DNA from: an uncultured Gemmiger sp.
GTDB lineage: Bacteria > Bacillota > Clostridia > Oscillospirales > Ruminococcaceae
Assembly (NCBI GenBank): GCA_944382835.1
Contig: CALWNP010000009.1
Span: 1 to 64,000 of the forward strand
Reading direction: 5' to 3'
DNA: 64,000 nt
The position numbers were made by a program, and so were the translations under genes. The notes below the pieces were generated by a model. It searched no databases and had not been told where the DNA came from. It worked only from the letters and a program-made list of their open reading frames with translations. This document shows, in pieces, positions 1-64,000 of this stretch (positions within the stretch are counted from its first letter, which is position 1; every line of letters begins with the position of its first letter).

Positions 1-164
1 CGGCTGTAAAAGACGGTGCGTCCCTCGGCGATGGTCAGCGCCAGGGTTTCGGCATTCATGTAGGCCAGGGTCAGCACCTGCTTGGTGTAATGGTCCTGCA
101 CGATGGCAGGGATCAGGCCATTCTGGTCAAACTTGAGGGTCTTGGAAGTTTCGGTCATTTCCAT
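1..164 (-). CDS. hisI: Phosphoribosyl-AMP cyclohydrolase HisI, N-terminal part
   Basis: This is the 5' end of a gene cut by the window edge; 54 codons are visible. The translation begins MEMTETSKTLKFDQNGLIPA and continues with AIVQDH, VLTLAYMNAETL and GRTVFYSR, the conserved opening of phosphoribosyl-AMP cyclohydrolase, which opens the purine ring of PR-AMP in the third step of histidine synthesis. The ATG at 164 has a GGAG nine bases upstream; an in-frame ATG at 158 is the alternative. It is the last visible gene of the his operon, 86 bases after hisF. Whether a HisE pyrophosphohydrolase domain is fused behind it cannot be seen. Confidence 0.9.
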   Translation of the reverse strand, partial: MEMTETSKTLKFDQNGLIPAIVQDHYTKQVLTLAYMNAETLALTIAEGRTVFYS

Positions 165-186
165 GTTCAGCGGCTCCAATCTTTGG

Positions 187-212
187 CTTGTGGCAGAAGA
201 GTCTGCCACAAG
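187..212 (-). other. Stem-loop in the hisF-hisI gap
   Basis: Ten perfectly paired bases (CTTGTGGCAG with CTGCCACAAG) enclose a six-base loop just before hisI. There is no T-run after it on the minus strand, so it does not look like an intrinsic terminator. A possible internal promoter (TTGCAA at 239-244, TACACT at 216-221, 17-base spacer) sits next to it. It may be a processing or mRNA-stability element separating hisF from hisI. Confidence 0.5.
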
Positions 213-250
213 TATAGTGTAACGTGTCACAGGGGATTTTGCAAGAGGGA

Positions 251-1009
251 TTACACCCGCATTTCCACCCCGTTGTCCCGCAGGTAGCGTTTGAGATCCC
301 CGATCTCCACCTGCTTGGTGTGGAAGATGCTGGCGGCCAGGCCGGCGTCCACCCGGGGATGGTTGCGGAAGAGCTCCAAAAAGTCCTCCTTGCAGCCGGC
401 GCCGCCCGAGGCGATGATGGGCACGGCGCAGCGCTGGGCCACCGCGTCCAGCAGTTCCAGGTCAAACCCGTTTTTGACCCCGTCGGTGTCGATGGAGTTG
501 ACCACCAGCTCGCCGGCGCCGTTGTGCACCCCCTGCTCCAGCCAGTCCAGGGCGTCGATGCCGGTGTTTTCCCGGCCGCCCTTGGCAAAGAGCATGAACC
601 GGCCGTCCACCCGCTTGATGTCGGCCGAGAGCACCACGCACTGGTCGCCGTAGCGCTGGGCCGCCGCCGAGATGATGGCGGGGTTGCGGATGGCCCCCGA
701 GTTGACGCTGACCTTATCGGCGCCGCATTTGAGCACCCGGTCAAAGTCCTCCAGGGTGGTGATGCCGCCGCCCACCGTCAGCGGGATGAAGATTTCCGCC
801 GCCACGCGGCGCAGAATGTCGGTGAAGATGCTGCGCTGCTCCACGCTGGCGGTGATGTCATAGAACACCAGCTCGTCGGCGCCCGAAGCGTTGTAATACC
901 GGGCCATCTCCACCGGGTCGGCCATGTCCTGCAGCCCCTCAAAGTTGACCCCCTTGACCACCCGGCCGTTTTTCACGTCCAGGCAGGGGATGATGCGCTT
1001 GGTAATCAT
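251..1009 (-). CDS. hisF: Imidazole glycerol phosphate synthase, cyclase subunit HisF
   Basis: The 252-residue protein has normal family length and is a beta/alpha barrel. It uses ammonia from HisH to convert PRFAR into imidazole glycerol phosphate and AICAR. The N-terminal IIPCLDVKNGRVVKG places the catalytic Asp at residue 11, and the second catalytic Asp is in LSADIKRVDG near residue 129. Phosphate-binding GGG and SGGAG loops are present. It lies 18 bases after hisA in the operon. The ATG start is preceded by GGGAGAG. Confidence 0.97.
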   Translation of the reverse strand: MITKRIIPCLDVKNGRVVKGVNFEGLQDMADPVEMARYYNASGADELVFYDITASVEQRSIFTDILRRVAAEIFIPLTVGGGITTLEDFDRVLKCGADKVSVNSGAIRNPAIISAAAQRYGDQCVVLSADIKRVDGRFMLFAKGGRENTGIDALDWLEQGVHNGAGELVVNSIDTDGVKNGFDLELLDAVAQRCAVPIIASGGAGCKEDFLELFRNHPRVDAGLAASIFHTKQVEIGDLKRYLRDNGVEMRV

Positions 1010-1027
1010 TGGTACTCTCCCCTCTCC

Positions 1028-1744
1028 TCAGTTCTCATAGCGGCGCACCGCCTCGGCCAGGTCGATGGCGCCGGTGTAGATGGATTTGCCCAGGATGGCG
1101 GCATGGCAGCCCATGGCCTGCAGCGCCGCCAGCTCCTCCAGCCGGGCGATGCCCCCCGAGGCGGTGATCTCCAGCCCCGGAATGGTCAGCAGTTCCCGGT
1201 AGAGGTCCAGGTTGGTGCCCTCCATGGTGCCGTCCCGGGAGATGTCGGTGGCGATGACCGCTTTCACCCCGGCCCCGGCACAGCGGCGGCAGAAGTCCAC
1301 CCCCGGCTCGGCGGTCAGTTCCTTCCAGCCGCTGACCGCCACAAAGCCGTTCCGCATGTCCACCCCCACGGCGATCTGCTCGCCGTACTTCTGGGCCATC
1401 CGGGCGGTGAAATCAAAATCCCGCACCGCGATGGTGCCCAGGATGCAGCGGTGGATGCCCAGGTCCAGGTAGCGGCAAATCCGCTCCTCGTCCCGGATGC
1501 CGCCGCCCACCTCGATCTTGAGGCCGCCCTCTTTAGCGATGGCGGCGATGGTTTCCAGGTTGGCGGTGGTGTCGTCCTTGGCGCCGTCCAGGTCCACCAC
1601 ATGGAGGTACTTGGCCCCCGCCTGGCGGAAGGCCCGGGCCTGGGCCACCGGATCGGGGTTGTAGACGGTCATCTGATCGTAGTCCCCCTGGTAGAGCCGG
1701 ACGGCCTGGCCGCCCCGCAGGTCAATGGCAGGATACAGTTTCAT
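1028..1744 (-). CDS. hisA: Phosphoribosylformimino-AICAR-phosphate isomerase HisA
   Basis: This 238-residue barrel enzyme performs the Amadori rearrangement of ProFAR to PRFAR, the substrate of HisF/HisH. YPAIDLRGGQAVRLYQG gives the catalytic Asp8, and GVDMRNG gives the second Asp near residue 129. The TDISRDGTM phosphate-binding segment and the C-terminal SGGIARLEEL loop are also present. It lies between hisH (12-base gap) and hisF, the usual hisH-hisA-hisF order. Length and motifs are those of an intact enzyme. Confidence 0.97.
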   Translation of the reverse strand: MKLYPAIDLRGGQAVRLYQGDYDQMTVYNPDPVAQARAFRQAGAKYLHVVDLDGAKDDTTANLETIAAIAKEGGLKIEVGGGIRDEERICRYLDLGIHRCILGTIAVRDFDFTARMAQKYGEQIAVGVDMRNGFVAVSGWKELTAEPGVDFCRRCAGAGVKAVIATDISRDGTMEGTNLDLYRELLTIPGLEITASGGIARLEELAALQAMGCHAAILGKSIYTGAIDLAEAVRRYEN

Positions 1745-1756
1745 GGGGCGCCCTCC

Positions 1757-2374
1757 TCACAGCTCAGCGAAGGCCCGCAGCAACCGCAGGCCGGTGTCGC
1801 CGGATTTTTCGGGGTGGAACTGGGTGCCGTAGACCAGCCCGCTGCGCACCACCCCGGTGACCGGGATGCTGTACTCGCTGGTGGCCAGGGTGGAGGCGGC
1901 GCAGTCCTTGGCGTAGAAGCTGTGGACATAGTAGACATATTCTCGGTTCTTCACATAGCGGAAGAGGGGGTCATCCTCCCGGCCGGGCAGGATGTCCAGG
2001 GCATTCCAGCCGATGTGGGGCACCTTGAGGGTGGGGTCCTTCAGATCCTCCGCCAGGGGGCAGACCGAACCCGGTACCAGACTCAGACCCTGATGCTCGC
2101 CGTACTCGTAGCTCTTTTCAAACAGCAGCTGCATGCCCAGGCAGATGCCCAGCAGCGGCTTTTTCTGGGCCTCGGCCCGGATCACCGGCACCAGGCCGGT
2201 GGCTTCCAGCTTGCGCATGGCGTCGGCAAAGGCGCCCACGCCGGGCAGGATGATCCGGTCAGCGGCTTCCAGCTCCGCCGGGTCCCGGGTGACGGTGGTC
2301 TGCAACCCTAGGCTCTTCAGGCTGGAGGCCAGGCTGAACAGGTTGCCCACCCCATAATCCACAATGGCAATCAT
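1757..2374 (-). CDS. hisH: Imidazole glycerol phosphate synthase, glutaminase subunit HisH
   Basis: This class I glutamine amidotransferase supplies ammonia to HisF. The 205-residue sequence has the nucleophile Cys78 in GICLGMQLLFE and the His187/Glu189 pair in TQFHPEKSG, so the triad is complete. The N-terminal MIAIVDYGVGN is typical. It directly follows hisC with only 30 bases between them, so there is no room for hisB at its usual place in this operon. Confidence 0.97.
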   Translation of the reverse strand: MIAIVDYGVGNLFSLASSLKSLGLQTTVTRDPAELEAADRIILPGVGAFADAMRKLEATGLVPVIRAEAQKKPLLGICLGMQLLFEKSYEYGEHQGLSLVPGSVCPLAEDLKDPTLKVPHIGWNALDILPGREDDPLFRYVKNREYVYYVHSFYAKDCAASTLATSEYSIPVTGVVRSGLVYGTQFHPEKSGDTGLRLLRAFAEL

Positions 2375-2404
2375 GCGTATTCCCCCTCTGTCTTGATTGG
2401 ACGG

Positions 2405-3481
2405 TTATTCGGCGCCTGTACCGGCCAGAACCTCATCCAGCGCGGCGAAGAAGCGCTCCATCTGCTGCGGCGTGCCAATGGTGATCCGCAGCCAGTTGTC
2501 GATGCGGGGTGCGTCAAACCGCCGGATCAGCACCCCTTTTTCCCGCAGCGCTGCGAAGATGGCGGCGCAGGGCATCCGGTCGGTGGTGGCGAACAGGAAG
2601 TTGGTGGCCGAGTCCAGCACCCGGAACCCCCGCTGCCGCAGCCCCCGGGTGGTGTCGGCCCGGGCGGCGCAGATGGCAGCGAGGGTCTTTTGGAAGTAGG
2701 CCTCGTCGGCCATGGCGGCGGCACCGGCGGCCTCGCTCATGGAATTGATGTTGTAGGGGCTGTAACTGAACTTGACCCGGTTCATGTCGGCGATGAGGTC
2801 GGGATGCCCCACGCAGTAGCCCAGCCGGGCCCCCGCCAGGTTGCGGGATTTGGAGAAGGTGCGCACCACCAGCAGGTTGTCGTACCGCTGGGTCAGCGGC
2901 AGGCAGGAGGCGCCCTCCCCCGCAAAGTCCACATAGGCCTCGTCCACGATCACGACGTGGTCGGGGTTGGCCCGCACCACCTGTTCGATGGCGGCCACCG
3001 GGGCCAGCAGGCCGGTGGGGGCGTTGGGGTTGGCGATGACGATGGTGCAGCCCAGCCCGTGGTAGGCTTCCAGGTCGATGGTGAAGTCCTGCCGCAGGGG
3101 CAAAATCCGGGCGGGCACATGGAGCAGCTGGCAGAGCACCGGATAGAAACTGTAAGTAATGTCGGCAAAGGCCAGGGGGGTCTGCTCATCGCAGAAGGCC
3201 CGGATGGCCAGCAGCAGGTTCTCGTCGCTGCCGTTGCCGCAGAGGACGCAGGAGGCCGGAACCCCCTCCCGCCGGGCGATGGCCTCGGTGAGCTTCGCCT
3301 CGGTAAGATCCGAATAGAGGCGCAGGCCCGGAATGGTTTCGGCCACGGCGGCGGCCACCCCGGGGGCCGGCGGATAGGGGTTCTCGTTGGCGTTGAGCTT
3401 GACCAGGTCCGCCCGCTTGAGCTGTTCGCCGGGGGTGTAGGGTTCCAGTTGTTCCAGGGTTTTGGTAAAATAGCGGCTCAT
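2405..3481 (-). CDS. hisC: Histidinol-phosphate aminotransferase HisC
   Basis: This PLP-dependent fold-type I aminotransferase converts imidazole acetol phosphate to histidinol phosphate. LNANENPYPP near the N-terminus, IANPNAPTG, VDEAYVDFAG and the PLP lysine in RTFSKSRNLAGARLGY are all recognisable. I place the start at 3481 (MSRYFTKTLEQ, 358 aa) because AGAGGGGAG lies six bases upstream. A longer reading to 3520 would overlap hisD and has no better site. It sits between hisD and hisH. Confidence 0.95.
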   Translation of the reverse strand: MSRYFTKTLEQLEPYTPGEQLKRADLVKLNANENPYPPAPGVAAAVAETIPGLRLYSDLTEAKLTEAIARREGVPASCVLCGNGSDENLLLAIRAFCDEQTPLAFADITYSFYPVLCQLLHVPARILPLRQDFTIDLEAYHGLGCTIVIANPNAPTGLLAPVAAIEQVVRANPDHVVIVDEAYVDFAGEGASCLPLTQRYDNLLVVRTFSKSRNLAGARLGYCVGHPDLIADMNRVKFSYSPYNINSMSEAAGAAAMADEAYFQKTLAAICAARADTTRGLRQRGFRVLDSATNFLFATTDRMPCAAIFAALREKGVLIRRFDAPRIDNWLRITIGTPQQMERFFAALDEVLAGTGAE

Positions 3482-3512
3482 TCCGCTCCCCTCTTTTCTG
3501 ATGGTTTTGGGC

Positions 3513-4787
3513 TTATTCAAACCGGATGGTCACGCTCTTGGCGTGGGCGTGCAGCCCCTCGTGCTCGGCAAAGTCGGCGATGCGGCCCTGCACCTTGCCC
3601 AGGGCCTCCCGGGTGTAGTAGATGAAGCTGGATTTCTTGACGAAATCGTCCACCCCCAGGGGGCTGGAGAAGCGGGCGGTGCCGCTGGTGGGCAGGGTGT
3701 GGTTGGGGCCGGCGAAGTAGTCGCCCAGGGCCTCGGGCACATTCTTGCCCAAAAAGATGCTGCCGGCGTTGCGGATGCTGTTGAGCACCGAGAAGGGATC
3801 GTCCACGCAGATTTCCAGGTGTTCGGGGGCGATGATGTTCACCGCCTCGATGGCCTTGGCCATGTCGTCGGTGACGATGATCTTGCCGTTGGTGTCCACG
3901 CTGACCCGGGCGATGGCGGCGCGGGGCAGCTGGGGAATCTGGACCTCCAGTTCGGCCTGGACCGCCTTGGCCAGGTCGGCGCTGTCGGTGACCAGCACCG
4001 GGCTGGCCAGCTTGTCGTGCTCGGCCTGGCTGAGCAGGTCGGCGGCCACCCAGGCGGGGTTGCAGCTGCCGTCGGCCAGGACCAGGATCTCGGAGGGGCC
4101 GGCGATCATGTCAATGCCCACCTTGCCGAAGACCTTGCGCTTGGCGGTGGCCACATAGATGTTGCCGGGGCCGACGATCTTGTCCACCGCCGGGATGCTC
4201 TGGGTGCCGTAGGCCAGGGCGGCGATGGCTTGGGCGCCGCCGGTCTTGAAGATCCGGTCGATGCCGGCGATCACCGCCGCCGCCAGGATGGAGGGGTTGA
4301 CCTTGCCGTCGGGGCCGGTGGGGGTGGTCATGACAATCTCACTGACCCCAGCCACCTTGGCGGGGATCACATCCATGAGGACGGTGGAGGGATAGGCCGC
4401 GGTGCCCCCCGGCACATAGACCCCCGCCCGCTCGATGGGGGTGTATTTCTGGCCCAGGACGATGCCCGGGGTGTTGTTCATCACAAAGTTTTTGTGCAGC
4501 TGCTGGGTGTGGAAGGCCCGGATGTTCTCCGCCGCCATCCGCAGGGTGTCCAGAAAGTCGGGGTCGGAGGCGGCAAAGGCCTCGTCGATCTCGGCCTGGC
4601 TGACCTGGAGCGCCCCGATCTCGGCATGGTCGAACTTACGGGCGTAGTCCCGCAGGGCATCGTCCCCCCGGGCCCGCACATCGGCGATGATGGCATCCAC
4701 CGTGGCCTCCACGTCGGCCTCGGCCCGGATGTCCCGGTTGAGAATCTCCTCGGGTTTCAGGGCGTCAAATTCATAAATACGGATCAT
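3513..4787 (-). CDS. hisD: Histidinol dehydrogenase HisD
   Basis: HisD is the zinc- and NAD-dependent enzyme that oxidises histidinol to histidine in two steps, the last reactions of the pathway. The 424-residue sequence contains the family blocks GVYVPGGTAAYPSTVLM, IVGPGNIYVATAKR, AGPSEILVLAD and LLSQAEHD, and near the C-terminus FAGPNHTLPTSGTARF, which include the zinc ligands and catalytic residues. Its start overlaps the stop of the hisZG fusion by four bases (ATGA), suggesting translational coupling. Confidence 0.97.
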   Translation of the reverse strand: MIRIYEFDALKPEEILNRDIRAEADVEATVDAIIADVRARGDDALRDYARKFDHAEIGALQVSQAEIDEAFAASDPDFLDTLRMAAENIRAFHTQQLHKNFVMNNTPGIVLGQKYTPIERAGVYVPGGTAAYPSTVLMDVIPAKVAGVSEIVMTTPTGPDGKVNPSILAAAVIAGIDRIFKTGGAQAIAALAYGTQSIPAVDKIVGPGNIYVATAKRKVFGKVGIDMIAGPSEILVLADGSCNPAWVAADLLSQAEHDKLASPVLVTDSADLAKAVQAELEVQIPQLPRAAIARVSVDTNGKIIVTDDMAKAIEAVNIIAPEHLEICVDDPFSVLNSIRNAGSIFLGKNVPEALGDYFAGPNHTLPTSGTARFSSPLGVDDFVKKSSFIYYTREALGKVQGRIADFAEHEGLHAHAKSVTIRFE

Positions 4788-6352
4788 TGTTCCAGCGCCT
4801 CCTGCATCTTTTCCAGCAGCGTGGTCAGCTGCTGATACTTGAACTTATAGCTCGCCTTGTTGGCGATGAACCGCGCCGAGATGGGCATGAACTCCTCCAG
4901 CACCGCCAGGTTGTTCTCCCGCAGGGTGGTGCCGGTCTCGACGATGTCCACAATCACATCCGACAGGCCCAGGATGGGGGCCAGCTCGATGGAACCGTTG
5001 AGCTTGATGATGTCGATGTCCCGGCCCAGGCTCTCGTAGTGGGCCCGGGCGATGTTGACAAACTTGGTGGCCACCCGCAGGGCCCGGCTCTCGTCGTCCA
5101 CAAAGTCCTTGGGGCCGGCCACACACATCCGGCAACGGCCCATCTTGGTGTCCATCAGCTCGTAGACATCCGCCCCCGATTCGGCCAGGATGTCCTTGCC
5201 CACAATGCCGATGTCGGCGGCGCCGTGCTCCACATAGATGGCCACGTCGCTGGGCTTGACCAGGAAGTACCGCACCCCGGCTTCGGGGTTTTCCACCACC
5301 AGCTTGCGGGTCTCGTTGTAATCCTCGGTGCAGCCGTAGCCGGCGCTGGCCAGCAGCTTGTAGGCCTTGTCCCCCAGCCGTCCTTTGGGCAGGGCGATGT
5401 TGAGCCAGGTCTTGCCCGCCGGGGCCGCGGGGGCGGCGATCCGGTCCAGCTCGTCCAGATAGAGGGCGAAGCCCAGGGCCTCGGCCCCGGGGGTGAAGCG
5501 GCGGACCAGCAGGTCGTACCGCCCGCCCTTGAGCACCGCCCGGGGCGCTCCGGTCAGATACCCGGTGAAGACCAGACCGTTGTAGTACTCCATATCCCCG
5601 GCCAGGCTCAGGTCCAGCTGCAGCGGGGCCGCCGCCGTCCCCAGGGCCTGCTGCAGCGCCTGAAGTTCGTCCAGCGCCTCCCGCTGGGCCTTGCTGTGGC
5701 AGCAGGCCCGGGCCGCGGTGAGGGTGGCCCCCAGCGGGCCGTGGAGGTAGAGCACCTGGCAGAGCTCCCCGGCCGCCTGGCCGGACAGCCCCGCAGCCAA
5801 GGCCGCGGCGTGGAGCTCGTGGGGATTTTTGTCCCGCAGCAGCTCCAGCAGCCGGGGCCGGGCCGCCGCCGGCACCCCCAAGGCATCCAGCAGGCCGGTG
5901 AGGAAGCCCATGTGGCTGAGCTCCAGCACCCAGGCCGGGCCCAGCGACTGCAGGCTCTGGATGGCCAGATCCACCACCTTGGCCTGCTCGGCGGGGGTCA
6001 CGGCGCCGATGCACTCCAGCCCCATCTGGCTGATCTCGGTGAAGGTGTGGCTCTCGGGGCTGGGGCGGCAGACCTGCTCGGTATAATAGTAATGTTTGCA
6101 CTCCCCCTTGGCGGGCTGGGCGTTCTTGGCGATGGAGAGGGTCACATCGGGGCGGATGGCCCGCAGGTGGCCGTCCAGGTCGGTGAAGGTGATGACCTGG
6201 GTGTTGTTGAGAAAGCGCTGGTTTTCCTGGTAGAGGGAGTACTCCTCAAACCGGGCGCAGCGGTATTTGCGATACCCCGCCGCCTCGTAGAGCGCCCGCA
6301 GCTGCAGGGTGCAGCGCTCGGCGGGGGGAAAATTGGTCAGATCCAGTTGCAT
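4784..6352 (-). CDS. hisZG: Fused ATP phosphoribosyltransferase: HisZ regulatory plus HisG catalytic domains
   Basis: One 522-residue chain carries two proteins that are normally separate. Residues 1 to about 303 are a histidyl-tRNA-synthetase-like HisZ (RPDVTLSIAK, HYYYTEQVCRP, GDMEYYNGLVFTGY, VLKGGRYDLL). After a short Ala/Pro linker, residues 315-522 are a complete short-form HisG (LNIALPKGRLGDKAYKLL, DIGIVGKDIL, IVETGTTLRENNL). HisG condenses ATP with PRPP as the committed step of histidine synthesis, and short HisG normally needs HisZ for activity and histidine feedback. The frame is uninterrupted across the junction (about nt 5410-5450). The start at 6352 is chosen because AAAAGGAG lies nine bases upstream. 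It is the first gene of the his operon. Confidence 0.93.
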   Translation of the reverse strand: MQLDLTNFPPAERCTLQLRALYEAAGYRKYRCARFEEYSLYQENQRFLNNTQVITFTDLDGHLRAIRPDVTLSIAKNAQPAKGECKHYYYTEQVCRPSPESHTFTEISQMGLECIGAVTPAEQAKVVDLAIQSLQSLGPAWVLELSHMGFLTGLLDALGVPAAARPRLLELLRDKNPHELHAAALAAGLSGQAAGELCQVLYLHGPLGATLTAARACCHSKAQREALDELQALQQALGTAAAPLQLDLSLAGDMEYYNGLVFTGYLTGAPRAVLKGGRYDLLVRRFTPGAEALGFALYLDELDRIAAPAAPAGKTWLNIALPKGRLGDKAYKLLASAGYGCTEDYNETRKLVVENPEAGVRYFLVKPSDVAIYVEHGAADIGIVGKDILAESGADVYELMDTKMGRCRMCVAGPKDFVDDESRALRVATKFVNIARAHYESLGRDIDIIKLNGSIELAPILGLSDVIVDIVETGTTLRENNLAVLEEFMPISARFIANKASYKFKYQQLTTLLEKMQEALEQ

Positions 6353-6379
6353 GGTCAGAAACTCCTTTTTTGGCATCCG

Positions 6380-6396
6380 CCCCGGCCGCGCCGGGG
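6380..6396 (-). other. GC-rich stem-loop in the his operon leader
   Basis: Six G/C pairs (CCCCGG with CCGGGG) enclose a five-base loop between the predicted transcription start (about 6405) and the hisZG ribosome binding site. No T-run follows, and no T-box or histidine leader peptide is evident. Its role is unknown; it could protect the mRNA 5' end. Confidence 0.45.
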
Positions 6397-6411
6397 GAAA
6401 CAGATGGTTTC

Positions 6412-6440
6412 ATTATACTTTCGCGCAGTAAAGTTGTAAA
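6412..6440 (-). promoter_or_regulatory. Sigma-A promoter of the his operon
   Basis: On the minus strand TTTACA (6440-6435) and TATAAT (6417-6412) are separated by exactly 17 bases, about 60 bases upstream of the hisZG start. The upstream neighbour's terminator ends immediately before it, so the his operon is an independent unit. Confidence 0.85.
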
Positions 6441-6443
6441 GTG

Positions 6444-6500
6444 CCGCAGAAAAACAAAACAGGCGCACCCGACCCCCGCAAAGGGGACAGGGCAGCGCCT
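6444..6500 (-). terminator. Intrinsic terminator of the 6561-6923 gene
   Basis: Outer arms AGGCGC and GCGCCT (6500-6495 and 6466-6461), with an inner GTCCCC/GGGGTC pairing, are followed on the minus strand by GTTTTGTTTTT. It lies directly upstream of the his promoter. Confidence 0.75.
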
Positions 6501-6560
6501 GATCATGGTTGCAGAAGATGTGGGATGGGCCGCACAGCCGGGGCGGCTGCACGGATGGGA

Positions 6561-6923
6561 TCAGCCCTGGCAGCCCAGGTCGTCCCAGTTGGCGAAATCC
6601 TCCGGCGAGGCGATGTGTTCCACATCGATCTTGCCGTCCACCATGGGAGCCTTTTCCCCCAGATCCCGCACCGGGTTGGGGTTGGGGGTCTCGTCAGCGG
6701 GGGAGCTGACCGGGCGGTAGATGCCGGTCGGCCGGGCGGGCTGGGTATCCTCTGCGGGAGCAGGCGCAGCATCGGTGACGGGCTCGGCGGCATCCGAAAA
6801 CGCCTCCGAACCCACAATATGTTCGTGCTCCGACCCGGCCAGGCAGCGCTGGGCCAGCAAGGTGGCCGCGCAGCCGGCGGCAGCGCCGGCCAGAACCGGC
6901 AGCAGATGACGGAAGAATGCCAT
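6561..6923 (-). CDS. Small membrane-anchored or secreted protein of unknown function
   Basis: I do not recognise this 120-residue protein. It has a hydrophobic N-terminus (LLPVLAGAAAGCAATLLAQ, about residues 7-25) that could be a signal anchor, then an Ala/Pro/Asp/Glu-rich, probably disordered middle (residues 30-85), and an acidic C-terminal tail ending WDDLGCQG. AGAGGG lies six bases before the ATG. It has its own promoter (6959-6987) and terminator (6444-6500), so it is a single-gene unit. Predicted place: membrane, with the tail on one side. Confidence 0.65.
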   Translation of the reverse strand: MAFFRHLLPVLAGAAAGCAATLLAQRCLAGSEHEHIVGSEAFSDAAEPVTDAAPAPAEDTQPARPTGIYRPVSSPADETPNPNPVRDLGEKAPMVDGKIDVEHIASPEDFANWDDLGCQG

Positions 6924-6958
6924 ACAAGTCCCTCTTTTCCATCCGAGAAGTTGGATTC

Positions 6959-6987
6959 AGTATACCACCATTTTTGCCCGCTGGCAA
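6959..6987 (-). promoter_or_regulatory. Promoter of the 6561-6923 gene
   Basis: TTGCCA (6987-6982) and TATACT (6964-6959) on the minus strand have a 17-base spacer, and lie 36 bases upstream of the start codon. Confidence 0.75.
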
Positions 6988-7015
6988 GGGCGGGGGCGCA
7001 AAATCCCCCGGCGCC

Positions 7016-7564
7016 TCACATCTCGTGGCTGGCAAAGATGGGGTCGTCCTCCCACAGCACCACCTTGCCCTCCCGGCGGGTGCGGTTGAGGTCGATGATC
7101 CGCTGGTTGGAGGAACCCCGGAAGCGCAGGCTGATGTCGTGCTGTTCCTGCACAAAGGCGCCGTCCACCAGCACATCGATGCAGGCCAGCAGATCGTCGG
7201 TCACCTCGCAGCGGGCGGGGCTGGGCTGCAGCAGCTCGGTCTCGTAGACATTGCCGGTGTAGCACCAGATGGTCTTGTTGGGGTACAGCACCTTCACATT
7301 GCGGACAAAGGGCAGCAGCGCCCGCTGGTTTTCCGGCTCGAAGGGCTCGCCCCCCAGCAGCGACAGGCCGTTGATGTACTCCGGCTCCAGGCTGGCCAGG
7401 ATGGCGTTGCGGGTCTGCTTGTCGAAGGGCTGGCCGTAGTTGAAGTCCCAGGCGATGGCGTTGAAGCAGTTCTTGCAGTGCCGCCGGCAGCCCGAGACAA
7501 AGAGGCTGGTGCGCACCCCTTCGCCGTTGGCGATGTCGCAATATTTGATGTTGGCGTAATTCAC
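7016..7564 (-). CDS. nrdG: Anaerobic ribonucleotide reductase activating protein NrdG
   Basis: This radical SAM enzyme generates the glycyl radical on NrdD. The cluster motif SGCRRHCKNC gives Cys26, Cys30 and Cys33 (C-x3-C-x2-C), and GGEPFEPEN is the SAM-binding GGE segment. I read a GTG start at 7564 (VNYANIKYCDIANGEG, 182 aa), 12 bases after AGGAGA; the longer ATG reading has an atypical N-terminus. It is divergent from nrdD rather than co-transcribed. The short intergenic region carries NrdR-like boxes, suggesting that both genes answer to the same repressor. Confidence 0.93.
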   Translation of the reverse strand: MNYANIKYCDIANGEGVRTSLFVSGCRRHCKNCFNAIAWDFNYGQPFDKQTRNAILASLEPEYINGLSLLGGEPFEPENQRALLPFVRNVKVLYPNKTIWCYTGNVYETELLQPSPARCEVTDDLLACIDVLVDGAFVQEQHDISLRFRGSSNQRIIDLNRTRREGKVVLWEDDPIFASHEM

Positions 7565-7588
7565 GGTATGATTTTCTCTCCTTTTGGG

Positions 7589-7604
7589 ATACAATATCTT
7601 GTGT
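7589..7604. promoter_or_regulatory. NrdR-box-like palindrome in the nrdG leader
   Basis: ATACAATATCTTGTGT agrees at 12 of 16 positions with the reverse complement of the box in front of nrdD (7830-7845). NrdR is the ATP/dATP-sensing zinc-ribbon repressor of ribonucleotide reductase genes. Position: about 40 bases into the nrdG leader. Confidence 0.6.
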
Positions 7605-7646
7605 CGGCCGGCAAACATGGCCCTTTGCCGCCGAAAGTCTGTGTCC

Positions 7647-7675
7647 AGTATACCCCAACCCCGGCCCCCGCGCAA
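7647..7675 (-). promoter_or_regulatory. nrdG promoter
   Basis: TTGCGC (7675-7670) and TATACT (7652-7647) on the minus strand have a 17-base spacer, about 83 bases upstream of the nrdG GTG. Confidence 0.75.
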
Positions 7676-7829
7676 GGGCAGCGGGAAAAATTAACGCATT
7701 TTTCATCGCAGCATCGCGTTTTTGGCAGTCCATATGATTTTTGCCGAAAATCCGGCGGTATTTTTGGCAGCCATTTTTTCGGCGCTGGAGCGATGAAAGG
7801 TTGCTATTTGGTGATTTGAACATTTTTAA

Positions 7830-7845
7830 ACACAATATATAGTGG
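7830..7845. promoter_or_regulatory. NrdR-box-like palindrome upstream of nrdD
   Basis: ACACAATATATAGTGG is an imperfect palindrome very close to known NrdR boxes. It ends ten bases before the -35 of nrdD. A weaker similar sequence (ACCATATATAGAGG) is at 7962-7975 by the ribosome binding site. Confidence 0.65.
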
Positions 7846-7854
7846 TTTTGTCCC

Positions 7855-7886
7855 TTGACTTTCCCCTGCCGGTGCGGTAATATAAT
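7855..7886 (+). promoter_or_regulatory. nrdD promoter
   Basis: TTGACT is at 7855-7860. Either TAATAT (7878-7883, 17-base spacer) or TATAAT (7881-7886, 20-base spacer) can serve as -10. The leader to the ATG at 7984 is about 90 bases. Confidence 0.65.
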
Positions 7887-7983
7887 CTTGCTCGCCTTCG
7901 GGCGGGCCTATCATTTGCCCTTTTCCCGCCTTTTCGGCCGGGGAATTTCGTTTGAGGTTCTACCATATATAGAGGAGACAGCC

Positions 7984-10209
7984 ATGAAGATCATTAAGCG
8001 CAACGGCAGCGAGGCCGTTTTCGACATCACCAAAATCATTGCGGCCATTACCAAGGCCAACAATGTAGTCCCCGCCGCTCAGCGGCTGCGCCAGGATCAG
8101 ATCGTTCAGATTGCAGACCAGGTACAGCAGGCCTGCCAGGACCGCTCCCACGCCATGAACGTGGAGGAGATCCAGGATCTGGTGGAAAACGCCATCATGG
8201 GGGCCGGCGCCTTTGAGGTGGCCCGGCGCTACATCACCTACCGCTATGTGCAGAGCCTGAAGCGCACCCACAACACCACCGATGACCGCATCCTCTCTCT
8301 GATCGAGTGCAACAACGAGGAGGTCAAGCAGGAGAACTCCAACAAGAACCCCGCCGTCAACAGCGTCCAGCGCGACTACATGGCGGGCGAGATCTCCAAG
8401 GACCTGACCATGCGGATGCTGCTGCCCAGCGATGTGGTCAAGGCCCACGAGGAAGGCATCATCCACTTCCATGACGCCGACTACTACGCCCAGCACATGC
8501 ACAACTGCGATCTGGTCAACCTGGACGACATGCTGCAGAACGGCACCGTCATCTCGGGCACCCTGATCGAGAAGCCCCATTCCTTCTCCACCGCCTGCAA
8601 CATCGCCACCCAGATCATCGCCCAGGTGGCCTCCAACCAGTACGGCGGCCAGAGCATCAGCCTGACCCATCTGGCGCCCTTCGTGGACATCAGCCGCAAG
8701 AAGATCCGCCGGGATGTGGAAGCGGAGATGAAGGAGCTGGGCATCAATCCCGGCGAGGAGAAGCTGTCCGAGATCGTGGAAGCCCGCCTGCGGGAGGAGA
8801 TCAAGCGGGGCGTGCAGACCATCCAGTACCAGGTAGTCACCCTGATGACCACCAACGGCCAGGCCCCCTTCATCACCGTCTTCATGTACCTGAACGAGGC
8901 CGGCGACAACCAGCGCCTGAAGTCCGACCTGGCCATCATCATCGAGGAGATGCTCCGCCAGCGCTACCAGGGCGTCAAGAATGAGGCCGGCGTCTGGATC
9001 ACCCCCGCCTTCCCCAAGCTGATCTACGTCCTGGAAGAGGACAACATCCGGGAGGGCACCCCCTACTTCTACCTGACCAAGCTGGCCGCCAAGTGCACCG
9101 CCAAGCGGATGGTTCCCGACTACATCAGCGAGAAGAAGATGCGGGAATACAAGCTCTCCAAGGGCGAGACTGAGGGCCACGGCGATGTCTACACCTGCAT
9201 GGGCTGCCGCAGTTTCCTGACCCCCGACCGCTCCGGCAACGGCTGGGACAACGTGGCCAACGCCAAGAACTATGAGCCGGGCAAGCCCAAGTACTACGGC
9301 CGGTTCAACCAGGGCGTGGTCACCATCAATCTGGTGGATGTGGCCCTGTCCTCCGGCGGCGACTTTGACAAGTTCTGGAAGATCTTCGACGAGCGTCTGG
9401 AGCTCTGCCACAAGGCCCTGATGTGCCGCCACAACCGTCTGAAGGGCACCTTGTCCGACGCCGCCCCCATCCTGTGGCAGTACGGCGCCCTGGCCCGCCT
9501 GAAGAAGGGCGAGCCCATCGACAAGCTGCTCTACGGCGGCTACTCCACCATCAGCCTGGGCTACGCCGGCCTGTACGAGTGCTGCAAGTATATGACCGGC
9601 AAGAGCCACACCGATCCGGCCGCCAAGCCCTTCGCCCTGCAGGTCATGCAGCATATGAACGACGCCTGCCAGACCTGGAAGGCCCAGCACAACATCGATT
9701 TCAGCCTCTACGGCACCCCGCTGGAGTCCACCACCTACAAGTTCGCCAAGTGCCTGCAGAAGCGCTTCGGCATCGTGCCCGGCATCACCGACCGCAACTA
9801 TATCACCAACTCCTACCATGTCCATGTGAGCGAGCAGATCGACGCCTTCACCAAGCTGAAGTTCGAGAGCGAGTTCCAGCGTCTGTCCCCGGGCGGCGCC
9901 ATCAGCTATGTGGAAGTGCCCAACATGCAGGACAACCTGGAAGCGGTCATCAAGGTCATGCAGTTCATCTACGACAACATCATGTACGCCGAGCTGAACA
10001 CCAAGAGCGACTACTGTCAGGTGTGCGGCTACGACGGCGAGATCAAGATTGTGGAGGACGACGGCAAGCTGGTTTGGGAGTGCCCCAAGTGCCACAACCG
10101 TGACCAGAACAAGCTGAACGTGGCCCGCCGGACCTGCGGCTACATCGGCACCCAGTTCTGGAACCAGGGCCGCACCGCCGAGATCCGCGACCGCGTGCTG
10201 CATCTGTAA
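7984..10209 (+). CDS. nrdD: Anaerobic ribonucleoside-triphosphate reductase NrdD
   Basis: This glycyl-radical enzyme reduces ribonucleotides to deoxyribonucleotides under strict anaerobiosis. The 741 residues begin with an ATP-cone (MKIIKRNGSEAVFDITKI, about residues 1-90), then the barrel, then a C-terminal zinc site (CQVCGYDG and WECPKCHN). The radical loop RRTCGYIG places the radical glycine at residue 719. GAGGAG is six bases before the ATG at 7984; the open frame upstream of it has no site. It has its own promoter, NrdR-like box and terminator. It implies an anaerobic lifestyle. Confidence 0.97.
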   Translation: MKIIKRNGSEAVFDITKIIAAITKANNVVPAAQRLRQDQIVQIADQVQQACQDRSHAMNVEEIQDLVENAIMGAGAFEVARRYITYRYVQSLKRTHNTTDDRILSLIECNNEEVKQENSNKNPAVNSVQRDYMAGEISKDLTMRMLLPSDVVKAHEEGIIHFHDADYYAQHMHNCDLVNLDDMLQNGTVISGTLIEKPHSFSTACNIATQIIAQVASNQYGGQSISLTHLAPFVDISRKKIRRDVEAEMKELGINPGEEKLSEIVEARLREEIKRGVQTIQYQVVTLMTTNGQAPFITVFMYLNEAGDNQRLKSDLAIIIEEMLRQRYQGVKNEAGVWITPAFPKLIYVLEEDNIREGTPYFYLTKLAAKCTAKRMVPDYISEKKMREYKLSKGETEGHGDVYTCMGCRSFLTPDRSGNGWDNVANAKNYEPGKPKYYGRFNQGVVTINLVDVALSSGGDFDKFWKIFDERLELCHKALMCRHNRLKGTLSDAAPILWQYGALARLKKGEPIDKLLYGGYSTISLGYAGLYECCKYMTGKSHTDPAAKPFALQVMQHMNDACQTWKAQHNIDFSLYGTPLESTTYKFAKCLQKRFGIVPGITDRNYITNSYHVHVSEQIDAFTKLKFESEFQRLSPGGAISYVEVPNMQDNLEAVIKVMQFIYDNIMYAELNTKSDYCQVCGYDGEIKIVEDDGKLVWECPKCHNRDQNKLNVARRTCGYIGTQFWNQGRTAEIRDRVLHL

Positions 10210-10240
10210 TTAACTGAAAAAGTAACTTAACCAAAAAATT

Positions 10241-10283
10241 GAAACGCCCATCGCTTAAATGCCGATGGGCGTTTCTATATTTT
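10241..10283 (+). terminator. nrdD intrinsic terminator
   Basis: GAAACGCCCATCG pairs with CGATGGGCGTTTC around a short loop, followed by a T-rich stretch. It also marks the left edge of the AT-rich patch. Confidence 0.85.
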
Positions 10284-10328
10284 ATGACGCTGTTGTATTT
10301 CTGTGCACCAATATTGCATCAATACTCC

Positions 10329-11021
10329 TTATAGCACAACACGGCTTAAACAGAAGGCTCCCACGTAGCATACGAAGTAGCTTATTTTCCCTTTCCAGGT
10401 AAAATCTTTGATCAAAAACACATAGACAAAAAGGCCATAGCATAGAAGCATTCCACCGTAAAACAGAAAAAACTTTGGTGATCCGTTCCCCAGAAACATT
10501 TCCATAACAAATGCAATGAAGATCGGCGGAAGCATGGTAGCGATGATATCGATTATTTCATGTGTCTCCACATTTTTCTTTCCCTTTGATAGTTTGCTCA
10601 ACAGGACATACAGCAGAACGCCAAGCAAGCCGCCCAATGTATTTATGATAAGGTCATCGATATCTACAACCCCTGTCTTTAAGACAAATTGCGCACACTC
10701 AATCAAAAGTGTAGTTAAGAAAGACAGTATGATTGCTTTATATACCACGAAATTTCTTTGATAATAGCAGTAGATCATTCCAATAGGGACAAACATGACC
10801 ATATTATCAATCATGTCCCACGAGATGGGTTTGCGGCCATATTCCAAATTTTCTCGAATGCTGTGGAATGGCAGTAAGTTAACCGAATCGATATGTGTGA
10901 TCGGCCCGCCCAATATTGTCATGATGATATTAAAGCGTGTGACGCAGATACAAATTACTATGATACAATATAATACGGTCATCAGCTGAAAGCCATGCTT
11001 TCTTCTGCTTTTCATATTCAT
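10329..11021 (-). CDS. VanZ-like family membrane protein
   Basis: The 230-residue, five- to six-helix membrane protein has VanZ-family hallmarks: NLLPFHSIRENL, DNMVMFVPIG, LLIECAQ and VVDIDDLIINTLGGLLG. VanZ itself gives low-level teicoplanin resistance; most homologues are of unknown function. The start MNMKSRRKHG has GGGAG seven bases upstream. Codon use is strongly AT-biased (many ATA, TTT, AAA) against GC-rich neighbours, so recent transfer is likely. No van genes are adjacent. Confidence 0.85.
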   Translation of the reverse strand: MNMKSRRKHGFQLMTVLYCIIVICICVTRFNIIMTILGGPITHIDSVNLLPFHSIRENLEYGRKPISWDMIDNMVMFVPIGMIYCYYQRNFVVYKAIILSFLTTLLIECAQFVLKTGVVDIDDLIINTLGGLLGVLLYVLLSKLSKGKKNVETHEIIDIIATMLPPIFIAFVMEMFLGNGSPKFFLFYGGMLLCYGLFVYVFLIKDFTWKGKISYFVCYVGAFCLSRVVL

Positions 11022-11242
11022 TGTTTTTCTCCCGGCCGATCAATTTAAATCCTGTATCCTTCATTCTCGATTATTGAGAATTTTTTTATAATATATCATG
11101 TATCTCATGAACAATCAATTTTGCATCGTCAATTAGGCGAATTTTTACATTTTTATCAGCAGTACTCACAAAATATTGCAACAGCTCTTGTTTTTTAGAA
11201 ATGTGCGAAACGCAATATAAACCGTCTGTATTACATTTATGA
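11022..11242. other. AT-rich non-coding stretch
   Basis: This stretch upstream of the VanZ-like gene is AT-rich. A small hairpin (ATTCTC with GAGAAT, near 11063-11083) and possible AT-rich -10 sequences are visible, but no convincing gene. The minus-strand open frame through 11086-11295 lacks a ribosome binding site. Confidence 0.4.
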
Positions 11243-11452
11243 CGTATAAAGTCGGAAGACGAGAGACGGAAATATGATGAAAATGCCATGTGCAAGGCTT
11301 ATGGCAAAAGAATGATCTTTATGTCGATTCCGTTTTTCGTGGGGGTCATCATTGACATTTTTTATCCCGGAATCGGTTGTGCGTTTGCATGGTTCGTATG
11401 GATTCTTATGTTTATTCGATTGCTGATTGACCGACACAAAAGAAAACAGTAA
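11243..11452 (+). pseudogene. C-terminal remnant of a small membrane protein, DUF3784-like
   Basis: The plus-strand frame opens after a TGA at 11240 and reads KSEDERRKYDENAMCKAYGKR, then two hydrophobic stretches (MIFMSIPFFVGVIIDIFYP and AFAWFVWILMFIRLL) and a basic end DRHKRKQ. The motif of acidic residues, KYD and C-x-x-x-GK, followed by helices, resembles the second half of DUF3784 proteins (from memory, unverified). The N-terminal half is missing and upstream frames are closed. An ATG at 11288 would give a 54-residue protein, but it lacks a clear ribosome binding site. Base composition matches the adjacent VanZ-like gene. Confidence 0.45.
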
Positions 11453-11477
11453 CTTTGCCATCTCTCAAACAGAACCG

Positions 11478-11509
11478 AAAAAGGCTGCCCGCAGCGGGCA
11501 GCCTTTTTT
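11478..11509. terminator. Bidirectional intrinsic terminator
   Basis: GGCTGCCCGC pairs with GCGGGCAGCC, with A-runs on the left and T-runs on the right. It can end both the plus-strand remnant and the minus-strand exporter gene. A second inverted repeat (ATTCCCTG with CAGGGGAAT and a T-run) follows at 11512-11546. Confidence 0.85.
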
Positions 11510-11552
11510 GGTATTCCCTGCCGCATCTGCGACAGGGGAATTTTTTGTCAGA

Positions 11553-12419
11553 TCAGACCGGCAGGAACTGGAGCAAAATGCCCAGCACGCTGCCGCAGGC
11601 CCACAACAGGCCGGTCATAAAGAGGTTCTGTTTCCAGCTGGGGTTGACCCGCCAGAGCACCGCCAGGCCGATGCCGGCGCCGGCGGCCAGCCCGGCAAAG
11701 AGGCTGCCAAAGCTGATGACCCCCTGCAGGAAGAGCTGGGCCAGCAGGACGCTGGCGGCGCAGTTGGGCACCAGGCCCAGGATGGCAGCCACCATGGGCT
11801 GCAGCGGGCCCAGATTGGCCAGCAGAGCGGTGATGGTGTCCTCCCCCACCAGGGAGAAGAGCAGCCCGATCACAATGCTGAAGATCAGGATAAAGACAAA
11901 GATCTCCAGGGTGTGGCGCAGGGCGGCCAGCACCACCCCGCTGTGTTCCTCGTGTTCCTCGTGGCAGTCGATCTCCTCGGCGCTGCCGGCGTAGCCGCCG
12001 TAGAGGCTTTTGGGCAGAAAATGCCGCAGCGGCACATCCAGCAGCCAGCCCGCCGCGATGCCGCAAAGCACCTTGAGGGCCAGCAGCAGCACGAGAGAGC
12101 CCCATTTTTCGGGGGCGGCGGCCAGCAGCGGCACCGCCTCGTCGCTGGTGGCCACAAAGACCGCCAGCAGGGTGCCGGGGGTGATGACCCGGCTGGCATA
12201 GAGGTTGGCGGCTACCGCCGAAAAGCCGCACTGAGGCACGCAGCCCAGCGCCGCGCCGGGCACAAAGCCCCAGCGGCCGCCCCCTGCCAGGGCATCCTCG
12301 ATCCGCTGCCCGTGATGCCGTTCCAGCCATTCGATGAGCAGGTAGGCCAGGAAGAGGAAGGGCAGCATCTTGGCGCTGTCGAGCAGCGCATCCATCAGGG
12401 TGTCCAGTAACAGTTCCAT
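11553..12419 (-). CDS. Putative heavy-metal exporter, ArsP_2 / putative Mn transporter family
   Basis: The 288-residue polytopic membrane protein has two related halves. Each carries a cysteine motif at a helix start: LGCVPQCGFSA (Cys60 and Cys64) and LGLVPNCAAS (Cys220). This is the pattern of the 10-TM putative metal exporter family (ArsP_2). Between the halves lies a His/Glu-rich loop, DCHEEHEEH (residues 151-159), well suited to bind divalent metal. The substrate cannot be decided from sequence. It is followed on the minus strand by the terminator at 11478-11509. No arsR-like gene is nearby. Confidence 0.75.
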   Translation of the reverse strand: MELLLDTLMDALLDSAKMLPFLFLAYLLIEWLERHHGQRIEDALAGGGRWGFVPGAALGCVPQCGFSAVAANLYASRVITPGTLLAVFVATSDEAVPLLAAAPEKWGSLVLLLALKVLCGIAAGWLLDVPLRHFLPKSLYGGYAGSAEEIDCHEEHEEHSGVVLAALRHTLEIFVFILIFSIVIGLLFSLVGEDTITALLANLGPLQPMVAAILGLVPNCAASVLLAQLFLQGVISFGSLFAGLAAGAGIGLAVLWRVNPSWKQNLFMTGLLWACGSVLGILLQFLPV

Positions 12420-12428
12420 AAAACTCCT

Positions 12429-12842
12429 TTATTTGTTGGGTGGTAAGGTTTCCAGGCTGCGCAGCAGGCGGACCGCCTCCCGCACCTTGGCCGCCGGAAT
12501 GCGGGCCCGGAATTTTTCCATACTGCGGGCGGAGAAGGGCAGCTTGTCGGTGAAGGTCTCGAACCCCAGGAAGTACTGGAGGTAGGGGCTTTCCCGCACC
12601 AGGTCCACCGTCTGCCGGTCCGAGATGTGGAAGGCCGCCCGGATGATCAGGCTGCCCAGGGCAATCCGGGCCGGGATGGCCACCTTGCCGCTGTGGCCGA
12701 AGTTCTGGCTGTACTCCTCCTCAAAGGCGTCCCAGTCGATGGCGTCGGCCAGCTGGATCCACCGGTTGCGGGGCACCAGCTCGCCGTGATAAGGCGGCAG
12801 ATAGTCATACATGCTCATTTGATGTTGGCTCACACGGTACAC
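12429..12842 (-). pseudogene. Truncated IS1182/IS5-type transposase, N-terminal DUF772 part
   Basis: The 137-residue frame starts at a GTG behind a good GGAGG site. It matches the opening of IS1182-like transposases: MSMYDYLPPYHGELVPRNRW, then GSLIIRAAFHISDRQTVDLVRESPYLQYFLG, then FSARSMEKFRARI. It stops where the linker to the catalytic DDE core should begin, and no DDE core is present downstream, where the exporter gene follows nine bases later. It is therefore a remnant, though one that could still be translated as the last gene after the pseudo-ATPase (31-base gap). No terminal inverted repeats were found. Confidence 0.75.
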
Positions 12843-12873
12843 CGCCGCACCTCCTCTCTCACAAGTTTCGGGT

Positions 12874-15800
12874 TCAATAGCGCTGCAGCATGGGGAAGAC
12901 CAGCGCCAGCACCGCCCAGATGGCCTGGTAGAGCACCAGCACCGGCAGCGGCAGGCTGAAGATGCCGCCGGCGATCACCATGATGATGGACATCACGCAG
13001 GTGAAGAGCACCGACACCGACATGGCCGAGGCGGCCATCCGCTCGCCGGAAGCCGCGCCGGCCGCCGCCTCCAGGCCGCCCACAAAGCTGGCAAAGCTGC
13101 CCAGATGCAGCATGTTGCCCTCGCTTTCGGGCAGCCAGGCGGTGGCGGGGGCCATGGCCTCCCGCTCGGTGCCGTTGAGCACCTTGACGGTGCCGCTGGG
13201 CAGGCCGTAGGCGGCCTCCAGCAGGGCGTTGTCACAGTTGAAATCGTCGCAGTCCACAATCAGGGACATGCCGGCCCGGCGCAGGCCGTCCAGCACATAG
13301 GCGGTGTCGTTGTCCCGCTGGTAGGCCACCTGGAACATCCCGAACAGCTTGCCCGAAACCGCCAGGTAGATCACCCGGCGCTGGTTGACGGTGTGCCGCT
13401 GCTCGTATTCCAGGCTGGGCAGCTTGACGTTGTAGTCCAGCATCAGGGAACGGTTGCCCACCAGCACCCGCTCGCCGTCGATCCAGCCCACATAGCCCTT
13501 GCCGTAGACGGTCTGTTTGTCGTCCACCTCATAGAGCAGTTTGCGGTTGTCCCCGATCATGCCCAGAAAAACCTCCTGCATCATGGGGCTGCCGTCCACA
13601 AACATCGAGGCGGCATAGGCGATGGCCAGGTCGATGCGCTGTTCCTTGTTCACCGGCTTGATGCCGCAGAGCTTGACACAGCCCTTGGGGAAGAGGTCCT
13701 TGGCGGTGACGCAGATCACATTGATCCGGCCCAGCTGGCGGATGTCCTTCCAGCCGGGGACCACCGCCCCCACCTGGGCCGCGCTGCGCTGCATCAGCCG
13801 AGCCGGCAGCGCCGAGAGCAGGGTGCCCGCCAGGGGGCTGTCGATGCAGAGGACGGTGGCCAGGGCGGTGACCGCCATGCCAGCGTCCTTGCGGTAGATC
13901 AGGGTAAAGACGAAGGCCGCCAGGCTGCACCCGGCCACCAGCCAGGCAAACTGCTGCTGGTTCTTGTCCGAGGTACGGCGGGAGGCACTGCTGGCCAGAA
14001 AGCCCTTGAAGAGCTGGGTGGGACGGCTGACCAGCACGCAGGGATGGGGCTCGCCCAGGCCCCTTGTGATGGTGTGGAGGGCGCTGGCGTCCTTGAGGCG
14101 GTAGGCCACCGCATGGTCCACCCCGGCGCTGACCAGCTGGAAGTTGTCGGCGGTGGTGCCGGCGTCCAGCCAGCGGCCCACCGTGTTGAAGCAGAGCAGC
14201 AATGCCGCCGGCCCCGCCATCAGGCAGAAGCGGGTGGGGTCGTAGAGATCCGGCTGGATCAGGAAGACCAGCAGCTGGACCAACGCCCCCGCCGCCGCCA
14301 GAGCCGGCATGCTGTCGGCCGAGGGGGTGCGGGCCAGGCCCAGCAAACCGCTGGCCATGGTCCGCCAGCACAGGCCGCAGCAGGCCGCCAGCAGCACCAG
14401 CAGCACCGCCAGCAGCGGCAGCTTGTCCGCCGCCGGGTCCAGGGCGCCGGGCATGGGAATCCCCGCGCCGGTGGCTGCGGTGGCCAGATAGACCATCGCA
14501 ATGCCCAGAATGCCGCTGACCAGGGCCGCAATGCCCAGGGTCAGCACCTGGTTCTGCAGACGGCGGCGGACCGCCGGGGCGTCCTCGGCGTTCTCGTAAT
14601 CCCGGCTGCGGGCCGGGCCGGGGGCGTCAAAGGGCTCGGTGGAGGCGCCGTCCTGTTCATCCTCGGGGGTACCGCCCAGCCGGATCCGCCCGCGCTTGGG
14701 CTTTTTCTCCTCGGGGGCGGAATCGTCCAGCAGGCGGTCCACCGCCCGGGCATAGCGCTCGTCCTTGTCCCCGGGAATCTGGTCGGTGATGGCGCCGGTG
14801 CCGATGGTGGCGGTGTCCTCCAGGTTGATGGACTCGGCAATATTGTGTACAAATTCCGAGGTATCCGGCTTGACCTCCTCCGCCTGGGAGAGATTGGTCT
14901 CCATCTCCTCCTGGGGGCTCCCGGTCTGGGCGGCCTCAGGCTGGGCCTGGGCGGCCGTCGCCGGCGCAATCTGCACCTGGCCGGTGAGGGTTCCGGTGGT
15001 GTCCTCCGCCGGGTGGGGCTGCTGCGCCGAAACCGTGCCGGTCTGCCCCGCGGCAGGCTCGATCCGCACCTGACCGGTGAGGGTCTGAGCGGCGGTCACC
15101 GCCGGCTGTTTGGCGTTGGGATGGAGGGGCAGCGCGTCGTTGAGTTCCTTGAGGAAGGACTGGGTGTCCTCCTTTTCCTCCACCGCGTTGGTCTGCACCG
15201 TGAAGCCGGCGCTGGTCTGGCGGAGGGGTACCTCAGCGTTGGGGGTCATGACCGGCTCCCCCACCGGCTCCCCTTCCCGCCGGGCAAAGGTGCGGGTGTC
15301 CTCCTCCGGCCGCTGGTGTTTGCGCTGGCCGGGGGTAAATTCCACCGTGTCCCGCTTTTTGCGGTAGACGGTGGTGTTGCTCCGGGTGTCCCGGGAAGCG
15401 CCCTTGCGGCGGCCGCCGCTGAGGAACTCCAGGGTGGAAAGCCGGCCCAGGGTGCCCGACCGGGTATCCCCCAGGGTGGGCTGCTCGATGGTGGTGCCTC
15501 CCAGCGAAAGGCTGCCGGTGGTGTCCCCGCCGCGGGCGGCACTACGGTAGACCCGCTTTCCCGCCGGGGCGGTGTCCTGGGCCGGGGCCGGTTGGGTTGC
15601 CGGCTGGTCCAGCGGCAGTTCGCCGGTGTCCAGCTCGCCTGTGGGCAGACCCACGTCGTCGGCGGTGTTCATCGGCGGCAGCTCCCCTGTCTCCAGCTCG
15701 GTTTCCTCCTCCGGCGCCTGGGGCTGCTCCTCCGGTGCCTTCTGGCGGCGGCCGCCAAAGAGCCCGGCAAAGAATCCGCCCTTCTGGCGGGCCGGGCGCT

Positions 15801-16668
15801 CCTGGGGCTCTTCTTCCTCCTCCTCGGGGGCATCGGGGAAGTATTCCTCCTGGGGATGCCCGCCGCCCAGCGAGACATTGATGGGCACAAACTCGCCGGT
15901 GTCCTCGGCGCTGGGCATGCCGAACAGTCCCCGCTTCTTCTTGCGGGCAGGCCGGATGCGTCCCTTTTCGTCGGGGACCACCGCGGCGCTCTCCTCAAAA
16001 AAGCGCTGGAACTGTTTTTTGCCCTGGTTCAGCGCCCGCTGGTCGGCCTCGGCCCCCTCGGGTGCCATCTTGAGCAGAAAGTTTTTGATGATGCCGGTGC
16101 GGGTGGTGTCCCCCAGGGTGCCGGTGCGGGTGTCCTCCAGCTCCAGCTGCCGCACCTGGGGGTGCCGCTGCCGGGGCGTCTGCTGGGTCGGTTCGGGGTC
16201 CGGCTGGCTGTCGAACTCCGGCTGGGTCTGGTAAAAGTCCTCTTCCTCCTCCTGGGGCTCCGGCTGCTGCGGGGGCTCCTGGGCAGGGGGTGTCTGGCGC
16301 ACCGGCTGGGAGACAGTGGTCTGCTGCCGGGTCGGGGCAGCCTCCTGAGGCTGGGAGACAGCGGTGGGGGCCGGGGCAGCCGGGGTGCGCAGCCGGGCGC
16401 TGGGCAGATCCCGCAGAAGATCGTCCAGCACTGCGGTGGGAAAACGGTCCTGGGTTGTGCCGCCCGCCAGCTCCACATGGGGCAGGTCGGCCTGTTCGAT
16501 GGGGCCAAGCGGATCGCCGGTGCTGCCCACCGGGCCCATGCCCAGGCTTTCCAGGATGGCATCGACCTGGCGGTCGTTGACGCTGTCCCGGACACCCTCG
16601 GCATTTTGCTTGCGGCCCAGTTCTTCCAGAATGCGATCTACCGAATCATTGGTACGTTTGCCTGGCAT
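12874..16668 (-). CDS. Pseudo-P-type ATPase: degenerate P1B-like membrane core with a 700-residue disordered N-terminus
   Basis: This 1264-residue protein matches no family I can name as a whole. Residues 1-700 are low-complexity (Gln/Pro/Glu/Thr) with recurring Asp-Thr-x-x-Gly motifs such as EDTRTGTLGDTTRTG (178-192) and EDTTGTLTG (555-563). Residues 700-1264 follow the order of P1B ATPases. There are helices, then AVTALATVLCIDSPLAGTLL (932-951) in place of the CPC helix, then GRINVICVTAKDLFPKG (980-996) where DKTGTLT should be. Next come an N-domain-like GKGYVGWIDGERVLVGN (1056-1072), LRRAGMSLIVDCDDFN (1129-1144) where TGD should be, and two final helices. The phosphorylated Asp, the CPC ligands and the TGD motif are all absent, so it should not pump ions. 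The start has AGAGGAG upstream. It follows rlmB by 65 bases, probably in one transcript. Confidence 0.75.
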   Translation of the reverse strand: MPGKRTNDSVDRILEELGRKQNAEGVRDSVNDRQVDAILESLGMGPVGSTGDPLGPIEQADLPHVELAGGTTQDRFPTAVLDDLLRDLPSARLRTPAAPAPTAVSQPQEAAPTRQQTTVSQPVRQTPPAQEPPQQPEPQEEEEDFYQTQPEFDSQPDPEPTQQTPRQRHPQVRQLELEDTRTGTLGDTTRTGIIKNFLLKMAPEGAEADQRALNQGKKQFQRFFEESAAVVPDEKGRIRPARKKKRGLFGMPSAEDTGEFVPINVSLGGGHPQEEYFPDAPEEEEEEPQERPARQKGGFFAGLFGGRRQKAPEEQPQAPEEETELETGELPPMNTADDVGLPTGELDTGELPLDQPATQPAPAQDTAPAGKRVYRSAARGGDTTGSLSLGGTTIEQPTLGDTRSGTLGRLSTLEFLSGGRRKGASRDTRSNTTVYRKKRDTVEFTPGQRKHQRPEEDTRTFARREGEPVGEPVMTPNAEVPLRQTSAGFTVQTNAVEEKEDTQSFLKELNDALPLHPNAKQPAVTAAQTLTGQVRIEPAAGQTGTVSAQQPHPAEDTTGTLTGQVQIAPATAAQAQPEAAQTGSPQEEMETNLSQAEEVKPDTSEFVHNIAESINLEDTATIGTGAITDQIPGDKDERYARAVDRLLDDSAPEEKKPKRGRIRLGGTPEDEQDGASTEPFDAPGPARSRDYENAEDAPAVRRRLQNQVLTLGIAALVSGILGIAMVYLATAATGAGIPMPGALDPAADKLPLLAVLLVLLAACCGLCWRTMASGLLGLARTPSADSMPALAAAGALVQLLVFLIQPDLYDPTRFCLMAGPAALLLCFNTVGRWLDAGTTADNFQLVSAGVDHAVAYRLKDASALHTITRGLGEPHPCVLVSRPTQLFKGFLASSASRRTSDKNQQQFAWLVAGCSLAAFVFTLIYRKDAGMAVTALATVLCIDSPLAGTLLSALPARLMQRSAAQVGAVVPGWKDIRQLGRINVICVTAKDLFPKGCVKLCGIKPVNKEQRIDLAIAYAASMFVDGSPMMQEVFLGMIGDNRKLLYEVDDKQTVYGKGYVGWIDGERVLVGNRSLMLDYNVKLPSLEYEQRHTVNQRRVIYLAVSGKLFGMFQVAYQRDNDTAYVLDGLRRAGMSLIVDCDDFNCDNALLEAAYGLPSGTVKVLNGTEREAMAPATAWLPESEGNMLHLGSFASFVGGLEAAAGAASGERMAASAMSVSVLFTCVMSIIMVIAGGIFSLPLPVLVLYQAIWAVLALVFPMLQRY

Positions 16669-16733
16669 TTGGTACTTCTCCTCTTTGTTCTACGACACAG
16701 AGCGCCGCCGGCGGGGCGGCTTCGGTTGATGGG

Positions 16734-17525
16734 TTAAGGATGGGAGGCGCGGCGGCGCTGCAGCACATCATACATCAGGATGCCGGCTGCCACCGAGACA
16801 TTGTAGCTGTCCACCCCGGTGCCGGGGGCCGCCATTTCCAGGCTGACCACCCCGTCGCAGAGTTTGCGCACCAGGGCGCTGACCCCGGCCCCTTCGTTGC
16901 CCAGCACCAGCGCCACCGCACCGCTGAGGTCGGTGCGGGAGAGGGGCTGGCCGCCCATATCGGCACAGTAGACGAAGACGTTGTGTTCCTTCAGGGTGCG
17001 CACCGCCTGGGCCAGGTTGGCCACCCGGGCCACCGGGATGCGGGCGGCCGCGCCGGCGCTGGCCTTCATCACGGTGCCGGTGACGGCGGTGCCGCCCCGC
17101 CGGGGAATGATGACCCCGTGGGCGCCGCACAGCAGCGCCGAGCGCAGGATGGCCCCCAGATTGTGGGGGTCCTCCACCCCGTCGCAGAGGATCAGGAAGG
17201 GCGGCTCCCCTTTCTGGGCGGCGGCGTCCAGCAGATCCTCCAGGGTGGCATATTCGATGCGGGCGGCCCAGGCCACCACCCCCTGGTGGTCGGCGGTGCC
17301 GGTGAGCTTTTGCAGCTTGCCCGCCGGCACCCGCTTGACCACCGCGCCGGCCTGCCGGCCCAGGGCGGTGAAATAGCCCGCGGTCTGGGGGGCCATGTTG
17401 TCGGCCACCAGCAGGGTGTCCACGCCGGTGCCGCTCTTGAGCAGCTCGGTCACCGGGTTTTTGCCCCAGACCAGGGTATCATCACTGTGGGTGGGGGCGA
17501 CGGGTTTCTTTTGGGTGCGTTCCAT
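16734..17525 (-). CDS. rlmB: 23S rRNA (guanosine-2'-O-)-methyltransferase RlmB, TrmH/SpoU family
   Basis: This SPOUT-fold methyltransferase is predicted to 2'-O-methylate a guanosine in 23S rRNA. An N-terminal L30e-like substrate-binding domain (WGKNPVTELLKSG, residues about 15-90) precedes the catalytic part with its three motifs: DPHNLGAILRSA, VLGNEGAGVS and DSYNVSVAAGILMYDVLQRR. I take the ATG at 17525 (263 aa) behind GGAGGAACCC; the upstream extension is not protein-like. It has its own promoter at 17600-17629 and precedes the pseudo-ATPase gene. Confidence 0.92.
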   Translation of the reverse strand: MERTQKKPVAPTHSDDTLVWGKNPVTELLKSGTGVDTLLVADNMAPQTAGYFTALGRQAGAVVKRVPAGKLQKLTGTADHQGVVAWAARIEYATLEDLLDAAAQKGEPPFLILCDGVEDPHNLGAILRSALLCGAHGVIIPRRGGTAVTGTVMKASAGAAARIPVARVANLAQAVRTLKEHNVFVYCADMGGQPLSRTDLSGAVALVLGNEGAGVSALVRKLCDGVVSLEMAAPGTGVDSYNVSVAAGILMYDVLQRRRASHP

Positions 17526-17599
17526 GGGTTCCTCCTGCGGGGATCGGCCCGCTTTTGACATTCTTGGCCGGGGCAAAAACCGACGGCTATACAGATAAT

Positions 17600-17629
17600 A
17601 GTATACCACAGCGCCTCCCCTTTTGTCAC
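17600..17629 (-). promoter_or_regulatory. rlmB promoter
   Basis: GTGACA (17629-17624) and TATACT (17605-17600) on the minus strand are 18 bases apart, and lie 75 bases upstream of the rlmB start. Confidence 0.65.
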
Positions 17630-17743
17630 CTGTGGGGGCGCGTCAAATGTGCAAATTTTCCAAACTTTCCCACCCTTTTGCCGCAATCTGCCAGTTTATA
17701 CGTTTCGTAATTTCAACAGTCGGGATTTCACGGTTGAAAACTC

Positions 17744-17950
17744 TGTGGAAAATGTGGAAAAGCCGCTTGCTGCGCGGGTTTTTCCACCGTTTCAACCCGG
17801 TTTTCAACAGGCGGTGGAAAACTTTTCAATATAACGGTGTGGATAACCCCCCATGTCAAGTTGGCAGGGCGCCGATTTTATCCGCCAAAATCTTCCGTTT
17901 TCCCACAATTTTCACAAGATCCCCTCCCCCGGCTGTCCCGGTTTTCCACC
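17744..17950. other. Cluster of DnaA-box-like 9-mers between rlmB and fba
   Basis: The rlmB-fba intergenic stretch (17630-18030) has no gene. It holds six 9-mers equal or close to the DnaA box TTATCCACA. Reverse TTTTCCACA is found twice in direct abutment (17744-17752, 17753-17761). TTTTCCACC is at 17780-17788 and 17942-17950, its reverse at 17813-17821, and a perfect reverse TTATCCACA at 17838-17846. AT-rich runs and related TTTTCAACA and TTTTCCCACA words lie between them. This could be a replication origin, a DnaA-titration site or DnaA-regulated DNA. No dnaA or dnaN is in the window. Confidence 0.55.
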
Positions 17951-18029
17951 GCGCCCGCGATGGCCGAAAACTGCATAAAAGCGCTTTTTGGCCCGCGCAG
18001 AAAAAGTGAAAGAGGCCCCTCGAAAGCTG

Positions 18030-18058
18030 TTGATTTTTTGTCAATCCCGGGCTATAAT
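18030..18058 (+). promoter_or_regulatory. fba promoter
   Basis: TTGATT (18030-18035) and TATAAT (18053-18058) are separated by 17 bases, about 80 bases before the fba start. Confidence 0.8.
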
Positions 18059-18136
18059 AAATAGTAGGTTTGCGAGCGGGCTTCCGCTTGCAGGAAGACC
18101 GCAAAACGTCTGACCACAATTTGGGAGGTATTAACT

Positions 18137-19000
18137 ATGCTGGTGAATGCAACCAATATGCTGCTGAAAGCCCGCGACGGCCATTACGGCGTGGGCCAGT
18201 TCAACATCAACAACCTGGAATGGACCCGTAGCATCCTGCTGCAGGCGCAGGCCATGAACAGCCCGGTGATCCTGGGTGTTTCGGAAGGCGCCGGGAAATA
18301 TATGACCGGCTTCAAGACCGTTGCCGCCATGGTCCGCGCCATGGACGAGAGCCTGGGCATCACGGTTCCCGTTGCGCTGCATCTGGACCACGGCACCTAC
18401 GAGGGCGCCAAGGCCTGCATCGAAGCCGGTTTCACCTCCATCATGTTCGACGGCAGCCACTACTCCATCGACGAGAACGTCGCCAAGACCCGCGAGCTGG
18501 TGGAGATGGCCCATGACAAGGGCCTGTCCATCGAGGCCGAGGTCGGTTCCATCGGCGGCGTGGAAGACGGCGTCGTGGGCGCCGGCGAGATCGCTGACCC
18601 CGAGGAATGCGCCAAGATCACCAACCTGGGCATCGATTTCCTGGCTGCCGGCATCGGCAACATCCACGGCATCTACCCCGACAACTGGAAGGGCCTGGAT
18701 TTTGAGGCGCTGGACCGCATCCACAAGGCCACCAACAACATCCCGCTGGTTCTGCACGGCGGCACCGGTATCCCCGACGAGATGATCCAGAAGGCCATCA
18801 GCCTGGGCGTCTGCAAGATCAACGTCAACACCGACTGCCAGCTGGTCTTCGCCGAGGCCACCCGCAAGTACATCGAGTCCGGCAAGGATCAGCAGGGCAA
18901 GGGCTACGACCCCCGCAAGCTGCTCAAGCCGGGCGCCGATGCCATCATGGACAAGGTCAAGGAAAAGATCGAGCTGTTCGGCTCTGCCAACAAGGCCTGA
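18137..19000 (+). CDS. fba: Class II fructose-1,6-bisphosphate aldolase
   Basis: This zinc-dependent aldolase cleaves fructose-1,6-bisphosphate to DHAP and glyceraldehyde-3-phosphate in glycolysis. The 287-residue barrel has the class II signatures: ALHLDHGTYEGAKACIEAGF, with Asp84 the catalytic residue and His85 a zinc ligand; SIEAEVGSIGG; GNIHGIYP with His177; and LVLHGGTGIPDE with His207. GGGAGG precedes the ATG by eight bases. It is a single-gene unit with its own promoter and tandem terminators, and codon use looks highly adapted. Tagatose-bisphosphate aldolase activity cannot be excluded. Confidence 0.95.
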   Translation: MLVNATNMLLKARDGHYGVGQFNINNLEWTRSILLQAQAMNSPVILGVSEGAGKYMTGFKTVAAMVRAMDESLGITVPVALHLDHGTYEGAKACIEAGFTSIMFDGSHYSIDENVAKTRELVEMAHDKGLSIEAEVGSIGGVEDGVVGAGEIADPEECAKITNLGIDFLAAGIGNIHGIYPDNWKGLDFEALDRIHKATNNIPLVLHGGTGIPDEMIQKAISLGVCKINVNTDCQLVFAEATRKYIESGKDQQGKGYDPRKLLKPGADAIMDKVKEKIELFGSANKA

Positions 19001-19052
19001 TTTTACACGGGATTGTGTCCCGTTCTCTTTGCTCACATCTTCCTCAATACAG

Positions 19053-19091
19053 AAGGCCGCTGCCCCGAGGCAGCGGCCTTCTTGTTGTTGC
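19053..19091 (+). terminator. fba intrinsic terminator
   Basis: AAGGCCGCTGCC pairs with GGCAGCGGCCTT around a CCGA loop, followed by CTTGTTGTTG. Confidence 0.85.
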
Positions 19092-19096
19092 GGCAT

Positions 19097-19146
19097 CCAA
19101 AAAGGGCGGTGCCCTTCCCTGCGGGGAAAGGCACCGCCCTTTTGGT
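19097..19146. terminator. Second, bidirectional terminator between fba and the sortase cassette
   Basis: AAAAGGGCGGTGCC pairs with GGCACCGCCCTTTT, with A-run and T-run ends. On the minus strand it ends the 19147-20049 gene. Confidence 0.85.
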
Positions 19147-20049
19147 TTATTCGGCGGGGTTGATGGGGTTGTTGTCGGCGTCCATCACATAGAGCTTGTC
19201 CTTCTGACGGCGCTTGTGGAAGCCCAGCAGTTCTCCCAGCAGCAGCGCAATGACGAAATACAGCGCCGCAAAGATGGTGAACCGACTGAACATCCCCTGC
19301 ACATAGCCCACAACCAGGTTTTTGAAGGCCAGCGGGTTGAGGCTCAGGTCCTGCAGGTGGAGCAGAGGATAGACTGCCAGGCCCAGCACCAGGCAGACCA
19401 CCGCCGCCGCACCGAAGGAAAAGACCAGGCAGCGGGCCCCCAGGCGGGCGTTGTTCTTGGACAGCAGCATCATCAGGATCAGGGCCAGGGCGGTGAAGAC
19501 CGCGCAGATGGCCACCCCGATCCACATGATCTTTTCCACCTTCATGATGAAGGTGTGCAGCTGGCTGGCCAGCGGGGTGTTGGTGTAGCCCACATACTCC
19601 TGGCGCATGGCCTCGGCCACAACCTCCACGCCCTCCTTCACATTCCCGTCCAGGGTGACCCCCAGGGACTGGGCCTCGGCCTCCATGGCCGCGTAGGCCG
19701 CCTCGGCGATCTCCAGATGGGTATCCCGGGCGTAGGTCTCGTCATAGAGGCGCTCGATGTCGGCGTTGAGGTCGGTTTCGATCTGGTCGGGGGAGATCAC
19801 CCCGGTCAGGGTCTCGGCGGAGAAGCCGGTGGCCGACGCATAGCTGGTGAAATCCTGGCACATGGCATCGTAGGCGGTCTGGGCAAAGCCGGTCTTGCGC
19901 ACCTGGCCCTGCATATAGGCCGCACTGCACAGGGTGCTGTACAACAGCAGCAGCGCCGCCAGCACCGTCAGCAGCAGCGAGGAGATGTAGGACAGCAGCA
20001 TGGGCCAAGCTGCCCCGGCTCCGTTGGATTTTTTCGTTTTGTTTGCCAT
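19147..20049 (-). CDS. Four-helix membrane protein next to sortase, unknown function
   Basis: I do not recognise this 300-residue protein. From the chosen start MANKTKKSNG (behind AGGAGGAGCCC) it has one helix at about residues 15-40, an extracellular-looking, mostly helical, acidic region of about 140 residues rich in Tyr and Ala, and three helices (about 170-270). It ends with a basic tail and the sequence KLYVMDADNNPINPAE. It lies ten bases after the sortase gene on the minus strand and is probably co-transcribed with it, so a role in surface protein display is possible. That is inference from context only. Confidence 0.7.
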   Translation of the reverse strand: MANKTKKSNGAGAAWPMLLSYISSLLLTVLAALLLLYSTLCSAAYMQGQVRKTGFAQTAYDAMCQDFTSYASATGFSAETLTGVISPDQIETDLNADIERLYDETYARDTHLEIAEAAYAAMEAEAQSLGVTLDGNVKEGVEVVAEAMRQEYVGYTNTPLASQLHTFIMKVEKIMWIGVAICAVFTALALILMMLLSKNNARLGARCLVFSFGAAAVVCLVLGLAVYPLLHLQDLSLNPLAFKNLVVGYVQGMFSRFTIFAALYFVIALLLGELLGFHKRRQKDKLYVMDADNNPINPAE

Positions 20050-20059
20050 GGGCTCCTCC

Positions 20060-20743
20060 TTACTGTGCCGCATCCAGCACCGGGCCGGATGTATAGCTGG
20101 CATAGACAAAATAGCGGTCGGGGGTAAAGCCCAGCGCGTCGAAGGGATAGCAGGTGTAGAGGATCAGGTTCTCGTCGGTGCGGGTGAAGTCGTAGGAGGA
20201 GGTGTCCTGATAGTCATACACCTCGCACCGCTCCACCGTGTAGGTGTAGGTGCCGTAGTGGGTCTCGATGGTCACCACATCCCCCACCTCCACGCTCTGC
20301 AGATCGTTGAAGAAGGTGTTGTTGTGGCCGGCGATGAGGATGGTCTTGCCCTCGCCGGGGATGCCCACCCGGGTGTCGTCCTTGTAGGTGCCGGCGCCCT
20401 CGTTGAGGATGGCGTTGTTGTCCCCGTAATACAGGGGGGCATCCACCGTGGTGCCTTCAATGGTGATCCGGCCGTAGCGGTCCCCCTCCGAGGGGTAGGT
20501 GATGCTGCTCAGCGGAATGCTGTCCTGCTGGTCGGTGCTCATCAGGTCGGTGGCCTGGTCAAACAGGTCCTGCGGCTCGGTGCTGACCTGGTTGTTGTCA
20601 AAGAACCAGCTTGCCAGCGCCAGATAAGGGGTGACAGTCACCTTGGCAACACCGGCCAGCACGGCCAGGGTGATGACCGCAAAGACCAGCGGCACCACCA
20701 GATAGGCCAGCGGACTTTTTTGCAGGAAGGAATGTTTCTTCAT
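20060..20743 (-). CDS. Class D-like sortase
   Basis: This is a membrane-anchored cysteine transpeptidase that cuts a C-terminal sorting signal and attaches surface proteins to the wall. The 227-residue protein has an N-terminal helix (residues about 11-35) and the complete catalytic set: His140 in LIAGHNNTFF, Cys198 in LYTCYPFD and Arg210 in TPDRYFVYA. The single short domain and the TCYPF context fit class D. The start at 20743 (MKKHSFLQKS) has AAAGGAT upstream. It lies between a putative substrate (20872-21480) and a four-helix membrane protein. Confidence 0.9.
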   Translation of the reverse strand: MKKHSFLQKSPLAYLVVPLVFAVITLAVLAGVAKVTVTPYLALASWFFDNNQVSTEPQDLFDQATDLMSTDQQDSIPLSSITYPSEGDRYGRITIEGTTVDAPLYYGDNNAILNEGAGTYKDDTRVGIPGEGKTILIAGHNNTFFNDLQSVEVGDVVTIETHYGTYTYTVERCEVYDYQDTSSYDFTRTDENLILYTCYPFDALGFTPDRYFVYASYTSGPVLDAAQ

Positions 20744-20809
20744 AGCGATCCTTTCCAAAATGGATGTTTGGACGACAGCGGCCCCGCCGCTGCCGGTTGT
20801 TTTGGCTGA

Positions 20810-20847
20810 AAACAAAAATTCTCGCCGCGGTGCCCGCGGCGAGAATA
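20810..20847 (-). terminator. Terminator after the sortase-substrate gene
   Basis: ATTCTCGCCGCGG pairs with CCGCGGCGAGAAT around a three-base loop and is followed by TTTTGTTTT on the minus strand. The sortase gene lies immediately beyond and shows no strong promoter, so partial read-through may set a high substrate-to-sortase ratio. Confidence 0.85.
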
Positions 20848-20871
20848 AAGGTTCAACGCAACTGCCGAAAA

Positions 20872-21480
20872 TCAGGCATTCTGGCTGTACTTGCGAGCGG
20901 CCAGGCCCAGAACGGCGGCCAGGCTCAGAACGGCGCTGATGAGCAGGATGCCGGCGTTGTCACCGGTAGCCTTGATGACGGCGGTGGAGGAAGCGCTGGA
21001 GGTCAGAGTGGTAGCGGTGGAGGCGGTGTTCTCATCCACACCCCAGGTGCCATTCTCGATGGCAGGACCGATATCACCATGATCATCGGCAACGGCAACG
21101 GTCTTGCTGACGCTCTGGCCGTTGACGGCAGCGCTGATGGTCACATTGCCGCCGCTGACGCTGACGCTGACATTGTCAACGCTGATGCCAATGCCGGACA
21201 GGATGGACTTGGCCTGAGCAGCAACGGCGTCGGCCTTGCTGGGATCAGCAACAACCTGAGCCAGCAGGCTGTCGGCTTCGGCAGCCAGGCTATCGGCGGT
21301 GTAGCCGGCAGCCAGAGCCTTGTCGACATCGGAGGCGGTGACGGTGTAGCTGATGCCCTTGGAGTTCAGGTAAGCCTGAGCACGGGCAACCTGAGCGTCG
21401 GTCGCAGCGAAGGCGCTGGTCGCGAGGGCGCAAGCCATAGCGACACCGGCAACAGCGGCAACATACTTCTTCATTTTCAT
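20872..21480 (-). CDS. Secreted protein with a non-canonical sorting signal, likely sortase substrate
   Basis: The 202-residue protein starts MKMKKYVAAV with a clear signal peptide ending AFA at about residue 25. It then has a helical Ala/Asp-rich region (26-95), a beta-like Val/Ser/Thr-rich segment (100-165), and a C-terminal IKATGDN (169-175). A hydrophobic stretch (176-195) and RK follow. The arrangement is that of a cell-wall sorting signal, but with IKATGD in place of LPxTG. The adjacent sortase is the natural partner (inference). It has a very strong promoter at 21573-21600, so it may be an abundant surface protein. Confidence 0.8.
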   Translation of the reverse strand: MKMKKYVAAVAGVAMACALATSAFAATDAQVARAQAYLNSKGISYTVTASDVDKALAAGYTADSLAAEADSLLAQVVADPSKADAVAAQAKSILSGIGISVDNVSVSVSGGNVTISAAVNGQSVSKTVAVADDHGDIGPAIENGTWGVDENTASTATTLTSSASSTAVIKATGDNAGILLISAVLSLAAVLGLAARKYSQNA

Positions 21481-21572
21481 AATTGCACACATCTTCTTTC
21501 TATAGATTAGTGGAACTTCGTACGGGGCCACCCCCCGGTCAACGGCTATGCTTGGCCGCCAACTTAGTATTT

Positions 21573-21600
21573 ATTATAGCACGGGTGCATAAATTGTCAA
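21573..21600 (-). promoter_or_regulatory. Strong promoter of the sorted surface protein
   Basis: Consensus TTGACA (21600-21595) and TATAAT (21578-21573) are 16 bases apart, with a TGC extended -10 element. The leader of roughly 85 bases shows no recognised riboswitch. Confidence 0.9.
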
Positions 21601-21675
21601 GGCGATTTCCCGCAATTCAACACCCATTGTCAGTTTTTTCCACCAGCAAGCCAGGATAATTCGGCGCTATACGGC

Positions 21676-21708
21676 AAAAACTAGGCAATACTGCCCGGAC
21701 TGTTGCCT
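21676..21708 (-). terminator. Possible terminator of the glycosyltransferase gene
   Basis: AGGCAA pairs with TTGCCT around a 14-base partly paired loop, followed by AGTTTTT on the minus strand. Confidence 0.55.
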
Positions 21709-21719
21709 GTGGGGGACGT

Positions 21720-22688
21720 TTACTGCGGGGTCTTTTTTTTGCGTTTGTCAGCGTCCTCCTCGGTTTCCCGGGCGATATACACCGGACGGTGTTTGACCTC
21801 CAGGTAGGTTTTGGCCAGGTATTCCCCCACAATGCCCAGGCAGAACAGCTGCACCCCGCTGCAGAGCAGCATGATGCAGACCAGGCTGGGCCAGCCGGCG
21901 GTGGGGTCCCCGAAGAGCAGCGCCCGGACCACCACAAAGAGGATGCCGAAGAAGGCGGCCACACAGAAGATCACCCCGGCCAGGGCCGAGGCCACCAGCG
22001 GCGCGGTGGAAAAGCCCACAATCCCCTCGATGGAATACTTGAACAGGCTCCAGAAATTCCACTTGGTCTGGCCGGCCACCCGCTCGATGTTCTCGTAGTC
22101 AAACCAGCGGGTGCGGAAGCCCACCCAGCTGAAGATCCCCTTGGAGAAGCGGTTGTATTCGGCCATGGAGAGGACCGCATCGGTCATCCGGCGGGTCATC
22201 AGCCGGAAATCCCGGGCGCCGTCCACAATCTCGGTGTCCGACATCCGGTTGATGATCTGGTAAAACTTGCGGGCAAACCAGCTGCGCACCGGCGGTTCCC
22301 CCTTGCGGGTGGTGCGGCGGGTGGCGGCGCAGTCATAGTCCCCGCTGAGCAGGGCGTCCAGCATCTGGGGCAGCAGGGCGGGCGGGTCCTGCAGGTCGGC
22401 GTCCATGGTGGCCACATAGTCCCCCCTGGCGGCCTGCAGCCCGGCGTAGATGCCGGCCTCCTTGCCGAAGTTGCGGCTGAAGGAGACATACCGCACCCGG
22501 GGGTCCCGGTCATGGAGCTCCCGCGCCACCCGCAGGGTGCCGTCCTTGGAGCCGTCGTCCACAAAGATAAACTCGAAGGTTGCCCCGTGGCTGGCCTGCA
22601 TCTCGGCGGCCACCCGGCTGGCTTCCCGGTAAAACAGAGGCATGGCCTCCTCTTCATTGTAGCAAGGTACGATCAGGCTGATCAGCAT
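21720..22688 (-). CDS. Family 2 glycosyltransferase, GtrB/DPM1-like polyprenyl-phosphate sugar synthase
   Basis: The 322-residue enzyme has a GT-A domain (SLIVPCYNEEEA, IFVDDGSKDGTL, DADLQDPP with Asp96/Asp98) and two C-terminal membrane helices. This is the layout of GtrB-type transferases that load a sugar from UDP or GDP onto undecaprenyl phosphate. Such enzymes work with a GT-C transferase, and the next upstream gene (22804-24435) is one. The start at 22688 follows GAAAGGTGA. A promoter with -10 TATAAT at 22773-22768 lies in front. Confidence 0.88.
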   Translation of the reverse strand: MLISLIVPCYNEEEAMPLFYREASRVAAEMQASHGATFEFIFVDDGSKDGTLRVARELHDRDPRVRYVSFSRNFGKEAGIYAGLQAARGDYVATMDADLQDPPALLPQMLDALLSGDYDCAATRRTTRKGEPPVRSWFARKFYQIINRMSDTEIVDGARDFRLMTRRMTDAVLSMAEYNRFSKGIFSWVGFRTRWFDYENIERVAGQTKWNFWSLFKYSIEGIVGFSTAPLVASALAGVIFCVAAFFGILFVVVRALLFGDPTAGWPSLVCIMLLCSGVQLFCLGIVGEYLAKTYLEVKHRPVYIARETEEDADKRKKKTPQ

Positions 22689-22767
22689 GGGCGTTGTCAC
22701 CTTTCCCGTGATTTCGGTTTTTCCTCCGCCAAAAGCAACGAGCGGACGGGAATTACAATTATCTTTT

Positions 22768-22796
22768 ATTATACTCCCCTGCCGCATGACGCGCAA
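22768..22796 (-). promoter_or_regulatory. Promoter of the GtrB-like gene
   Basis: TTGCGC (22796-22791) and TATAAT (22773-22768) on the minus strand have a 17-base spacer, just after the stop of the GtrII-like gene. Confidence 0.75.
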
Positions 22797-22803
22797 GGCG
22801 GTT

Positions 22804-24435
22804 TCAGAAGCAGACCAGCAGATACCCGTCCTGCACACTGACACTGCCCTCCGGTGTGGTTCCGGCCAGGGCGTCCCCGGCGGCCTGCTGGTCGGCGGTG
22901 GGCCGGGCGCAGGGGCGGCCGATCTGCTCCATCAGCAGGTACATCTGTTCATGGCTGCCGAAGGCGGTCTGGGCCCAGTTGATGACCAGGGTCTGGGGGT
23001 TTTCGTAGTGGTAGAGCTCCCCCTGGGGACCGCCCAGCACCGCCGCCACCAGATAGGCAACCTTGTAGGCGGGGTTGCTCTGGGCGATCACCGCCCGGCG
23101 GGTCAGCTCCTCCGAAAGCTGGATCTTGCCGGTAAAGACCACCGGCAGCTCGCCAGTGGGGTCCAGGGCGTCCAACTGTTGGGCGGTGTCGGTGAGCAGT
23201 GCCTCCTCATAGGCCCAGCGGTCCCGGTTGTAGCGGAAGAGGTCCCCCAAAGAGGCCCACTCGGCCAGCAGGATCAGGGCGGCCAGGGCATAGCAGAGCC
23301 AGCTCTTGCCGCCGGGGCGGGGCCGGCGGGGGGCGTCCAGCCCCGCGGCCAGCCAGAGCCAGGCCACCAGCGGCACAAAGACCGCAAAGCACTGGGAGGC
23401 CCGGGCCATCTGGGAGCCGGTGCCCTGGAGCAGCCCCAGGGAGAACTGGGAGAGCAGCAGCAGAATGCCGCAGAGCCAGCCCCGGCGGTGGAGCACCAGC
23501 CAGACCACCAGCGCCACACAGGCGATGGCCAGCAGGCTGAGGGCCGGCACCCCGAAGGCGCGGGCCAGGTAGTTGTCCAGCCACTCCCGCAGGGGGATCA
23601 CCAGGGCGTCCCGCAGGGAATCCCGGCGGAACCAGAAGATGGTCTTGGCGGCGGTGCCGTTCTCCCCCGAGACCCCCATGGCGGCGCAGAGGGCGGCGGT
23701 GATGCCGGCCCGCAGCACCAGGGCGGCCAGCAGCGGCCAGAGCCCCCGGACCAGGGCCCCCAGCGTCTGGCCCAGGGTGCGGCGGGCGGGGGTGGCATAG
23801 GCCTCCCGCACCAGAAGCAGCCCGAAAACCAGGGTGAGCCAGACCGGGGCAAAGGATTCATAGAGGCCCAGGGCAAAGGCCAGCAGCAGGGCGGCCGCCG
23901 CCCCACCGGACAGGTGGCGCCAGCCCGGCCCCACCAGGTGGGGGGCCGCAGCGCCCAGGGCCAGGACGCAGAGTAGGTAGCCCAGCCCCACCCCGCACTG
24001 GTTGGAATAGATCAGGATTTCGGCGTGGTAGGGCCAGAGCAGCAGCCCACCGGCCAGCAGCAGGGTGCCGGGGGAGCGGGCGGGCAGCCGGGCTGCGGTG
24101 TAGAGGATGGCCGAGAGGAGTACCCCGGCCAGGGCCAGGCAGACCGAGGCAAAGAGCTCGGGCCAGAACCGCTGGTAGGTCATGATGCCGGTGAGGGCCT
24201 GGAGCAGCCAGACGGTGAACCGGCCCTGGCGGAGAAACTCCCCGCCCTGCTGGTAGGTGGCGATGGCCAGGTCGTCCATGTCCACGGCGGGCACCAGCAT
24301 GGCGTAGCCGTAGCCGGCGATGAGCAAGATCAGCAGGGCCAGCAGCAGTTTGGGCCGCCGCAGCAGGGAGGCAAACGCCTTCCAGGGGCGGGCGGAAAAG
24401 ACCAGCGGATTGCCGGCGTTGGGTTGTTGGGTCAT
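22804..24435 (-). CDS. Multi-pass glucosyltransferase, GtrII-like (GT-C fold)
   Basis: The 543-residue protein has about ten to eleven membrane helices and a soluble C-terminal domain. After the first helix comes VPAVDMDDLAIATY, an Asp-Asp pair in the first outside loop, as in GT-C transferases that use polyprenyl-phosphate sugars. LIYSNQCGVGLGYL and GLYESFAPVW resemble GtrII proteins. It probably moves the sugar loaded by the neighbouring GtrB-like enzyme onto a wall polymer or surface glycan. The acceptor is unknown. Confidence 0.7.
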   Translation of the reverse strand: MTQQPNAGNPLVFSARPWKAFASLLRRPKLLLALLILLIAGYGYAMLVPAVDMDDLAIATYQQGGEFLRQGRFTVWLLQALTGIMTYQRFWPELFASVCLALAGVLLSAILYTAARLPARSPGTLLLAGGLLLWPYHAEILIYSNQCGVGLGYLLCVLALGAAAPHLVGPGWRHLSGGAAAALLLAFALGLYESFAPVWLTLVFGLLLVREAYATPARRTLGQTLGALVRGLWPLLAALVLRAGITAALCAAMGVSGENGTAAKTIFWFRRDSLRDALVIPLREWLDNYLARAFGVPALSLLAIACVALVVWLVLHRRGWLCGILLLLSQFSLGLLQGTGSQMARASQCFAVFVPLVAWLWLAAGLDAPRRPRPGGKSWLCYALAALILLAEWASLGDLFRYNRDRWAYEEALLTDTAQQLDALDPTGELPVVFTGKIQLSEELTRRAVIAQSNPAYKVAYLVAAVLGGPQGELYHYENPQTLVINWAQTAFGSHEQMYLLMEQIGRPCARPTADQQAAGDALAGTTPEGSVSVQDGYLLVCF

Positions 24436-24456
24436 GGCGGGATCACCTCGGAGGAA

Positions 24457-25395
24457 TCAGCGGGAGAGACGGGCCAGCAGCCGCACCCGGAGGGTGGGCA
24501 GCAGCGGCGGATGGGCGGGGGGCAGACAGCAGAGCCGGTGCACCCGGCCCAGCGGCGGAAACGCCTGGTGGCGGGTATAGTAGCGATAGAGCACCGCCAG
24601 CTGCCGGGCCTTGCCCTGGCCGGGCAGATGGAGGATGCAGACCGGGTCCAGGCAGTAGTTGGTGCTGACAAAGTAGAACCGGGCCCCCAGCCAGTAGCGG
24701 AAGATGTAGGCGTTGGCCGCCCGCACCGGCTGCCCGGCCAGCAGGCTGCGGTAGGCGGCGGCGCAGGTCACCGCCTCGTCCCCCTCGTGGGGGGTCAGCC
24801 CCACCGCCTGCATCCGGGCAAAAACCTGGGCGCAGAGGCCGGCGAAGGCTTGCAGCCGCGGCTTGCTGCCGCAGAGCAGTTCCCCGCCGAAATGGGTCAG
24901 GGTATGGGGCGCGCCTTCGGGCCAGAGGGCGTCGTAGTTGCGGCTGATGGCGGCGGTCATCTGCTGGCTGGCGGCGTGGGGCACCTGGTAGAGCAGCACC
25001 GCCTCGTCGGCCTCCCGCCAGAGATCGGTGTAGGGGTGCTGGGTGAAGGTGTCCACATCCAGCAGCAGCGCCCGGTCAAAGGCCCGGTGTTCCAGCACCC
25101 AGTCCAGGGCGCAGAGCTTGTAGAAGGCCAGCGACCACTCCAGCGCCCCATCCACCCGGTAGCGGTCAAAGGGGCAGAGCCAGGTTTCCACCCCGGCCTC
25201 GGCCAGCTGGCCGGCGTAGGGCGGGGGCACCGGGACGTTGGTCACCAGGGCGGTGGTGCAGCCGGGGTTCTGCCGGGCGGCGCTGACCAGCGACACCACA
25301 ATGCAGCGGTAGTAGAGATCGCTGCCCAGGTTGGCGTCGCTGCCCTCGCGGTAGCCCGCCAGGGTGGCAAAGGCGCCGAAAATCAGATTTCCCAT
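24457..25395 (-). CDS. Putative GT-A glycosyltransferase, GT8-like
   Basis: The 312-residue soluble protein has a nucleotide-sugar-transferase-like layout. The N-terminal MGNLIFGAFATLAGY strand is followed by KLCALDWVL and RALLLDVDTFTQH, with a DxD pair at Asp113/Asp115, and later by FGGELLCGS. This resembles family 8 and related transferases; the donor cannot be named. It lies 21 bases upstream of the GtrII-like gene on the same strand, suggesting a three-gene glycan cassette (inference). Confidence 0.6.
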   Translation of the reverse strand: MGNLIFGAFATLAGYREGSDANLGSDLYYRCIVVSLVSAARQNPGCTTALVTNVPVPPPYAGQLAEAGVETWLCPFDRYRVDGALEWSLAFYKLCALDWVLEHRAFDRALLLDVDTFTQHPYTDLWREADEAVLLYQVPHAASQQMTAAISRNYDALWPEGAPHTLTHFGGELLCGSKPRLQAFAGLCAQVFARMQAVGLTPHEGDEAVTCAAAYRSLLAGQPVRAANAYIFRYWLGARFYFVSTNYCLDPVCILHLPGQGKARQLAVLYRYYTRHQAFPPLGRVHRLCCLPPAHPPLLPTLRVRLLARLSR

Positions 25396-25433
25396 CCTTT
25401 TGTTCCCCTTCCGTGCGGTGTTGGGCAGAAAAC

Positions 25434-25475
25434 CGAAAAAAGCCTCCGCGATGGGCGGGGGCTTTGGGTGATCCA
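25434..25475 (-). terminator. leuS terminator
   Basis: AGCCCCCGC pairs with GCGGAGGCT, followed by TTTTTT on the minus strand, immediately after the leuS stop. It ends the long housekeeping block. Confidence 0.85.
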
Positions 25476-25476
25476 G

Positions 25477-27897
25477 TTACTTGGCGGCCAGGTTGACCAG
25501 CTTGCCCTTGACATAGATCTCCTTGACGATGGTCTTGCCTTCCAGGGCGGCAGCCACGGCGGGCTCGGCCTTGGCGCGGGCGATGGCATCGGCCTGCTCG
25601 ATGTCGGTGGGAACGGTCAGACGGGCCTTGACCTTGCCGTTGACCTGCACCGCAATCTCCACCGTCTGCTCGACGCACTTGGCGGGGTCGTAGACAGGCC
25701 AGGAGGTGTGGGCGATCTGATCGGGGAAGCCGGCCTGCTGCCAGAGCTCCTCGGTGATGTGGGGCGCGAAGGGGTTGAGGAGGATCAGCAGGGTGCGGAA
25801 CTCCTCCCGGGTGGCGCCGCCGTTGTCGTACAGGGTGTTGACCAGGATCATCAGCTGAGCGATGGCGGTGTTGGCCTTGAGGGAGTCGATGTCCTCGCCC
25901 ACCTTCTTGATGGTGCGGTGGAGGGTGGCCTCGATGGTCGGGCGGACGCCCTCACCCTCGACGATCTTGTCGCCCAGGGCCCAGATCCGCTCCAGGAACC
26001 GCTTGCAGCCCTTGATGGAGGAGGTGTTCCAGGGAGCGGCCTTCTCGAAGTCGCCGATGAACATTTCGTACAGACGCATGGTGTCGGCGCCGTACTCGTT
26101 GACGATGTCGTCGGGGTTGACCACGTTGCCGCGGCTCTTGGACATCTTTTCGCCGTTCTCGCCCAGGATCATGCCGTGGCTGGTCCGCTTGCGGTAGGGC
26201 TCGGCGGTGGGAACCACCCCGATGTCATAGAGGAACTTGTGCCAGAACCGGCTGTACAGCAGGTGCAGGGTGGTGTGTTCCATGCCGCCGTTGTACCAGT
26301 CCACCGGGCTCCAGTATTCCAGCGCTTCCTTGCTGGCCAGCTCCTTGGTGTTGTGGGGATCGCAGTAGCGCAGGAAGTACCAGCTGGACCCTGCCCACTG
26401 GGGCATGGTGTCGGTCTCCCGCTTGGCGGGGCCGCCGCAGCAGGGGCAGGTGGTGTTGACCCAGTCGGTGTGGCGGGCCAGCGGGCTCTCGCCGTCGGGG
26501 CCGGGCTCAAAGTCGGTGATTTCGGGCAGGCGCAGGGGCAGCTCGCTCTCGGGGATGGGCTGCCAGCCGCACTTCTCACAGTAGACCATGGGGATGGGCT
26601 CGCCCCAATAGCGCTGGCGGCTGAAGACCCAGTCCCGCAGCTTGAAGTTGACCTTCTTGCCGCCCTTGTGGTTCTCCTCCAGCCAGGCGTACATCTTCTC
26701 CTTGGCATCCTCCACAGACAGGCCGTCCAGGAAGCCGGAGTTGACCAGGGTGCCGGTGGCCACATCGGTGAAGGCCGCCTCGTCCAGGTTGGACGGGGTC
26801 TTGCCCTTGACCACCTCGATGATGGGCAGGCCGAACTTCTTGGCGAACTCCCAGTCACGGGTGTCGTGGGCGGGCACCGCCATGATGGCGCCGGTGCCGT
26901 AGGTGGCCAGGACGTAGTCCGAGATGAAGATGGGGACCACCTTGCCGTTGACAGGGTTGATGGCCTCGACGCCCTCGATCTTGACGCCGGTCTTGTCCTT
27001 GTTGAGCTCGGTGCGCTCGAAGTCGCTCTTGCGGGCGGCCTCCTCCTGGTAGGCGGTGATGGCCTCGGGGTTGCGGATCAGGCCGGCCTTCATCCACTTG
27101 TCGATGTAGGCATGCTCGGGGGAGACAACCATGTAGGTGCAGCCGAAGAGGGTGTCGGCCCGGGTGGTGTAGACGGTGAGGGCATCGCCGGTGGTGGTGT
27201 CGAAGGTGATCTCGGCGCCGTGGCTACGGCCGATCCAGTTGCGCTGCTGGACCTTGATGCGGTCCAGATAGTCCACCTGGTCCAGGTCATCGATGAGGCG
27301 GTCGGCGTAAGCGGTGATCTTGAGCATCCACTGGCTCTTGACCCGCTGGACCACCGGGGAGTGGCAGCGCTCGCAGCAGCCGTCCACGACCTCCTCGTTG
27401 GCCAAAACCACCTTGCAGCCGGTGCACCAGTTGACGGTGGTCTCCTTCTTGTAGGCCAGGCCCTTCTTGTAGAGCTGCAGGAAGATCCACTGGGTCCACT
27501 TGTAGTATTCGGGATCGGTGGTGTTGATCTCCCGGTCCCAGTCAAAGGAGAGGCCCAGGGCCTTGAGCTGGCTCTTGAACCGGGCCACGTTCTTGGCGGT
27601 GACGATCTCGGGGTTGATGTGGTTCTTCAGGGCATAGTTCTCGGTGGGCAGACCGAAGGCGTCCCAGCCCATGGGGTAGAGGACGTTGTAGCCCTGCAGC
27701 CGTTTTTTGCGGCAGATGATGTCCATGGCGGTGTAGCTGCGGGGATGGCCCACATGCAGGCCCTGCCCCGAAGGGTAGGGGAACTCGACCAGGCCGTAGA
27801 ACTTGGGCTTGGAATGATCAATCTCGGCATGGAAGGTGTGCTGGTCCTCCCACACCTTCTGCCACTTGGCTTCCACTGCTTTGAAATCGTACTTCAC
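25477..27897 (-). CDS. leuS: Leucyl-tRNA synthetase
   Basis: This class I synthetase charges tRNA-Leu. I read a GTG start at 27897 ([13 protein letters not shown], 806 aa, the usual Firmicutes length) because GAGGGGAG lies ten bases upstream. An ATG at 27921 would overlap rsfS and has no site. HVGH is at residues 48-51 and [16 protein letters not shown] is the KMSKS loop. A CP1 editing domain ([18 protein letters not shown]) and zinc-type cysteine pairs (CTGCK, CCERCHS) are present. It is the last gene of the block yhbY-nadD-yqeK-LCP-rsfS-leuS. Confidence 0.96.
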
Positions 27898-27913
27898 GGT
27901 GTGTTTACTCCCC

Positions 27914-28297
27914 TCATACATTATCTGCCCCGCCGTCGGGTTCCGGGCGCATCCACTCGGATGCGGGGACCTCCTTGGCGTCGGCCCACAGGTGCTCCAG
28001 ATCGTAGTAATCGTGAGCCTCCTGGGTGAAGACATGAACAATGACGCTGCCGTAGTCCAGCAGAATCCACCGCTTGCCGTCATGGCCCTCGGTGCGCAGG
28101 ACGTTGACCCCCAGCTGCCCCAGGCGGAAATCCGCCTCGTCGGCCAGGGCGCCCACATGGGTGGTGGAGGTGCCGGTGGCGATGACAAAGTATTCGGTCA
28201 CCGTGGTCAGATCCTCCACCTCCAGGATCTTGATGCCCAGGGCCTTCTTGGCGTCCAGGGCACGGGCCAGTTCAATCGCAAGTGCCTTGCTTTCCAT
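27914..28297 (-). CDS. rsfS: Ribosomal silencing factor RsfS
   Basis: RsfS (YbeB/Iojap family) binds ribosomal protein L14 and blocks subunit joining in starvation. The 127 residues contain the family core: ITEVEDLT-like [50 protein letters not shown] and [12 protein letters not shown]. Placement after yqeK/LCP and before leuS is the standard Clostridia order. The ATG at 28297 has a GGAGATATCT site. Confidence 0.95.
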
Positions 28298-28318
28298 AGA
28301 TATCTCCTTACTGCGGGG

Positions 28319-30301
28319 TCAGGCCGCGGGTTGGGCCTCACCGCCGTCGGTGGTTTCGGTGCTCGTGGCACCCTCGGTGCCGTCGGTTGCCTCGGTGCCG
28401 TCGGTGGCCTCCGAGCTGGTCACATCATAGACGTCGGTGGTCACCGAGTTGTCGATGTTGTCGTTCTGCTGGGCGTCGGCGATCTCCTCGTTCAGACTGC
28501 CCATGAACTGGATGCTGGAATCGGTGGGGGTGCGGCCGGAGACGTCCACCAGGTCATCCCGGACCCCCAGGGAGCTGGGATCGATGGGTCCCAGGTTCTC
28601 CCGGAAATAGTTGTTGAGCAGGTCGGCGGTGCCCTGGCGGTCCACCACCACCACGTCGTTGTTGCTGCCGATGGGGTAGTAGATCTGGCCCATATACACC
28701 GGGATCTGGCACATCATGATGTGGTCGCTGGTAATGTTCAGCATGCTCACCGCCACGCTGACCAGGTCGGTGACGTTGAGGTCGGTCTCCATATAGGAGA
28801 CGAAGACCGGCAGCAGTTTGGCGATATCCCAGACGTTCATGCTGCGCAGCCGGGCGAAGAGGGCGGCGTAGAAGTACCGCTGCATGTTCAGACGGCCGAT
28901 GTCGGAGTCGGCATAGATGTGGCGGGTGCGCAGGAAGAACTCGGCTGCGTCGCCGTCCATGGTCTGGTAGCCGGCATCCAGATGGCTGCCGTTGTAGTCC
29001 ATCTCCTGGGGCACATAGACCTGGATGCCGCCGAAGGTGTCGATCATCTGGGTCAGGGCTTCCAGCCGGACCGAGATATAGCCGTCCACCGGCAGACCGA
29101 ACTGGTCATAGACCAGCTGGGCCAGGGCGCTGATGTTGTTGTTGCCGTTGGTGCCCTGGGTCTTGGCCACCCCGTTGATCATATAGTTGGCCGAGACGCT
29201 GGCGTCATCGGTGACCAGGATGTTGCGGGGAATCTGGAGCATCCGCACATCCCCGGTCTCGTTGTTGAAGTGGAGGTAGAGGATCATGTCGGTGAGGCCG
29301 TCGTTGGACTGGCTGTCCTCGCCGCTGCCGTCCTCGGTGGAGCGGTCCACGCCCACCACCAGAATGTTGTACTCCTTGCCGGCGTACTCCTTGGGGGTGT
29401 TGATGAGCTCGCTGATGGAGATGGAACCGGCCTCGGGGGCGATGGCCCGCAGGATGAAGAAGGCGGTGCCGGCAAAGATCAGCACGATGGCCAGCAGGGT
29501 GCCCAGCAGGGCCTTCCACCAGCCGCCCTTCTTTTTCTTTTTGCCGCCCTTTCCGCCGCCGGAACCGCCGGCGCCGCCTTTTCCGCCCCGGCCCTGTTTG
29601 GGGCCCTTGGGGGGCTGGTCGGCCCCGCCGCCGCTGCGGCCGGAACGGCCCGCCGAGGCCGAGGCCCCGCCGGAGGGGGAAGCGCGGTGGACGTGGGAGG
29701 CTGCGGCCTGGGGCGCCGCCTGGGCTGCCTGGGCCGCCTGCGCCGCGGGCTTGGCCGGTTCGGCAAAGCTCTGGTCGGCGTTGACATCATAGTGCTGGCG
29801 CTGGGCCTGGGTCTTGTTCAGGTCCAGCTGGCGGATCTGGGGGGCCGCCGAGGAGGGCGCCCGGTGCACCACCCGGCGCTGCTGGGGCGCCGCGGCGGCG
29901 GACTGCATCCGGTGCTGTTCCGCCTGGCGGCGCAGGGCCATGGCCTGGCGCTGGGCGCGGGTCAGCCCCTGGTCCCCCTCCACATAGCTGGTGGGGGTCT
30001 GGGGCTGGGCAGCCATCTGGGCCTGGGCCTGGGCGCGGGCCGCCTGCTGGGCTGCCCGGCGGGCTTCCACATCGCTCTGGCTGACCCGGGGCACCGACTG
30101 GGTGCGGCGGGCACGGGCCGCCTGGGCAGCGGCCGCCTGGGCCTGACGGCGGGCCTCCTCATACTGTTCCTGGCTCAGCACGCTGGAACGGCTTTGGGCG
30201 GTGGAGACGGTACGCCGGATCTGGTTGGCGGACTGTGCATCGCCCGCATGGTATACGTTGCGCTGCGCATCGCCGGTATTCAGCTTGCGAGGCTCGCTCA
30301 T
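28319..30301 (-). CDS. LytR-CpsA-Psr family wall-polymer ligase with a long cytoplasmic tail
   Basis: LCP enzymes transfer wall teichoic acids or other polymers from lipid carrier to peptidoglycan. The catalytic domain (about residues 310-560) shows NILVVGVDRS, LTDMILYLHF, MLQIPRNILV, VAKTQGTNGN-type and SDIGRLNMQRYF blocks with the usual Asp and Arg residues. One membrane helix is at 262-285. The unusual part is residues 1-260: Ala/Gln/Arg-rich repeats and then a Gly/Lys-rich stretch before the helix, all predicted to be cytoplasmic and disordered. It sits between yqeK and rsfS, as often seen in Clostridia. Confidence 0.92.
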   Translation of the reverse strand: MSEPRKLNTGDAQRNVYHAGDAQSANQIRRTVSTAQSRSSVLSQEQYEEARRQAQAAAAQAARARRTQSVPRVSQSDVEARRAAQQAARAQAQAQMAAQPQTPTSYVEGDQGLTRAQRQAMALRRQAEQHRMQSAAAAPQQRRVVHRAPSSAAPQIRQLDLNKTQAQRQHYDVNADQSFAEPAKPAAQAAQAAQAAPQAAASHVHRASPSGGASASAGRSGRSGGGADQPPKGPKQGRGGKGGAGGSGGGKGGKKKKKGGWWKALLGTLLAIVLIFAGTAFFILRAIAPEAGSISISELINTPKEYAGKEYNILVVGVDRSTEDGSGEDSQSNDGLTDMILYLHFNNETGDVRMLQIPRNILVTDDASVSANYMINGVAKTQGTNGNNNISALAQLVYDQFGLPVDGYISVRLEALTQMIDTFGGIQVYVPQEMDYNGSHLDAGYQTMDGDAAEFFLRTRHIYADSDIGRLNMQRYFYAALFARLRSMNVWDIAKLLPVFVSYMETDLNVTDLVSVAVSMLNITSDHIMMCQIPVYMGQIYYPIGSNNDVVVVDRQGTADLLNNYFRENLGPIDPSSLGVRDDLVDVSGRTPTDSSIQFMGSLNEEIADAQQNDNIDNSVTTDVYDVTSSEATDGTEATDGTEGATSTETTDGGEAQPAA

Positions 30302-30344
30302 GGATCGTTCCTCCCTTTTTTACAAGTTCCCAAGGACGCTGCCC

Positions 30345-30914
30345 TCAGGCGTGTACAGTCTTGCGAAGGTCCCGAAGGGCGGCGAGGGTTTCCTCGTCCA
30401 TCGGGCCGCCTTTTTTCTCAACAAACGCCACCGTCCGCTCCATGGCATGGAGCAGCGCCCGGTCCAGATCCTCCATCTCCTCCTTGCGCAGTTCCTCCAC
30501 GCCGGGGAAGTCCCGCTCGGCGCTGGTCATGTCGGCCATATAGAGGATCTTGTCCAGCAGGGTCATGCCGGCCTTGCCGGTGGTGTGGCACCGGATGGCG
30601 CTGAGGATTTCGGGGTCGGTGACCCCCCACTGGGTCTCGCAGAGAATGGCGGCCGCCAGGCCGTGCCAGACCGGTTCGGGACGGGATGCGGCATTTTTTG
30701 CTATTATAGCATTGTCCCGAAAAATCTGCAACATATCCGCCCGGGGCAGTTCCTTGGCGCTGTCGTGCAAAAGTGCTGCCAGAGCGGCCTTTTCGGGGTC
30801 AGCACCGTAGCGCTCGGCCAGCTTGACGGCCATTTTTTTTACATTGATGGTGTGGCGGTAGCGTTTTTCGCTCAGCCGCTTTTTGACCAGCTGTTTGGCT
30901 TCTTCACAGGTCAT
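30345..30914 (-). CDS. yqeK: HD-domain phosphohydrolase YqeK
   Basis: YqeK proteins are HD-superfamily hydrolases of diadenosine tetraphosphate (symmetrical Ap4A cleavage). The 189-residue protein carries RYRHTINVKKMAVKLAERYG, the HD pair in ALLHDSAKEL, and HGLAAAILCE and IRCHTTGKAGMTLLDKILYMADM, the metal-binding histidines and aspartate. The start ATG at 30914 overlaps the nadD stop by four bases, with AAAGGAAGA upstream. The nadD-yqeK pairing is conserved in Firmicutes. Confidence 0.93.
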   Translation of the reverse strand: MTCEEAKQLVKKRLSEKRYRHTINVKKMAVKLAERYGADPEKAALAALLHDSAKELPRADMLQIFRDNAIIAKNAASRPEPVWHGLAAAILCETQWGVTDPEILSAIRCHTTGKAGMTLLDKILYMADMTSAERDFPGVEELRKEEMEDLDRALLHAMERTVAFVEKKGGPMDEETLAALRDLRKTVHA

Positions 30915-31546
30915 GGCTCGTTCTTCCTTTCCCTTGTGCCGTCCGGCCGGGGCGGCTGATACAGGTGATGTTCCCGGATGATCCGGCCCACCGGCGGGGG
31001 CAGCAGCGCCTCCATCTGGGCCCCGGTGTACCGCCCGGCCCGGATGTCCCGGGAGGCGCAGGGCACCGGACGGGCACCGGCAAAGAGAATCCGTCCTCCC
31101 TGGGCCCGCAGGGCATCGGCGGCCCGGTGGAGGGCATCCCCCTCGCCGGGGGCCCGGCTCTGGACCACCAGGGTGGCCAGGGCCAGGATGTCCTGCCAGC
31201 GCACCCAGGCGGTGAAGCTGGTGAGCATGTCGCTGCCCACGCAGAGGTAGAGTTCGGCGTCCGGCCAGCGGCGGCGGAGCATCTCCAGGGTCAGGATGGT
31301 GTAGCTGCGCCCGCCCTGGTCGATCTCCCAGCGGCTGACCTCGATCTCCTTGCCCAGGGCGTGGAAACAGTCGCACATGGCCAGCCGCAGCTCGGCGGGG
31401 GTGGTGCTGGCGGCCTTATGGGGCGGGGTACCCGCCGGCATGACAATGACATGGTCGGGCCGGACGGCGGCAATGGAGGCCCGCAGATTGTTCAGATGCC
31501 CCACATGCGGGGGGTCAAAGGTGCCGCCGTAGAGCAGGACCTTCAC
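30911..31546 (-). CDS. nadD: Nicotinate-nucleotide adenylyltransferase NadD
   Basis: NadD adenylates nicotinate mononucleotide in NAD synthesis. VKVLLYGGTFDPPHVGHLNNL is the nucleotidyltransferase signature (GTFDPxHxGH), VIVMPAGTPPHK follows, and the C-terminal region has CASRDIRAG, the ISSTxIR-like motif. The start is read as GTG at 31546 (211 aa), overlapping the yhbY stop by four bases (GTGA); the upstream extension is not protein-like. Confidence 0.93.
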   Translation of the reverse strand: MKVLLYGGTFDPPHVGHLNNLRASIAAVRPDHVIVMPAGTPPHKAASTTPAELRLAMCDCFHALGKEIEVSRWEIDQGGRSYTILTLEMLRRRWPDAELYLCVGSDMLTSFTAWVRWQDILALATLVVQSRAPGEGDALHRAADALRAQGGRILFAGARPVPCASRDIRAGRYTGAQMEALLPPPVGRIIREHHLYQPPRPDGTRERKNEP

Positions 31547-31851
31547 CGCTTGAGCAGGTCGGCGTAGGCAGAGTCCTTGTCCTTGCGGCGGAAGAGGACA
31601 AACTTGCGGCCGATCACCTGCACACACTGGGCCCCGGTGCGCTGGACCAGCAGGTCGGCGGCCTCCCGGGGGGAGTATTCGCTGGTTTCCAGCACCTTGA
31701 GCTTGATCAGTTCCCGGGCAGCGAGGCATTTGTCCACCGCCTGGACCAGATTGTCGTCGATTTCACCCTTGCCGATCTGGAAGACCGGGTCCATGGTGTT
31801 GGCCGCCCCGCGCAGGGCGGCGCGCTGTTTGCTGGTGAGTTGGATCTCCAT
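31543..31851 (-). CDS. yhbY: CRM-domain RNA-binding protein YhbY
   Basis: The 102-residue protein is a single CRM domain, associated with assembly of the large ribosomal subunit. It shows LTSKQRAALRGAANTMDPVFQIGKG in the N-terminal half, IKLKVLETSEYSPREAADLL in the middle, and a GxxFVLFRRKD end. AAAGGAAC precedes the ATG at 31851. It is coupled to nadD by a GTGA overlap. Confidence 0.93.
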   Translation of the reverse strand: MEIQLTSKQRAALRGAANTMDPVFQIGKGEIDDNLVQAVDKCLAARELIKLKVLETSEYSPREAADLLVQRTGAQCVQVIGRKFVLFRRKDKDSAYADLLKR

Positions 31852-31888
31852 AGGATGGTTCCTTTCTGATTCTCTATCTGTTAGGATT

Positions 31889-32521
31889 TCAGTTTCCGGC
31901 CAGAAAATCCCCCAGCCGCGCTTCCAGCGCCTCCATGGCGCGGCCGCGGTGGCTGATGGCGTCCTTTTCGGCGTCGGCCAGCTGGGCGTAGCTGCGCCCG
32001 TCGGTGTTGGGGGCGGTGCCGGTGGACGTGCCCACCCGGTCAGGGATAAAGAGGGGGTCATAGCCGAAGCCGTTGTCCCCCCGGCAGCGGGTGTCCACCC
32101 GGCCGGGGCACTCCCCCTCCACCGTCAGGGTGCGGCCGTCGGGCAGGATCAGGCAGACCGCCGAGACAAACCGGGCGGCGCGCTGTCCCGCCGGGACCTC
32201 CTTCATCTCGGCCAGCAGCTTGCGGTTGTTGGCCTCGTCGTCCCCGTGGACCCCGGCATACCGGGCGCTGTACACCCCCGGGGCGCCCCCCAGGGCGTCC
32301 ACGCAGAGACCGGAGTCGTCGGCCACGGTGGGCAGGCCGGTGGCCTTGCAGAAGGCTTCGGCCTTGATGCGGGCGTTTTCGGCAAAGGTGGTGCCGGTCT
32401 CCTCGGGGTCCAGCTCCACCCCCAGTTCCCGCAGGCTTTTGACCTGGCAGCCCATCCGTTCCAGGATGCGGCGCAGTTCCCGGAGCTTGCCGGGGTTGTT
32501 GGTGGCGGCGCAGACGGTCAT
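31889..32521 (-). CDS. rdgB: XTP/dITP pyrophosphatase, RdgB/HAM1 family
   Basis: This housecleaning enzyme hydrolyses XTP, ITP and dITP so they do not enter nucleic acids. The 210 residues show TNNPGKLRELRRIL, ETGTTFAENARIKAEAF, ADDSGLCVDALGGAPGVYSARYAG and GFGYDPLFIPD, all diagnostic. Its start overlaps the ftsY stop by four bases, so it is translationally coupled to ftsY. Confidence 0.96.
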   Translation of the reverse strand: MTVCAATNNPGKLRELRRILERMGCQVKSLRELGVELDPEETGTTFAENARIKAEAFCKATGLPTVADDSGLCVDALGGAPGVYSARYAGVHGDDEANNRKLLAEMKEVPAGQRAARFVSAVCLILPDGRTLTVEGECPGRVDTRCRGDNGFGYDPLFIPDRVGTSTGTAPNTDGRSYAQLADAEKDAISHRGRAMEALEARLGDFLAGN

Positions 32522-33465
32522 TGTGCTTCCTCCTCGTGATGGGGCACCTCGGGCAGAAGGGCCTCGCTGAAATCGGTGGCCGAGAAGAAGATCAGATCAT
32601 CGATCTTCTCCCCCACCCCCACAAACCGGATGGGCAGGCCCAGCTTTTCGTGGACCCCGATGATGCAGCCGCCCTTGGGGGTGCCGTCCAGCTTGGTGAG
32701 CACCACGCCGGTGGCGCCGGCGGCCTTGCAGAATTCCTCGGCCTGGCTGATGGCGTTCTGACCGGTGATGGCGTCCAGCACCAGCAGCACCTCCAGGCTG
32801 GCCTCGGGGCTGGCCTTCTTGACGCTGCGGGAGATCTTGCCCAGCTCGTCCATCAGCCCCTTCTTGTTGTGCAGACGGCCGGCGGTGTCGGCAATGACCA
32901 TGTCATAGCCCCGGGCGTGGGCGGACTGGACCGCGTCAAAGATGACGGCGGCGGGGTCGGCTCCCTCGCCGGCCTTGACCAGCGGCACCCCGGCCCGGTC
33001 GGCCCAGAGCTCCAGCTGCTCGCTGGCGGCGGCCCGGAAGGTGTCCCCGGCGGCCAGCATGACCTTGCGGCCCAGATCCTTATAAAGGTAGGCCAGCTTG
33101 GCGATGGTGGTGGTCTTGCCCACCCCGTTGACCCCGATGACCAGGATCACCGCCGGCTTGCCGCTCAGGTCCATCTCGTCCCGGGGGGAGATCTCCAGCC
33201 GGATGATCTCCCGCAGTGCCTTGAGGGCCTGATCGCCGGTTTTCAGGTGCTGGGCTTCCACCTGGTCCCGCAGCTCGTCCACCAGGCGGACGGCGCAGGA
33301 GGGGCCCACATCGGCCAGAATCAGCTGTTCCTCCAGATCGTTGTAGAGATCGTCGTCGATCTGGGAGTTGGTGAGGGTGTTGACAATCCGGGTGAAAAAG
33401 CCGGTGCGGGTCTTTTCCAGCCCGTCCTCCAGCTTCTTTTTGCGAAACGCATCAAAAAGGCCCAT
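32518..33465 (-). CDS. ftsY: Signal recognition particle receptor FtsY
   Basis: FtsY is the SRP receptor GTPase that delivers ribosomes making membrane proteins to the translocon. The 315-residue protein is the short NG form without a long acidic A domain. It has a four-helix N domain, then GVNGVGKTTTIAKLAYLY (P-loop), DTFRAAASEQLE, ADTAGRLHNKKGLM and LTKLDGTPKGGCI. GGAGG lies before the ATG. Gene order rnc-smc-ftsY is classic for Firmicutes. Confidence 0.97.
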   Translation of the reverse strand: MGLFDAFRKKKLEDGLEKTRTGFFTRIVNTLTNSQIDDDLYNDLEEQLILADVGPSCAVRLVDELRDQVEAQHLKTGDQALKALREIIRLEISPRDEMDLSGKPAVILVIGVNGVGKTTTIAKLAYLYKDLGRKVMLAAGDTFRAAASEQLELWADRAGVPLVKAGEGADPAAVIFDAVQSAHARGYDMVIADTAGRLHNKKGLMDELGKISRSVKKASPEASLEVLLVLDAITGQNAISQAEEFCKAAGATGVVLTKLDGTPKGGCIIGVHEKLGLPIRFVGVGEKIDDLIFFSATDFSEALLPEVPHHEEEAQ

Positions 33466-33489
33466 GGGGGGTTCCTCCTATCTCGTTGG

Positions 33490-36400
33490 TCAGGAAATCA
33501 GGTCAGCGCTGACGTTGTCCAGATCCAGGCGCAGGATCTTGGAAACGCCGTCCTCCTGCATCGTCACGCCGTAGAGCACGTCGGCGGCCTCCATGGTGCC
33601 GCGGCGGTGGGTGATGACGATGAACTGGGTGTTGGCGGTCATCCGGCGCAGATACTGGGCGTAGCGGGCGACGTTCACATCGTCCAGCGCGGCCTCGATC
33701 TCGTCCAGGATGCAGAAGGGGGCGGGGTTGACCGCCAGGATGGCAAAGTAGATGGAGATGGCCACCAGCGCCTGCTCGCCGCCCGAGAGGGCGCTGAGGT
33801 TCTTGATGACCTTGCCCGGCGGCGAGACCTCGATCTCGATGCCGGATTCCAGAATGTTGTTTTCGTCGGATAAGTAGAGCTTGGCGGAGCCGCCGCCGAA
33901 GAGCTCCCGGAAGATCACCCCGAAATGGCGGTTGATCTGCTTGAAGCTCTGGCTGAACATGCTCTCCATCTCGCCGCAGAGCTCCGAGATCATCCGGGTC
34001 AGCTCGGCCTTGGATTTCTCCACGTCGGTGACCTGGGCTTTCATGAAGTCGTAGCGCTCCTTGACCTCCTTGTACTCGTCGATGGCGCCCACGTTGACGT
34101 TGCCCAGCGCCCGGATCTGACCCCGGACCTCGGCCACCTGGCGGCGCAGTTCGGCCAGGCTGGAGAAGGAGACGCAGAGTTTGCGGGCCTCCCCCTCGGT
34201 GAGCTGGTACTCATCCCAGAGTTTGGCGGCGGTGGTGTTGAGGTCGGCCTCGGCGGCGCTCTTGCGCTCGGCCAGCCGGGCCATCTCGGCGTTCATCCGC
34301 TCCCGCTCGTCGGTGAGGGTGCGGTTTTCCTGGTTCAGCTTGGTGATGGCGGCTTCCTTTTCCAGCCGGGCGGCGTTGGCGTCCTTGATCCGGGTCTCGG
34401 CGGCCTGGATCTTGGCCTGATTCTCCTGCCGGGTGCGGCGGATGTCCGCCACCTTGAGCTCGTTGGCTTCGATCTGGGCCTGGGCCGCCTGGATGGCGGC
34501 GTTGAGCTCCCGGGTGCGGGCCTCGGCCTCCCCGGTGCGGCCCCGCAGGGTTTCCAGCGCCGCCTCGTGCAGGCCGATGTCCTTCTCAAAGGTCAGCCGC
34601 TGCATCTGTTTGGCCGACAGCTGGGTGGTGAGCTCCTCCCGCTCGGCGGTGAGACCGCTGGTGCTCTCCCCCAGTTGGGCCAGCTCGGCGGCGTACTTTT
34701 CCAGCTCATGCTCGGCCTGGAGCCGGGCGGTCTCGGACTGGGCCCGGGTGGTCTCGTTCTCCCGGACACTGGCCTCAAAGTCCGCCATCTCCTTGGCGTT
34801 GCGGGCGGCGGCATCCGCCCCCTCGGCCATGGCAGCCAGCAGCTGGTCCAGTTCCAGCTTGGCCCGCAGGGCATCGGCGGCGGCGGTCATTCCCTCGCTG
34901 TCGGCGCCGGCCAGCTGGGCGGTGAGGTTGTCCACCTCGGCCTGGCGGGCAGCGGCCTCCTGCTCGGCGGCGGCCTTTTTGCGGTCCAGACTCTCCCGCT
35001 TGGCCCGCAGTTCCTCCAGCTCCTGCTTGCGGCTGAACACCCCGGCGCTGCGGGCGGTGGAACCGCCGGTGAAGCTGCCGCCGGCGTTGATGACCTGGCC
35101 GTCCAGGGTGACAATCCGGTTGCGGTAGTTCAGGCTTTTGGCCACGGCGGAGGCCTCGGTCAAATCCTCCACCACGATGATCCGGCCCAGCAGGTTGTCG
35201 ATGATGTGGCGGTAGCGGTCCTCCACCGTGACCAGGTCGGCGGCCACCTCGGCGGTGCCGGTGAGCTGGCCGTTGAACCGGTAGCCCTGGACGGTGTCCA
35301 GGGGCAGGAAGGTGGCCCGGCCGGCCCGCTCCTCCTTCAAGAAGGTGATGGCAGAGCGGGCAGCGCCCTGGTTTTCCACCACGATGTTCTGCAAGGCGAA
35401 GCCCAGGGCGGTCTCGATGGCAGTCTCGTAGCCCTTGCGGACGGTGAGGATACCGGCCACCGGGCCGATGATCCCCCGCAGCCGTCCGCCGCCGGCCGCC
35501 CGCATCACCGCCTTGACGCTCTGCTGGTAGCCGTCCATGTTGCGCTCCAGGTCCTCCAGGATGCGGATGCGCTGGATGGCGCCGGTGCGCTCCCGGTCGG
35601 CCTGCTGCAGGGCGGCTGCAGCCTCGGCCTGCTGCTTTTTGCGGCTTTCCAGCTTGAGGCGCAGGCCGGATTTGATGTTGTCGTTGCGGGTGACCGCCTC
35701 CTGGGTCTCCTTGAGGCGGTCCTCGGCGGCCTTCTTCTCCGCCTCGAACTTTTCGGCGGCCTGGGAGGCGGCCTGGGCCTGGAGGCGGGCGGCTTCCAGC
35801 CGCTGGCGGGCGGCCTCAGCGGCGCTGGCGGCGCCGGCCTCCCGCACCTTCATGGCGGTGGCGCTCTCCTGCAGCCGGGCCATGGCGGCGTTGACCACGT
35901 CCCGCCGTTCCCCGCTCTTCAGCGCCTGCTGTTCCAGGGCGGTCATCCGGGCCCGCAGCTCGGCCAGGGCGGTGTCGATCTCGGCAATCTGTCCCCGCAG
36001 CCGTTCCTGCTCCGCCCGGTGGCCCTCGGCCTCCCGGCGCAGATCCTCCTGGCCGGCGCCGGCCCGGGTCAGCTCGTTGCGGGCCTCGGTGATCCGGCTC
36101 TGGGCGTGCTCGGTCTCGTTGCCCAGCACCGCGATCTGGCTGTCGCTGCCGGCGTTGGCCTCGGTGAGGGTGCGGATGTCGGCGTTGGCCTGCTCCACCT
36201 GAACCATCAGCTGCTGGGCCTCGGTGCGCAGCGCCTCGCTGCGGGCGTCAAACTCGTCCAGCTGGCGGGAGAGGCGGGTGTAGTCCGACTCGGCGGCCTC
36301 GTACCGGCGCTGCTGGTCCCGCACCGCGTCCTGGGCGCGGCGGATGGAATCCACCCAGAGGGTGATTTCCAGGCTTTTGCGGCTTTCGGACAGCTCCAGG

Positions 36401-37047
36401 AACTTCTGGGCCTTCTCGCTGTCCCGCTTGAGGGGGCCCACCCGGCGTTCCAGTTCGCCCAGGATGTCCCGCAGCCGTTCCAGGTTGCCCTCGGCGGAGG
36501 CCAGGCGGCGCTCGGCCTCGTTTTTGCGGTAGCGGTACTTGGCGATGCCGGAGGCCTCCTCAAAGATCTCCCGCCGCTCGCTGGACTTGGCGCCCACGAT
36601 CTCGGCGATGCGGCCCTGGCCCACGATGGCGTAGCCGTCCCGGCCCACGCCGGTGTCCAGCAGCAGCTCATAGACATCCTTGAGGCGGACGCTCTGGCCG
36701 TTGATGGTGTAATCGCTCTCGCCGCTGCGGTAGTACCGGCGGCCGATGACCACCTCGTCGGCGTCCATCTCCAGGCCGTGGTCGCTGTTGTCGATGGTCA
36801 GCGAGACCGCCGCGTAGCCCATGGCGCCGCGGGTCTGGGTGCCGCCGAAGATGACGTCCTCCATCTTGCCGGCGCCCCGCAGCTGTTTGGAGCTGGTTTC
36901 GCCCATGACCCAGCGGATGGCGTCGGAGATGTTGGATTTGCCCGACCCGTTGGGGCCGACCACCCCGGTGATGCCGGGGCCGATGGTGATTTTGGTGCGG
37001 TCAGGGAAGGATTTGAACCCCTGGATTTCCAGTTCTTTGAGGCGCAT
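33490..37047 (-). CDS. smc: Chromosome condensation ATPase SMC
   Basis: SMC organises and segregates the chromosome with ScpA and ScpB. The 1185-residue protein is full length: Walker A at residues 31-39 (GPNGSGKSN), long coiled coils rich in Ala/Glu/Arg, and a hinge around residues 510-660 (GYQQSVKAVM, GIIGPVAGIL, VTLDGQVINAGGSFTGGS). The C-terminal LSALSGGEQALVAISIYFAI signature and Walker B PFCILDEIEAALDD are present. It lies 24 bases upstream of ftsY. No interruption was seen. Confidence 0.97.
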   Translation of the reverse strand: MRLKELEIQGFKSFPDRTKITIGPGITGVVGPNGSGKSNISDAIRWVMGETSSKQLRGAGKMEDVIFGGTQTRGAMGYAAVSLTIDNSDHGLEMDADEVVIGRRYYRSGESDYTINGQSVRLKDVYELLLDTGVGRDGYAIVGQGRIAEIVGAKSSERREIFEEASGIAKYRYRKNEAERRLASAEGNLERLRDILGELERRVGPLKRDSEKAQKFLELSESRKSLEITLWVDSIRRAQDAVRDQQRRYEAAESDYTRLSRQLDEFDARSEALRTEAQQLMVQVEQANADIRTLTEANAGSDSQIAVLGNETEHAQSRITEARNELTRAGAGQEDLRREAEGHRAEQERLRGQIAEIDTALAELRARMTALEQQALKSGERRDVVNAAMARLQESATAMKVREAGAASAAEAARQRLEAARLQAQAASQAAEKFEAEKKAAEDRLKETQEAVTRNDNIKSGLRLKLESRKKQQAEAAAALQQADRERTGAIQRIRILEDLERNMDGYQQSVKAVMRAAGGGRLRGIIGPVAGILTVRKGYETAIETALGFALQNIVVENQGAARSAITFLKEERAGRATFLPLDTVQGYRFNGQLTGTAEVAADLVTVEDRYRHIIDNLLGRIIVVEDLTEASAVAKSLNYRNRIVTLDGQVINAGGSFTGGSTARSAGVFSRKQELEELRAKRESLDRKKAAAEQEAAARQAEVDNLTAQLAGADSEGMTAAADALRAKLELDQLLAAMAEGADAAARNAKEMADFEASVRENETTRAQSETARLQAEHELEKYAAELAQLGESTSGLTAEREELTTQLSAKQMQRLTFEKDIGLHEAALETLRGRTGEAEARTRELNAAIQAAQAQIEANELKVADIRRTRQENQAKIQAAETRIKDANAARLEKEAAITKLNQENRTLTDERERMNAEMARLAERKSAAEADLNTTAAKLWDEYQLTEGEARKLCVSFSSLAELRRQVAEVRGQIRALGNVNVGAIDEYKEVKERYDFMKAQVTDVEKSKAELTRMISELCGEMESMFSQSFKQINRHFGVIFRELFGGGSAKLYLSDENNILESGIEIEVSPPGKVIKNLSALSGGEQALVAISIYFAILAVNPAPFCILDEIEAALDDVNVARYAQYLRRMTANTQFIVITHRRGTMEAADVLYGVTMQEDGVSKILRLDLDNVSADLIS

Positions 37048-37084
37048 GCAGTGTTTACCCTTTCAAATGTTGGATCCGGCAGTT

Positions 37085-37756
37085 TCAGCCCTGCCCCAGC
37101 TTGTGCAGCGCCGCCCGGGCGGCCTGCTGTTCGGCGGCCTTTTTGCTGCGGCCGACCCCCTGGGCCAGCCGCTCGCCGTTGCGGTAGACCGCCACGGTGA
37201 ACCGTTTGTCATGGTCGGGGCCGCTCTCCCCCTCCACCTCGTAGCGGAGTTTTTCGTCGGGATTTTGCTGGACGAACTCCTGCAGGTGGGTCTTGTAGTC
37301 CTCCTCGGCGGTCTTGCCCTCGGTCAGAAAGGGCAGGATGAAGGCCCGGGCGGCCTCCATGCCGCCGTCCAGGTAGAGGGCGGCGATTACCGCCTCGAAG
37401 GCGTCGGAGACGACGCTGGGGCGGGTGCGGCCGCCGCCCAGCTCCTCGCCGTGGCCCAGCCGCAGATAGCTGCCCAGATCGATCTCCTGGGCGAACTGGA
37501 AGAGGGCGTCCTCGCTGACCAGCGAGGCCCGCATCCGGGTCAGCTCTCCCTCGGGGCGGTCGGACTCGTGAAAGAGAAAGTCCGCCGTGACGATGGACAG
37601 CACACTGTCCCCCAGAAACTCCAGCCGCTCGTTGTGCTGGGTGGGGACCTTGGCCTCGTTGGCGTAGGAGGTGTGGGTCAGCGCCGTGCGCAGCAGGGCG
37701 ATGTTGTCAAAATGATGGTGCAGCGCTTGTTCCAGCTGCCGCGGGTCCTTGGACAT
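37085..37756 (-). CDS. rnc: Ribonuclease III
   Basis: RNase III cleaves double-stranded RNA in rRNA and mRNA maturation. The 223-residue protein, from MSKDPRQLEQ behind AAGGAGGATACC, has the catalytic signature ERLEFLGDSVLSIV, GELTRMRASLV, and SDAFEAVIAALYLDGG. A C-terminal double-stranded-RNA-binding domain (THLQEFVQQN, VGRSKKAAEQQAARAALHKL) follows. It lies directly upstream of smc. Given the hairpin-rich RNA predicted at 50.1-51.7 kb, it is a candidate processing enzyme for it (speculation). Confidence 0.96.
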   Translation of the reverse strand: MSKDPRQLEQALHHHFDNIALLRTALTHTSYANEAKVPTQHNERLEFLGDSVLSIVTADFLFHESDRPEGELTRMRASLVSEDALFQFAQEIDLGSYLRLGHGEELGGGRTRPSVVSDAFEAVIAALYLDGGMEAARAFILPFLTEGKTAEEDYKTHLQEFVQQNPDEKLRYEVEGESGPDHDKRFTVAVYRNGERLAQGVGRSKKAAEQQAARAALHKLGQG

Positions 37757-37766
37757 GGTATCCTCC

Positions 37767-38771
37767 TTAGTTCTGGAGCTCGGCCAGTGCCCGCTCCATG
37801 GTGCCGCACAGGTCGTTTTCCACACAGATGCGGGCCTGACGCACCGCGTTCTTGATGCCCTTGGCCTTGCTGGAGCCATGGGCCTTGATCACCGGCTTGG
37901 CCGCGCCCAGCAGCGGGGCGCCGCCCACCTCCTCGCTGTCCAGCATCCGCTTGAGGTCGGTCAGACCGCCCCGGATGCCCAGATAGCAGAGCTTGGTCAG
38001 CAGATTGGCCTTGAAGACGGTCTTGAGCATCCCCAGCAGGGTCTTGGCCACCCCTTCGGTGAGCTTGAGGACCACGTTGCCCACAAAGCCGTCGCAGACC
38101 ACCACGTCGGCCTCCCCGTCCATGATGTAGCGGGGCTCAATGTTGCCCATAAAATGGATGCAGGGGTTGGCCTTGAGCTTCTGGTGGGCCTCCCGGTAGA
38201 TGGGGGTGCCCTTGGTGTCCTCGGCGCCGTTGTTGATCAGCGCCACCTTGGGCTGGGTGCGGCCCATGACCTTCTCGGCAAAGACGCTGCCCATGGTGCC
38301 GAAGGCGTTGAGCATGTCGGCCCGGCACTCGGCGTTGGCGCCGCAGTCCAGCAGCAGGAAGTTCTGTTTGACGCCGGGCATGGGGGTGGCCAGCGCCGGG
38401 CGCTTGACCCCCTTGATGGTGCGGACGATGAGGCTGGTGGCCACATGCAGTGCCCCGGTGGAACCCGCCGAGACAAAGGCGTCCCCCTCGCCGTTTTTGA
38501 GCATGGTCAGTCCCTTGACCAGGCTGGAATCGGTCTTGTGGCGGGCAGCCTTAACCGGGTCGTCGTGCATCTCCACGACCTCCTTGCAGTCCACCAGCTC
38601 AAAGGGGGTCAGATCCACCCCCAGCTGGGCGGCGGTCTTTTGCAGCACCGCCACATCCCCCAGCAGGACGATGGTCATTCCATCGCCGAACTCCTTGACG
38701 GCATCCGCCGCCCCCTGCAGCACCGACTGGGGGGCGTTGTCGCCGCCCATGGCATCCAGTAAAATCTTCAT
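37767..38771 (-). CDS. plsX: Phosphate acyltransferase PlsX
   Basis: PlsX converts acyl-ACP to acyl-phosphate, the donor for PlsY in phospholipid synthesis. The 334-residue sequence begins MKILLDAMGGDNAPQSVLQG and has FVSAGSTGALHVA, LLDCGANAE, VGNVVLKLTEGVAKTL and HGSSKAKGIKNAVRQA, all family blocks. AGG lies only a few bases before the ATG, and the preceding trmFO stop is three bases upstream, so translation is probably coupled. No acpP lies between plsX and rnc; only about 10 bases separate them. Confidence 0.96.
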   Translation of the reverse strand: MKILLDAMGGDNAPQSVLQGAADAVKEFGDGMTIVLLGDVAVLQKTAAQLGVDLTPFELVDCKEVVEMHDDPVKAARHKTDSSLVKGLTMLKNGEGDAFVSAGSTGALHVATSLIVRTIKGVKRPALATPMPGVKQNFLLLDCGANAECRADMLNAFGTMGSVFAEKVMGRTQPKVALINNGAEDTKGTPIYREAHQKLKANPCIHFMGNIEPRYIMDGEADVVVCDGFVGNVVLKLTEGVAKTLLGMLKTVFKANLLTKLCYLGIRGGLTDLKRMLDSEEVGGAPLLGAAKPVIKAHGSSKAKGIKNAVRQARICVENDLCGTMERALAELQN

Positions 38772-38774
38772 CCT

Positions 38775-40088
38775 TCATTCCTCCTGTGCGGCCACCCACC
38801 CGGCCATGGCGGCCTGGGCGGTCCGGGAAAGCGCCATATACCGTTCCCGCTTGTCCCGGATGGCGTTGATCTCGTCGGTCCGGGGCAGGATGCCCATGTT
38901 GGCGCCCATGGGCTGGAAGTCCTTGTTGGGGGTGGTGATGTACTGCACCAGCGCCCCGCACATCGAGGCCGCCGGCGGCGGGGGCAAGGTGCGCCCGCGC
39001 AGCCGGGCATAGATGCTGCGGGCGGCCAGCAGGCCGCAGGCCGCGCTCTCCATATAACCCTCGAAGCCGGTGATCTGGCCGGCGAAAAAGACGTTGGGGT
39101 GCTCCTTCAGGCAGAGCGCCGGGGTGAGCACCGCCGGGCTCTCCAGGAAGGTGTTGCGGTGCATGACCCCGTAGCGGACGAACTCGGCCTGTTCCAGGCC
39201 GGGGATCATGGAAAAGACCCGCTTCTGCTCCCCCCATTTGAGGTTGGTCTGGAAGCCCACCAGGTTGTAGAGGGTGCGGTCGGTGTTCTCGGCCCGGAGC
39301 TGGACGTTGGCCCAGGGGCGGTGGCCGGTGCGGGGGTCCCGCAGCCCCACCGGGCGCAGCGGCCCGTAGCGCATGGTGTCGGCCCCCCGGCCGGCCATGA
39401 CCTCGATGGGCATGCAGCCCTCGTAGACGGTGAGGTCCCCGTCAAAGTCGTGGAGGGGGGCACGCTCGGCCCCCACCAGAGCCTGGTAGAATGCCTCGTA
39501 CTCTTCCTTATTGAAGGGGCAGTTGAGGTAGTCCGCCTCCCCCCGGCCGTAGCGGCTGGCGGCAAAGATCTTGTCCATGTCCAGGCTTTCCGCCGTAACG
39601 ATGGGGGCCACCGCGTCGTAGAAGGAGAGCCGGTGGTTGCCGGTGAGGGCGGCAATGGCCTCGGCCAGCGGCCCCTCGGTGAGGGGGCCCGAGGCGATGA
39701 GGATGGGCTGGCTCTCGTCGATGGCGGTGACCTCCCCCCGGCGCACCGTGATGTTGGGCTGGGCCTCCACCAGGGCGGTGACGGCGGCCGAGAACTTGTC
39801 CCGGTCCACCGCCAAAGCGCCGCCGGCCGCCACCCGGGCGGTCTCGGCGCAGTCCAGCAGGCGGCTGCCCATGGCCCGCATCTCCAGCTTGAGCAGGCCG
39901 GAGGCGGAGTCGGGGCGTTCGGCTTTGAGGGAGTTGGAACAGATCAGCTCGGCAAAGCCGGCGGATTTATGGGCCGGGGAAAAGCGGAGCGGCTTTTGTT
40001 CCCAGAGGGTGACCTCCACCCCCTGCCCGGCCAGCCAGAGCGCGGCTTCGCTGCCCGCGAGGCCGGCGCCGATGACGGTGATTGGCAT
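38775..40088 (-). CDS. trmFO: Folate/FAD-dependent tRNA (uracil-54-C5-)-methyltransferase TrmFO
   Basis: TrmFO makes ribothymidine 54 in tRNA from methylene-tetrahydrofolate and FADH2. The 437-residue protein has the FAD-binding start ITVIGAGLAGSEAALWLA, FAELICSNSLKA, FYDAVAPIV, NCPFNKEEYEAFYQAL, YEGCMPIEVMAGRG and FAGQITGFEGYMESAA. It lies between topA (12-base gap) and plsX. AAAGGA is upstream of the ATG. Confidence 0.96.
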   Translation of the reverse strand: MPITVIGAGLAGSEAALWLAGQGVEVTLWEQKPLRFSPAHKSAGFAELICSNSLKAERPDSASGLLKLEMRAMGSRLLDCAETARVAAGGALAVDRDKFSAAVTALVEAQPNITVRRGEVTAIDESQPILIASGPLTEGPLAEAIAALTGNHRLSFYDAVAPIVTAESLDMDKIFAASRYGRGEADYLNCPFNKEEYEAFYQALVGAERAPLHDFDGDLTVYEGCMPIEVMAGRGADTMRYGPLRPVGLRDPRTGHRPWANVQLRAENTDRTLYNLVGFQTNLKWGEQKRVFSMIPGLEQAEFVRYGVMHRNTFLESPAVLTPALCLKEHPNVFFAGQITGFEGYMESAACGLLAARSIYARLRGRTLPPPPAASMCGALVQYITTPNKDFQPMGANMGILPRTDEINAIRDKRERYMALSRTAQAAMAGWVAAQEE

Positions 40089-40100
40089 AGTTGTTTTCCT

Positions 40101-42185
40101 TTACTTTTTCTCGACCGGTTTGGTGAAGCCGCAGCCCTCCTTGAGGCAGATCAGCTCCCCCTTGCGCTTGAAGAGGGTGGCGCCGCACTGGGGGCAGCGC
40201 TCGGGCACCGGCTCGTCCCAGGTCATGAACTTGCAGGTGGGGTAGTTGCCGCAGGAGTAGAAGATCCGCCCCTTGGCGCTTTTGCGCACCAGCATATGGC
40301 CGCCGCACAGCGGGCAGAGGCCGCCGGTGTCCTTGACCAGGGGGTGGGCGTTGCGGCATTCGGGGAAGCCGGAGCAGGCCACGAACTTGCCGTACCGGCC
40401 CGACTTGATGACCATGGGCCGGCCGCACTTTTCGCAGATCTCGTCGGTGGGGATGTCCGCCACCTTGACCTTTTTGCCCTCCATGTTCTTTTCGGCCTGT
40501 TCCAGGCTCTTGGCAAAGCCCTGGTAGAACTCGTCCACCGTCTGGACCCAGTCGGCCTCGCCGTTTTCCACCACGTCCAGCTTTTTCTCCATCTCGGCGC
40601 TGAAGGTCACGTCCACGATGTTGGGGAACTGTTCCATCATGACCTGGTTCACCGCCTGGCCCAGCGGGGTGGTCTTGAGCTTTTTGTTGTCCTTTTCCAC
40701 ATAGCCCCGGTCCACGATGGTGGTGATGATGGGGGCGTAGGTGGAGGGACGGCCGATGCCGTTCTCCTCCAGGGCATGGATCAGGGCCGCCTCGGTGTAG
40801 AGCGGTGGCGGCTGGGTGAATTTCTGGTCGGCGTTGAGCTTGTCCAGCGCCAGGGTCTCGCCGGCCTCCAGCGGGGGCAGGGCGGTCTCCTTCTTCTGTT
40901 TCTCGTCGGTGGCCTCCTCGTAGAGGGCGGTGAAGCCGTCAAAGGTCACATGGAAGCCGCTGGCCCGGAACTGGTAGTCCCCGGCGCCGATGATGGCCGA
41001 GACGGTGTCCATCCGGCAGTCGGCCATCTGGGAGGCCATGAACCGGCTCCAGATCAGCCGGTAGAGCTTGGCGGTGTCCCCCGAGATGCTCTGCTCCACC
41101 TCGTCGGGGGTGAGGGCGGGGATGGAAGGGCGGATGGCTTCGTGGGCGTCCTGGGCCGCGGTGGCGGAGCGGGACTTCCAGTGGCGGGGGGCCTCACAGA
41201 CATAGTCCTTGCCCCAGCGGCCGCCGATGAACTCCTTGGCGGCGGCCACCGCCTCGTCGGACAGCCGCAGCGAGTCGGTACGCATATAGGTGATCAGACC
41301 CACCGTGCCGTGGCCCTGGATGTCCACGCCTTCGTAGAGGGTCTGGGCGGCGCGCATGGTCCGGGCCGCCGAGAAGCCCAGCCGGCGGCTGGCCTCCTGC
41401 TGGAGGGTGGAGGTGATGAAGGGAGGGAAGGGCTGGCGCCGGCGCTTGCCGGTGTCCACCTTGAGGACGGTGTAGTCCTTGCCGTCCAGCGCCTTGACGA
41501 TGGCGTCGGCCTGCTCGCCGTTCTTCACCGCGATCTTCTTGCCGTCGGGGCCGGCGCTCAGGTGGGCCACAAAGGTGGCCTTGTCCCCGCTGCGGTGGAG
41601 GGTGGCCTCGATGTTCCAGTATTCCTCCGGCTTGAAGTTCTCGATCTCAATCTCCCGGTCCCGGATCAGCCGCACCGCCACGCTCTGGACCCGGCCGGCG
41701 GAGAGGCCCCGCCGCACCTTGCGCCAGAGGAAGGGGCTGAGCTTGTAGCCCACCAGCCGGTCCAGCTCCCGCCGGGCCTGCTGGGCGTTGAAGAGGTCCA
41801 TGTTGATGGCCCGGGGATGGGCCATCCCCTCCTTGACCCCCTTCTTGGTGATCTCGTCAAAGGTCACCCGGTTGGGGGCGGCGGGGTCCAGCCCCAGCAG
41901 ATTGGCCAGATGCCAGCTGATGGCCTCCCCTTCCCGGTCCGGGTCGGTGGCCAGCAGCACGCCGTCGGCCTTTTTGGCCTCGGCCTTCAGCTCCTTGACC
42001 AGCTTCTGCTTGCCCTTGATGACGATATACTTGGGGGCATAGCCGTGCTCGGTGTCGATGCCCAGCTGGGAGGCGGGCAGGTCCCGCACATGGCCCATGC
42101 TGGCCGTGACTTTATAGCCCCGGCCCAGGTATTTGCCGATGGTCTTGGCCTTGGCAGGGGACTCCACGATGACTAATTTTGCCAT
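40101..42185 (-). CDS. topA: DNA topoisomerase I
   Basis: This type IA topoisomerase relaxes negative supercoils. The 694-residue protein has the Toprim domain (KLVIVESPAKAKTIGKYLG, ATDPDREGEAISWHLA), SAGRVQSVAVRLI and the active-site tyrosine in GLITYMRTDSLRLS. It ends with three four-cysteine zinc ribbons (CEKCGRPM, CPLCGGHM, CPQCGATL). GGAGAAG lies before the ATG. The dprA-topA-trmFO order is common in Firmicutes. Confidence 0.97.
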   Translation of the reverse strand: MAKLVIVESPAKAKTIGKYLGRGYKVTASMGHVRDLPASQLGIDTEHGYAPKYIVIKGKQKLVKELKAEAKKADGVLLATDPDREGEAISWHLANLLGLDPAAPNRVTFDEITKKGVKEGMAHPRAINMDLFNAQQARRELDRLVGYKLSPFLWRKVRRGLSAGRVQSVAVRLIRDREIEIENFKPEEYWNIEATLHRSGDKATFVAHLSAGPDGKKIAVKNGEQADAIVKALDGKDYTVLKVDTGKRRRQPFPPFITSTLQQEASRRLGFSAARTMRAAQTLYEGVDIQGHGTVGLITYMRTDSLRLSDEAVAAAKEFIGGRWGKDYVCEAPRHWKSRSATAAQDAHEAIRPSIPALTPDEVEQSISGDTAKLYRLIWSRFMASQMADCRMDTVSAIIGAGDYQFRASGFHVTFDGFTALYEEATDEKQKKETALPPLEAGETLALDKLNADQKFTQPPPLYTEAALIHALEENGIGRPSTYAPIITTIVDRGYVEKDNKKLKTTPLGQAVNQVMMEQFPNIVDVTFSAEMEKKLDVVENGEADWVQTVDEFYQGFAKSLEQAEKNMEGKKVKVADIPTDEICEKCGRPMVIKSGRYGKFVACSGFPECRNAHPLVKDTGGLCPLCGGHMLVRKSAKGRIFYSCGNYPTCKFMTWDEPVPERCPQCGATLFKRKGELICLKEGCGFTKPVEKK

Positions 42186-42219
42186 ATTTCTTCTCCGATA
42201 TCTCTATTGTAAAGCGCGC

Positions 42220-43323
42220 TCAGACGCCGGCGGCGTACCGCTGACCGGGGCTGGCAGTGACAGCCCCCGCGAACTCCAGCTCGGTGAGCGCGGCGAGAAC
42301 CTTCTGAACCGGCAGCCCGGCGGCGGCGCAGATGCTGTCCACCGCCTGGGCCCGGGGCCCCAGCACCGCCAGGACCGCCCGGGCATCGGGGCTCAGGGCC
42401 TCCAGGTCGGGGCCCGGCAGTTCGGGCTCCTCGGCCCCGGGCCGCAGCCCCAGCCGGGCCAGCACGTCCTCGGCCCGGGTCAGCACTCCGGCCCGGCCGC
42501 TGCGCAGCAGCTCGTTGGTGCCCTGACTCACCGGGCTGAAGATGCTGCCCGGCACCGCCAGCACCGGGCGGCCATACCGCTCGGCGTGCTCCACCGTGTT
42601 CATGGTGCCGCTTTTGATCCGGGCCTCGGCGATGCAGAGAACCTCCGCCTGACCGGCGATGAGCCGGTTGCGGGCCAGAAAGGTCCCTTTCTGCCGGCCG
42701 GGGTAGCCGGGCGGGTACTCGCTGACCACCGCCCCGCCCAGCTCCCGCTCGATCTGCAGCCGCAGCCGGGCGTTGGAGGCGGGGTAGGTCTTGTCGATGG
42801 CGGTGCCCAGAAAGGCCACGGTGGGGGCGCCGGCCTCGGCCGAGGCCCGGTGGCCCTGGCCGTCCAGACCGTCGGCCAGACCGCTGACGATGGTCACCCC
42901 CGCCCGGGCCAGCTCCAGCGAGATGTCGTGGCAGGCCCGGGCGCCGTAGGCGGTGGGGCGGCGGGTGCCCACCATCCCCACATACCGTCCCCCGTTAAGG
43001 CAGCCGGTATCCCCGGTGGCGTAAAGAACAATGGGAAAGTCGGGCAGTTCCCGGAGCCGCTGGGGGTAGTCGGGGTCCTCCGGCACCAGCACCGCGATGC
43101 CCGACCGGATGCACCGGTCCAGCCGCCGCTGGTAGTCGGCGGGCTCGGTTCCGGCCAGTTTTTCCAGCGCCCGCGGGCTGAGGAAGGAGGGCGCCTCGCC
43201 CCCCTGGCGCAGGTATTCATAGAAGCGGCGGGGGTTGGGATAGAGGGTCAGCAGCAGGTTGGCCCAGCTGCAGGCCGAGCCCAGGGCGTCGGCCAGCCAG
43301 AACCAGTACAGCGCCTCGTCCAC
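42220..43323 (-). CDS. dprA: DNA-processing protein DprA (Smf)
   Basis: DprA binds incoming single-stranded DNA and loads RecA during natural transformation. The 367-residue protein has the Rossmann-like core MVGTRRPTAYGARACHDISLELARAG, VSGLADGLDGQGHRAS, a GTAIDKTYPASN segment, VSEYPPG, NRLIAGQAEVLCIAEA and VPGSIFSPVSQGTNELLRSGR. A C-terminal winged-helix follows. The start is GTG at 43323 with only a weak GGTGTGAG site, four bases after the stop of the preceding methyltransferase, suggesting coupling. In this family Gly-Leu-Asp-Gly is often Gly-Ile-Asp. Confidence 0.93.
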   Translation of the reverse strand: MDEALYWFWLADALGSACSWANLLLTLYPNPRRFYEYLRQGGEAPSFLSPRALEKLAGTEPADYQRRLDRCIRSGIAVLVPEDPDYPQRLRELPDFPIVLYATGDTGCLNGGRYVGMVGTRRPTAYGARACHDISLELARAGVTIVSGLADGLDGQGHRASAEAGAPTVAFLGTAIDKTYPASNARLRLQIERELGGAVVSEYPPGYPGRQKGTFLARNRLIAGQAEVLCIAEARIKSGTMNTVEHAERYGRPVLAVPGSIFSPVSQGTNELLRSGRAGVLTRAEDVLARLGLRPGAEEPELPGPDLEALSPDARAVLAVLGPRAQAVDSICAAAGLPVQKVLAALTELEFAGAVTASPGQRYAAGV

Positions 43324-43326
43324 GGC

Positions 43327-44103
43327 TCACACCCCCCGGAAATGCCAGAGCAGCACGCTGCCCGCCACCCCGGCGTTGAGGCTTTCCACCCGGTCGGTCA
43401 TGGGGATGCGCACCGCCAGGTCACAGGCGGCCACGGTGGCATCGGTCAGGCCGCGGCCCTCGTTGCCCACCACCACACAGAGCCCCTTGGGGTAGACCGG
43501 CCGGGTTTCCCCCAGGTCCCGGGAATGGTAGAGCGCCGCGGCCAGGCAGGTGACCCCCCGGGCCCGCAGGGTGTTCAGCGCCCCGGGCAGGTCCTCCAGG
43601 CAGAGCACCGGCAGCCGTCCGGCGGCCCCCATGGAGGCCCGCAGCGTCTTGGGGGCAAAGGGGGCGGCGCAGCCCGGGGAGAGCAGCACCCCGTCAAAGC
43701 CGAAGGCGGCGGCGCTGCGCAGCAGGGTGCCCACGTTGCCGGGGTCCTGGACGTTTTCCAGAGCCAGCAGCCGCATGGCCCCGCCCAGCAGCGCGTCCTT
43801 ATCGGGGGACGGGATCTCAAAGAGGCCGAAGACCTCCTGGCTGGCCCGGGTGCCGGCCAGCTTTTCCGCCACATGGGGGGCCACCAGGGTGGTGCTGCCG
43901 GCAAACTGGTTCAGCGCCGGGGTGCGGTCCAGCGCCTCCCGGGTGGCATAGAGGGTGCGCAGGGTGCACCCCTTGGCCAGCTCCAGACAGAGTTTGGGCC
44001 CCTCGGCAAAAAACAGTCCCTCGGCGGTGCGGAATTTTTCCTCCTCCCGCAGGCGGCAGGCGTATTTGATCTTGGCGTTGTCCCGGCTGGTGATGGTTTC
44101 CAT
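43327..44103 (-). CDS. TrmH/SpoU-family RNA 2'-O-methyltransferase
   Basis: This is a second SPOUT methyltransferase of the window, 258 residues from METITSRDNAK behind GGGGGAGGG. N-terminal ITSRDNAKIKYACRL and FFAEGPKLCLELA form the substrate-binding domain. NVQDPGNVGTLLRSAAAFGFDGV, VVVGNEGRGLTDA and VESLNAGVAGSVLLWHF are the three catalytic motifs. The exact rRNA or tRNA target is unknown. It lies after rplT and a terminator, and directly before dprA. Confidence 0.9.
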   Translation of the reverse strand: METITSRDNAKIKYACRLREEEKFRTAEGLFFAEGPKLCLELAKGCTLRTLYATREALDRTPALNQFAGSTTLVAPHVAEKLAGTRASQEVFGLFEIPSPDKDALLGGAMRLLALENVQDPGNVGTLLRSAAAFGFDGVLLSPGCAAPFAPKTLRASMGAAGRLPVLCLEDLPGALNTLRARGVTCLAAALYHSRDLGETRPVYPKGLCVVVGNEGRGLTDATVAACDLAVRIPMTDRVESLNAGVAGSVLLWHFRGV

Positions 44104-44153
44104 CGGCCCTCCCCCGTTGGCGGCCGCGGTGCGCGGCGGTGTTTTCTCCATAT

Positions 44154-44189
44154 GCAAAAAACGACGCCCGCGTGTGTACGCGTGCGTCT
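44154..44189 (-). terminator. Terminator of the infC-rpmI-rplT operon
   Basis: GACGCACGCGT pairs with ACGCGGGCGTC (two mismatches) around ACAC, followed by GTTTTTT on the minus strand. Confidence 0.8.
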
Positions 44190-44203
44190 GAATAAGTTGC
44201 TGA

Positions 44204-44557
44204 TTACAGAGCCTTCTTGGCGGTCTCGACCAGAGCGGTGAAGCTGGCGGGATCGTGAATGGCCATCTCGGACAGCATCTTGCGGTTGAGCTCGACGCCA
44301 GCCTTCTTGAGGCCGTTCATGAAGGTGGAGTAGTTCATGCCCTGGGCGCGGACCGCATTGTTGATGCGGGTGATCCACAGGTTGCGGAACTGGCGCTTCT
44401 TCAGCTTGCGGCCGACGAAGGCGTAGTTGCCGGACTTCATGACGGCCTGCTTGGCCATGCGGAAGTGCTTGGACTTGGAGCCGTAGTAGCCTTTTGCCAG
44501 TTTGAGGGTCTTGGAACGACGCTTGTGCGTCATGGTTGCACCTTTGATACGAGCCAT
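44204..44557 (-). CDS. rplT: 50S ribosomal protein L20
   Basis: L20 is an early-assembly protein of the large subunit and in Firmicutes represses its own operon by binding the leader. The 117 residues, [20 protein letters not shown] to [10 protein letters not shown], are full length, with [19 protein letters not shown] and [27 protein letters not shown] blocks. It is the third gene of the conserved infC-rpmI-rplT operon, 54 bases after rpmI. Confidence 0.98.
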
Positions 44558-44611
44558 GGTATGTTATCTCCTTTTATACACGTAACTTGATTTCAATTCC
44601 GGACCGTGGGA

Positions 44612-44818
44612 TCAGCCGCCGTAGGGCATCATCTTGCGGACGGTGGCCTCGTTGGTCTTATCCACGTAGGCAGGCATACGCAGGCCGCGGGTGAGTTTGG
44701 TGGTCTTCTTGGTCAGGATATGACGGCGCTTGGCGCTGTTGCGCTTGATCTTGCCGGAAGCGGTCATCTTAAAGCGCTTCTTGGCGCCGGACAGGGTCTT
44801 GAGTTTCATCTTAGCCAT
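44612..44818 (-). CDS. rpmI: 50S ribosomal protein L35
   Basis: L35 is a small basic protein of the large subunit. The 68 residues, starting [20 protein letters not shown] and including [18 protein letters not shown], are diagnostic and of normal length. AGGAGG lies before the ATG. It lies between infC and rplT. Confidence 0.98.
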
Positions 44819-44837
44819 TTCGGGTTCCTCCTAAAAT

Positions 44838-45368
44838 TTACTTGTTCGGACTGGGGGACAGGAACATCATCATGCTGCGACCCTCGAGCTTGGGCTGTTT
44901 ATCCACCACAGCCTTGCCCTCCAGCGCCTCGGCAAAACGTCTCTCCACATCGGTGCCCAGACTGGTGTGCGCCATCTCGCGGCCGCGGAACCGGATGGAA
45001 ACCTTGACCTTGTGGCCCTGCTGCAAGAACTTGGCAGCCTGGTTCACTTTGGTGTTGAAGTCGTTGGTGTCAATGTTCAAAGAAAGACGGATCTCCTTGA
45101 GTTCGACGACCTTCTGGTTCTTCTTGGCTTCCTTCTCTCGTTTCTGCATCTCGAAACGGTACTTGCCGTAATCGAGGATCTTGCAGACGGGCGGTTTGGC
45201 CTGGGGAGCGATCTTGACCAGGTCAAGATCCTGGTCCAGCGCCATGCGCAGGGCATCGCGCGGGCTCATAACCCCCTTCTGCTGGCCATCCGCACCAATC
45301 AGGCGGATCTCCTTATCACGGATCTGCTCATTGATTTCCAGTTCCTTGGAATTGCTGTTGCTGGCGAT
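44838..45368 (-). CDS. infC: Translation initiation factor IF-3, non-AUG start
   Basis: IF-3 controls start-codon choice and keeps ribosomal subunits apart. The coding frame reads IASNSNSKELEINEQIRDKE, then APQAKPPVCKILDYGKYRFEMQ, IRLSLNIDTNDFNTK, and GHKVKVSIRFRGREM. No ATG is available at the right place. GGAGG lies nine bases before an ATC codon at 45368, and an ATT lies at 45374. Rare start codons are a known infC feature used for autoregulation, so I place the start at ATC (176 aa). Confidence 0.95.
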   Translation of the reverse strand: MASNSNSKELEINEQIRDKEIRLIGADGQQKGVMSPRDALRMALDQDLDLVKIAPQAKPPVCKILDYGKYRFEMQKREKEAKKNQKVVELKEIRLSLNIDTNDFNTKVNQAAKFLQQGHKVKVSIRFRGREMAHTSLGTDVERRFAEALEGKAVVDKQPKLEGRSMMMFLSPSPNK

Positions 45369-45554
45369 TGTAATACACCTCCGTAACAAACGTGAAAAGA
45401 GTATGATAAAAGCGGCTGCCGTGAAGCAGCCGCCGGAACGCGTGGGATGCGCCGCGCACCTGTGTGCTGGATGCACGGCGTATCTGCGTATAACCCGGGG
45501 CGAAACGCCCGCAAGGTGAGCCGACGGCTTTTGCCGGTTGCTGCTTTTTTTACA
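45369..45554 (-). promoter_or_regulatory. infC operon leader with attenuator, candidate L20 leader
   Basis: About 186 bases separate the predicted start of transcription from infC. The leader ends in a perfect hairpin, GCGGCTGC with GCAGCCGC (45412-45433), followed by TTTTAT, 40 bases before the ribosome binding site. Firmicutes infC-rpmI-rplT leaders are controlled by L20 through such an attenuator. The upstream anti-terminator pairing was not worked out. Confidence 0.6.
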
Positions 45555-45560
45555 AGCAAG

Positions 45561-45589
45561 ATTCTACCACACCCCCACCGCGCTGTCAA
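45561..45589 (-). promoter_or_regulatory. infC operon promoter
   Basis: Consensus TTGACA (45589-45584) and TAGAAT (45566-45561) on the minus strand are 17 bases apart. It is divergent from the ddl promoter. Confidence 0.85.
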
Positions 45590-45632
45590 GGCCCGGCGGG
45601 GTGGAAAAAATAATATTTTTTGCGCAAAGAGG

Positions 45633-45661
45633 TGGCATGCCGCGCATAAGTATGGTATCAT
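45633..45661 (+). promoter_or_regulatory. Probable ddl operon promoter
   Basis: TGGCAT (45633-45638) and TATCAT (45656-45661) have a 17-base spacer. The -35 is a weak match. Transcription would start near 45668. Confidence 0.5.
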
Positions 45662-45678
45662 AATAAGCTGAAATGTTA

Positions 45679-45701
45679 TGCGCCGCAACGGCGGCGCTTT
45701 T
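45679..45701 (+). terminator. Terminator-like hairpin in the ddl leader
   Basis: GCGCCGC pairs with GCGGCGC around a short loop and is followed by six T on the plus strand, just ahead of the GGGGAGG ribosome binding site of ddl. If the promoter above is right, this is an attenuator within the first 35 bases of the transcript. Otherwise it blocks read-through from the left. Confidence 0.55.
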
Positions 45702-45721
45702 TTGGGGAGGAAGCTTGAGTT

Positions 45722-46834
45722 ATGGGCAACGAGAAAAAACTGCGTGTGGGGTTGTTTTTCGGCAGCATTTCCAGCGAGCACGAGGTCAGCCGGGTCAGCG
45801 CCGCGGCCTGGGCCGACGCGCTGGCACAGCCGCCCTGCTGTGACCGGTACGAGGTGGTGCTGGTGGGCATCACCAAGGCGGGGCGCTGGCTCTGCTATGA
45901 CGGTCCCACCGACGCCATGCGGGACGGCAGCTGGGAGCAGCATCCCTCCTGCCGCCCCTGCGTGCTGAGCCCCGACCGCACCGACCACGGCCTGCTGCTG
46001 CAGGACGGCGGCACCACCCGGGTGATTCCGCTGGATGTGGTGGCGCCGCTGCTCCACGGCAAAAACGGCGAGGACGGCACCTTCCAGGGCCTGTGCGAGA
46101 TGGCGGGCATTCCCTACGTGGGCTGCGGGGTGCTGGCCAGCGCCGTCTGCATGGACAAGGCGGTGGCCAACACCCTGATGGACGCCGCCGGGGTGCCCCA
46201 CTGCCGCTGGCTGGCCGCCACCCGCGCCGAGCTGGAAACCGCACCGGGAACGGTGGCCGACCGCATCGAGGCGGCCCTGTCCTACCCCGTCTTTGTCAAG
46301 CCGGCCAACGCCGGCTCCAGCGTGGGCATCAGCAAGGTGCAGGACCGTGCCGGGCTGCGCGCCGCCATCGACACCGCCCTGGCCGAGGACGACAAGGTGG
46401 TATTTGAGGAGTTCATCGACGGGCAGGAGGTGGAATGTGCCGCCATCGGCAACCCCGACGATCCGGGCAGCGTCAGCGCCACCCGGCCCGGGGAGATCCT
46501 GGCCGGCGCCGAGTTCTACACCTATGACGACAAGTACAAGAACGGGGTCTCCCAGACCCTGATCCCCGCCCGCCTGAGCGAGGAAAAGCTGGATGAAGTG
46601 CAGGACAACGCCCGCCGGGCCTATCTGGCCTTGGGCTGTGCAGGGCTGGCCCGGTGCGACTTCTTTGTGGAGCGGAGCACCGGCCGGGTGCTGTGCAACG
46701 AGCTGAACACCATGCCGGGCTTTACCGCCATCAGCATGTATCCCAAGCTGATGGAGCATGAGGGCCTGAGCTTTCCCGTCCTGGTCGACCGGCTGATCGG
46801 CCTGGCACTGCGCAAAAGAAAGGGTGCATACTGA
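45722..46834 (+). CDS. ddl: D-alanine-D-alanine ligase
   Basis: This ATP-grasp enzyme makes the D-Ala-D-Ala dipeptide for peptidoglycan. The 370-residue protein begins KLRVGLFFGSISSEHEVS and has HGKNGEDGTFQGLCEMAGIPYVG, FVKPANAGSSVGISKV, FEEFIDGQEVEC, and VLCNELNTMPGFTAISMYPKL. The NTMPGFT end and a Tyr-type phosphate loop suggest D-Ala-D-Ala rather than D-Ala-D-Lac activity (inference). It overlaps murI by one base (TGATG). Confidence 0.94.
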   Translation: MGNEKKLRVGLFFGSISSEHEVSRVSAAAWADALAQPPCCDRYEVVLVGITKAGRWLCYDGPTDAMRDGSWEQHPSCRPCVLSPDRTDHGLLLQDGGTTRVIPLDVVAPLLHGKNGEDGTFQGLCEMAGIPYVGCGVLASAVCMDKAVANTLMDAAGVPHCRWLAATRAELETAPGTVADRIEAALSYPVFVKPANAGSSVGISKVQDRAGLRAAIDTALAEDDKVVFEEFIDGQEVECAAIGNPDDPGSVSATRPGEILAGAEFYTYDDKYKNGVSQTLIPARLSEEKLDEVQDNARRAYLALGCAGLARCDFFVERSTGRVLCNELNTMPGFTAISMYPKLMEHEGLSFPVLVDRLIGLALRKRKGAY

Positions 46835-47649
46835 TGGACAAACGCCCCATCGGGGTTTTTGACAGCGGGCTGGGCGGCCTGACCGCGGTGCGTCAGCTGC
46901 GGCGGCTGCTGCCCGGCGAGGACATCGTCTACTTCGGGGACACCGGCCGGGTGCCCTACGGTTCCCGCGGGCGCAGCACCATCCTGCAGTACGCCCGCCA
47001 GGACATCCGCTTTCTGCTGTCCCGGGATGTGAAATTCATCATGGCTGCCTGCGGCACCGTCTCCTCCACCTACCCCGACGAGGAGGCCGCCCAGCTGCCG
47101 GTGCCCTACGCCGGGGTGGTGGACGCGGCGGCCCGTGCGGCGGCCAAGGTCACCAAAAACCGGCGGCTGGGGGTCATCGGCACCGCCGCCACCATCCGCA
47201 GCGGCTCCTACGTGGCCCGGCTGCACAAGCTGCTGCCCGACGCCGAGATCATCGCCCGGGCCTGTCCCCTCTTTGTGCCGCTGGTGGAAAACGGCTTTGT
47301 GGACGACGGCAACCGGGTGACCAAACTGGTCATTGAGCAGTACCTCACCGAGGTCCGGGACGCCGGGGTGGACACCCTGATCCTGGGCTGCACCCACTAT
47401 CCCCTGCTGAAAAAGATGATCGGGGATTTTGTGGGGGAGGAGGTCCGGCTCATCGACCCCGGCAAGGAGGCCGCCATCGCCCTGGCCAGCCGGCTGACCC
47501 CCATGGGGCTGGAAAACGGCCGCACCCAGGGCGGCACCGTCCACTACTATGTCAGCGATACCCCCGACACCTTTGCCGAGCTGGAAACCCTCTTTCTCGG
47601 CCAGTATGCGGGGGGGCCGGTGCAGCAGATCGCCATTGAAAACTGCTAG
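46834..47649 (+). CDS. murI: Glutamate racemase
   Basis: MurI makes D-glutamate for peptidoglycan. The 271-residue protein starts RPIGVFDSGLGGLTAVRQL and has VYFGDTGRVPYG and LILGCTHYPLLKKMI with the second catalytic Cys186. The first catalytic site reads MAACGTVSST, so Cys73 is kept but the usual Asn of the C-N-T motif is Gly74. The gene follows ddl with one base overlap, forming a wall-precursor pair. Confidence 0.92.
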   Translation: MDKRPIGVFDSGLGGLTAVRQLRRLLPGEDIVYFGDTGRVPYGSRGRSTILQYARQDIRFLLSRDVKFIMAACGTVSSTYPDEEAAQLPVPYAGVVDAAARAAAKVTKNRRLGVIGTAATIRSGSYVARLHKLLPDAEIIARACPLFVPLVENGFVDDGNRVTKLVIEQYLTEVRDAGVDTLILGCTHYPLLKKMIGDFVGEEVRLIDPGKEAAIALASRLTPMGLENGRTQGGTVHYYVSDTPDTFAELETLFLGQYAGGPVQQIAIENC

Positions 47650-47701
47650 AACCCCCGCCGCAGCCCCAAACGGAAGATCAAAGCTGAGAGGATTCGCGCA
47701 A

Positions 47702-48154
47702 ATGGAAGAAAACTATCTCATCACCATCAAGGGCACCATGGAACAGAGCGGCCAGAGCGACTCCGTGGAGCTCATCACCCGCGGCAGCTTTGTGCGGCGG
47801 GAACATTCCTTTTATATCGTCTACCGGGAGACCGAGGCCACCGGCTACGCCGGCTGCACCACCACCGTCCGGGTGACCGAGGACAGCCGGATGGTCTCGA
47901 TGACCCGGTTCGGCAAGGTGCCCAGCCAGCTGGTCATCGAGAAGGGCACCCGCCATCTCTGCCACTACGAAACCGGCTACGGGTCGGTGTCGCTGGGGGT
48001 GTCGGCGGATGTGATCGAGCACGCCCTCACCGAAACGGGGGGCCGGCTGCAGTTCAGCTACACCCTGGATTCCGCCGGGGAGGCCTTCATCAGCCGCAAT
48101 CTGGTGGACATCACGGTGGCCCCCCTGCCCCCCGAAAACACCGAGCTTTCCTAA
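47702..48154 (+). CDS. DUF1934 beta-barrel protein
   Basis: The 150-residue protein is a small lipocalin-like barrel of the DUF1934 (YwiB) family, function unknown. It reads MEENYLITIKGTMEQSGQSD, then ITRGSFVRREHSFYIVYRET, VTEDSRMVSMTRFGKVPSQL, and a repeat of beta strands ending in DITVAP. The position directly before argS mirrors the ywiB-argS pair of Bacillus. GAGAGGA lies before the ATG at 47702. Confidence 0.85.
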   Translation: MEENYLITIKGTMEQSGQSDSVELITRGSFVRREHSFYIVYRETEATGYAGCTTTVRVTEDSRMVSMTRFGKVPSQLVIEKGTRHLCHYETGYGSVSLGVSADVIEHALTETGGRLQFSYTLDSAGEAFISRNLVDITVAPLPPENTELS

Positions 48155-48184
48155 GAATTTCAACAACCAGGAGGTTTTTGCCCA

Positions 48185-49942
48185 ATGGACTATCAATATT
48201 ACAATCCTCGCAAGGCGGCGCTGGACACCGCCCGCAGCCTGCTGACCGCCGCCGCCCAGGCCGCCATGGAGGCCGGCACCCTGCCCAAGGCCGATCTGCC
48301 CGAGTTCGTGGTGGAGATCCCCGGCGATGTGAAGAACGGCGACGTGGCCAGCAACCTGGCCCTGGCCGGCGCCCGGGCCTTCCACAAGGCACCGCGGCAG
48401 ATCGCCCAGGCCCTGTGCGACCAGCTGAAGCTGGAGGGCAGCCTGTTTGACCGGGTGGAGATTGCCGGTCCCGGCTTCATCAACCTCTTCCTGGGGGCGG
48501 GCTGGTTCACCCAGGTGGTGCGTGCCGCCTGCACCAACCCCGAATACGGCCGCACCGATGCGGGCGCCGGCAAGAAGTACAATGTGGAGTTTGTCTCGGC
48601 CAACCCCACCGGCCCCATGCACATGGGCAACGCCCGGGGCGGCGCCCTGGGCGACTGCCTGGCCGCCTGCCTGGACTGGGCCGGCTATGATGTGACCCGG
48701 GAGTTCTACATCAACGACGCCGGCAACCAGATCCAGAAGTTCGGCAAGAGCCTGGCCATCCGCTACCTCCAGCTCTTCAAGGGGGAGGAAGCCTGCCCCC
48801 TGCCCGAGGAGTGCTACCAGGGCGCCGACATCATCCAGCGGGCCAAGGAGTTCGCCGAGGTGCACGGCGATGCCTATGTGAACGCCGACTTTGAGACCCT
48901 GAAGAAGGACATCACCGCCGACGCCCTGCCCAAGAACATCGAGGGGCTGCGCCGGGATCTGGGCAAGTACCGCATCCAGTACGATGTCTGGTTCCCCGAG
49001 AGCACCCTGCACGAGTCCGGCGCGGTGCAGGCCGTGGTGGACAAGCTGCTGGCCACCGGCGCCTGCTACAAGGCCGAGGACGGCGCCATCATGTACCGCA
49101 GCGCCCAGTACAGCAGCAAGTACGGGGTTGCCAACAAGAAGAAGACCGAGGACGGCACCGAGGAGGAGGCCAAGGACGAGGTGCTGGTCCGGGCCAACGG
49201 CATCCCCACCTACTTTGCCGCCGACATCGCCTACCATTATAACAAGCTGGCGGTCCGGGGCTTTGACAAGGCCATCGACGTCTGGGGCGCCGACCACCAC
49301 GGCCATGTGGCCCGGATGAAGGGCGCCATGGACGCCGTGGGGCTGGACGGCAGCCGGCTGGACGTGGTGCTGATGCAGATGGTCAACCTGATGCGGGACG
49401 GCAAACCGGTGCGGATGTCCAAGCGCACCGGCAAGGCCATCACCCTGACCGATCTGCTGGACGAGGTGCCCATCGATTCCGCCCGCTTCTTCTTCAACCA
49501 GCGGGAGAGCTCCTCCACCCTGGACTTTGACCTGGATCTGGCGGTGCGCAACGACAGCGAAAACCCCGTCTACTATGTCCAGTACGCCCACGCCCGGATC
49601 TGCTCCATCCTGAAAAAGCTGGAGGAGAACGGGGTGGCCTTTGCGGGGGCTGAGGCGGTGGACGCCGCCCTGCTCACCGATCCCACCGAGCAGGCGCTGA
49701 TCCGGCTGCTGTCCGCCTTCCCCGCCGAGATTGCGGCGGCGGCGGAAAAGTATGACCCCGCCCGCATCACCCGCTTTGTCATCGACCTGGCCACCGCCTT
49801 CCACCGCTTCTACAATGCCTGCCGCATTCTGGAAGCCGAGCCGGATGTCCGCCAGGGCCGCATCGCCCTCTGCCTGGCGGTGCGGGGTGTGATCCGCAAT
49901 GTGTTGCAGATGTTCAAGATCACCGTTCCCGAAAAGATGTAA
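48185..49942 (+). CDS. argS: Arginyl-tRNA synthetase
   Basis: This class I synthetase charges tRNA-Arg. The 585-residue protein has an N-terminal additional domain, the HIGH-type motif SANPTGPMHMGNARGG (about residues 139-152), the DVWGADHHGHVARMKGA region, MSKRTGKAITLTDLLDEV, and a C-terminal anticodon-binding DALR domain (YVQYAHARICSILKKL). AGGAGG precedes the ATG. It is the last gene of ddl-murI-DUF1934-argS and is followed by a terminator. Confidence 0.97.
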   Translation: MDYQYYNPRKAALDTARSLLTAAAQAAMEAGTLPKADLPEFVVEIPGDVKNGDVASNLALAGARAFHKAPRQIAQALCDQLKLEGSLFDRVEIAGPGFINLFLGAGWFTQVVRAACTNPEYGRTDAGAGKKYNVEFVSANPTGPMHMGNARGGALGDCLAACLDWAGYDVTREFYINDAGNQIQKFGKSLAIRYLQLFKGEEACPLPEECYQGADIIQRAKEFAEVHGDAYVNADFETLKKDITADALPKNIEGLRRDLGKYRIQYDVWFPESTLHESGAVQAVVDKLLATGACYKAEDGAIMYRSAQYSSKYGVANKKKTEDGTEEEAKDEVLVRANGIPTYFAADIAYHYNKLAVRGFDKAIDVWGADHHGHVARMKGAMDAVGLDGSRLDVVLMQMVNLMRDGKPVRMSKRTGKAITLTDLLDEVPIDSARFFFNQRESSSTLDFDLDLAVRNDSENPVYYVQYAHARICSILKKLEENGVAFAGAEAVDAALLTDPTEQALIRLLSAFPAEIAAAAEKYDPARITRFVIDLATAFHRFYNACRILEAEPDVRQGRIALCLAVRGVIRNVLQMFKITVPEKM

Positions 49943-49961
49943 AAAGCAGCGATCCAACAAC

Positions 49962-49998
49962 AAATCCCCCGCCCAGAACCCTGGGCGGAGGATTTTTG
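49962..49998. terminator. argS terminator
   Basis: AATCC and CGCCCAG pair with CTGGGCG and GGATT around a short loop, with TTTTT on the plus strand. It separates argS from the independent RNA unit that follows. Confidence 0.85.
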
Positions 49999-50094
49999 GA
50001 TACACCGAACAAATTCATTATACCACATCCGTCAATGTACTTTCCAGTCTGAATATGTACAAATAATTCCTTATTTCTTTGGCCGGATTGCGAA

Positions 50095-50123
50095 TGGACA
50101 CCGCCTAAGGGCCGTGATATAGT
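50095..50123 (+). promoter_or_regulatory. Promoter of the 1.5-kb non-coding transcript
   Basis: TGGACA (50095-50100) and TATAGT (50118-50123) have a 17-base spacer, so transcription should start near 50130. It lies about 100 bases past the argS terminator, and no protein gene follows on this strand. Confidence 0.75.
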
Positions 50124-50129
50124 ATAGTC

Positions 50130-51665
50130 ACAGAAAGAAAACCGCCGGAGATAAGGAACCACAAAAGGTTCCAAGGAAAGACCACTTTCAATAGAATCGG
50201 TAAAGGCACAACAAAACCTCGATTCGACAGCTTGAAGGAGATCTTCCGAAGTTTCCGAAAAACGAAACAATCGGTATTCTGATCCGGAAAGAAAATCCAA
50301 AGGGATTTTGCAAAGGATGAAGGAAAATTTTGAAAATGCTTGAACATCTAAAGTAAGAAGCCCCGTAAGGTTTCCGAAAAAGAAGTTCGGAATTGGAAAA
50401 GAGATTCTTTCATAACCGGTAAAATTCAAAGATTTTCCCAAAGGGCAGCAGGCAGATGGTTTTGAAAGGGGAAACAAAGATCGGCAGGTTTGGAACGAGA
50501 ATCCAAAGGATTCATCCGCAGATTCTGCAAAGTACGAAATCCTTTTCAGGGTTTCCGAAACGGGAAAAAGCAAATGGATCAAAAAGAGGATCGGGACATT
50601 CCGCAAGAATCTTTGAAGAACCAAAAAATCCAAAAGCAGGCTGACAAAAGGTTGAAAATCATCTGAGGAAGAAATTTCTGAAGAAAGAAAATCGAAATTC
50701 GTTGGAAAGGAAAGATGGAAAGGGTTTCTTGTAAGAGAAATCAAAGGAAATCTTTCAAACTGGAAATCATTCAGAAGCACTTCGAGAACTCCGAAAAGAA
50801 TTTGTTGGAAGGCCACCGAATAAACTTGAAAGACGTGTAAAGGTCAAGCCGGCAGGATTCGCAGGGAAGGAGGCTCAGACCCATGGCAAACTTTAAAGAT
50901 CCCATTCATCACCGGCGGGCCTGGGCCTGCTGAGGCGAAAGAACCACATCAAAGCCGCAGGTCGTAACCTGTACAAGAGCAAAAGTTCATTGATGGTAAG
51001 GTTCTAACAAATACCAAGATGCAGACCCAGGGGCCGCCAATCCGATCCCCAGCATAAATATAGATAAGATGCAGCGATCCAAAAAAAGCGATCTGGCAAC
51101 CGTAAAAGCCATCGATAATAAGAGGTCGTAACCCATGGTTCTAATGGAGCATGAGACGCCACCGAATGGCGTATGATTCGGCACACATCTTATCCACAAG
51201 GAGTTACTCCAATGTACAACGAGTAAGAGGAAAGTTTTCCTCGGCATCATCCCCATAAACCCATCTCGCAGAGAATCGACCGATCCCCTTTCACAGAAGC
51301 AAGTTGTTATGGCAAATCTTCATCCGTCGAACACTTCTCGGGTATGAGATCCAAGAGACCCACTCCCAGACCCAGTAAGTCGTAAGGTATCAAGTTTCCT
51401 GGCATATCAGAAGTTTCGGTCCCACGAATGAATCCCATTTACCAGAACAGTCCGAGCAGATCATGAATCCCGGGATTCGCAAATGTTTCTTCTGGCGAAA
51501 TCTAAAAGAAAGGTAATCACAAAAGTTTTCAGATTGAGGTACCTCATGAAAATGAGCAGACAGTCCGAAAAATAGTGACCATGGGTTATGAGGCTATGAC
51601 TCCAATCAAGTAAGACCGCCCCGGCACCGGAAGTTCTGGTGCCGGGGCTTTTGTCTGTCTTTTTC
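50130..51665 (+). ncRNA. Candidate giant structured non-coding RNA
   Basis: Roughly 1.5 kb between argS and a phosphoesterase gene has its own promoter and a strong terminator but no credible protein gene. Composition changes sharply: the first 700 bases are purine-rich and clearly lower in GC than the window. Perfect hairpins recur, several with A-rich loops: GGAACC/GGTTCC (50155-50172), AAAATCC/GGATTTT (50292-50309), TTCCGAA/TTCGGAA (near 50371-50392) and GAATCC/GGATTC (50499-50513). Later come CAGGTCGTAACCTG (50958-50971), GGTCGTAACC again (51124-51133), CGCCA/TGGCG (51157-51171), GGAG/CTCC (51200-51210), GAGGAAA/TTTCCTC (51227-51242) and TGAGGTACCTCA (51535-51546). I cannot assign it to OLE, GOLLD, ROOL, RNase P, tmRNA or a group II intron. 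A decayed gene is the main alternative. Confidence 0.65.
51618..51665 (+). terminator. Terminator of the non-coding transcript
   Basis: GCCCCGGCACC pairs perfectly with GGTGCCGGGGC around a nine-base loop and is followed by TTTTGTCTGTCTTTTT. The T-run is only on the plus strand, so it ends transcription coming from the left, that is from the 50.1-51.6 kb unit. Confidence 0.9.
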
Positions 51666-51712
51666 AATATACGCCGGGCCCCCGCAGGAGCAGGGACCCG
51701 GTGTTGCTTTTG

Positions 51713-52576
51713 TCACAGGGAAAGGTCAAAGACCGTCAGTTCCGGCACCACCCCCAGCCGGGCCGAGATGTGGGTGGTGCCGATGCCGGTGTTGACGTGG
51801 AGCATGGTGTCCTCGTCCAGCCAGAAGTTACCCCGGGGGTACTTGTCCGCCATGATGGTGAAGGACACCGCCTCGTGGTTGATCTCAGGCAGGAAGGGAA
51901 TGTTGATCTGGCCGCCGTGGCTGTGCCCGCTGAGGACCAGATCATAGGCGTAGGAGAGGAAGTTGTCCGCCGCGTTGGGCTCGTGGACCATCAGCACCGA
52001 GAAATCCGACGCCGGCACATCCTGGGGGTCCGGCACATAGGCATCCCCCATCATTCCGTCATCCAGCCCGGTGAGCAAGATCCGGCTGCCCCCTTCGGTG
52101 GTCACAAAGGTACTCTCGCTGCACAGCAGGGTGAACCCGCCCCGGGCCATCAGTTCCTCGTACCGGTCCTGGGAGCCGCCCACATAGTCCCGGTTGCCCC
52201 AGATGGCCACCTTTGCCTCCCGGGCCTGGATCTGGGCCAGCAGCGCCACCAGTTCCTCGTCCTCGTTGTACCGGGTCCAGTGGTCGTACAGATCCCCGGT
52301 GAAGAGGACCAGATCCGGCTCCAGGGCGTTGATCCGCTCCACCACCTTGCGGAAGTCCTGGCAGGTGAAGTCCTCCTTGATGTGCAGGTCGGAGAACTGG
52401 ACCAGCCGCAGCCGGTCGCCCCGGCCCTGCCGGCCTTCCCGCTGGTACTCCTCCACCGTCAGGCGGTAGGGCTCGATCTCAAAGGCATACCACCCGCAGC
52501 TGCCCCCCAGCACAAACAGCGCCGAGGCCAGCGCCATCCCAATCCGGAACAACCACCGCAGCCATACCCGGATCAC
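51713..52576 (-). CDS. Membrane-anchored metallophosphoesterase, YkuE-like
   Basis: The 287-residue calcineurin-like phosphoesterase has an N-terminal helix (residues about 9-30). It has the complete metal-binding set: FSDLHIKED, VLFTGDLYDHW, IWGNRDYVGG, MVHEPN and SGHSHGGQINIPF. YkuE-type enzymes act on surface or lipid-linked substrates; the actual substrate is unknown. The start is GTG at 52576 behind GGAGAGGGGAG. Promoter -10 TATAAT lies about 40 bases upstream and is divergent from the racemase gene. Confidence 0.88.
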   Translation of the reverse strand: MIRVWLRWLFRIGMALASALFVLGGSCGWYAFEIEPYRLTVEEYQREGRQGRGDRLRLVQFSDLHIKEDFTCQDFRKVVERINALEPDLVLFTGDLYDHWTRYNEDEELVALLAQIQAREAKVAIWGNRDYVGGSQDRYEELMARGGFTLLCSESTFVTTEGGSRILLTGLDDGMMGDAYVPDPQDVPASDFSVLMVHEPNAADNFLSYAYDLVLSGHSHGGQINIPFLPEINHEAVSFTIMADKYPRGNFWLDEDTMLHVNTGIGTTHISARLGVVPELTVFDLSL

Positions 52577-52697
52577 GGTCCATCTCCCCTCTCCGCAAGT
52601 TGGTATTTTTTCTTATTATACAGGATGGCAGCGGTTTTGGCATCCCCTGGGCGGGATTTTTCCCTTTCACAGGAAAGGTTCTTCCTGCCATTTCTTC

Positions 52698-52726
52698 TTG
52701 CATAATCCGGGGCAGGGCGATATAAT
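52698..52726 (+). promoter_or_regulatory. Promoter of the racemase-metG unit
   Basis: TTGCAT (52698-52703) and TATAAT (52721-52726) have a 17-base spacer, and lie 34 bases before the racemase ATG. Confidence 0.85.
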
Positions 52727-52759
52727 GAAAATGTATTGGTATAATTGGGAGGGGTGTGT

Positions 52760-53479
52760 ATGGCACATTTTGAGACCGGGCATCCGGTGCTGGGGATTCT
52801 CGGCGGACTGGGCCCGGCGGCAAGCTGCTATCTCTATCAGATGCTCATTGACCACACCCCCGCCACCCGGGACCAGGACCACATCGACATTGTGATCTCC
52901 TCCCGGGCTTCCACCCCCGACCGCACCGCCTTCATCACCGGCCAGAGCGACGAGGACCCCTTCACCATCATGGAGCAGGACGGCCAGAGCCTGGTGGCCT
53001 ACGGCGCCACCGTGCTGGCCATCCCCTGCAACACCGCCCACTACTTCTACGACCGGCTGGCCGCCGCGCTGCCGGTGCCGGTGCTGAACATGCCCCGGCT
53101 GACGGTGGCCGAGGCCAAGGCCGACGGCTGCCACAAGCTGGGCATCCTGGCCACCGACGGCACCCTGCAGGCCGAGACCTACCAGATCGCCTGCCGGGAC
53201 GCCGGTCTGGGCTGGGCGGCCCCCTCGGCCGAGCACCAGAAGGGTATCATGACGGTGATCTACGACCAGATCAAGAAGGGGCGCCGGGCCGACATGGCGC
53301 TGTTCAACGCCGCGGCCGACGACCTGCGGGCCCAGGGCTGCGACCGCGCCGTGCTGGGCTGCACCGAGCTGAGCCTGGTCAAGCGGGACGAAGGGCTGGG
53401 CGACTTTTTTCTGGACAGCACCGAGGTGCTGTGCAAAAACGCCCTGCGGGCCTGCGGGGTCACCCCCATCGGCTTCTGA
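52760..53479 (+). CDS. Aspartate/glutamate racemase family protein
   Basis: This cofactor-independent two-cysteine racemase is probably an aspartate racemase. The 239-residue protein from MAHFETGHPV has LGILGGLGPAASCYLYQMLI, the first site IPCNTAHYFYD (Cys90) and the second site VLGCTELSLV (Cys201). The start at 52760 is behind GGGAGGGG. Unlike MurI of this window it keeps the canonical C-N-T. It is followed by metG after 36 bases. Confidence 0.9.
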   Translation: MAHFETGHPVLGILGGLGPAASCYLYQMLIDHTPATRDQDHIDIVISSRASTPDRTAFITGQSDEDPFTIMEQDGQSLVAYGATVLAIPCNTAHYFYDRLAAALPVPVLNMPRLTVAEAKADGCHKLGILATDGTLQAETYQIACRDAGLGWAAPSAEHQKGIMTVIYDQIKKGRRADMALFNAAADDLRAQGCDRAVLGCTELSLVKRDEGLGDFFLDSTEVLCKNALRACGVTPIGF

Positions 53480-53515
53480 GGTTTATTGTGAATCTTGTGA
53501 AAGGTTTTGAGAGAT

Positions 53516-55510
<1,995 letters not shown>

Positions 55511-55548
55511 GAAACCGCCCGACATCCCTTTGAAGTGAGGTTTTCCCT

Positions 55549-56502
55549 TTGCCCGAAAGATCGTCCGGGTCCCGTCTGGACGCCCTGTTCGCCCTTCCGG
55601 CGGCCGCGGTGGCGCTGGCGGTGATCTGCAACATTCTGTGGGGAACGGCCTTCCCCTTTATCAAGATGGGCTACCGGCTCTTTGCCATCGACGCCGCCGA
55701 CACCCCCTCCATCCTCTGCTTTGCCGGGGTGCGGTTCATGATCGGCAGTCTGCTGGTCTGGGTCTTCGGCAGTGCCTTGCAGCGCCGGCCGCTGCCCATG
55801 CCCCGGGGCCGGGTGCTGGTCCAGTGTGCGGCCCTGGGTCTGTGGCAGACCGCGGCCCAGTACTTCTTCTACTATTCCGCCGTGGCCCTGCTCACCGGCG
55901 CCTTCGGCAGCATCCTCAACTGCACCCAGAGTTTCATGGGGGTCATTCTGGCCCATTTCCTCTACGGTCAGGCCGACCGGCTCAACCTGCGCAAGGCGCT
56001 GGGCTGTGTTCTGGGCTTTGGCGGGGTGCTGGTGGCCACCCTGGGCAACCACGGCGGCGGCCAGGCCCGGGGCATCGCCGCCATGCTCATCGCCTCGGCC
56101 ATCGTTGCCTGTGCCGGGCCCTGGAACAAGGCGGTGACCCACAAGGCCGACAGCTTTGCCGTCTGCTGCATCAATCTGGGGGTGGGCGGTTTCGCCCTGG
56201 CCGTGGTGGGCTTTGCCCTGGGGGGCAGACTGCATCCCGCCAGCCCTGCCGGCATCCCCTCCCTGCTCTACCTGGCCTTTGTCTCGGCGGCAGGGTATCT
56301 GCTCTGGGCGCTGCTGATGAAAAACAACCCGGTCTCCCGGATCAGCGTCTTTGGGCTGCTGATCCCGGTGGTGACGGTGCTGCTCTCGGCGGTGCTCAAC
56401 GGCGAACCCCTCTTTGAGTGGCAGTATCTGGCGGCACTGATCCTGGTCTGCGGCGGCATCTGGCTGGTGAACAAGCCGGCCCGGCGCCCCGCCCTGACCT
56501 GA
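55549..56502 (+). CDS. EamA (DMT) family metabolite exporter
   Basis: The 317-residue protein has ten predicted membrane helices in two EamA repeats. The first begins ALAVICNILWGTAFPFIKMGY and the second GIAAMLIASAIVACAGPWNK; GGIWLVNKPARR is at the end. DMT exporters move amino acids or small metabolites; the substrate is unknown. The start is TTG at 55549 with GTGAGG seven bases upstream. It lies between metG and tatD on the same strand. Confidence 0.88.
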   Translation: MPERSSGSRLDALFALPAAAVALAVICNILWGTAFPFIKMGYRLFAIDAADTPSILCFAGVRFMIGSLLVWVFGSALQRRPLPMPRGRVLVQCAALGLWQTAAQYFFYYSAVALLTGAFGSILNCTQSFMGVILAHFLYGQADRLNLRKALGCVLGFGGVLVATLGNHGGGQARGIAAMLIASAIVACAGPWNKAVTHKADSFAVCCINLGVGGFALAVVGFALGGRLHPASPAGIPSLLYLAFVSAAGYLLWALLMKNNPVSRISVFGLLIPVVTVLLSAVLNGEPLFEWQYLAALILVCGGIWLVNKPARRPALT

Positions 56503-56517
56503 CGAAAGGAACCCTCC

Positions 56518-57312
56518 ATGCAGGACATCTTTGACACCCACGCCCACTACTGTTCGGGGCAGTTCAACCCCGACCGCGACACACTGCTGGCCGCCCTGCC
56601 CCAGGCCGGGGTGGTGGGGGTGCTGGAGTGTGCCACCCATTCCGGCGACGCCCCCGGCGTGCTGGCGCTGGCCCACCGGTATCCTTACTTCCACGCCGCT
56701 CTGGGCATCCATCCCGAGAGCCTGGGGGAGGCGGACGCCCCCACCGTGGCGGTCTACGGCGGGGACTGGCGGGCTGAGCTGGCCGCCCTGCGCCCGCTGT
56801 TTGAGGACGGGGCGGTGATTGCGGTGGGAGAGATCGGGCTGGATCATCACTGGCCCCTCCCCGCCCGGGAACAGTACGAGCTCTTTGAGGCCCAGCTGGC
56901 CCTGGCCGCCGAGCTGGACCTGCCGGTTTCCATCCATGACCGGGAGGCCCACGCCGAGGTCTACGAGCTGCTGCGGAAGTACAGACCCCGCGGGGTGCTG
57001 CACTGTTACAGCGGCAGCCCCGAGGACGCCGCCTGGCTGGTGGACCAGGGGCTCTGCCTGGGCTTTGGCGGGGCCGCCACCTACAAAAACGCCAAGCGGG
57101 CCCAGCGGGTGCTGGCGGCTATCCCCCACCAGGCGGTGGTGCTGGAGACCGACTGCCCCTACATGTCCCCCGAACCGGTGCGCGGCAGCCGCAACGACAG
57201 CCGCAACATCGTCCATGTGGCGGAAAAGATCGGCCAGCTCTGGGAGATGGACCCCCAGGCGGTGCTGACCCTGACCGCCGCCAATGCCCGCCGGGTCTTT
57301 GGCCTGGCCTGA
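56518..57312 (+). CDS. tatD: TatD-family metal-dependent hydrolase
   Basis: This TIM-barrel hydrolase is often a 3'-5' DNase in repair. The 264-residue protein has IFDTHAHYCSGQFNPDRD (metal-binding HAH), HAALGIHPES, VAVGEIGLDHHW, PVSIHDREAHAEVYELL, LHCYSGSPEDA and VLETDCPYMSPEPVRGSRN. AAAGGAACC precedes the ATG. metG-tatD neighbourhood is common in Firmicutes, here with an exporter gene inserted between. Confidence 0.93.
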   Translation: MQDIFDTHAHYCSGQFNPDRDTLLAALPQAGVVGVLECATHSGDAPGVLALAHRYPYFHAALGIHPESLGEADAPTVAVYGGDWRAELAALRPLFEDGAVIAVGEIGLDHHWPLPAREQYELFEAQLALAAELDLPVSIHDREAHAEVYELLRKYRPRGVLHCYSGSPEDAAWLVDQGLCLGFGGAATYKNAKRAQRVLAAIPHQAVVLETDCPYMSPEPVRGSRNDSRNIVHVAEKIGQLWEMDPQAVLTLTAANARRVFGLA

Positions 57313-57318
57313 GACGCC

Positions 57319-57341
57319 AAAATATACAATATGTATATTTT
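57319..57341. promoter_or_regulatory. Perfect AT-rich inverted repeat before the 77-residue gene
   Basis: AAAATATAC (57319-57327) is the exact reverse complement of GTATATTTT (57333-57341), with five bases between. It lies after the tatD stop and overlaps a possible TATAAA -10. It could be an operator for a dimeric repressor or a weak terminator. Confidence 0.45.
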
Positions 57342-57369
57342 ATAAAAGAAATTACAGGAGTGTATCTTT

Positions 57370-57603
57370 ATGAAAGCACGGATTCCCAAGCACCGCGAGT
57401 TTCTGATCGATTTTCCCAAGGAGATGGACGAGGCCAAGGCCAACGAAGGCTGGGTCAAGCTGAACCAGATCGTGGAGGAGTACAAGAAGGCCCACAACGG
57501 CCAGAGCGTTTACTCCCCCACCTTCATTGAGGACTGCGAGCCCGCCGTGAAGGAGCTGCAGAAGGAGTACGGCTTCACCTACACCATCGAGGAAACCAAA
57601 TAA
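57370..57603 (+). CDS. Small conserved-looking protein of unknown function, 77 residues
   Basis: I do not recognise this protein. MKARIPKHREFLIDFPKEMD is followed by amphipathic helices (AKANEGWVKLNQIVEEYKKA) and a second helical part ending FTYTIEETK. It is charged, has no membrane segment and no cysteine, and is likely cytoplasmic. AGGAG lies nine bases before the ATG, codon use matches the neighbours, and an intrinsic terminator follows, so it is a real gene. A perfect inverted repeat upstream suggests it may be regulated. Confidence 0.75.
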   Translation: MKARIPKHREFLIDFPKEMDEAKANEGWVKLNQIVEEYKKAHNGQSVYSPTFIEDCEPAVKELQKEYGFTYTIEETK

Positions 57604-57607
57604 TCCC

Positions 57608-57645
57608 GGCAGGCGGGCCTTTTGGTCCGCCTGCGGTTTTTTGTG
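57608..57645 (+). terminator. Terminator after the 77-residue gene
   Basis: GCAGGCGG with GGCC pairs with GGTCCGCCTGC around TTTT, followed by GGTTTTTT. Confidence 0.85.
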
Positions 57646-57960
57646 CGGCGGCGCTTTCTTGGGGGCGGGAGGCGTCCGGGGCTGTTTGGAGGTCGAGGAC
57701 CTCCGAGAAAGCGGCTGCCTGCCGAAGGGGAGGTGTTTGCGGACCGCCGCGAAGACGGCTGCCTGCCGAAGGGTTGTTCCTTTTTGTGACCAAAAAGGAA
57801 CCGAAAAAGTCCCACCGTTCCGATGCGGTGGACGCACGGCCAGGGCTGTAAGCCCTGGACTCCTCAAAGGGCCCACCCTTGACGGGCCCTTTGAGCAAGG
57901 TATGGATTGAGAATCAAGGGCATCCGCCCTTGATAATCCTTCTCTACAACATTGTCTTTG
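57646..57960. repeat. Hairpin-rich intergenic repeat element
   Basis: About 315 bases without a credible gene hold five perfect hairpins in a row. They are GGAGGTC/GACCTCC (57688-57704), TTCCTTTTTG/CAAAAAGGAA (near 57778-57801), CAGGGCT/AGCCCTG (near 57842-57858), TCAAAGGGCCC/GGGCCCTTTGA (near 57864-57894) and ATCAAGGGC/GCCCTTGAT (near 57914-57935). A direct repeat of 18 bases starting CGGCTGCCTGCCG lies at 57712-57729 and 57756-57773. This looks like a multi-copy intergenic element. Open frames through it translate to low-complexity Arg/Pro/Ser sequence and are rejected. Confidence 0.55.
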
Positions 57961-58076
57961 GTATTTCCTTATGATTTTCCTTTTGATTTTCCTTATGATT
58001 TCCTGACAAATGGCTGGTACACTGGGAGTATCACCGACCGGGCTATCGTCTGGCCGTACAGAAAGGATTTTGTCAG

Positions 58077-58919
58077 ATGCTGACCGTCAAACGGGCCGGG
58101 CTTTCCGGCACCGCCCTCAAACTCATCGCCCTTCTCCTCATGCTGATGGACCACATCCAGTATTTCTTCCAGTTCACCGGCGCCATCCCGCCCTGGTTTT
58201 CCATGCTGGGGCGGCTCTCGGCGCCGCTCTTCCTCTTTTGCACGGTGGAGGGCTTTGTCCACACCCATGACCGCAAGCGCTATTTTCTGCGGATCTACGG
58301 CATTGCCGCCGTCATGGGATTTCTTGTCTATCTCATGGCGTACCGGGGGATCGGGGTGCGGCCCGACGGGTTTTATCCCCTCAACGGCATCTTCATGGAC
58401 TTTGTCCTCCTCTGCATCCTCTGGCAGGGCATTGACTGGCTCCGCGCCCGGCGCTGGGGGCGGGGGCTGGCGGCGGTGCTTCTTCCGGTCATCTGGCCCT
58501 TCCTGGTGGCCGGGTTTGTGGGGATGGTGCCCGCCGCAGCGGCGGTGTTGGTGCCGCTGAGCTTTTCGGTGCTGCCCAACTGGGCCTTCCTCACCGACGG
58601 TGGCTGGAACTATCTGCTGGGCGGGGTGCTGCTCTACCTCTTCCGGGAAAACCGCCGGGTCCAGGTGGTGGTCTGGATGCTCTGGACCTTTGCCACCGAC
58701 TTTCTCTTTGTGGCGCTGAGCCTTGCCGCCACCTCCGGGTTCCACTGGAGCCTGATGTTCACAGACTACTACGAGTGGTACGGCATCCTGGCCGGGCTGC
58801 TGATGCTGCGCTACAACGGGCAGCGGGGCGCCGGGCTCAAGCGGCTCTTTTACCTGTTCTATCCCGCCCATGTCTACCTGCTCTACGCCCTGTCCTGGCT
58901 GGTGCTGACGGTCCGATAA
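58077..58919 (+). CDS. TraX family membrane protein
   Basis: The 280-residue protein has about eight membrane helices and the TraX-family start: GTALKLIALLLMLMDHIQYFF, then MLGRLSAPLFLFCTVEGFVHT. TraX of F plasmids acetylates pilin; chromosomal homologues in Firmicutes are of unknown function and may acylate a surface component. FYLFYPAHVYLLYAL near the C-terminus is typical. AAGGA is nine bases before the ATG. It is followed by a two-component system after 18 bases, so it may be part of the same operon. Confidence 0.88.
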   Translation: MLTVKRAGLSGTALKLIALLLMLMDHIQYFFQFTGAIPPWFSMLGRLSAPLFLFCTVEGFVHTHDRKRYFLRIYGIAAVMGFLVYLMAYRGIGVRPDGFYPLNGIFMDFVLLCILWQGIDWLRARRWGRGLAAVLLPVIWPFLVAGFVGMVPAAAAVLVPLSFSVLPNWAFLTDGGWNYLLGGVLLYLFRENRRVQVVVWMLWTFATDFLFVALSLAATSGFHWSLMFTDYYEWYGILAGLLMLRYNGQRGAGLKRLFYLFYPAHVYLLYALSWLVLTVR

Positions 58920-58937
58920 TCTGTGTGGAGGAAACCC

Positions 58938-59621
58938 ATGGCCCATATTCTTGCGATTGATGATGACCCCGATCTCTGCCGTCTGCTCGCCACCGCGCTG
59001 ACCCGCGACGGCCACCAGGTCAGGACGCTGCAGCGGGGCAGCGAGGCCGGGCAGGAGAACTGCCGCTGGGCGGACTGTATCCTGCTGGATGTGATGATGC
59101 CGGGGGAGGACGGATTTGCCGCCTGCCGGCGCATCCGCAGCCTGACCGACGCCCCCATCCTCTTTCTCACCGCCCGGGCCGAGGAGGCCGACGTGCTGAC
59201 CGGGCTGGGCATCGGGGCGGATGACTACCTGCTCAAACCCTTCCGTCTGGCCGAGCTGCGGGCCCGGGTGGCAGCCCATCTCCGCCGCGCCGCCCGGGTG
59301 CCGGGGCAGGCCGCCCACCGCCTGTGCCGGGGCGGGCTGACCCTGGACCTCTCGGCCCGGACCGCCGCGGTGGGGGACGCCCCCATCCACCTGACCCGCG
59401 GGGAGTACGCCATCTGTGAATATCTGGCCCTCCATCCCGGGCGGACCTTCGGCAAGGAACAGATCTATGAGGCGGTCTTCGGCTTTGACGGCAGCGCCGA
59501 CCAGAGCGCCATCACCGAACATGTGAAGAACATCCGGGCCAAGCTGCGGGCCGCCGGCCTGGACCCGGTCCCCATCGAAACGGTCTGGGGGATGGGCTAT
59601 CGCTGGCGCGCCGACTGCTGA
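58938..59621 (+). CDS. OmpR-family response regulator
   Basis: The 227-residue DNA-binding regulator has a receiver domain (HILAIDDDPDLCRLL; phosphoacceptor Asp51 in CILLDVMMPGEDGF; Lys100 in DDYLLKPF) and a winged-helix domain. The latter includes LTRGEYAICEYLALHPGRTFGKEQIYEAVFG and IRAKLRAAGLDPVPIETVWGMGYRW. It resembles VanR. The start at 58938 is behind GGAGGAAACCC. It is co-oriented with and 12 bases before the sensor kinase gene. Confidence 0.93.
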   Translation: MAHILAIDDDPDLCRLLATALTRDGHQVRTLQRGSEAGQENCRWADCILLDVMMPGEDGFAACRRIRSLTDAPILFLTARAEEADVLTGLGIGADDYLLKPFRLAELRARVAAHLRRAARVPGQAAHRLCRGGLTLDLSARTAAVGDAPIHLTRGEYAICEYLALHPGRTFGKEQIYEAVFGFDGSADQSAITEHVKNIRAKLRAAGLDPVPIETVWGMGYRWRADC

Positions 59622-59633
59622 AAGGAGACTGCC

Positions 59634-61007
59634 ATGGTCCATCGTCCCCGGCTGCGCACCCTCTTTGTGCGCTATCTGCTCACCACCGGCCTGTGCTGTC
59701 TTGCGGTTGTGATGCTGTGGTGGCTGGTCCTGCTCTGGCTGCTGCAAGGCCTCCTGCTGCCCGCCTCCACCGCCGCCGACGCCTGCGCCGCGGCGGTGCC
59801 CCGGCTGGAAACCGAGACCGCCGCCACCTTCTCCCCAGATCTGCTGGACCCTCTGTGCCGGTATGTCCTGTTTGCAGAGCCCGGTTCCGACACCGTGCTG
59901 GCCACCAACATGGACCGCTGGCATCTCAAGATCGCCCGCAACGCCTGGCACGGCGGCAGCGGCAACCTGGGCTATGCCCAGTACCATCTCCGGGTGGATC
60001 TGGCGGACGGCAGCGTCTGCCTGCTCCAGTACGACTATGCGGTGCCCTACGCCAACCCGGCGCTGCGGCGTCTGCTGCCCGACTTTCAAAGCTGCTACCT
60101 GGTGCTGCTGGCCCTTTTGCTGGGGGCGGTGGTGCTGCTCAACGCCCGGGTGGCCGGACGGCGGGTGGAGGCCGACATCGGTGCCCTGAAAACCGCCTGC
60201 CGGCGGATTGCCGCCGGGGAGCTGGACGGCCCCGATCTGGGGCGGGGCAACATCCGGGAGCTGGATGACGCCCTGGCCGCCATGCAGCAGCTGCGCCGGG
60301 CACTGGCCGACAGCCTGCAGGCCCAGTGGAGCGCCGAGGCCCAGCGCACCGACCAGATCCGCGCCCTGGCCCACGATCTGAAAACCCCGTTGACGGTGAT
60401 TGCGGGCAACGCCGAGCTGCTGGCCGAGGACGACCTCTCCCCCGCCCAGGCCCAGTGTGCCCGGGACATCCTGCGGGGGGCCGACCACGCCCGGCGCTAT
60501 CTGGCCGAGCTGCGGGCCATCACGGCGGGCAGCCCGGTGGGGGCCCGCACCGCCATCCGGGTGGACGAGTTTCTGGACGCCCGCGCCCGCACCGGGCGCG
60601 CCCTCTGTGCGCCGGGCCGGGTGAACTTTGTGCTGCAAAACGCCCTGCCCGCCGACCGGACGGTGGAGGCCAGCCTGCCCCGGCTGGCCCGGGCGGTGGA
60701 CAACCTGCTGGACAACGCCGCCCGCCACACCCCCGCCGGGGGCACCGTGACCCTGGGCTGCACCGAGGCCGCCGGGTTCCTCCGGTTCACGGTGGAGGAC
60801 ACCGGCCCCGGCTTTTCCCCCGAGGCGCTGGAGAAGGCGGGCCGTCTCTTTTACACCGGCGACTCCGCCCGCCCCGCCGACGGCCACCAGGGGCTGGGGC
60901 TCTGCTTTGCCCGGACGGTGGCGGAGGAGCAGGGCGGCCGGCTGTGCATCGGCAACCGGAAGGACCGCTTCGGCGCCCGGGTCACCCTGGAGCTGCCCGT
61001 CCCCTGA
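59634..61007 (+). CDS. Membrane sensor histidine kinase, VanS-like
   Basis: The 457-residue kinase has helices at about 14-42 and 152-172 around a 110-residue extracellular sensor domain. It then has a HAMP-like linker, the H box RALAHDLKTPLTVIAGNAELL (phosphorylated His247), the N box AVDNLLDNAARHTPAGG (Asn357, Asn361), and the G boxes EDTGPGFS and GHQGLGLCFA. AAAGGAG precedes the ATG. Partner of the upstream regulator. The signal is unknown; resemblance to VanS suggests envelope stress (inference). Confidence 0.92.
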   Translation: MVHRPRLRTLFVRYLLTTGLCCLAVVMLWWLVLLWLLQGLLLPASTAADACAAAVPRLETETAATFSPDLLDPLCRYVLFAEPGSDTVLATNMDRWHLKIARNAWHGGSGNLGYAQYHLRVDLADGSVCLLQYDYAVPYANPALRRLLPDFQSCYLVLLALLLGAVVLLNARVAGRRVEADIGALKTACRRIAAGELDGPDLGRGNIRELDDALAAMQQLRRALADSLQAQWSAEAQRTDQIRALAHDLKTPLTVIAGNAELLAEDDLSPAQAQCARDILRGADHARRYLAELRAITAGSPVGARTAIRVDEFLDARARTGRALCAPGRVNFVLQNALPADRTVEASLPRLARAVDNLLDNAARHTPAGGTVTLGCTEAAGFLRFTVEDTGPGFSPEALEKAGRLFYTGDSARPADGHQGLGLCFARTVAEEQGGRLCIGNRKDRFGARVTLELPVP

Positions 61008-61023
61008 CCCATCCGCAAAAGAC

Positions 61024-61072
61024 ATCCGCCCGCCGCCTTCCTTCTGTGGGAAAGCGGCGGGCGGATTTTTTT
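61024..61072 (+). terminator. Terminator of the traX/two-component unit
   Basis: ATCCGCCCGCCGC pairs with GCGGCGGGCGGAT around a partly paired 17-base loop, followed by TTTTTTT. Confidence 0.85.
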
Positions 61073-61088
61073 CTGATGCGGTGCGGGG

Positions 61089-61574
61089 TCAGCCCCGGGT
61101 GCGTTCCCAGTATTCCCCCATGCTGGCGCCGGGCACCCCGGTGACCTCGTCGGTCAGGTAGTCTTGCAGTCCGGCCTCGGCGGGCTGCCAGGCCCGGGCC
61201 TGGTCCTCGGTGGCAAACTCCACCTCGGCGTAGAAGAAGGCCCCCGGCTGGCCGTGGTCCACCTCGTTCACCTCCAGCGTCAGGCCCCCCGGCAGCGGGT
61301 AGCCCCGGCGCTCCTTGCGGATCAGCGGCTTACCGATCAGGTGTTCCAGCTTGCCGAAGAGTTCGGCGTCGATCTCGGTCTCGATCTCCTCCCGGCTGAG
61401 GGTGCCCGCCCCCTTGAAGCAGAGCACCAGGGCGGTCGGTCCGCCCTCCAGCGCCTCCCGCCGGATCCGCACCGTGGGCCGCACCGAGATGTACCCCTGG
61501 TCCATCTGGTACACCTGGGACGGGGTACGGCCCTCCGGCCAGCCCGTCACCATCCACTTGCGCTCAATTTCCAT
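61089..61574 (-). CDS. CYTH domain protein
   Basis: CYTH enzymes hydrolyse triphosphates such as inorganic triphosphate or thiamine triphosphate, or act as adenylate cyclases. The 161-residue protein starts with the ExExK signature MEIERKW, and continues with YISVRPTVRIRRE, VLCFKGAGTLSREEIETEI, LEVNEVD and FFYAEVEFATEDQA, the acidic and basic residues of the tunnel. AAAGGGG is ten bases before the ATG at 61574. The family is clear, the substrate is not. It is divergent from the next gene. Confidence 0.88.
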   Translation of the reverse strand: MEIERKWMVTGWPEGRTPSQVYQMDQGYISVRPTVRIRREALEGGPTALVLCFKGAGTLSREEIETEIDAELFGKLEHLIGKPLIRKERRGYPLPGGLTLEVNEVDHGQPGAFFYAEVEFATEDQARAWQPAEAGLQDYLTDEVTGVPGASMGEYWERTRG

Positions 61575-61604
61575 CCTGTACACGCCCCTTTCCTGTGTAA
61601 AAAC

Positions 61605-61634
61605 AGTATATCACGCTTGCGCATTGTCCTGCAA
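61605..61634 (-). promoter_or_regulatory. Promoter of the CYTH gene
   Basis: TTGCAG (61634-61629) and TATACT (61610-61605) on the minus strand have an 18-base spacer. It overlaps the divergent promoter at 61617-61645. Confidence 0.65.
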
Positions 61635-61645
61635 TCGCGTATACT
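61617..61645 (+). promoter_or_regulatory. Promoter of the large membrane protein gene
   Basis: TTGCGC (61617-61622) and TATACT (61640-61645) have a 17-base spacer, 35 bases before the ATG. The two divergent promoters overlap, so they may compete. Confidence 0.75.
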
Positions 61646-61680
61646 TTTGATAAAGCCCGTGTGTGAAATGGAGTATCAAT

Positions 61681-64000
61681 ATGCAACATCTCAAAGCACT
61701 TTTTTCCCCACGCAACCTGCGGCGGAACTGGTTGGTTGCAGCCCTGCTGCTGGTGGAAGCAGTCTTTCTGCTGGTGCGCTTTGCGGGGGACTATCGCAGC
61801 GGCCAGGCGGTGGATGTGACCCCCGACCTGATCATCCCCTACATCGAGCAGTGCACCAACGACGGGCGGGGGGCCCGGATCGAGAATTACACCGGCGTCT
61901 TTGCCACCACCCGCTGGATTGACATTGCGCCCGGCAGCTACCAGGTGTCCATCACCTATGTCACCAATGGCAACGACGGTTCGGCCACCTTTGTCAACGA
62001 GATCATGCCCACCGCCCAATATGACCCCATCACCCTGCCGGCGGCCCGGACCCGGACCGTCTTCAGCCTCTGGATGCCCCACGGCTGCGAGACCGCCCAG
62101 CTGCAGTTTTCCGCCGACTGCGGGGAGGGCCGGGTCATGTATATCACCGGCGTCCAGCTGACCCCCACCCACGGGTATGCCTATGTGCGGTTTTTGTCGG
62201 CCCTGGTCTTTTTTGTGCTGGCCGACTATCTGCTGCTGCTCTGGAAGCGGCGGCTGCCCTTCCCCATCCGGGGGGTGCGCAGCCGGTACACCGCCCTGGC
62301 CCTGGCCGGCATTGTGCTCTTTGCCTGTCTGCCCCTGGGGCTGGGCTATCTGCCCTACGGCCATGACCTGTCCATCCACCTGACCCGCATCGAGGGGCTG
62401 AAAAACGGCCTGCTGGCCGGGCAGTTCCCGGTGCGGCTGGACCCGGCCATCGTCAACGACAAGGGCTATCCCTTCAGCCTGATGTATTCCGACCTGCTGC
62501 TCTACCCGGCGGCGGTGCTGCGGATTCTGGGCTTCAGTCTCGAGACCGTCTACCGGCTCTACCTGCTGGTCATCACGGCGGCCACCGCCCTGATCACCCA
62601 CTATGTGCTGGGCCGGATGCTGGGCAGCGCCCGGGTGGCGCTGGTGGGCACCGCCCTCTATGTCCTCTCCTTCTATCGGCTGACCAACGTCTTTGTCCGG
62701 GCCGCCGTGGGAGAGTACTCGGCCATGGTCTTTCTGCCGTTGGTTCTCTACGGCCTGTGGCGGATCTACACCCAGGAGCGGAAAACCGACCGCCGCTCCG
62801 CCCCCTGGTGCTGGCTGTCCCTGGCCATCGGCTTCACCGGGCTGCTGCAGACCCATCTGCTGACCACCGAGATGGCCGCCCTCTTTGTGGCGATCTTCTG
62901 CCTGGTGCGGTTCCGGCAGACCTTTACCCGGCCGGTGCTGCCCGCCCTGTGCAAGGCGGTGGGGGCCGCCCTGGTCTGGAACCTCTGGTTCCTGGTGCCG
63001 CTGCTGCAGTACATGGCCCTGGGGGTCTGCAACATCAGCGGCAAATACGACGCCTCGGCGCTGCAGGACAGCGCCGCCTTCCCCGCCCAGATCTTCATGA
63101 TGTTCGGCGGCACCGGCGTCTCGGATTCCCTGGCCCTGGGGATGATGGACGAGATGCCGCTGTCGGTGGGCACCGTGCTGGCCTTTGGGGCCGGGCTCTT
63201 CCTGCTGGTGCTGCTGGACCCCGCCCTCAAGCGGGCCGATCACCGGGCGCTGCGCATCGGCGGCTACTGTTTCGCCTTTGCGGCCCTCTCCCTCTGGATG
63301 GCCAGCACCCTCTTCCCCTGGTATGAACTGGCCCTGACCCGGAGCGTCTTTTCCCGCATTCTGGGCAAGCTGCAGTTTGCCTGGCGGTTCCTCGGGGTTG
63401 GCACCCTGCTGCTGGTGGGCTGCAGCTGCTGCGCCCTGGTGGTGCTGGGCCGGGCCCGGCGGGTGCGGATGGTCACCCTCTCCATCGCCGCCCTGCTCTT
63501 CTTCACCGCCCTGCCCGCGGGGCAGATCCTCTATGAGGTCTGCCGCAACAGCGAGGTGGTCAGCTACCAGAGCCTGGCCGCCATCGACAACCTGCCCGAC
63601 CAGGTGGGCGGCGGCGAATACCTGCCCACCGCCGCGGTGGAGGAGACCACCGACCTGTGGGGACACCTGGCCCCCAGCTTCTCGGAAGGGGTGGAGTGCG
63701 CCGACTACGCCAAGGACGGCCTGACCGTGACCTTCTCCGCCCACAACACCACCGACCAGCCCGGCACCGTGGTGCTGCCCCTCTTCGCCTACCCCGGCTA
63801 CCAACTGACCGCCACAGACGGCGCGGTGCTGGGCCAGCAGGAGGGCTACCTCACCGTGACCCTGCCCGCCGGCTGGAACGGCAGCGCCCAAATCCGCTTT
63901 ACCGGGCTGTGGTACTGGCGGATTTCCGACGCCATCAGCCTGGTGGGGATTCTGCTGACCCTGGGCGGCTACCGCAGAGCCCGCCGTCTCACCCGCAACA
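61681..64000 (+). CDS. Large multi-pass membrane protein, PTPS-related/YfhO-like GT-C candidate, C-terminus cut
   Basis: An open frame of 773 codons runs off the window end. It begins MQHLKALFSPRNLRRNWLVA behind a GGAG site, has an N-terminal helix (about 15-33) and a beta-rich outside domain (about 40-160). About a dozen helices follow, including LGYLPYGHDLSIHLTRIEGL, with the H-D and H residues typical of the PTPS-related membrane family, and VRAAVGEYSAMVFLPLVLYG. A C-terminal beta-rich outside domain and a last helix (SLVGILLTLGGY) follow, so it is nearly complete. Likely a lipid-linked sugar transferase or polysaccharide factor; unproven. Confidence 0.75.
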   Translation, partial: MQHLKALFSPRNLRRNWLVAALLLVEAVFLLVRFAGDYRSGQAVDVTPDLIIPYIEQCTNDGRGARIENYTGVFATTRWIDIAPGSYQVSITYVTNGNDGSATFVNEIMPTAQYDPITLPAARTRTVFSLWMPHGCETAQLQFSADCGEGRVMYITGVQLTPTHGYAYVRFLSALVFFVLADYLLLLWKRRLPFPIRGVRSRYTALALAGIVLFACLPLGLGYLPYGHDLSIHLTRIEGLKNGLLAGQFPVRLDPAIVNDKGYPFSLMYSDLLLYPAAVLRILGFSLETVYRLYLLVITAATALITHYVLGRMLGSARVALVGTALYVLSFYRLTNVFVRAAVGEYSAMVFLPLVLYGLWRIYTQERKTDRRSAPWCWLSLAIGFTGLLQTHLLTTEMAALFVAIFCLVRFRQTFTRPVLPALCKAVGAALVWNLWFLVPLLQYMALGVCNISGKYDASALQDSAAFPAQIFMMFGGTGVSDSLALGMMDEMPLSVGTVLAFGAGLFLLVLLDPALKRADHRALRIGGYCFAFAALSLWMASTLFPWYELALTRSVFSRILGKLQFAWRFLGVGTLLLVGCSCCALVVLGRARRVRMVTLSIAALLFFTALPAGQILYEVCRNSEVVSYQSLAAIDNLPDQVGGGEYLPTAAVEETTDLWGHLAPSFSEGVECADYAKDGLTVTFSAHNTTDQPGTVVLPLFAYPGYQLTATDGAVLGQQEGYLTVTLPAGWNGSAQIRFTGLWYWRISDAISLVGILLTLGGYRRARRLTRN

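What the first reader, a model, noticed from the sequence alone, without database searches (positions are those of the whole stretch)
50095..51665. An independent 1.5-kb transcription unit with no protein gene: candidate giant structured non-coding RNA
Seen: a promoter with 17-base spacer (TGGACA/TATAGT), about 1.5 kb of DNA with no ribosome-bound open frame on either strand, then a strong plus-strand terminator. The argS terminator lies before it, so it is not a trailer. Composition breaks from the GC-rich surroundings. At least ten short perfect hairpins are visible, four of them with A-rich loops (CC-AAA-GG pattern) in the purine-rich first half, and the hairpin GGTCGTAACC occurs twice in the second half. 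Established: bacteria have rare very large structured RNAs (OLE, GOLLD, ROOL, HEARO) that are typically free-standing transcripts. Inference: this is such an RNA, longer than those families, possibly new. No homologue could be checked.
Basis: partly seen in the sequence, partly recalled or inferred. Interest (0 to 1): 0.93.

Follow-up and report, generated by a model that had tools for sequence, protein, structure and literature searches.

The report
Stand-alone RNA of tiny reading frames
A gut-bacterium DNA stretch that looked empty of genes turns out to be a conserved stand-alone unit, predicted to be copied into one RNA, that carries a row of very short reading frames (2 to 16 codons) instead of a protein gene, and it likely works by engaging ribosomes rather than by making a protein.

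Summary
The unit is real and conserved: DNA matches in 33 of 35 genomes of its genus (Gemmiger; 19 of 19 good-quality ones), and relatives of varying completeness in six further genera of the family. No Rfam family matches. It is not noncoding. All 47 transcripts read carry a 15-16 codon ORF1 and at least one 'minigene' of 2-4 codons (AUG-UAC-stop and variants), each with a Shine-Dalgarno (SD) site. A five-codon M[TSK]Px* ORF just before the terminator is kept in 46, an ORF ending SEK/TEK* in 31. Main evidence: at the AUG-UAC site all 25 distinct Gemmiger sequences stop within 4 codons in frame 0, against 3 and 5 of 25 in the other frames; stop codons interchange repeatedly, with one clear loss. 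Amino-acid constraint is clear only for ORF1 within the genus, so the likely working principle is ribosome engagement, not peptides. In 21 of 29 wide loci the unit follows argS. Seven paper searches showed no free-standing minigene array; supplementary tables could not be read. Expression, translation and effect are untested.

The parts
50089..50123 (+). Promoter with conserved upstream box TGCGAATGGAC, -35-like TGGACA (50095-50100) and -10 TATAGT (50118-50123)
   Evidence: Found by the scan; TGCGAATrGAC and TATAGTATAG nearly invariant in the genus; one match in the own genome; recurs in other genera
50130..50172 (+). Predicted transcript start region and conserved 5' end AAAGAAAACnGCCGGAGATAAGGA with hairpin 50155-50172
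   Evidence: Invariant columns in A3 (23 of 31 distinct sequences used); one hairpin position changes on both sides in 7 of 23 sequences. The start site is predicted, not mapped
50190..50830 (+). Lineage-specific purine-rich, hairpin-rich expansion domain
   Evidence: Mostly does not align with relatives; equivalent stretch 112-658 nt in the 29 loci listed, shorter ones not listed
50867..50873 (+). SD of ORF1 (AAGGAGG)
   Evidence: Sequence; predicted pairing with the 16S tail -12.3 kcal/mol
50883..50933 (+). ORF1, MANFKDPIHHRRAWAC*
   Evidence: amino-acid constraint in the genus P=0.003
50913..50932 (+). Hairpin at the end of ORF1
   Evidence: Helix 4: 99.1% of cells paired, changes on one side only
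50958..50971 (+). Hairpin CAGGTCGTAACCTG
   Evidence: Helix 5: 4 of 6 pairs with a change on both sides, each in one sequence (L029, L030 or L055)
51135..51176 (+). ORF2, MVLMEHETPPNGV*, SD GAGGT at 51122-51126
   Evidence: PPN-type ORF in 24 of 47 transcripts by a loose pattern, 19 of them with an SD; at least one (L019) is probably a chance match
51198..51203 (+). SD of ORF3 (AAGGAG)
   Evidence: -11.2 kcal/mol
51212..51226 (+). ORF3 minigene, MYNE* (two codons, MY*, in many relatives)
   Evidence: AUG-UAC site in 35 of 35 Gemmiger loci, stop within 4 codons in all
51227..51242 (+). Hairpin directly after the ORF3 stop
   Evidence: GAGG...CCUC-like pairing seen in several relatives (the listing was cut)
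51546..51575 (+). ORF5, MKMSRQSEK*, SD GAGGT at 51536-51540
   Evidence...SEK*/TEK* ORF in 31 of 47 transcripts, stops TAA 16, TAG 11, TGA 4
51596..51613 (+). ORF6, MTPIK*, ending 5 bases before the terminator stem
   Evidence: 46 of 47 transcripts keep a 5-codon ORF here, stops TAA 30, TAG 12, TGA 4; SD by the call's rule in 30 of 46, not in this genome
51618..51654 (+). Intrinsic terminator
   Evidence: a stem of changing sequence plus T-run follows ORF6 in nearly all of the 35 loci printed (L057 lacks the T-run)

Best explanation
This is a free-standing gene whose predicted transcript carries an array of conserved tiny open reading frames (2 to 16 codons) but no protein gene, and it likely works by engaging ribosomes rather than through the peptides. 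Shown by sequence comparison: a conserved dedicated promoter and terminator, several SD-AUG-stop units per transcript in five genera (g1, g13, g32, g81, g110), exchange of the three stop codons, and clear amino-acid constraint in ORF1 only. Inferred: ribosomes load on the SD sites, make 2-16 codons and terminate, over and over. The RNA would thereby tie up initiating ribosomes and shed short peptidyl-tRNAs, acting in trans as a brake on, or gauge of, translation; the ribosomes would also shield it from RNases. Its place behind argS, and often ahead of metG, fits a translation-related role but does not prove it.
For: Conservation: 33 of 35 genus genomes; 3'-end model R1 matches 19 of 396 family genomes in 5 genera (R1 was built from four of them, g110 and five more g81 genomes are new); promoter pattern 20 of 396 genomes, reversed control 3 of 396. 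ORF1 and at least one SD-preceded unit of 2-4 codons in 47 of 47 transcripts. ORF3: 25 of 25 distinct sequences stop within 4 codons in frame 0, 3 and 5 of 25 in frames +1 and +2; the 35 sites all have an SD. CCnATG sites: 132 of 163 have an SD (33% of other ATGs), and 131 of the 132 open frames of at most 16 codons, against 61 and 83 of 132 in frames +1 and +2. Stop states on the 35-locus tree: parsimony changes ORF1 2, ORF3 8, ORF5 4 (one is a non-stop in L016), ORF6 6 (one is the loss in L014). SD pairing medians: ORF1 -12.8, minigenes -11.1, other ATGs -4.9 kcal/mol. Eight of nine clade alignments show ORF1 and a minigene in all rows (45 of 47 transcripts used). Known minigenes act by translation or ribosome binding: mRNA shielding, effects on a downstream cistron, toxicity on overexpression (passages of PMC8708949).
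Against: No expression, ribosome profiling or phenotype data. Codon tests are not significant for ORF2, for ORF5, or for ORF1 outside Gemmiger and across genera; for ORF6 only the synonymous measure is (P=0.006, stop codon included; BLOSUM 0.42). SD pairing is weak for ORF6 (median -5.8), ORF5 (-7.2) and ORF2 (-7.9). The minigene list, and so its energy median, was selected for SD, CCn and shortness. At CCnATG sites the excess of frames of at most 4 codons is modest: 71 of 132 against 48 and 43 in the other frames. SD regions are not predicted to be unusually open, rather the reverse for ORF1. One Gemmiger subclade of 8 shows only ORF1 and the minigene in the SD screen, though seven of the eight keep ORF6. 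Rows are related, so counts are not independent; the tree was built from the same alignment. Eight protein-gene starts of the window pair at -2.9 to -14.2, so these SD sites are strong but not unique.
Confidence: 0.45

Rival explanations
1. A polycistronic micropeptide gene: the peptides, above all the 14-16 residue ORF1 product, are what the gene is for.
For: ORF1 in Gemmiger keeps amino acids better than column permutations (BLOSUM P=0.003, synonymous P=0.033). A [DET]-P-[AVI]-[QH] core recurs across genera and in g32 as MYHTEEPVQLVQGV.
Against: ORF2, ORF5 and ORF6 show no amino-acid constraint by BLOSUM; ORF1 is not significant in g13+g81 (P=0.62) or over three genera (P=0.11). Units of two codons with a changing second codon (MY, MI, MF, and MC in g57) are hard to see as products.
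Confidence: 0.2
2. The RNA itself is the working part (a large structured RNA of the ROOL/OLE style) and the tiny ORFs only hold ribosomes that protect it or help it fold.
For: Hairpin excess, folding z-scores -2.6 and -3.2, some two-sided changes, much non-ORF sequence. Ribosome shielding from RNase E is described in passages of PMC8708949.
Against: Much of the best-conserved sequence is ORFs with their SD sites; covariation is modest and rests on few sequences; large parts of the RNA do not align even within the genus.
Confidence: 0.2
3. A cis-acting leader or attenuator: translation of the short ORFs senses amino-acid supply and controls the next gene.
For: It lies after argS in 21 of 29 wide loci; metG lies downstream in 19 of 29; in 7 of 29 a racemase gene starts within about 310 bases on the same strand. 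ORF1 holds His-His-Arg-Arg codons in most Gemmiger.
Against: A strong terminator ends the unit; the next gene in the window is on the opposite strand; in 6 of the 19 loci metG is on the opposite strand; 7 of 29 loci have neither argS nor metG nearby; the extra copies elsewhere in the genome keep ORF1 and the minigene.
Confidence: 0.1
4. A purely noncoding large structured RNA, the ORFs being accidental.
For: No ordinary protein gene; structure signal as above; SD regions not unusually open.
Against: Frame-specific stops at ORF3, repeated stop exchange and SD sites at all 47 ORF1 starts are not expected of a noncoding RNA.
Confidence: 0.05

Closest known systems
Two-codon minigenes in bacterial mRNA leaders (axe-txe mg2, EHEC LEE1; passages of PMC8708949)
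   Same: AUG-codon-stop units with an SD; two codons only; ribosome engagement rather than the peptide is thought to matter
   Different: Those are single units ahead of a protein cistron in cis; here several short ORFs sit on a transcript that has no protein cistron
Phage lambda bar minigenes (AUG AUA UAA; recalled, no call)
   Same: Tiny start-codon-stop ORFs; effect through peptidyl-tRNA drop-off
   Different: Phage-borne, not a conserved chromosomal array with further ORFs of 5-16 codons
Large structured bacterial RNAs ROOL, GOLLD, OLE, HEARO (features recalled; abstracts in the listing)
   Same: Long, free-standing, hairpin-rich transcript
   Different: No Rfam match; conserved blocks include ORFs with SD sites
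Dual-function RNAs and eukaryotic polycistronic micropeptide genes such as tarsal-less (recalled)
   Same: One RNA with several short ORFs, or ORF plus RNA function
   Different: Bacterial, ORFs down to two codons, start/stop layout rather than peptide kept

Membership tests
ROOL / GOLLD / OLE / HEARO and all other Rfam families | Covariance model match | tested here: not met
   0 matches at gathering in the window; in 14 loci (homologues and flanks) 7 matches up to E=1, none at its family's gathering score
tmRNA | Own genome's tmRNA is this locus | tested here: not met
   tmRNA is at G000:C20 (164.9 bits); none of the 8 matches lies in C9
RNase P RNA | Own genome's RNase P RNA is this locus | tested here: not met
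   Type A match at G000:C3 (150.5 bits, model positions 45-222); type B model no match
Bacterial minigene | AUG, one or few sense codons, stop, with SD | tested here: met
   71 such units of 2-4 codons, 48 of exactly two, in 47 of 47 transcripts; frame control
Bacterial minigene | Translation and cellular effect (toxicity, mRNA shielding) | not testable with these tools
   Needs ribosome profiling or reporter tests
Leader peptide / attenuator | Constant downstream gene on the same strand | tested here: not met
   Next gene in the window is on the opposite strand; no single same-strand downstream gene is constant over 29 loci, though racemase and metG recur
Micropeptide gene | Amino-acid sequence under purifying selection | tested here: inconclusive
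   Yes for ORF1 within the genus, no for ORF2 and ORF5; ORF6 by the synonymous measure only

The most novel reading that the evidence does not exclude
A dedicated gene whose product is translation itself: a free-standing RNA that offers ribosomes a string of start-stop sites, acting in trans as a sink or gauge for initiating ribosomes and short peptidyl-tRNAs in a family of common gut bacteria.
Probability: 0.3. Interest if true: 0.95.

Novelty: categorically new. Interest (0 to 1): 0.85.

Why it matters
The minigenes described in the passages I read are single units ahead of a protein gene. A conserved chromosomal transcript made of them would mean that cells keep genes for short rounds of translation as such. 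Both gene finders and RNA-family searches are likely to miss it: the ORFs are too short for the first, and too coding for the second. The compact forms of about 500 bases make it testable.

Tried and rejected
Rfam, gathering on the whole window and E-value mode on 14 loci: nothing credible. RNase P and tmRNA identities excluded. Phage and plasmid collections: no match. The first family DNA search matched 16 of 297 genomes: 5 of the genus and 11 others, of which four (G046, G086, G114, G163) are real; the other seven are short matches without the motif set. The 3' motif in IMG/VR gave 20 contigs, none with the core or AUG-UAC motif, so I take them as chance. Class-wide search with R1: only the own genome among 391, with stricter filters. 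Promoter hits in g61 and in one g32 genome run into a contig end; in g57 the first SD-preceded ORF has 28 codons and does not resemble ORF1, so g57 rests on the promoter and minigene-like units alone. The inverted repeat TCGTAACCCATGGT/ACCATGGGTTATGA is left unproven, since the fold pairs its second arm with ORF1. Idea that the SD sites are unusually accessible: not supported. Idea that all peptides are conserved as peptides: not supported. Longer SD-preceded ORFs in the purine-rich half (for example 62 codons at 50456) did not show up as conserved in the clade screen. Paper searches (listings with abstract starts, plus passages of PMC8040213, PMC11109978, PMC8708949) showed no such array; supplementary tables could not be read, so the 3161 candidates of PMC8040213 may include it.

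Full report
What was claimed and what is there. Promoter, terminator, the terminator-like hairpin after argS and the composition break are all present. Perfect hairpins with stems of 5 or more number 14, against 5.7 +/- 2.1 in 200 dinucleotide shuffles. The longer mechanically listed ORFs across the unit did not show up as conserved in the screen of relatives (+ strand only).

The unit is conserved. A DNA search of the 35 held genomes of the genus, the own one included, found it in 33, and in 19 of 19 that are at least 90% complete with at most 5% contamination (the two misses are 82% and 68% complete; in one hit, G002, the contig ends inside the unit). The own genome has one full copy; G007 has three and G015 two. 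The blocks that match in the genus are the promoter plus 5' end, a core around 50828-51074, a short block near 51186-51257 and the 3' end with terminator; the stretches between them vary, so 35 loci span about 535 to 1575 bases, promoter included. The purine-rich first half is one of these expansions.

Other genera. A sequence-only model of the 3' end, R1, was built from 32 of 41 available sequences of g1, g13, g53 and g81. It matched 19 of 396 family genomes in 5 genera, with g110 and five further g81 genomes as new finds, and in 391 genomes of the class only the own one. The loci read at those hits show the same layout; for g53 only the 3' end lies on the contig. Two genomes of g13 carry two complete copies in tandem, each with its own promoter. 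One g81 genome (G114) has an internal module twice. A promoter pattern, TGCGAATrGAC plus a -10, matched 20 of 396 family genomes, its reversed control 3. Among the 20 are three g32 genomes, which R1 had missed, with an ORF1 of the same kind (MYHTEEPVQLVQGV or ...GA) and, in the two complete enough, a MY unit; and one g57 genome with minigene-like units but a first ORF of 28 codons that does not resemble ORF1. A hit in g61 ends at a contig edge and shows nothing usable.

The conserved parts are tiny ORFs. I read 47 transcripts (35 Gemmiger, 12 others). ORF1 has 15 or 16 codons and an SD in the 44 that a pattern caught and in the three it missed (L026, L028, L055). Examples: MANFKDPIHHRRAWAC, MFSDTTPAQQRRLGYC, MVDMTPAQFGQTVGSR, MKIEEPVQFWQVCAD. 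All 47 also have at least one SD-preceded unit of 2-4 codons: AUG-UAC-stop in most, with MI, MF, MYN, MYR, MYS, MYT, MYNE, MYQS and others elsewhere, 19 different codon-and-stop combinations in all. Near the 3' end come M...SEK* or TEK* (31 of 47; 28 of the 31 with SD) and a five-codon M[TSK]P[IK]x* (46 of 47; 30 of the 46 with SD) that ends just before the terminator. Aligning each clade alone, 45 of 47 transcripts used, eight of nine groups show ORF1 and a minigene with SD in all rows; in the loose group of the own sequence with L024 and L021 only ORF1 and ORF5 line up.

Why these are not accidents. First, at the AUG-UAC site 35 of 35 Gemmiger loci (25 distinct 21-mers) stop within four codons in frame 0; the other frames do so in 3 and 5 of 25. 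The stop is reached in different ways: UAG or UAA at codon 3, UGA or UAG at codon 4, UAA at codon 5. Second, on a tree of the 35 loci (built from the same alignment) the stop states change by parsimony at least 2 times in ORF1, 8 in ORF3, 4 in ORF5 and 6 in ORF6. One of the ORF6 changes is a true loss (L014); one of the ORF5 changes is a non-stop in L016, whose clade lacks ORF5, so it may be a stray match; ORF5 was scored in 24 of 35 loci. Third, CCnATG sites carry an SD in 132 of 163 cases against 33% of other ATGs, and 131 of the 132 open frames of at most 16 codons, against 61 and 83 in frames +1 and +2; for at most 4 codons the contrast is smaller, 71 against 48 and 43. Fourth, predicted pairing with the 16S tail has medians of -12.8 (ORF1) and -11.1 (minigenes) kcal/mol against -4.9 at 569 other ATGs, but only -7.9, -7.2 and -5.8 for ORF2, ORF5 and ORF6. 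The minigene list was selected for SD and shortness, so its own count and median are not tests; rows are related and not independent.

What speaks against a peptide function. Column permutations, stop codon included, show amino-acid constraint for ORF1 within Gemmiger (BLOSUM P=0.003, synonymous 0.033). ORF5 (0.83, 0.76), ORF2 (0.29, 0.36), ORF1 in g13+g81 (0.62, 0.92) and ORF1 over three genera (0.11, 0.75) show none; ORF6 shows it by synonymous fraction only (0.006; BLOSUM 0.42). So what is kept is mainly where a ribosome would start and stop.

Structure. In a core alignment of 29 of 34 distinct sequences, five helices pair in 97.6% of cells and 5 of 26 pairs change on both sides, against 0.9 in shuffles (0 of 500 reach 5); sliding the partners by -1 gives 4 pairs and 11 such cells, against 8 observed. 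Four of the five lie in the hairpin 50958-50971, each from a single sequence among L029, L030 and L055, and L056 breaks one pair. The 5' hairpin has one covarying position, changed on both sides in 7 of 23 sequences. The SD of ORF1 overlaps a helix, GGCU with AGCC, that encloses ORF1. SD regions are not predicted to be more open than the rest of the transcript (ORF1 at the 24th percentile, minigenes at the 40th); minigene start codons are somewhat more open (68th).

Place in the genome. Of 30 wide stretches fetched, one held no complete transcript and was dropped. In 21 of the other 29, argS lies directly upstream on the same strand, as in the window; metG lies downstream in 19, in 6 of them on the opposite strand; a racemase gene starts within about 310 bases downstream on the same strand in 7; 7 have neither argS nor metG. 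The window's own order is argS, this unit, a phosphoesterase gene on the other strand, an Asp/Glu racemase gene and metG; Pfam supports all four names.

How it may work. Inferred, not shown: the RNA is made from its own promoter, ribosomes load on its SD sites, translate a few codons and stop, again and again. Published minigenes shield mRNA, affect a downstream cistron, or are toxic when overexpressed, with strength depending on the second codon and the SD (passages of PMC8708949). With no protein cistron here, an effect in trans on ribosomes or peptidyl-tRNA is the reading I commit to, at 0.45 for the whole statement; I hold the array of conserved tiny ORFs itself as much more certain. The rivals are a micropeptide gene, a structured RNA merely shielded by ribosomes, a leader element, and a noncoding RNA.

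Novelty. Not an Rfam family, not RNase P or tmRNA, no match in phage or plasmid records, and nothing alike in the listings of seven paper searches. Supplementary tables could not be read.

Noticed in passing
L035 1036-2360 and L041 (minus strand): In genus g13 the whole unit is duplicated in tandem, each copy with its own promoter and its own ORF1 variant.
   Followed up: partly
L032 960-1450: In G114 an internal module with minigenes (MY, MF) is repeated, about 260 bases apart, showing how the array can grow.
   Followed up: partly
L054, L055, L056 (G007 and G015): Additional, shorter copies of the unit at sites away from argS and metG in Gemmiger formicilis genomes.
   Followed up: partly
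50089-50099 and loci: The box TGCGAATrGAC upstream of the -10 is conserved across genera and occurs with this spacing once in the own genome, which suggests a dedicated regulator or an unusual -35 region.
   Followed up: partly
51120-51137: The second GGTCGTAACC hairpin covers the SD and the bases before the start of ORF2 and could shut it.
   Followed up: no
L108-L112 near the short ORF ending VFE/IFE*: In genus g81 the start sites of these ORFs contain GTGATCC-like stretches that would pair with most of the free 3' tail of 16S rRNA (median -17.3 kcal/mol, 5 loci).
   Followed up: partly
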